Assembly (NCBI GenBank): GCA_015655225.1
Contig: JAATFK010000700.1
Location: 1-17,457 of the forward strand
Source of the DNA: Solirubrobacterales bacterium
GTDB taxonomy: Bacteria; Actinomycetota; Thermoleophilia; Solirubrobacterales; Solirubrobacteraceae
Length of the DNA: 17,457 nt
Direction of reading: 5' to 3'
Position numbers and translations under genes: made by a program. Positions 1 through 17,457 of the stretch are shown here, one piece after another. The notes under the pieces were generated by a model. That model worked only from the letters and a program-made list of their open reading frames with translations, was not told where the DNA came from and made no database searches. Each line of letters starts with the position of its first letter. Positions within the stretch are counted from its first letter, which is position 1.

Positions 1-1
1 C

Positions 2-673
2 CAGCCGGTGATGTTCGTGCTGCTGTTCGTCTACGTCTTCGGCGGCGCGATCAACACGCCCGGCTACAGCTACGTCGACTACCTGATCCCGGGGATCATC
101 GTTCAGAACATCGCGTTCGGCGGCTTCGTGACCGCGCTCGGCCTCTCCGAGGACCTGCGCAAGGGGCTGATCGACCGCTTCCGCTCGCTGCCGATGGCGC
201 GAGCGGCGGTGCTCGCCGGCCGGACGCTCGCCGACGTGGTGACGAACCTGCTGTCGGTCTGCGTGCTCGTCGTGACGGGGCTGATCATCGGCTTCTCGTT
301 CCACAGCAGCGTCGGGCTCGTGATCGGCGGCTTCGGGCTGCTGCTGCTGTTCGGCTACGCGTTCTCGTGGGTCTTCGCGCTGCTGGGGATGATCGTCTCC
401 TCGCCGGAGGCGGCCAACTCGGTCGGCTTCATCGCCGTCTTCCCGCTGACGTTCATCTCGTCCGCGTTCGTCCCGACCCAGTCGATGCCGGCCGCGCTGC
501 GGTGGTTCGCGAACGTGAACCCGTTCACGATCGTCGTCGACGCGATGCGCTCGCTGTGGCTCGGCGCGCCGGCCGGCAACTACGTCTGGGGCGCGGTCGT
601 CTGGTCGCTCGCGATCCTCGCCGTCTTCGCCCCGCTGGCGGTCTGGCGCTACCGCAAGGCGGCCGGTCACTAG
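2..673 (+). CDS. ABC-2 type exporter permease, DrrB-like (5' end outside window)
   Basis: This is the membrane-spanning half of an ABC exporter of the daunorubicin-resistance (DrrB/ABC-2) type; it would pair with a DrrA-like ATPase that probably lies to the left of the window. The reading frame is open at the left edge (Q-P-V-M-F-V...), so the GTG at 8 is internal and 223 codons are visible. The family hallmark P-x-M-F-V-L-L-F-x-Y-V-F-G-G-A lies at the visible N-terminus, at the end of the first transmembrane segment. Several hydrophobic helices follow, and the C-terminal part has the typical F-V-P...M-P...L-R-W-F...N-P-F and D-A-M-R-S-L-W-L-G motifs. The stop TAG at 671-673 is followed by a strong hairpin. 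The exported substrate cannot be told from the sequence. Family assignment is secure; the symbol is left open. Confidence 0.9.
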   Translation, partial: QPVMFVLLFVYVFGGAINTPGYSYVDYLIPGIIVQNIAFGGFVTALGLSEDLRKGLIDRFRSLPMARAAVLAGRTLADVVTNLLSVCVLVVTGLIIGFSFHSSVGLVIGGFGLLLLFGYAFSWVFALLGMIVSSPEAANSVGFIAVFPLTFISSAFVPTQSMPAALRWFANVNPFTIVVDAMRSLWLGAPAGNYVWGAVVWSLAILAVFAPLAVWRYRKAAGH

Positions 674-684
674 ACCGGCCGCCG

Positions 685-711
685 CGCGGCGGCGCACGAC
701 GCGCCGCCGCG
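685..711. terminator. Perfect 11-bp GC hairpin between convergent genes
   Basis: The arms CGCGGCGGCGC (685-695) and GCGCCGCCGCG (701-711) are exactly complementary around a 5-base loop ACGAC. The hairpin starts 11 bases after the permease stop and abuts the dodecin stop (712-714), so it can fold in transcripts from both strands. No T-run follows on either side, as is common for high-GC actinobacterial terminators. An alternative 16-bp palindrome (678-693) overlaps its left arm. A bidirectional terminator is inferred from position and symmetry. Confidence 0.6.
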
Positions 712-915
712 TCAGTCGAGCTTGAAGCCGATCTTCAGGCTGACCTGGAAGTGCTCGACCTGGCCGTTCTCGATGTGGCCGCGGATGTCCGTGACCTCGA
801 ACCAGTCGAGCCCGTGGAGCGTCTCGCCTGCCTTCGCGACGCCCGAGCGGATCGCGTCCGCGAGGCTCTCGGTCGACGTGCCGGTCAGCTCCGTGATCTT
901 GTACGTGTCAGCCAT
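712..915 (-). CDS. Dodecin family flavin-binding protein
   Basis: Dodecins are about 67-71-residue proteins that assemble into hollow dodecamers binding riboflavin, FMN or related flavins, thought to buffer free flavin. This protein is 67 residues: Y-K-I-T-E-L-T-G-T-S at the start, then one helix, then strands. W38 (in L-D-W-F-E-V) and Q57 (in H-F-Q-V-S-L-K) match the flavin-stacking Trp and flavin-contacting Gln of the family. The ATG at 915 is chosen over an upstream in-frame start at 942 because GAGGAG (925-930) lies 9 bases before it and the protein then has standard dodecin length. It is downstream of the MarR-like gene on the same strand (gap 74 bp). The role is inferred from family only. 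Confidence 0.93.
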   Translation of the reverse strand: MADTYKITELTGTSTESLADAIRSGVAKAGETLHGLDWFEVTDIRGHIENGQVEHFQVSLKIGFKLD

Positions 916-950
916 GGCTGGGTGCTCCTCGGTCGGGGTCACATGCGACT

Positions 951-981
951 GAGGAGGGTCCTACCCCCGGCGGCCCTCTTC
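951..981 (-). terminator. Possible weak hairpin downstream of the MarR-like gene
   Basis: Arms 951-960 and 972-981 pair at 8 of 10 positions in minus-strand RNA and at 10 of 10, including two G-U pairs, in plus-strand RNA, with an 11-base loop. It starts 9 bases past the MarR stop. It may separate the regulator from dodecin, but there is no T-run and the pairing is imperfect. Confidence 0.25.
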
Positions 982-989
982 GACCGGGA

Positions 990-1475
990 CTACTCGACGC
1001 ACTCGGACGCGGCGGCGGCGCAGTCGAGCGCGTTGCCCGCCGTCGCGCGCTGCAGCAGGCCGTAGAGCGTCTCCCGCTCGGCCGGGTCGAGCGCGCCCAG
1101 CACGTCCTCCTCGGCGGCCGCGAGCGCGCACTCGGCCTCGTCGAGCCTGCGCAGCCCGGCGGCCGTCAGCTCCACGTCGTGCCGGCGGCGATCCTCGGCT
1201 GAGCGACGGCGCGCGATCAGCTCCGCCGACTCGAGGTCGTTGAGCAGGCCGACGAGGTTCGTGCGGTCGATCCGAAGCAGCGTCGCGAGCGCCTGCTGCG
1301 TGCTGCCGCCCTGGTCGCGCAGCAGCGTCAGCGCGACGAGATGGCGCGGGCGCAGGCCGAGCGGCGTGAGCGCAGCCTCCGAGCGCAGGCGCGTGAGGCG
1401 TGCGAGGTGCTCGAGCAGCGCGGCGGAGCGATGGGTGGCGGCAGGCGTGGTGGCGATCCACCGAGTGTAGGCCAG
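990..1475 (-). CDS. MarR family transcriptional regulator without a standard start codon
   Basis: This is a winged-helix repressor of the MarR type. The frame reads a helical N-terminus, then the H-T-H segment (S-T-Q-Q-A-L-A-T-L-L-R-I-D-R-T-N-L-V-G-L-L), then L-E-S-A-E-L-I and the wing with D-R-R-R-H-D-V-E-L-T-A-A-G, then a C-terminal dimerisation helix. The frame is open from 990 back to a TAG at 1493-1491, but contains no ATG, GTG or TTG before the H-T-H; its first internal GTG (1175) lies after it. The coordinates use the CTG at 1475 (161 residues). An ATG at 1502 in the same frame is cut by that TAG at codon 4 (M-T-A-stop). The gene may use a rare start, or be newly broken, or the base may be a sequencing error. 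It is divergent from azoR, the classical arrangement for a redox-sensing MarR repressor and its target reductase. The family is sure; intactness is not. Confidence 0.75.
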   Translation of the reverse strand: MAYTRWIATTPAATHRSAALLEHLARLTRLRSEAALTPLGLRPRHLVALTLLRDQGGSTQQALATLLRIDRTNLVGLLNDLESAELIARRRSAEDRRRHDVELTAAGLRRLDEAECALAAAEEDVLGALDPAERETLYGLLQRATAGNALDCAAAASECVE

Positions 1476-1491
1476 CTCGATGGAACTGTTC

Positions 1492-1497
1492 TATGCT
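1492..1497 (+). promoter_or_regulatory. Candidate -10 element for azoR
   Basis: TATGCT lies 44 bases before the azoR start and just upstream of the inverted repeats at 1505-1529. No good -35 hexamer is visible at the expected spacing, so the call is weak. Confidence 0.25.
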
Positions 1498-1504
1498 GTC
1501 ATTC

Positions 1505-1529
1505 GTTTGCAGTCCACAAACCAATTGTG
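1505..1529. promoter_or_regulatory. Candidate MarR operator: two overlapping inverted repeats
   Basis: Between the MarR-like gene and azoR are GTTTG-N7-CAAAC (1505-1521) and CACAA-N5-TTGTG (1515-1529). They are small dyads in an AT-richer patch of an otherwise GC-rich region. The second ends next to the azoR ribosome-binding site (AAGGA, 1530-1534). A bound repressor here would block azoR and its own divergent gene. The arms are only 5 bp, so this is suggestive, not proven. Confidence 0.4.
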
Positions 1530-1540
1530 AAGGATCACTC

Positions 1541-2182
1541 ATGTCCAGCTTGCTGCACATCGACTCGAGCATCCAGGGCGAGCGCTCGATCAGCCGTCGC
1601 CTGACGGCCCGCGCCGCCGACGCCTGGCGCGCCGCCCACCCCGACGGCACGGTCACCTACCGCGACTTCGCCGTCGACCCGATCCCGCACATCGACGCCG
1701 CCAGCGGGCTCGCGGGGATGGTCCCGCCGGACCAGCACACGCCCGCCCAGGCCGCTTCATGGGCGCTGACGCACGAGCTCGTGGGCGAGATCCTCGCCGC
1801 CGACACGATCCTGCTCGGCCTGCCGCTCTACAACTTCGGTCCTCCCAGCACCGTCAAGGCCTGGGTCGACCACCTGATCGCCCAGGGCGTCTCGATCGAC
1901 GCCGCGACCGGCGAGGGCCTCCTCGGCGGCCGCGACATGATCGTGATCGCCGCGCGCGGCGGCGGCTACGGAGCCGGCACGCCACGCGAGGGCTGGGACC
2001 ACGCCGAGGCGTGGCTTCCCCACGGCGTCTCGCTCACCGGACTGGAGCCGCGCTTCATCACCGCCGAGCTGACGCTCGCCGACGTCAACCCGCAGATGGC
2101 CGAGCTGCGGCCGCTGGCAGCGGAGAGCCTGGCCAACGCCGAGCGCGAGATCGACGCGCTCTGGAGCGCCGCGGTCGCCTAG
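1541..2182 (+). CDS. azoR: FMN-dependent NADH:quinone oxidoreductase / azoreductase
   Basis: AzoR-type flavodoxin-fold enzymes use NADH and FMN for two-electron reduction of quinones, and of azo dyes in vitro, protecting against electrophilic quinone stress; they are cytosolic dimers. The protein is 213 residues, a normal length. Visible are the N-terminal phosphate-binding loop (D8-S-S-I-Q-G-E-R-S-I-S-R19), the FMN-contacting P95-L-Y-N-F99 motif followed by P-x-S-T-V-K-A-W-V-D, and the A-A-R-G-G-G-Y loop. The start ATG at 1541 has AAGGA (1530-1534) 6 bases upstream; an open frame continues back to 1400 but lacks family similarity there. The divergent MarR-like gene is its likely repressor (inferred). 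Confidence 0.93.
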   Translation: MSSLLHIDSSIQGERSISRRLTARAADAWRAAHPDGTVTYRDFAVDPIPHIDAASGLAGMVPPDQHTPAQAASWALTHELVGEILAADTILLGLPLYNFGPPSTVKAWVDHLIAQGVSIDAATGEGLLGGRDMIVIAARGGGYGAGTPREGWDHAEAWLPHGVSLTGLEPRFITAELTLADVNPQMAELRPLAAESLANAEREIDALWSAAVA

Positions 2183-2196
2183 GCGGTCCTCAGCGT

Positions 2197-2246
2197 CTCG
2201 CGCGCGGCTGCGGCGGCTCTGCGGTCCCGCTCAGGCCGCGCGCGAG
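2197..2246. terminator. 12-bp inverted repeat at a convergent gene junction
   Basis: CTCGCGCGCGGC (2197-2208) and GCCGCGCGCGAG (2235-2246) are exact complements separated by 26 bases. The left arm is 15 bases past the azoR stop; the right arm lies inside the last codons of the minus-strand hypothetical gene. It may terminate azoR transcription or limit read-through in both directions. The large loop and lack of a T-run keep confidence low. Confidence 0.35.
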
Positions 2247-2680
2247 GCGGAGGCGAGCAGGCGCTGGTCGGCCTCGTCGGCCAGGTGCTGGTGGGACGGG
2301 CAGTAGCCGTTGTGGACGAGCGGCACGCGCTGGCACGGCACGCTGCGGCGCGTCAGCGCGCGGCAGGCGAGCGGGTGGCCGGCGAGGTCGAAGCCCTCGC
2401 TCAGCTGCGCCGTGAGGAACTCGTCGGCGCTCGCGATGTAGTGCTCAACGACGCAGCGCATGCGCGCCTGGGCGGCGAGCGGGAAGTACGGCCGGATGTC
2501 GAGGATCAGCCGGCGGGCCGGCCGATAGAAGCTGTAGCGGTCGCGGCCGAGACGCTCGACGGTGTGCTCGCAGGCGCGCAGCACGGCCTCGCGGTTGCTG
2601 ACGCCGCCGGTGCCCGGCGAGCTGCCGTCGATGATGTCGTCCACCAGCTCGCGATAGATCGCGCGACTGAAGCGGTACAC
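2231..2680 (-). CDS. Conserved hypothetical protein with C-terminal Cys/Cys/Cys/His motif
   Basis: I do not assign a function. The 149-residue protein begins M-Y-R-F-S-R-A-I-Y-R-E-L, has a mostly helical, Arg-rich body with Y-R-P-A-R-R-L-I-L-D-I-R-P-Y-F-P, and ends with C106-x9-C116-x10-C127-x2-H130 in the context C-R-A-L-T-R-R...P-C-Q-R...H-N-G-Y-C-P-S-H-Q-H. That spacing resembles short zinc-binding C-R-A-x-T-x-x-G-x-P-C...Y-C-x-x-H modules common in actinobacterial hypothetical proteins (from general knowledge). The GTG at 2680 is chosen because AGGAGGAGA ends 7 bases before it; an in-frame ATG at 2719 has no ribosome-binding site. It is divergent from the acyl-CoA dehydrogenase gene and convergent with azoR. 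Confidence 0.8.
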   Translation of the reverse strand: MYRFSRAIYRELVDDIIDGSSPGTGGVSNREAVLRACEHTVERLGRDRYSFYRPARRLILDIRPYFPLAAQARMRCVVEHYIASADEFLTAQLSEGFDLAGHPLACRALTRRSVPCQRVPLVHNGYCPSHQHLADEADQRLLASASRAA

Positions 2681-2718
2681 GTCGGTTCTCCTCCTGACTC
2701 CCCGCAATGTGAGTGCCA

Positions 2719-2746
2719 TTGCGATAGTCGGAGTATCACCTATTGT
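2719..2746 (+). promoter_or_regulatory. Candidate promoter for the hydroxyacyl-CoA dehydrogenase gene
   Basis: TTGCGA (2719-2724) and TATTGT (2741-2746) are separated by 16 bases, each matching four of six sigma-70-type consensus positions. The element sits 41 bases upstream of the ATG at 2787. A palindrome occupies the spacer. Confidence 0.4.
2723..2737. promoter_or_regulatory. Candidate operator palindrome GATAnTCnGAnTATC
   Basis: The 15-base sequence GATAGTCGGAGTATC has dyad symmetry at every position except the centre and one base in each half-site. It sits between the candidate -35 and -10 of the plus-strand promoter and covers the -10 of the minus-strand promoter, so one bound protein could control both divergent genes. 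The regulator is unknown; the MarR protein at 3686-4189 is the nearest candidate. Confidence 0.45.
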
Positions 2747-2760
2747 GGTTTCGCTGTCCA
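2732..2760 (-). promoter_or_regulatory. Candidate promoter for the Cys/His hypothetical gene
   Basis: On the minus strand TGGACA (2760-2755) and GATACT (2737-2732) are spaced by 17 bases, matching five and four of six consensus positions. It lies 52 bases upstream of the GTG at 2680 and overlaps the plus-strand promoter and the palindrome. Confidence 0.45.
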
Positions 2761-2786
2761 CCAACCGTCGAGCAGGAGGTCAGACG

Positions 2787-3680
2787 ATGCGGGTGTCAGA
2801 TCCGGCGGCGATCGATTCGGTCGCGGTCGTCGGTGCGGGCTTCATGGGCTCGGGGATCGCCGAGTCGCTTGCGCGAGCAGGCGTCGACGTCCTCCTCTAC
2901 GAGCCCTCGGCGGGCCCGCTGGAACGCTCGCGTGAGCGCACCGAGGCGTCGGTCTCGCGCGCGGTCCGCGGCGACAAGCTGACGCGTCAGGAGGCCGACG
3001 ACCTGCTCGGCCGGATCGCCTGGACGCCGGAGCTGGGCGACCTGGCCGACGCCTCGCTCGCGATCGAGGCGATCGTCGAGGACCAGGCCGCGAAGGCTGC
3101 CGTCTTCGCGCAGCTCGACGAGGTGCTCGGGGAGGACGCGCTGATCGCGTCGAACACCTCTTCGATCCCGATCGCCGAGCTGGCGGCCGCCACGGCGCGT
3201 CCCGATCGAGTACTCGGGCTGCACTTCTTCTCACCGGTACCGGTGATGAGACTGGTCGAGATCGTCGTCGCGCTGGAGACGTCGGACGAGACGGTCGCGC
3301 GCGCCGAGCGGCTGGTCGAGCGGCTCGGGAAGCGCGCGGTGCGGACGAAGGACCGCTCCGGCTTCGTCGTCAACATGCTGCTGATCCCGTACCTGATGGC
3401 GGCCGTGCGGATGTTCGAGGAGGGCTTCGCCTCACGCGAGGACATCGACGCCGCGATGCAGCTCGGCGCCGGGCACCCGATGGGCCCGCTGACGCTCGCC
3501 GACTTCATCGGCCTCGACGTGCTGTACGCCGTCTGCGACTCGCTCTACGAGGAGTTCAAGCGCGACGAGTACGCGCCGCCGCCGCTGGTGAAGCGGATGG
3601 TCGCCGCCGGGCGCCTCGGGCGCAAGACGGGGCGCGGCTTCTACGAGTACCAGCCGGAGCGCGCGCCGGTCAGAGGCTGA
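2787..3680 (+). CDS. 3-hydroxyacyl-CoA (3-hydroxybutyryl-CoA) dehydrogenase
   Basis: The enzyme oxidises L-3-hydroxyacyl-CoA to 3-ketoacyl-CoA (or the reverse) with NAD(P); it serves fatty-acid beta-oxidation or butanoate metabolism in the cytosol. The protein has 297 residues. The Rossmann glycine motif G16-A-G-F-M-G21 opens the NAD domain, S122-N-T-S-S126 is the conserved loop, and H146 (in L-H-F-F-S-P) and E158 (in M-R-L-V-E) form the catalytic His-Glu dyad with standard spacing of 12. The C-terminal helical domain has G-A-G-H-P-M-G-P-L-T-L-A-D-F-I-G-L-D and ends G-R-K-T-G-R-G-F-Y-E-Y. The ATG at 2787 has AGGAGG (2774-2779) 7 bases upstream. It stands alone; the convergent MarR gene ends 5 bp downstream. 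FadB2/Hbd/PaaH-type relatives cannot be separated by eye. Confidence 0.95.
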   Translation: MRVSDPAAIDSVAVVGAGFMGSGIAESLARAGVDVLLYEPSAGPLERSRERTEASVSRAVRGDKLTRQEADDLLGRIAWTPELGDLADASLAIEAIVEDQAAKAAVFAQLDEVLGEDALIASNTSSIPIAELAAATARPDRVLGLHFFSPVPVMRLVEIVVALETSDETVARAERLVERLGKRAVRTKDRSGFVVNMLLIPYLMAAVRMFEEGFASREDIDAAMQLGAGHPMGPLTLADFIGLDVLYAVCDSLYEEFKRDEYAPPPLVKRMVAAGRLGRKTGRGFYEYQPERAPVRG

Positions 3681-3685
3681 GGGCG

Positions 3686-4189
3686 CTAGCCGAAGTCGCC
3701 GGCGGCGGCGCGCAGCGCGCCGAGCAGGTCGATCAGCGTGGCGAGCTGCCCGTCCGCCAGCGGCTGGAGGCCGAAGCGGGCCTCGTTGAGCGCCGTCGTC
3801 GCTCCCTCGGCGGCGGTGCGGCCGGCCGGGGTGATCACCGCGAGGGTCGTGCGGCGGTCGGAGGGATGCGGCTCGCGGCGCGCCAGCTCGGCGCGTTCGA
3901 GGCCGTCGACGAGGTTCGTGACGCTCGTGCGGTGGACCTGGAGGCGCGCGCCCATCTTGCCGAGCGGGAGCGAGCCGGTGCGGCTGAGGAAGAGCAGCAT
4001 CAGGGCTTCGTAGCGGGGGAACGTGAGGGAGAAGGGGGCGACCGTCTCGTTCAGCCGCGCCATCAGGATCTGCTGGGTCCGCATGATCGAGGTCGTCGCC
4101 GCCATCGGCGCCGCCGTGGGCTCGCCCCAGTGTCTGGCCCAGTGGTGCGCGGCCTCCTCGATCGGATCGAAGGGGAGCGTCTCAGCCAC
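3686..4189 (-). CDS. MarR family transcriptional regulator
   Basis: A 167-residue winged-helix regulator expected to bind DNA as a dimer. The N-terminus has H-H-W-A-R-H-W-G, a pattern seen in MarR proteins near acyl-CoA and aromatic-catabolism genes (general impression). The body has L-T-F-P-R-Y-E-A-L-M-L-L, the H-T-H (L-P-L-G-K-M-G-A-R-L...H-R-T-S-V-T-N-L-V-D-G-L-E) and the wing with D-R-R-T-T-L-A-V-I-T-P-A-G-R. The GTG at 4189 is preferred to an upstream ATG at 4234 because a G-run (GGGGGGA) precedes it at short spacing and the extra residues are not family-like. It is tail-to-tail with the dehydrogenase (5 bp apart) and divergent from the B12 riboswitch. Its target is not shown; the palindrome at 2723-2737 is one candidate site. 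Confidence 0.88.
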   Translation of the reverse strand: MAETLPFDPIEEAAHHWARHWGEPTAAPMAATTSIMRTQQILMARLNETVAPFSLTFPRYEALMLLFLSRTGSLPLGKMGARLQVHRTSVTNLVDGLERAELARREPHPSDRRTTLAVITPAGRTAAEGATTALNEARFGLQPLADGQLATLIDLLGALRAAAGDFG

Positions 4190-4275
4190 GGATCCCCCCG
4201 TGTTCGCACGTGTCGCGCAGCATCCGACGAACATTACGCATCGGGCGCCCGCGTGGCCGTCGCTTCCCCGACGGC

Positions 4276-4281
4276 TATGAT
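4276..4281 (+). promoter_or_regulatory. Candidate -10 element for the cob operon leader
   Basis: TATGAT matches five of six -10 consensus positions and predicts a transcript start near 4288, exactly where the riboswitch aptamer begins. The -35 region is poor (TGGCCG at 4254-4259). Agreement with the aptamer start is the main support. Confidence 0.45.
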
Positions 4282-4287
4282 GCGCCG

Positions 4288-4398
4288 ACGCGTGGCGGTG
4301 CGAGGAAGCCGGTGAGAGACCGGCGCGGTCGCGCCACTGTGATCGGCAGCTCCGCTCGGAGCTTGCCGGGAGCCAGACACTTCACCACCGCGCGACCG
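4288..4398 (+). ncRNA. Cobalamin riboswitch aptamer
   Basis: The leader of cobG carries the conserved parts of an adenosylcobalamin-type riboswitch in order: GCGGTGCGAGGAA (4295-4307), the P3 hairpin GCCGG...CCGGC (4308-4324), the core GCGGTCGCGCCACTGTGATC (4325-4344), a variable hairpin AGCTCC-GCTC-GGAGCT (4348-4363) and the B12-box GCCGGGAGCCAGACAC (4365-4380). The closing CACCACCGC (4383-4391) can pair with the 5' GGCGGTG. It should bind the pathway end product and lower expression of cobG-cobH-cobIJ. The exact ends are estimates. Confidence 0.93.
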
Positions 4399-4407
4399 AC
4401 CCAGACA

Positions 4408-4430
4408 CGGGACGCGTGATCCCGAGGAGG
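4408..4430 (+). promoter_or_regulatory. Riboswitch expression platform: hairpin abutting the ribosome-binding site
   Basis: CGGGA (4408-4412) and TCCCG (4420-4424) form a short hairpin whose 3' base is the first base of the cobG ribosome-binding site GAGGAGG (4424-4430), 4 bases before the ATG. Its loop contains CGCG, self-complementary to CGCG in the aptamer core (4329-4332), so a kissing loop that hides the site is possible. There is no terminator-like T-run, so translational control is inferred. Confidence 0.45.
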
Positions 4431-4434
4431 CACC

Positions 4435-5808
4435 ATGGCGACCACAACCGTCTGCGCCCGCGGTGGCCGAACCGACCGCTGCCCGGGGATCCTGCGCCTC
4501 CACGAGGCCGGCGACGGCGCGCTCGCCCGCGTGCGGCTGCCGGGTGGCCGCGCGAGCGCCGAGGCGCTCGACGCCCTCGCCGCCGGCGCGCGGCTCGGCA
4601 ACGGGATCGCGGAGCTGACCTCGCGGGCGTCGGTGCAGCTGCGGGGGCTGGTTGCTGGGGGGTCGGATGCGCTGGTGGCGGTGCTTCGCGGGGGCGGCCT
4701 GATGCCCTCCGCCGCGCACGACCGCGTGCGCAACGTGCTGGCGAGCCCGTTCGGGGGGCGCGTCGGGGTCGGGGAGCTCGGGAGCGATGACGTGGTCGCG
4801 GCGCTCGACGCGGGGCTCTGCGCGGACGCGGGGCTCGCGGAGCTGCCGGGGCGGTTTCTCTTCGCGGTCGACTGCGGGGACGGCTTCGTCGATCGTGGGG
4901 CGACGGACGTGGGACTCGTGGCCGGCCTCGGTGCGTGGCGGCTCTGGCTCGCGGGGCGTGCGACGGCCCTCGTCGCGGACGACGCGGCCGGAGCGGCCGA
5001 GCTGGCGCTCGCGGCCGCGCGGGCGTTCCTCGCGGTGCGGGGTGCTGGTGGCGGTGACGCGGACGCGGGCGCGGGCAGCGGCGGCACGGCGGGCGGCGCG
5101 CGGGCAGGCGACGACGCGGCGGCCGGCGCGTGGCACGTGCGGGACCTGCCGGACGGCGCCGCCCGGCTCGCGAACGCGCTCGGGACGACGCTCGGCGATG
5201 GCACGCCGGCGACCGCACCCGTCGCCCCGGCCCTCGGCCCCCGCCACCAGCGCGACGGGCGCGTCGCGCTGACCGCCCTCCCCCGCCTCGGACGGCTCGA
5301 CGCCGGTCAGCTCGACGCCCTTGCGGCGCTCGTGCGCGCGGCTGGCGACGGTGCCGACGTGCGGCTCTCGGGCGAGCGGACGATCACCGTCGTCGACATC
5401 GAGCCCGCGCGTGCCGGCGCGCTCGCCGACGGCCTCGCCGCGATCGGCCTGCTGGTCGCCGAGGACGCCGGCTGGGAGGGGCTGTCGGCCTGCTCCGGCG
5501 CGGGCGCCTGCCGCCGCGCCCGGATCGACGTGCGCGCCGCCGCCGAGGTGCGCGCGACGCAGCGCGGCCCCGGCGCGCCGCGCGAGCACTGGTGCGCCTG
5601 CGACCGCGGCTGCGGGATGCCGCGCGGCCAGGGCGTCGTCCAGGTCGCCGCTGCCGGCGACGACGAGCGCGTCGGCGGCGACCACCCCGCCCTCGACGCC
5701 GAGGCGGCCGTCCACGTGACCGTCGCCGGCGCGACGACGACGGCCCGCTCGGCGGCCGACGCGATCGCGCTGCTCGCGACGCCGGCCAAGGTCGAGGTCC
5801 CCGCGTGA
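4435..5808 (+). CDS. cobG: Precorrin-3B synthase
   Basis: CobG is the oxygen-dependent iron-sulfur monooxygenase that converts precorrin-3A to precorrin-3B, setting up ring contraction in the aerobic B12 pathway. It is a relative of nitrite/sulfite reductases. The protein has 457 residues: an N-terminal half with the ferrodoxin-like repeat (L-T-S-R-A-S-V-Q-L-R-G-L, and P-F-G-G-R), an Ala/Gly-rich insert near residues 200-235, a second repeat (L-S-G-E-R-T-I-T-V-V-D), and the cluster-binding region with C353-x5-C359 and C389-x3-C393 (plus C387). It starts at ATG 4435 behind GAGGAGG and the riboswitch. Its stop overlaps the cobH start by 4 bases. Its presence marks this as the aerobic route. Confidence 0.92.
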   Translation: MATTTVCARGGRTDRCPGILRLHEAGDGALARVRLPGGRASAEALDALAAGARLGNGIAELTSRASVQLRGLVAGGSDALVAVLRGGGLMPSAAHDRVRNVLASPFGGRVGVGELGSDDVVAALDAGLCADAGLAELPGRFLFAVDCGDGFVDRGATDVGLVAGLGAWRLWLAGRATALVADDAAGAAELALAAARAFLAVRGAGGGDADAGAGSGGTAGGARAGDDAAAGAWHVRDLPDGAARLANALGTTLGDGTPATAPVAPALGPRHQRDGRVALTALPRLGRLDAGQLDALAALVRAAGDGADVRLSGERTITVVDIEPARAGALADGLAAIGLLVAEDAGWEGLSACSGAGACRRARIDVRAAAEVRATQRGPGAPREHWCACDRGCGMPRGQGVVQVAAAGDDERVGGDHPALDAEAAVHVTVAGATTTARSAADAIALLATPAKVEVPA

Positions 5809-6431
5809 TCGCCTACGAGCGCGACGGCGCCGAGATCTACCGGCAGTCGTTCGCGATCATCCGCGCGGAGGCCGACCTGAGCGGGCTCGATCCGGTCCTC
5901 GCCCGCACCGTCGTGCGGATGATCCACGCCAGCGGCATGGTCGACCTGCGTCGCGACGTCGCCTTCTCCCCCGGCTTCGGCGCCGCCGCGGTCACCGCGC
6001 TCCAGGGCGGCGCGCCGATCCTCTGCGACACGATGATGGTCGCCTCCGGCGTCACGCGCAGACGCCTGCCGGCCGACAACGAGGTCGTCTGCACGCTCCC
6101 CGAGCCGGGCATCCCGGAGCTGGCGCGCGAGCTCGGCACGACCCGCAGCGCCGCCGCGATGGAGCGCTGGCGCGACCGCCTCGACGGCTCTCTCGTCGTG
6201 ATCGGCAACGCCCCGACCGCCCTCTTCCACCTGCTGGAGATGGTCGCCGGCGGCGCCGGCCGGCCGGCCGCCGTGATCGGCGTCCCGGTCGGCTTCGTCG
6301 GCGCGGCCGAGTCGAAGGTCGCGCTGACCGAGGATCGGTCGGGGCTCGAGCACCTGGTCGTCCACGGCCGCCGCGGCGGCAGCGCGATCGCCGCCGGCGC
6401 CGTCAACGCGCTCGCGACCGACGTCGAATGA
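5805..6431 (+). CDS. cobH: Precorrin-8X methylmutase
   Basis: CobH moves the C11 methyl group to C12, turning precorrin-8 into hydrogenobyrinic acid. The protein has 208 residues, the usual size. The catalytic histidine is H41 in V-R-M-I-H-A-S-G-M-V-D; other family signatures are G-G-A-P-I-L-C-D-T-M-M-V-A-S-G, I-G-N-A-P-T-A-L-F-H-L-L-E and V-G-V-P-V-G-F-V-G-A-A-E-S-K-like text. The GTG start at 5805 overlaps the cobG stop (GTGA, 5805-5808), and its own TGA overlaps the cobIJ ATG (6428-6431). A longer open frame exists upstream but lies inside cobG. Expression is expected to follow the riboswitch. Confidence 0.95.
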   Translation: MIAYERDGAEIYRQSFAIIRAEADLSGLDPVLARTVVRMIHASGMVDLRRDVAFSPGFGAAAVTALQGGAPILCDTMMVASGVTRRRLPADNEVVCTLPEPGIPELARELGTTRSAAAMERWRDRLDGSLVVIGNAPTALFHLLEMVAGGAGRPAAVIGVPVGFVGAAESKVALTEDRSGLEHLVVHGRRGGSAIAAGAVNALATDVE

Positions 6432-7936
6432 CGCCTCCCGAGCCCACGGCCGCCCCCGGCCGCCTCGTCGGCGTCGGCGTCGGCCCCGGTGACCCCGAGC
6501 TGCTGACGCTCAAGGCGACGCGCGCGATCGCCGACGCCGACGTCGTCGCCTACCCCTCGGCCCGCCACGGCCAGAGCGTCGCGCGCCGGATCGCGGCGCC
6601 GTACCTGCGGGCCGACCACCTCGAGGTGCTGCTGAGATTCCCGGTCACGACCGAGCTGGTCGAGCATCCGGGCGGCTACGAGGTCGCGCTGCAGGAGTTC
6701 TACGACGAGGCCTCGGAGGAGCTGGCGGTCCATCTCGACGCCGGCCGCGACGTCGCGATCCTGTGCGAGGGCGATCCGTTCTTCTACGGCTCCTACATGT
6801 ACTTCCACGACCGCCTCGCGCCCCGCTACGAGACGACCGTGATCCCCGCCGTGACGGCGTTCAGCGCCGCCGCCGCGGCCGCCGGCAGACCGCTCGTCAA
6901 GCGCGACGACGTGTTCATGGCCCTGCCCGGCACGCTCCCCGTCGAGACGCTCGCGGAGCACCTGCGCCACGCCGACGCGGCGGTCGTGATGAAGCTCGGG
7001 CGGACGTTCCCGCACGTGCGTGAGGCGGCCGAGCTGGCCGGCGTGCAGGAGCGCGGGATCTACGTCGAGCGGGCCAGCTCGGAGCGGGAGCGGGTCATGC
7101 CGCTCACCGACGTCGGGGAGCAGGTCCCCTACATGTCGCTCGTGCTCGTGCCGACCGACCAGACCGGCCCGCGCTCGGTCCACGAGCACGGCGGCTCGGT
7201 CGCGGTCGTCGGCCTCGGGCCGGCCGGTCCCGACTGGCTGACGCCGGAGGCGCGCGCGGAGCTGGCGGCGGCCGACGCGGTCGTCGGCTACGAGACCTAC
7301 CTCGCGCGCGTCCCGGCGCGCGTCGGGCAGGACCGCCACGGGAGCGACAACCGCGTCGAGGCCGACCGCGCGCGCCACGCGCTGAGCCTCGCGGCGGCGG
7401 GTGCGCGCGTCGCCGTCGTCTCCTCCGGCGACCCCGGCATCTTCGCGATGGCGAGCGCGGTGCTGGAGCAGCTGGAGGGGGACGACTTCCCCGGCGTCGA
7501 GGTGCGGATCGTCCCCGGGCTCTCGGCGATGCAGGCGGCGGCCTCGCGCGTCGGGGCGCCGCTCGGGCACGACTTCGCCGTCCTCTCGCTCTCCGACGTG
7601 CTGAAGCCGTGGGACGTGATCGAGCGGCGGCTCGACGCCGTCGGCGCGGCCGACCTCGCGCTCGCGCTCTACAACCCGCGCTCCCGCGCGCGGCCGACGC
7701 AGCTGGAGGACGCGCGCGCGATCCTGCTGCGCCACCGGGCGCCGGCGACGCCGGTCGTGCTGGCGCGGGCGGTCGGGGCGGCGCAGGAGCGCGTCACGGT
7801 GACGACCCTCGCCGACTTCGACGCCGAGGCGGTCGACATGCGCACGCTGCTGCTGGTCGGCTCCTCCACGACCCGCGTGATCGCCCGCGACGGCCGCGCG
7901 CCGCAGGTCTACACGCCGCGGCGCTACCCCGCCTGA
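6428..7936 (+). CDS. cobIJ: Fused precorrin-2 C20-methyltransferase / precorrin-3B C17-methyltransferase (CobIJ)
   Basis: One 502-residue protein holds two SAM-dependent methyltransferases. CobI (about residues 12-245) methylates precorrin-2 at C20 and begins G-V-G-V-G-P-G-D-P-E-L-L-T-L-K-A; it has C-E-G-D-P-F-F-Y-G-S. CobJ (about 256-490) methylates C17 and performs ring contraction of precorrin-3B; it begins V-A-V-V-G-L-G-P-A-G-P-D-W-L-T-P-E-A and has S-S-G-D-P-G-I-F-A-M-A and L-Y-N-P-R-S-R. The same fusion is known in other actinobacteria such as Mycobacterium. CobG acts between the two fused steps and is encoded in the same operon. The ATG overlaps the cobH stop; the C-terminal codons overlap cobK, which runs in the opposite direction, by 13 bp. 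Confidence 0.95.
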   Translation: MTPPEPTAAPGRLVGVGVGPGDPELLTLKATRAIADADVVAYPSARHGQSVARRIAAPYLRADHLEVLLRFPVTTELVEHPGGYEVALQEFYDEASEELAVHLDAGRDVAILCEGDPFFYGSYMYFHDRLAPRYETTVIPAVTAFSAAAAAAGRPLVKRDDVFMALPGTLPVETLAEHLRHADAAVVMKLGRTFPHVREAAELAGVQERGIYVERASSERERVMPLTDVGEQVPYMSLVLVPTDQTGPRSVHEHGGSVAVVGLGPAGPDWLTPEARAELAAADAVVGYETYLARVPARVGQDRHGSDNRVEADRARHALSLAAAGARVAVVSSGDPGIFAMASAVLEQLEGDDFPGVEVRIVPGLSAMQAAASRVGAPLGHDFAVLSLSDVLKPWDVIERRLDAVGAADLALALYNPRSRARPTQLEDARAILLRHRAPATPVVLARAVGAAQERVTVTTLADFDAEAVDMRTLLLVGSSTTRVIARDGRAPQVYTPRRYPA

Positions 7937-8703
7937 GCCGCCGCCGCGCGGCGCGCCCAGGCGAGCGCGGCGTCGACCGTCTCGACACGGGCGACGTCGG
8001 GGCGCGCCGGGCGGCGCACGACGATCACCGGAAGTCCCCGCGCACGGGCGGCGTCGAGCTTCGCGACCGTCAGGGGGCCGCCGCTGTCCTTCGTGACGAC
8101 GAGGTCGAGCGCGTGGGTGTCGATCAGGTTGAGCTCGCCCGCGAGCGTGTAGGGGCCGCGGTCGAGCAGCAGCTCGTGGTGGGGCGGGAGTGGCGGGTCG
8201 GGCGGATCGACGCAGCGGATCAGGAACCAGGCGTCGGCGATCCCGGCGAAGGCGGGCAGACCCTGGCGGCCCGTCGTCAGGAGGACGCGCGCGCCGAGCC
8301 CGGCGGGCGGTGGGCCGAGCAGCGCTGCGGCTCCCGCGAGGTCGTCGACCCAGGTCCAGCGGTCCCCCTCACGCTCGCTCCAGCCGGGCCGTTCGAGCCG
8401 CAGCAACGGGATCCCGGCGGTGGCCGCGGCCTGCGTCGCGGAGGCCGAGATGCGCTCGGCGAACGGGTGGGTGGCGTCGGCGACGGCGGCGATCCGCTCC
8501 CGCGCGAGCCACGCCGCGAGCGCGACCGGGCCGCCGAAGCCGCCGACGCGCACCTCGCCGACCGGCAGCCGCGGGCGCGCGACGCGACCGGCGAGCGAGG
8601 AGATCACCGGGATCCCCTCCGCGTGCAGCCGCTCGGCCAGATCGCGGGCCTCGCCGGTGCCGCCGAGGATCAGGATCCGGCGCGCGGCGCTCCCCGCGCT
8701 CAC
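7924..8703 (-). CDS. cobK: Precorrin-6A reductase
   Basis: CobK uses NADPH to reduce precorrin-6A to precorrin-6B. The 259-residue protein begins with the nucleotide-binding loop I-L-I-L-G-G-T-G-E-A-R-D-L-A and has the signature A-D-A-T-H-P-F-A-E-R-I-S and V-T-K-D-S-G-G near the C-terminus. The start is GTG at 8703, overlapping the cobM stop by GTGA (8700-8703). It is the last gene of the minus operon; its TAG (7926-7924) lies inside the 3' end of cobIJ, so no terminator separates the convergent operons. Confidence 0.95.
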   Translation of the reverse strand: MSAGSAARRILILGGTGEARDLAERLHAEGIPVISSLAGRVARPRLPVGEVRVGGFGGPVALAAWLARERIAAVADATHPFAERISASATQAAATAGIPLLRLERPGWSEREGDRWTWVDDLAGAAALLGPPPAGLGARVLLTTGRQGLPAFAGIADAWFLIRCVDPPDPPLPPHHELLLDRGPYTLAGELNLIDTHALDLVVTKDSGGPLTVAKLDAARARGLPVIVVRRPARPDVARVETVDAALAWARRAAAAQAG

Positions 8704-9443
8704 GACCGCTCGCGCGCCTTCGAGTAGAGGAAGCTGTCGTCGAAGTCGCGACCCGCGAGGGCGGGGCCGACGAAGATCGTCGCCGTCCGTCTGACGCCGT
8801 GCTCGGCGACCGCGGCGGCGATCGTCGCGAGCGTGCCGCGCAGGATCAGCTCGTCGGGCCAGCTCGCGCGCGCGACGACGGCGGCGGGGCAGTCGGCACC
8901 GTAGTGCGGGACGAGGACGGCGACCAGCTCCTCCATCGCCTGGACGCCGAGGTGCAGGACGAGCGTCGCGCCGTGGGACGCGAGCGACTCGAGCCGCTCG
9001 CCCTCCGGCAGCGGCGAGGAGTCGCGGCGGTAGCGCGTCAGGATCACCGTCTGCGCGACGCCCGGCAGCGTCAGCTCCTGGCGCAGCGTCGCGGCGGCGG
9101 CGGCGAACGCGGGGACGCCGGGCGTCATGTCCCAGTCGATCCCGAGCGCGTCGAGGCGACGCGTCTGCTCGCCGACGGCGCTGTAGATCGAGAGGTCGCC
9201 CGAGTGCAGGCGGGCGACGTCCTCGTGGCGGGCGTGCGCGCGCTCGAACTCGGCGACGATCTCGTCCAGCTGAAGGCTCTGGGTGTCGATCACGCGGGCG
9301 TCGGCGGGGGCGTGCGCGAGCACCTCGGGCGGGACCAGCGCGCCCGCGTAGAGGCAGACCGGGCTGCTCGCGATCAGCCGCTGCGCGCGCAGCGTCAGGA
9401 GGTCGGGCGCGCCCGGGCCAGCGCCGATGAAGTGGACGGTCAC
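8700..9443 (-). CDS. cobM: Precorrin-4 C11-methyltransferase
   Basis: CobM adds the C11 methyl to precorrin-4 using SAM, giving precorrin-5. The 247-residue protein starts V-T-V-H-F-I-G-A-G-P-G-A-P-D-L-L-T-L, and shows Y-A-G-A-L-V-P-P-E-V-L, L-H-S-G-D-L-S-I-Y-S-A-V-G-E-Q and the T-P-G-V-P-A-F loop, all typical of CobM/CbiF. The GTG at 9443 has AAGGAGG just upstream and overlaps the cobL stop (GTGA, 9440-9443). The open frame continues upstream to 9953, but that stretch is antisense-type, Arg/Pro-rich and inside cobL. Confidence 0.95.
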   Translation of the reverse strand: MTVHFIGAGPGAPDLLTLRAQRLIASSPVCLYAGALVPPEVLAHAPADARVIDTQSLQLDEIVAEFERAHARHEDVARLHSGDLSIYSAVGEQTRRLDALGIDWDMTPGVPAFAAAAATLRQELTLPGVAQTVILTRYRRDSSPLPEGERLESLASHGATLVLHLGVQAMEELVAVLVPHYGADCPAAVVARASWPDELILRGTLATIAAAVAEHGVRRTATIFVGPALAGRDFDDSFLYSKARERS

Positions 9444-10675
9444 GACGCCTCCTTGGTGATGGACCACTGGACGATCGGGAGCTGGTCGCGCCAGGCGGTG
9501 AAGCGTCCGACCGGCTCGGCGTGGCCGACCGCGAGCCGCGTGAGGCTGCCGCCGTGGCGCGCGCGAGCCGCCTGGAGCAGCTGCTCGCCCTCCAGCGTGA
9601 CGGCGTTGGCGACGAGGCGGCCGCCGGGGAGGAGCGCGTCGTGGCAGCGGTCGAGCAGGTCGGGCGCGGCGGTCAGGCCGCCGCCGACGAAGATCGCATG
9701 GGGCGGGTCGAGTTGGTCCAGGGCCTCGGGCGCCTTGCCTTCGACGATGGTCAGCTCGGGGACGCCGAGCGTGCGGGCGTTGTGGGCGATCCGGGCGGCT
9801 CGCTCGGGGTGGGGCTCGATCGCGACCGCGCGCGCCGAGGGCTCCGCACGCAGCCACTCGATCCCGATCGAGCCGGAGCCGGCGCCGACGTCCCACAGCA
9901 GCTGACCGGGCGCGGGGGCGAGGGCCGCGAGCGTCACGGCGCGAACGACCCACTTCGTCAGCTGGCCGTCGTGCGCGTAGGCGTCATCGGGGAGGCCGGG
10001 GATGCGGGGGAGCGGACGGGTCCCGGGGGCGGGACGGCAGCTGATCGCGACCGCGTGGAGCGGGTCGGCGGCGCGCTCACCCCAGGTCTCGGCGGTCGCA
10101 TGGTGGAGCTGCTCGCCGGGACCGCCGAGCTGCTCCAGCACGGTGAAGTCGCTCAGACCCCAGCCGCGGTCGGTGAGGATCGTGGCGAGCGTGGCGGCAC
10201 CGTCGGCGCCGGTCACGTAGACGACGATCCTCTGGTGGGGCTGCAACGCGCGGGCGACCAGCTCCGGTGCGCGGGCGACGGCGCTCAGCAGCTCGACCTC
10301 GGCCTCCGGCCAGCCGAGGCGCGCGCAGGCGTAGGCGAAGGCGGAGGGGTGCGGGAGGACGCGAGGGGCCGGGGTGCCGTTGTCGGCGCGGCGCTTCGCA
10401 AGGGTGGCGCCGATCCCGTGGAGCATCGGGTCGCCGCTCGCGAGGACGACCGTGCCCGGCTCGGTTCCGCGGGCCAGCTCCTCGACGAGGGGGTCGAGCG
10501 GGGAGGGCCACGGGCGGCGCTCGGCGCCGGCGGTCGCGGTCTGCGGGACGGCGTCGAGCTGGCGGCGGGAGCCGACCAGGAGGCGCGCGGTGCCGAGCGC
10601 GTCCCGAGCCTCGTCGCCGAGGCCGGCCCAGCCGTCGGCGCCGATGCCGACGATCGTGAGGGACGGGTGGGTCAT
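9440..10675 (-). CDS. cobL: Precorrin-6B C5,15-methyltransferase (decarboxylating), CbiE-CbiT fusion
   Basis: CobL methylates precorrin-6B at C5 and C15 and removes the C12 acetate carboxyl, giving precorrin-8. The 411-residue protein has an N-terminal CbiE domain (I-V-G-I-G-A-D-G-W-A-G-L; A-S-G-D-P-M-L-H-G-I-G; L-P-H-P-S-A-F-A-Y-A-C-A-R-L-G-W) and a C-terminal CbiT Rossmann methyltransferase (L-L-W-D-V-G-A-G-S-G-S-I-G-I-E-W; A-I-E-P-H-P-E-R; F-V-G-G-G-L). This is the usual CobL arrangement. The ATG at 10675 overlaps the stop of the upstream fusion gene (ATGA, 10672-10675). Confidence 0.95.
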   Translation of the reverse strand: MTHPSLTIVGIGADGWAGLGDEARDALGTARLLVGSRRQLDAVPQTATAGAERRPWPSPLDPLVEELARGTEPGTVVLASGDPMLHGIGATLAKRRADNGTPAPRVLPHPSAFAYACARLGWPEAEVELLSAVARAPELVARALQPHQRIVVYVTGADGAATLATILTDRGWGLSDFTVLEQLGGPGEQLHHATAETWGERAADPLHAVAISCRPAPGTRPLPRIPGLPDDAYAHDGQLTKWVVRAVTLAALAPAPGQLLWDVGAGSGSIGIEWLRAEPSARAVAIEPHPERAARIAHNARTLGVPELTIVEGKAPEALDQLDPPHAIFVGGGLTAAPDLLDRCHDALLPGGRLVANAVTLEGEQLLQAARARHGGSLTRLAVGHAEPVGRFTAWRDQLPIVQWSITKEAS

Positions 10676-12249
10676 CGGGCCACCGCCTCCGCGAGCGCGG
10701 CGACGAGCCGTGCGTTCTTCTCCGGCGTGCGGGCCGTCAGTCGCAGGTGACCGGCGCCGAGGCCGGGGAACGAGGCGGCCTCGCGGACGGCGATCCGCTG
10801 TTCCCGCAGGCGTGCGGCGACCGCCGCTCCGTCGGCGACCTCGACCAGCACGAAGTTCGCGGCCGCCGGCCAGGTGCGGACGCCGGCGACGGCGGCGAGT
10901 CGCGCGACGAGGTCCTCCCGCTCTGCTCGTGCACGCTCGGCGGCCTCGGCGAGCGCATCGGGGCGGCTCGCGAAGGCGGCGAGCGCGGCGAGCGCGAGCG
11001 CGTTGACCGACCACGGCGGGCGCACGTCGCGCAGCCGCTGGGCGAGCCGTGGAGGCGCGACCGCGTAGCCGGCGCGCAGGCCCGGGATCGCGAGCGACTT
11101 CGTCAGGCTGCGCACGACGATCACGTCGTCGTGGCGGGTGTGGAGGAGCGTCTCCGGCTCGCCCGGGACGAGGTCCATGAACGCCTCGTCGACCACGACG
11201 ACGCGGCCGGGACGGCGCAGCGCGAGGATGGTCGCGGCCGGGTCGAGCGTCCCGCTCGGGGAGGCCGGGTTGCCGACGACGACGAGGTCGGCGGCGTCCG
11301 GCACGGCGTCCGGGTCGAGAACGAAGCCGCTGTCGGAGTCGCGAGTGACCCGGACGACCGGTACATTGTGCGCCCTCAGCGCCGCCTCCGCCTCGGTGAA
11401 CGCGGGATGGACGCAGGCGGCGAGCGTCGGGCGCAGGGCGGCGGGAAGCAGCCAGAACGCGGCCGCGGCGCCGTTGGCCGGGACGATCTCGTCGGCGGCG
11501 CGGTCGTGGAGCGCGGCGAGCGCCGCGACGGCCGCGGACTCGTCGGGGTAGCGGACGACGTCGTGGTCGAGCGCTTGCTGGAGCACGGCGCGGAGCCACG
11601 CCGGCGGCCCGCCGGCGAGGACGTTGACGGCATGGTCCGCGTCGCCAGGACGCACGGCGGTGTCGCCGTGGCGCCGGAGGTCGTCGTCGATCCCCTCAGG
11701 TCCCCTTGGTCCGGGCAGCTCGACCGCGCGACCGGCGACGACCAGCTCGACGCGGGTCGCGGCGGCGGCGAGCCGCTGGGTCGCGTCGCCGACGAGGTCG
11801 AGCCAGAGGCGGGAGGCGCTGTCGGCCGGGAGGACGCCGTGGCCGCTCTCCTCCGCCACGACGAGCACCAGGCCGGAGTGGGCGACGGCGAGCTGGGCGA
11901 GCCGCTCGATCTCGTCGCGGATGTGCGCGCTGACGGTGGCGAGCGTGGCGTCGTCGGCGCCGTCGAAGGCGCCGGCGAGGTAGAGGGCGGTCGCGATCCA
12001 GGGGCCGAGGCCGTCGACCAGCACGGTCGTGCCGGGCGGGGCGTCGGCGAGGGCATCGGCGAGCTGTGGGCCGGCGGTCACCGTCTCCCACGCGGCCGGG
12101 CGCCGGGCGACGTGGCGCGCGATCCGCTCGCGGTCGCTGTCGTCGGCGGTCGCGACGTAGCGGACCGGCGCGCCGCTCGCGACGGCGAGGCGCTCGGCGT
12201 GGGCGCTCTTGCCGGAGCGGGTTCCGCCGATCACGAGCCGCAGGCTCAT
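10672..12249 (-). CDS. Fused adenosylcobinamide kinase/guanylyltransferase (CobU/CobP) and L-threonine-O-3-phosphate decarboxylase (CobD/CobC)
   Basis: The 525-residue protein joins two B12 enzymes. Residues 1 to about 175 are CobU: P-loop G8-G-T-R-S-G-K-S15, H46 (the position guanylylated in CobU) in R-I-A-R-H-V-A-R-R-P-A-A-W, V-D-G-L-G-P-W and V-A-E-E-S-G-H-G-V-L-P. It phosphorylates adenosylcobinamide and transfers GMP. Residues about 205-525 are a fold-type I PLP enzyme like CobD/HisC: V-G-N-P-A-S-P-S-G, V-V-V-D-E-A-F, the PLP lysine K384 in S-L-T-K-S-L-A-I-P-G-L-R-A-G-Y, and a C-terminal R-L-T-A-R-T-P-E-K-N. In this context it should make aminopropanol phosphate from threonine phosphate. 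No internal stop or frameshift is seen. Both ends overlap neighbours by 4 bases. Confidence 0.92.
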   Translation of the reverse strand: MSLRLVIGGTRSGKSAHAERLAVASGAPVRYVATADDSDRERIARHVARRPAAWETVTAGPQLADALADAPPGTTVLVDGLGPWIATALYLAGAFDGADDATLATVSAHIRDEIERLAQLAVAHSGLVLVVAEESGHGVLPADSASRLWLDLVGDATQRLAAAATRVELVVAGRAVELPGPRGPEGIDDDLRRHGDTAVRPGDADHAVNVLAGGPPAWLRAVLQQALDHDVVRYPDESAAVAALAALHDRAADEIVPANGAAAAFWLLPAALRPTLAACVHPAFTEAEAALRAHNVPVVRVTRDSDSGFVLDPDAVPDAADLVVVGNPASPSGTLDPAATILALRRPGRVVVVDEAFMDLVPGEPETLLHTRHDDVIVVRSLTKSLAIPGLRAGYAVAPPRLAQRLRDVRPPWSVNALALAALAAFASRPDALAEAAERARAEREDLVARLAAVAGVRTWPAAANFVLVEVADGAAVAARLREQRIAVREAASFPGLGAGHLRLTARTPEKNARLVAALAEAVAR

Positions 12250-13610
12250 GCGAGCGCGGGCCTCCGGGCACGCGCCGCCGCGACGAAGCGCGCCGGAATC
12301 TGAGGGAAGGCGGCCCAGTGGACGTGGAGGTAGCTCGCCTGCACCGCGCCCGCGACGAAGCCCTCACGGCGCTCACGGCCGCGGGCCGAGAGCGTCCAGG
12401 CGGCGTGCTCGCCGCCGTCGGCGGGCTCCGTCTGGGAGTAGTGGAACTCGTGGCCGCGGAGTCGTTCGCCGGCGGCGAGCCAGGGGGTCGCCGTGGCGGC
12501 GATGGCCTCGCGGTAGCCGAGCGTCAGGCGTCTCCCCATCGCGGCACGGAGCGGCAGCGCGCCGCACATCGCGTGGCCGTCGAGCTGCTCGCCGAGGTAG
12601 AGGAGGCCGCCGCACTCGGCGAGCACCGGCCGGCCGGCGGCGACGTGGGCCGCGACCGCCGCGCGCAGCGGCGCGTTCGCCGCCAGCTCCTCGCCGAACA
12701 CCTCGGGGAAGCCGCCCGCGAGGACGAGGGCGTCGGTCGCGGCCGGCAGCGCCTCGTCGTGGAGCGGGTCGAAGGCGACCAGCTCGGCGCCGGCCCCCTC
12801 CAGCAGCTCGAGGTTCTCGCGGTAGTGGAAGGAGAAGGCCGGGCCTTGGGCGACGGCGATCCGCGCCGGGGCGGCGGGTGCGGCGGCGGGGTCCGGGCTC
12901 CAGGCGGGGCCGGGGAGCGGAGGGGCGTCGCGGGCGAGGGCGAGGAGGGCGTCGAGGTCGGTCGAGGACTCGATCAGGGAGGTAAGCGCTTCGAGGGCGG
13001 CGCCGGTGCGGGCGCGGCGCTCGTCGGCGGGGACGAGGCCGAGGTGACGCTCGGGGGCGGCGACGCGCTCGTCGCGGCGCAGGGCTCCGAGCACCGGGAT
13101 CCCGAGCGGCGCGACGGCCTCCCGCAGCAGCTCCTCATGGCCCTCGGAGCCGACGCGGTTGAAGATCACGCCGGCGACGACGAGGTCGGGGTCGAAGGTC
13201 GCGAAGCCATGGACGATCGCGGCCGCCGAGCGGGCCATCGCGGAGCCGTCGACGACGAGGACGACGGGGGCGTGGAGGAGCTTCGCGACATGGGCGGTCG
13301 AGGCCAGCTCGCCCCTGCCGGAGGCGCCGTCGAAGAGGCCCATGACGCCCTCGACGACGGCGACGTCGGCGCCCTGGGCGCCGTGGCGCACGAGGGGGGC
13401 GATCAGGTCGGGGCCGCTGAGGAAGGCATCGAGGTTGCGCCCGGGGCGGCCGGAGGCGAGGGCGTGGTAGCTCGGGTCGATGTAGTCGGGCCCGACCTTG
13501 AAGCCCTGGACCCGGAGTCCACGCGCGCGGAGGGCGCCGATCAGGCCGGAGGCGACGGTCGTCTTGCCGGCGCCCGAGCTGGTGCCGGCGATCACGAGTC
13601 GGGGGATCAT
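12246..13610 (-). CDS. cobB: Hydrogenobyrinic acid a,c-diamide synthase
   Basis: CobB/CbiA amidates the a and c side chains of hydrogenobyrinic (or cobyrinic) acid using ATP and glutamine. The 454-residue protein has the N-terminal dethiobiotin-synthetase-like ATPase domain (P-loop G9-T-S-S-G-A-G-K-T-T18; G-F-K-V-G-P-D-Y-I-D-P; V-E-G-V-M-G-L-F-D-G) and a C-terminal class I glutamine amidotransferase domain with nucleophile C333 in A-E-C-G-G-L-L-Y-L and H429-V-H431 in Y-L-H-V-H-W. With CobG present, hydrogenobyrinate (metal-free) is the expected substrate. The start ATG at 13610 overlaps the upstream gene stop. Confidence 0.95.
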   Translation of the reverse strand: MIPRLVIAGTSSGAGKTTVASGLIGALRARGLRVQGFKVGPDYIDPSYHALASGRPGRNLDAFLSGPDLIAPLVRHGAQGADVAVVEGVMGLFDGASGRGELASTAHVAKLLHAPVVLVVDGSAMARSAAAIVHGFATFDPDLVVAGVIFNRVGSEGHEELLREAVAPLGIPVLGALRRDERVAAPERHLGLVPADERRARTGAALEALTSLIESSTDLDALLALARDAPPLPGPAWSPDPAAAPAAPARIAVAQGPAFSFHYRENLELLEGAGAELVAFDPLHDEALPAATDALVLAGGFPEVFGEELAANAPLRAAVAAHVAAGRPVLAECGGLLYLGEQLDGHAMCGALPLRAAMGRRLTLGYREAIAATATPWLAAGERLRGHEFHYSQTEPADGGEHAAWTLSARGRERREGFVAGAVQASYLHVHWAAFPQIPARFVAAARARRPALA

Positions 13611-14668
13611 GCCGCGCGTTCGACCCCTTCTCCGGACGCCTCATCGGGACTCGCTAGATCGATCGCTCCAACGTCTTGGAGTGGCAATTGGGAGATACTG
13701 CGCTCCGTGAGGCGGACGGGCGGGAGCGCGGCGGCGCGGGCGGGCGGCGCGGCGGCGGCCGCGGGCGCGGCGGGCAGACGGACGGGGCGCGGGGCGATGT
13801 CGGCCCGCCACGTCACGCACGGCACCGGCGCGCCGTCGTGGCGGCCGGTGCTCGGGTCGCAGCCGTGGTCGGGGCAGACGCGCAGCGTGCCGCCGCGCGT
13901 GCGGAGCGCGGCCGTCAGCGGTGCGAGGAGGTCGCGGTCCGCCGCCTCCAGCGCGGCGACCTTCGCAGCACCATCGAGCTCGTGCGCCGCCTCGTCGGGG
14001 CCGCCGACGTGGACCACCACCCGCGCACAACCGCCCGCCAGCGCGCGCAGCGCCGCGTCGGCCTTCGCCGCCAGGTCGCTTCCCGGCCGGCCGGTCGCCC
14101 CGGGCGGGATGACGACGCGCGCGCCGAGCAGCCGGGCGATGCCGGCGGCCGCGCCGCGCGCGGCGACCATCACGGTGTCGCCGTCGAGGACCCGGGGCGG
14201 GACGACGCCCTCGGGCCAGACGTGGCGGCCGTCGTCTCCCGCGCACGCGGGCAGCGGTGCCGGCCCGACCGCGAGCAGCCGGTGGCCGCCGAGCGTGTGG
14301 ACGGCGTGGCGTGGCAGCAGCGCATCCAGCTCCAGTGCGGTCGCGCCTGTGTGCGCCGCGCTCGCGCGGCCGCCGTCGCCGGCGCGCACGTCGATCCGCC
14401 AGGCCCGCTCGTCCGGCGCCAAGAACAGCTCGCGTGCGGCCGCCTCGACCGCGCCGCGATCGACCGGCGCCGGCGGCGTCCAGCCGAGCAGCGCCGGGAT
14501 CGCGGACTCGGAGCCGGCCGGGAGCCCGCGCGCGACCGTCCGCACACGTGACAGCTTGCCCGCCGCGACGAGCGCGTCGAGCGTCGGGGTGCGGGCGCGC
14601 TCGAGGCTCGTCGGGCCGTCGCCGATCGGCTCGCTCGCGCCGTCGAGGATCACGAGGACGTCCGTCAC
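13607..14668 (-). CDS. ApgM-like alkaline-phosphatase-superfamily phosphomutase/phosphatase in the cob operon
   Basis: The 353-residue protein belongs to the iPGM/ApgM branch of the alkaline phosphatase superfamily. All seven metal/catalytic residues of cofactor-independent phosphoglycerate mutase have counterparts: D9 (I-L-D-G), S53 (A-G-S-E-S-A), D225 and H229 (G-P-D-E-A-A-H-E), D267-H268 (C-P-D-H-G-C) and H277 (G-R-H-D-G). It is shorter than typical ApgM (about 400) and has an Ala/Pro-rich stretch near residues 295-318 before the C-terminus. The GTG at 14668 overlaps the cobO stop (GTGA) and the end overlaps cobB (ATGA), so it is embedded in the B12 operon. No standard B12 enzyme is of this family. 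It may be an alpha-ribazole phosphate phosphatase, a supplier of threonine phosphate, or another phospho-transfer enzyme; all are inference. Confidence 0.85.
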   Translation of the reverse strand: MTDVLVILDGASEPIGDGPTSLERARTPTLDALVAAGKLSRVRTVARGLPAGSESAIPALLGWTPPAPVDRGAVEAAARELFLAPDERAWRIDVRAGDGGRASAAHTGATALELDALLPRHAVHTLGGHRLLAVGPAPLPACAGDDGRHVWPEGVVPPRVLDGDTVMVAARGAAAGIARLLGARVVIPPGATGRPGSDLAAKADAALRALAGGCARVVVHVGGPDEAAHELDGAAKVAALEAADRDLLAPLTAALRTRGGTLRVCPDHGCDPSTGRHDGAPVPCVTWRADIAPRPVRLPAAPAAAAAPPARAAALPPVRLTERSISQLPLQDVGAIDLASPDEASGEGVERAA

Positions 14669-15297
14669 CACTCGATCCCCTGCTGGGCGCGGATGCCGGC
14701 GTCCATCGGGTGCTTGACCTTCGTCACCTCGGAGACGAGGTCGGCCAGCTCCAGCAGCTCGGGGGCGGCGTCGCGGCCGGTGATGACGACGTGCTGGAAG
14801 CCGGGACGGTCGCGCAGGGTCGCGACGACGTCGTCGACCTCGATCCAGCCCCACTTGATCGGGTAGGTGATCTCGTCGAGCAGCAGGAACTCGTAGCGCT
14901 CGGCGGCGATCGCGCGCTTCACCTCGGCCCAGCCCTCGCGGGCGAGGTCGGCGGACTCGTCGAGGTCGCGGGAGAGCCACGACCAGCCGTCGCCCATCTT
15001 CTCCCAGTCGATCCCGCCGAGGGCCTGCGCGGCTCTCGCCTCGCCGACCTTCCACTTGCCCGACTTGACGAACTGGAAGACGCCGCAGCGGTAGCCCCGC
15101 GCCCACGAGCGCAGCAGCATCCCGAACGCGGAGGTGCTCTTGCCCTTGCCCTGCCCCGTGATCACCATCACGAGCGGCTTGTCGCGCGGCTTGCGGCGCT
15201 TCGGCTCGGCGCTGCCCTGGTCGCCCGGACGGTGCGGCACGTCCACGTCGTCGCCGCCGTGACGGGCGAGCTGGCTCGGCTGGTCGGCTGCGGTCAT
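14665..15297 (-). CDS. cobO: Cob(I)yrinic acid a,c-diamide adenosyltransferase
   Basis: CobO (BtuR/CobA type) transfers the 5'-deoxyadenosyl group of ATP to the cob(I)alt centre. The 210-residue protein has a charged, probably flexible N-terminus (about 1-40, K-R-R-K-P-R-D-K), the modified P-loop T47-G-Q-G-K-G-K-S-T55, then Q-F-V-K-S-G-K-W, L-L-L-D-E-I-T-Y-P-I-K-W-G-W, H-V-V-I-T-G-R-D-A and the C-terminal V-K-H-P-M-D-A-G-I-x-A-Q-x-G-I-E-W. The ATG at 15297 overlaps the chelatase stop (ATGA, 15294-15297). The frame is open upstream to 16665, but that is antisense-like text within the chelatase gene. Confidence 0.96.
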   Translation of the reverse strand: MTAADQPSQLARHGGDDVDVPHRPGDQGSAEPKRRKPRDKPLVMVITGQGKGKSTSAFGMLLRSWARGYRCGVFQFVKSGKWKVGEARAAQALGGIDWEKMGDGWSWLSRDLDESADLAREGWAEVKRAIAAERYEFLLLDEITYPIKWGWIEVDDVVATLRDRPGFQHVVITGRDAAPELLELADLVSEVTKVKHPMDAGIRAQQGIEW

Positions 15298-17450
15298 GCG
15301 GCGCTCCTGCGGATCGTGGACGGCGGGGCGAGCTGGTGCACGCGACCCCCGGCCGCCGTCGCCAGGTCGGCCGCGAGGCCGAGGCGCACCGCCCCGTCCT
15401 CGGTGTCGACGACGTGGACGGCGGAGGCGGCGGAGCCGAGCGAGCGCGCGGCGGCGGGAACCGCGCGCTCGGGATCGCTGACGCGGGCGTCGGTGAGAAC
15501 GATCGCAACGGAGCGGCGCCCGCGCTCCCGCAGGGCCTCCCGGCGAATCACGCGCTCGGCCTCGCGGAGGCCGGCGGCGAGCGGGGTGCGGCCGCCGGTC
15601 GGCAAGGCGCGGATCGCGGCGGCCGCCTGCTGGAGGGGAGCGCCGGGGGCGACCAGCAGCTCCGCGCGCGCGTCGCGAAAGGCGATCACGGCGACGCGGT
15701 CGCGACGGGCGTAGGCGTCGCGCAGGAGGCCGATGAGGGCGCCCTTGACGCGCGCGAGCCGCTGCCGGGCGCCCATCGAGCCGCTGGCATCGACGACGAG
15801 GCAGAGCAGCACGCTCTCGCGCCCCGCGCGGACGTGCTCGCGGAGGGGGGTGGTGGGGGTGGCGCGGCGGGGGGAGGCGGGCGCGGCGGGGGTGGTGGCG
15901 GCGGCGAGCGAGGCGGCAGCGGGCGCGGCGGCAGCTCCCCTCGCGAGGCCGGCGTCGAGGATCCGAGCACGCAGGGTTGCGACCAGCGCGATGTCGCGCG
16001 GCTCGCCTCCGCTCGCTCCGGCGGGACGGCTGTCGATCGCTCCGGCGCCCGGGCCGCGCGTGCGGGCGCGGCGGCCGGCGGGGCCGTCGCCGGCGCCCGC
16101 GAGTGCGAGGGCCGCGAGCGGGAGGTGCGCCGGCGCGGGCGGGTCCCGCCGTTCGCGCGCGGCGACGCCCGGGACCGGGTCGCCCCCGGCGGCCGGCGCG
16201 GCCGGGTCGTGGCGCGGTGGGGCCGAGACGGACGCGTCGCGGCCAGCACCGTGCTCGCCCGCGGATCCCGCGCCGCCGCCGGGGCCGGCGGCGCCGGGCC
16301 CCTCGGGCGCTCCGGCGCTGGGCGCCCCGCCGCTCGGCGCCCCGCTGCGGGCTGGCGCGCCGTTCCCGGACGCCCCCGCCCCGCCCTCGCCGTCGGGGCC
16401 GCCGCCCGAAGGCGCACCGCCACCCGAAGGCCCGTCGTCCTCCGGCAGATCGGAGCCGTCGAGCGCCCGCTCCAGCTCGTCGTCCGCGCCGCCGCGCGCC
16501 CCGTCGAGCGGGTCGCGGTGGCGGCGGTGCGCGAGTGCCAGCGCGGCGGCGCGGCGCACGTGGTCCTCCCCCACCTCCTCGGCCCCGTCGAGCGCGGCGA
16601 GCGCCCGGGCGGCGCGCGCGCAGACGATGTCGCCGCGCACCCCGTCGATCCCCAACTGAGCGCACGCGCCGGTGATCCGCAACAGCTCGCGCTCCGGCAG
16701 CCGCACCGCGCCGACGAGCGCGCGCGCCGTCGCGATCCGCTCGCGCAGCGCGTTCTCGGCGTCGACCCAGCGCAGCGCGAAGCCTGCCGGATCCGCCTCG
16801 AACGCGAGCCGGCGGCGCACGATCTCGGCCCGCTGCGCCGGGTCGCGCGGGGCACGCACCTCGACGCCGAGGCCGAAGCGGTCGAGCAGCTGCGGGCGCA
16901 GCTCGCCCTCCTCGACGTTCATCGTCCCGACCAGCAGGAAGCGGGCGGCGTGCGACGCCGAGACGGCCTCGCGCTCGACCCGCGCGACGCCGGAGGCGGC
17001 CGCGTCGAGCAGCGCGTCCACGAGGTGGTCGGGCAGCAGGTTGACCTCGTCCACGTAGAGGATCCCCTGGTGCGCACGGGCCAGCAGGCCGGGCTCGAAC
17101 GCCTGCTCGCCGGCGAGCGCCCGGCCGAGGTCGAGCGCGCCGACGAGCCGGTCGAGCGTCGCGCCGAGCGGCAGCTCGACGAGCGTGGCGGCGCGCGGGG
17201 CGACCGCCGCGTCGGCCGGCACGGGGCCGTCGGGCGCCAGCTCCCCGGGCCCTAACGCGAACGCCTGACCGGCGGCCGCGCCCACCGGCGGCAGCAGCGG
17301 CGCGAGGGCACGCACGGCGGTCGACTTCGCGGTTCCCCGCTCGCCCCGCACGAGCACCCCGCCGACCTCGGGCGCGACCGCGTTGACGAGCAACGCCTCG
17401 ACCAGCGCCTCCTGGCCGACCAGAGCGGAGAGCGGGTACGCCACGGTCAC
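15294..17450 (-). CDS. Putative cobaltochelatase subunit, ChlI-ChlD-like AAA+/VWA fusion
   Basis: The 718-residue protein combines a magnesium-chelatase ChlI-type AAA+ motor (residues about 5-330; Walker A G36-E-R-G-T-A-K-S-T44, Walker B with D134-E135 in I-L-Y-V-D-E-V-N-L-L, then G-T-M-N-V-E-E-G-E-L-R-P-Q-L-L-D-R-F), a long Gly/Ala/Pro-rich linker (about 340-545) and a C-terminal von Willebrand A domain with MIDAS D554-x-S556-x-S558 and a later G-G-R-T-P-L-A. This is the one-piece partner of CobN used for ATP-driven cobalt insertion in many actinobacteria, in place of CobS plus CobT. The GTG at 17450 is part of a GTGA that fits a 4-base overlap with a gene beyond the edge, likely cobN; a second in-frame GTG at 17444 is possible. 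Confidence 0.9.
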   Translation of the reverse strand: MTVAYPLSALVGQEALVEALLVNAVAPEVGGVLVRGERGTAKSTAVRALAPLLPPVGAAAGQAFALGPGELAPDGPVPADAAVAPRAATLVELPLGATLDRLVGALDLGRALAGEQAFEPGLLARAHQGILYVDEVNLLPDHLVDALLDAAASGVARVEREAVSASHAARFLLVGTMNVEEGELRPQLLDRFGLGVEVRAPRDPAQRAEIVRRRLAFEADPAGFALRWVDAENALRERIATARALVGAVRLPERELLRITGACAQLGIDGVRGDIVCARAARALAALDGAEEVGEDHVRRAAALALAHRRHRDPLDGARGGADDELERALDGSDLPEDDGPSGGGAPSGGGPDGEGGAGASGNGAPARSGAPSGGAPSAGAPEGPGAAGPGGGAGSAGEHGAGRDASVSAPPRHDPAAPAAGGDPVPGVAARERRDPPAPAHLPLAALALAGAGDGPAGRRARTRGPGAGAIDSRPAGASGGEPRDIALVATLRARILDAGLARGAAAAPAAASLAAATTPAAPASPRRATPTTPLREHVRAGRESVLLCLVVDASGSMGARQRLARVKGALIGLLRDAYARRDRVAVIAFRDARAELLVAPGAPLQQAAAAIRALPTGGRTPLAAGLREAERVIRREALRERGRRSVAIVLTDARVSDPERAVPAAARSLGSAASAVHVVDTEDGAVRLGLAADLATAAGGRVHQLAPPSTIRRSAA

Positions 17451-17457
17451 GAGGCCG

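Follow-up and report, generated by a model that had tools for sequence, protein, structure and literature searches.

Cobalamin synthesis contains several phosphoryl steps, namely the phosphorylation of cobinamide by CobU, a dephosphorylation, and the phosphorylation of threonine. The stretch of DNA analysed here, 17,457 nucleotides from a Solirubrobacterales bacterium and referred to as the window, holds among the genes of this pathway a gene, here termed X, whose product resembles the ApgM/iPGM phosphoglycerate mutases, and this raises the question of which reaction such a protein would carry out there. The original prediction was that X fills a missing step, either by dephosphorylating alpha-ribazole phosphate or adenosylcobalamin phosphate, or by providing L-threonine phosphate. 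The phosphoryl steps considered were also drawn from PMC6249242.

The gene in its operon

The genes of the cluster within the window are the following, with the basis of each assignment in brackets.

4435..5808, plus strand: cobG-like (ORF and homology map; named by reading)
5805..6431, plus strand: cobH-like precorrin isomerase (ORF and homology map; named by reading)
6428..7936, plus strand: cobI-cobJ fusion, on the divergent arm of the cluster (TIGR01467 and TIGR01466, over cut-off)
7924..8703, minus strand: cobK, precorrin-6A reductase (NF005968, 317 bits, over cut-off)
8700..9443, minus strand: cobM-like methyltransferase (ORF and homology map; named by reading)
9440..10675, minus strand: cobL-like (CbiE/CbiT) methyltransferase (ORF and homology map; named by reading, without a family scan)
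10672..12249, minus strand: CobU (cobinamide kinase/guanylyltransferase) fused to a CobC/CobD-type threonine-phosphate decarboxylase (PF02283 and PF00155; TIGR01140 at 235 bits and NF005915 at 353.7 bits, both under cut-off)
12246..13610, minus strand: cobB, hydrogenobyrinic/cobyrinic acid a,c-diamide synthase (NF002204, 532 bits, over cut-off)
13607..14668, minus strand: X, ApgM/iPGM-like metalloenzyme, 353 aa (ORF, family scans, alignments, AlphaFold2 model)
14665..15297, minus strand: cobO, corrinoid adenosyltransferase (TIGR00708, 218 bits, over cut-off; start codon chosen by us at MTAADQ)
15294..17450, minus strand: ChlI/ChlD-type cobaltochelatase subunit (TIGR02442, 596 bits, under the cut-off of 779)

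The reading frame of X runs on the minus strand from a GTG at 14668 to a TGA at 13607. Both of the 4-base overlaps noted beforehand are seen, the GTGA of the X start being common with the cobO stop and the ATGA of the cobB start being common with the X stop, and the CobD domain expected two genes downstream is present as the decarboxylase part fused behind CobU. The last 141 bases of the window are the first 141 bases of another contig of the same genome (C374), which continues the operon upstream in the same direction with cobN, cobQ, cbiB and a histidine phosphatase gene that heads the operon; BluB-CobT and CobS are also encoded there, and cobN and cobQ were named by reading and clustering. 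The genome thus has CobU, CobS, BluB-CobT, CbiB and a CobB/CobQ-type protein.

X carries D9, S53, D225, H229, D267, H268 and H277 at exactly these numbers, which bears out the predicted iPGM metal and catalytic set. All seven residues are invariant in a 31-row alignment and kept in 183/183 rows among the best matches listed in two homologue searches, these rows being close kin of X and including the window's own protein. They align with their counterparts in the archaeal ApgM structures 2zkt and 3idd, positions which we take to be metal and nucleophile residues. Since 4 of the 16 orthologues of greater diversity carry Thr at position 53, the nucleophile position is best stated as S/T. Judged by its residues, the site would fit two metals and a Ser/Thr nucleophile. 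A further residue, Asp93, is likewise invariant in 183/183 close homologues among the best matches listed, and the AlphaFold2 model of X has a mean pLDDT of 90.7.

Family placement and the glycolytic mutases

X matches the Pfam family Metalloenzyme (PF01676) with an E-value of 3.2e-21 and 76.4 bits against a gathering threshold of 24.3. The best named family is TIGR00306 (apgM) with 142.9 bits, below its cut-off of 320, TIGR02535 follows with 109.5 bits, far below 446.3, and X misses the cut-off of every NCBIfam model that it matched by a wide margin. The nearest solved structures are archaeal mutases. Alkaline phosphatases belong to the fold family of X according to the VIA-align list, whose rows are not taken as excluding other folds. 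The histidine phosphatase family PF00300 is not among the Pfam matches of X; it was found in the gene L073:6415-7020. PduX and BluE have the GHMP kinase fold, which is unrelated to that of X, and X, as a PF01676 protein, does not share the fold of these kinases.

In the second phylogenetic tree, which comprised 16 X rows, 13 TIGR02535-type rows, 8 mutase-type rows and 2 archaeal mutases, X forms a single clade with a support of 100/100, and the mutases, the archaeal ones included, are split from all other rows at 100/100. The profile scores hinted that X is closer kin to TIGR02535 than to the mutases, which was not upheld by the AU test: a tree joining X to the mutases was not rejected (p-AU 0.56), and X is therefore treated as a third branch. 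Four catalytically degenerate copies from genus g17 fell inside the X clade in the first tree; the second tree was built without these rows and that of locus L072, the latter being omitted from the residue comparison below as well, and loci L121, L127 and L133 yielded no usable full-length row. X differs from the mutases in sequence as well. The DRRAGR stretch of 2zkt and 3idd is missing from X, position 93 is Asp in X as opposed to Asn in 13/13 TIGR02535-type and 5/8 mutase-type rows, and X is shorter, with a median of 324 aa over the 183 rows against 399-412 for the archaeal PDB chains (2zkt, 3idd/3kd8).

One reading of these data would make X an additional phosphoglycerate mutase or glycolysis-linked protein that came into the operon by accident. 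It would agree with the best named family and the nearest structures, and at first the scarcity of the cofactor-dependent mutase dPGM (TIGR01258), over cut-off in only 2/36 genomes, seemed to point the same way. This was countered by GpmI (TIGR01307), which is matched in 36/36 genomes tested (27 X genomes and 9 X-less ones), in 33 of them over cut-off; that of the window's own genome lies on another contig (C392) with 632 bits. In G401, a genome from outside the class, a separate ApgM is found besides X in a row read as gap-pgk-tpi. It is thus supported that the cell has another candidate for phosphoglycerate mutase besides X. With the missed NCBIfam cut-offs, the lack of DRRAGR, the Asp93 and the company of cob genes described below also speaking against it, an accidental mutase appears highly improbable.

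Distribution among cob gene clusters

Among 300 genomes of the class, 114 have any match to X and 32, the window's own included, have an orthologue, defined by an E-value of about 1e-45 or better; for G219, the fragments of X together with the cobO-X-cobB locus were taken as sufficient. The count omits G287 (matches to 48-residue ends alone), four g17 genomes in which the metal ligands are lost (33-37% identity), G014 (E 1e-41, within a lysA-hom-pfkA row at locus L062) and the remaining weaker matches, some of which were looked at by locus. The order cobO-X-cobB is found in 23/32 genomes. In five of genus g9, X adjoins cobO and cobB lies 0.7-2.7 kb off, and in two X adjoins cobB and the contig stops before cobO. 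G252 has cobQ-X-cbiZ with 4-base overlaps on both sides, while G228 has neither cobO nor cobB near X and its CobU-CobC(D) gene starts about 2.3 kb downstream. Orthologues lying mostly outside cob loci, which together with mutase activity had been named as speaking against a role in cobalamin synthesis, are not what is seen in these 32 genomes.

CbiB was found in 88 of the 300 genomes (86 over cut-off). X occurs in 27/88 CbiB-positive and 5/212 CbiB-negative genomes (Fisher p 9e-12, kinship ignored), and all five of the latter show cob genes beside X. Named relatives with X comprise Conexibacter, Paraconexibacter, a Thermoleophilaceae, a Solirubrobacterales and a Gaiellaceae bacterium, Gaiella occulta and Patulibacter (Thermoleophilia). 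A set of 296 genomes of the phylum added two actinobacterial family codes outside the class. Co-location with cob genes is seen in five family codes (f1, f3, f7, f13 and f50). Six loci from outside the class were inspected: cobO-X-cobB is present in G371, G404 and G422, G494 has cobO-X followed by the contig end, and in G401 cobO precedes an X and a CobB that share a single reading frame, which was not taken as evidence of a fusion, as the X end there looks frame-shifted. The sixth genome, G519, has a late cluster of phosphatase, cbiB, cobQ, cobO, X, cobU, cobC(D), cobT and cobS, besides a second cluster of cobN and methyltransferases with a cobO of its own and no X; because the X frame in G519 is interrupted, this case is given little weight. 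Taken together, these loci support X as a conserved member of cob gene clusters.

The linker is attached at the cobyric acid stage of the pathway. The positions of X in G252, between cobQ and cbiZ, and in G519 speak for a late step, of which linker supply would be one; they fit linker supply and nucleotide-loop dephosphorylation alike and do not tell between these two.

Six genomes (G085, G211, G145, G212, G119 and G240) keep the operon with cobO adjoining cobB and no match to X. No substitute gene was seen in the X-less operons, where gene calls missed some known genes, those at locus L084 having overlooked ChlID and CobC(D). X is accordingly not obligatory wherever threonine phosphate is needed. 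Such a pattern would suit a helpful, non-essential function, for example one on a by-product or side substrate of the operon such as a damaged phosphorylated intermediate or the tripolyphosphate that CobO releases, and the g9 genomes that keep X at cobO with cobB at a distance would suit it too. One of the two cobO genes of G519 is without X, however, X of G252 stands between cobQ and cbiZ, and we know of no ApgM-family member that cleaves polyphosphate, which makes this explanation rather improbable.

The phosphoryl steps and the possible role of X

X resembles the alpha-ribazole phosphatase CobC in being a member of cob operons and differs from it in superfamily, CobC being a histidine phosphatase. 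The operon of X itself contains a CobC-like gene: the best NCBIfam match of the phosphatase on C374 is TIGR03162 (alpha-ribazole phosphatase) with 104.9 bits, under the cut-off of 162.9. In at least 20 of the 27 X genomes with a CbiB match, a CobC-like phosphatase lies beside cbiB, and in five more X genomes (G017, G003, G146, G209 and G230) it lies upstream in the same cluster. G228 has a histidine phosphatase near cobU-cobC that is without the ECDFG motif, and in G147, which has X, none was seen near cbiB among the matches listed. The X-less, CbiB-positive genomes give a similar picture, with a phosphatase beside cbiB in at least 10/15; none was seen among the matches listed in G189, G152, G097 and G110, for the last two of which the table gives zero. 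The RHA, ECDFG and TH motifs are intact in genomes with and without X alike, except in the Gaiella genome G003, where Cys replaces the Arg of RHA, and in G228; some frames that end early were left out of this motif reading.

The suggested check, whether X accompanies a lack of CobC, thus turned out the other way, X and the phosphatase being found together. Since they co-occur, X is not generally found in place of CobC, and it is unlikely to replace it. The dephosphorylation of alpha-ribazole phosphate or adenosylcobalamin phosphate by X is disfavoured, a CobC-like phosphatase with intact motifs heading the same operon. A second, non-homologous nucleotide-loop phosphatase acting on either of these compounds, alone or sharing the task with the histidine phosphatase, would still be in keeping with the alkaline phosphatases in the fold family, the altered RHA motif of G003, the missing match near cbiB in G147 and the place of X among late genes in G519 and G252; we consider it unlikely. 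That X is an enzyme of the B12 pathway, neither the glycolytic mutase nor a replacement for CobC, is very probable.

Cobinamide phosphorylation is accounted for by CobU and dephosphorylation by the histidine phosphatase, which leaves threonine phosphorylation as the one phosphoryl step that has no gene. The genes of the GHMP kinase family PF00288 examined included no recognisable PduX/BluE candidate, although PduX may lie outside the reach of this model: the 15 such genes in 7 genomes have as best NCBIfam match IspE (7, all under cut-off), ThrB (5) or GalK (2), with one lacking a match. No PF00288 gene was found within 70 kb of X on its contig in 27 X genomes, a range limited by contig ends in the fragmented genomes. 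A PduX-like kinase standing in for X was considered for the X-less genomes and was not seen in the three checked (G085, G211 and G240), where the GHMP kinases comprise only ThrB and IspE. TIGR01140 is matched in 32/32 X genomes, in none over cut-off, and is not specific. The majority of cobamide producers verified by experiment lack pduX (PMC6461909), and the pduX row is blank in mycobacterial tables (PMC8192938).

With the mutase and CobC roles covered elsewhere and threonine phosphorylation left without a gene, the supply of threonine phosphate is favoured by elimination. This half of the original prediction survives, by elimination and by a precedent within the family, while the dephosphorylation half is disfavoured. 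The precedent is TIGR02535, proposed in PMC7311316 to be a homoserine phosphotransferase with a donor such as PEP; the same paper reports that the TIGR02535 protein BT2402 failed to rescue an E. coli thrB mutant, and ThrB2 is also treated in PMC9026213. At locus L069, from the same class as the window, hom and thrC are followed by the gene of a TIGR02535 protein that scores over cut-off, and loci L115-L117 have proteins of the same clade with the same neighbours, hom and thrC having been named by reading. X is like the BT2402 type in family, in catalytic set and in belonging to a row of biosynthetic genes for which a hydroxy amino acid in phosphorylated form is required; it differs in its low TIGR02535 score, its cob instead of hom-thrC neighbours, its shorter chain and Asp93 in place of Asn. 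Its likeness to the L-threonine kinases PduX and BluE would be confined to the proposed product, threonine phosphate.

We therefore propose, tentatively and at somewhat less than an even chance, that X supplies L-threonine O-3-phosphate to B12 synthesis; the reading is kept at this level because of the six operons without X or a visible substitute. Either X helps without being required, or the X-less genomes have another enzyme that escaped the search. X would be an enzyme dedicated to cobalamin synthesis, namely an ApgM-family phosphotransferase of reduced length with two metals. Its Ser53, or the Thr found there in some lineages, would receive a phosphoryl group, which would then go to a small alcohol. 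The likeliest acceptor would be L-threonine, with the product passing to the decarboxylase domain encoded two genes downstream, and X would stand in for a PduX/BluE kinase. If X is like TIGR02535 in this respect, its phosphoryl donor would be not ATP but a metabolite, for example phosphoenolpyruvate. The fuller statement, that X is an ATP-independent L-threonine phosphotransferase of alkaline-phosphatase fold which fills the threonine-phosphate step in actinobacteria without PduX or BluE, is possible and to be taken with more reserve.

The argument by elimination would apply equally if the alcohol phosphorylated by X were a different one of the linker branch, for instance 1-amino-2-propanol, or if X acted on another cobalamin intermediate, and the invariant Asp93 could hold an amine. 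Because threonine-phosphate decarboxylase needs threonine phosphate, however, a direct aminopropanol route would leave the decarboxylase domain idle, and this reading seems rather improbable.

An ApgM-like gene in a cob operon is unmentioned in the titles and abstract openings returned by our literature search, which mostly excluded the text of subscription papers. The fold and the catalytic site of X are known; its clade, its place among the cob genes and its proposed substrate likewise went unmentioned in the titles and abstract openings covered. X is a candidate gene for the source of threonine phosphate in cobamide producers without pduX, a question that its recurrent place, defined family, confident model and orthologues in Conexibacter, Paraconexibacter, Gaiella and Patulibacter make testable by one assay and one knockout. 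If the threonine-phosphate reading is true, the ApgM fold would have served the threonine and the cobalamin pathway alike as a source of phosphorylated hydroxy amino acids, and X would bear on the homoserine question of TIGR02535/ThrB2.

Position of X among the cob genes

The ApgM/iPGM-like metalloenzyme gene X is found in G252 (L053 852-3522) in the order cobQ-X-cbiZ, with a 4-base overlap at each side of X, and the 3.5 kb contig that carries it contains neither cobO nor cobB. In G401, a genome outside the class, a single reading frame of 771 aa spans X and CobB (L109 11674-13989). However, a true fusion is doubtful, as the end of the X part appears frame-shifted. In the late cob cluster of G519, also outside the class, X and CobU are separated by a gene for a protein of 361 aa (L113 8619-9704), which has a long N-terminal part and a weak likeness to CobH.

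In the window, cobM and cobK overlap directly (7924-9443), and neither cobF nor cbiD was seen within it, whereas relatives carry between these two genes a gene read as cobF (L003) or cbiD (L085). The CobN of the window's genome, located on the contig C374 that continues the operon upstream, is read as two open frames (L073 187-3969) and is therefore broken or mis-assembled.

Genome G003, which is Gaiella occulta-like, encodes a CobC-like histidine phosphatase (L037 18075-18710) whose RHA motif carries Cys instead of Arg. A GHMP kinase of G265 (L098 971-1885) does not lie close to the cob locus and had no NCBIfam match at E 1e-20.

Catalytic residues in orthologues and X-like proteins

The nucleophile Ser53 is replaced by Thr (GTE motif) in four X orthologues (L111, L112, L114 and L041). 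Four X-like proteins were found in genus g17:

L063 5576-6709, X-like protein
L064 2609-3697, X-like protein
L065 1775-2863, X-like protein
L066 6267-7355, X-like protein

They share 33-37% identity with X but no longer carry the ligands at D9, D225, H229, H268 and H277, and their genes are located away from those cob genes that could be matched. Such proteins resemble copies that are either dead or repurposed.

ApgM-type proteins in hom-thrC and lysA-hom-pfkA gene rows

In Thermoleophilia relatives, ApgM-type proteins are encoded within hom-thrC or lysA-hom-pfkA rows (L069 4389-7912; L115-L117; L062/L070). The L069 protein scores above the cut-off of TIGR02535 and the L070 protein slightly below it. 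This genomic context adds support to the ThrB2 proposal, according to which such ApgM-family proteins are homoserine phosphotransferases.
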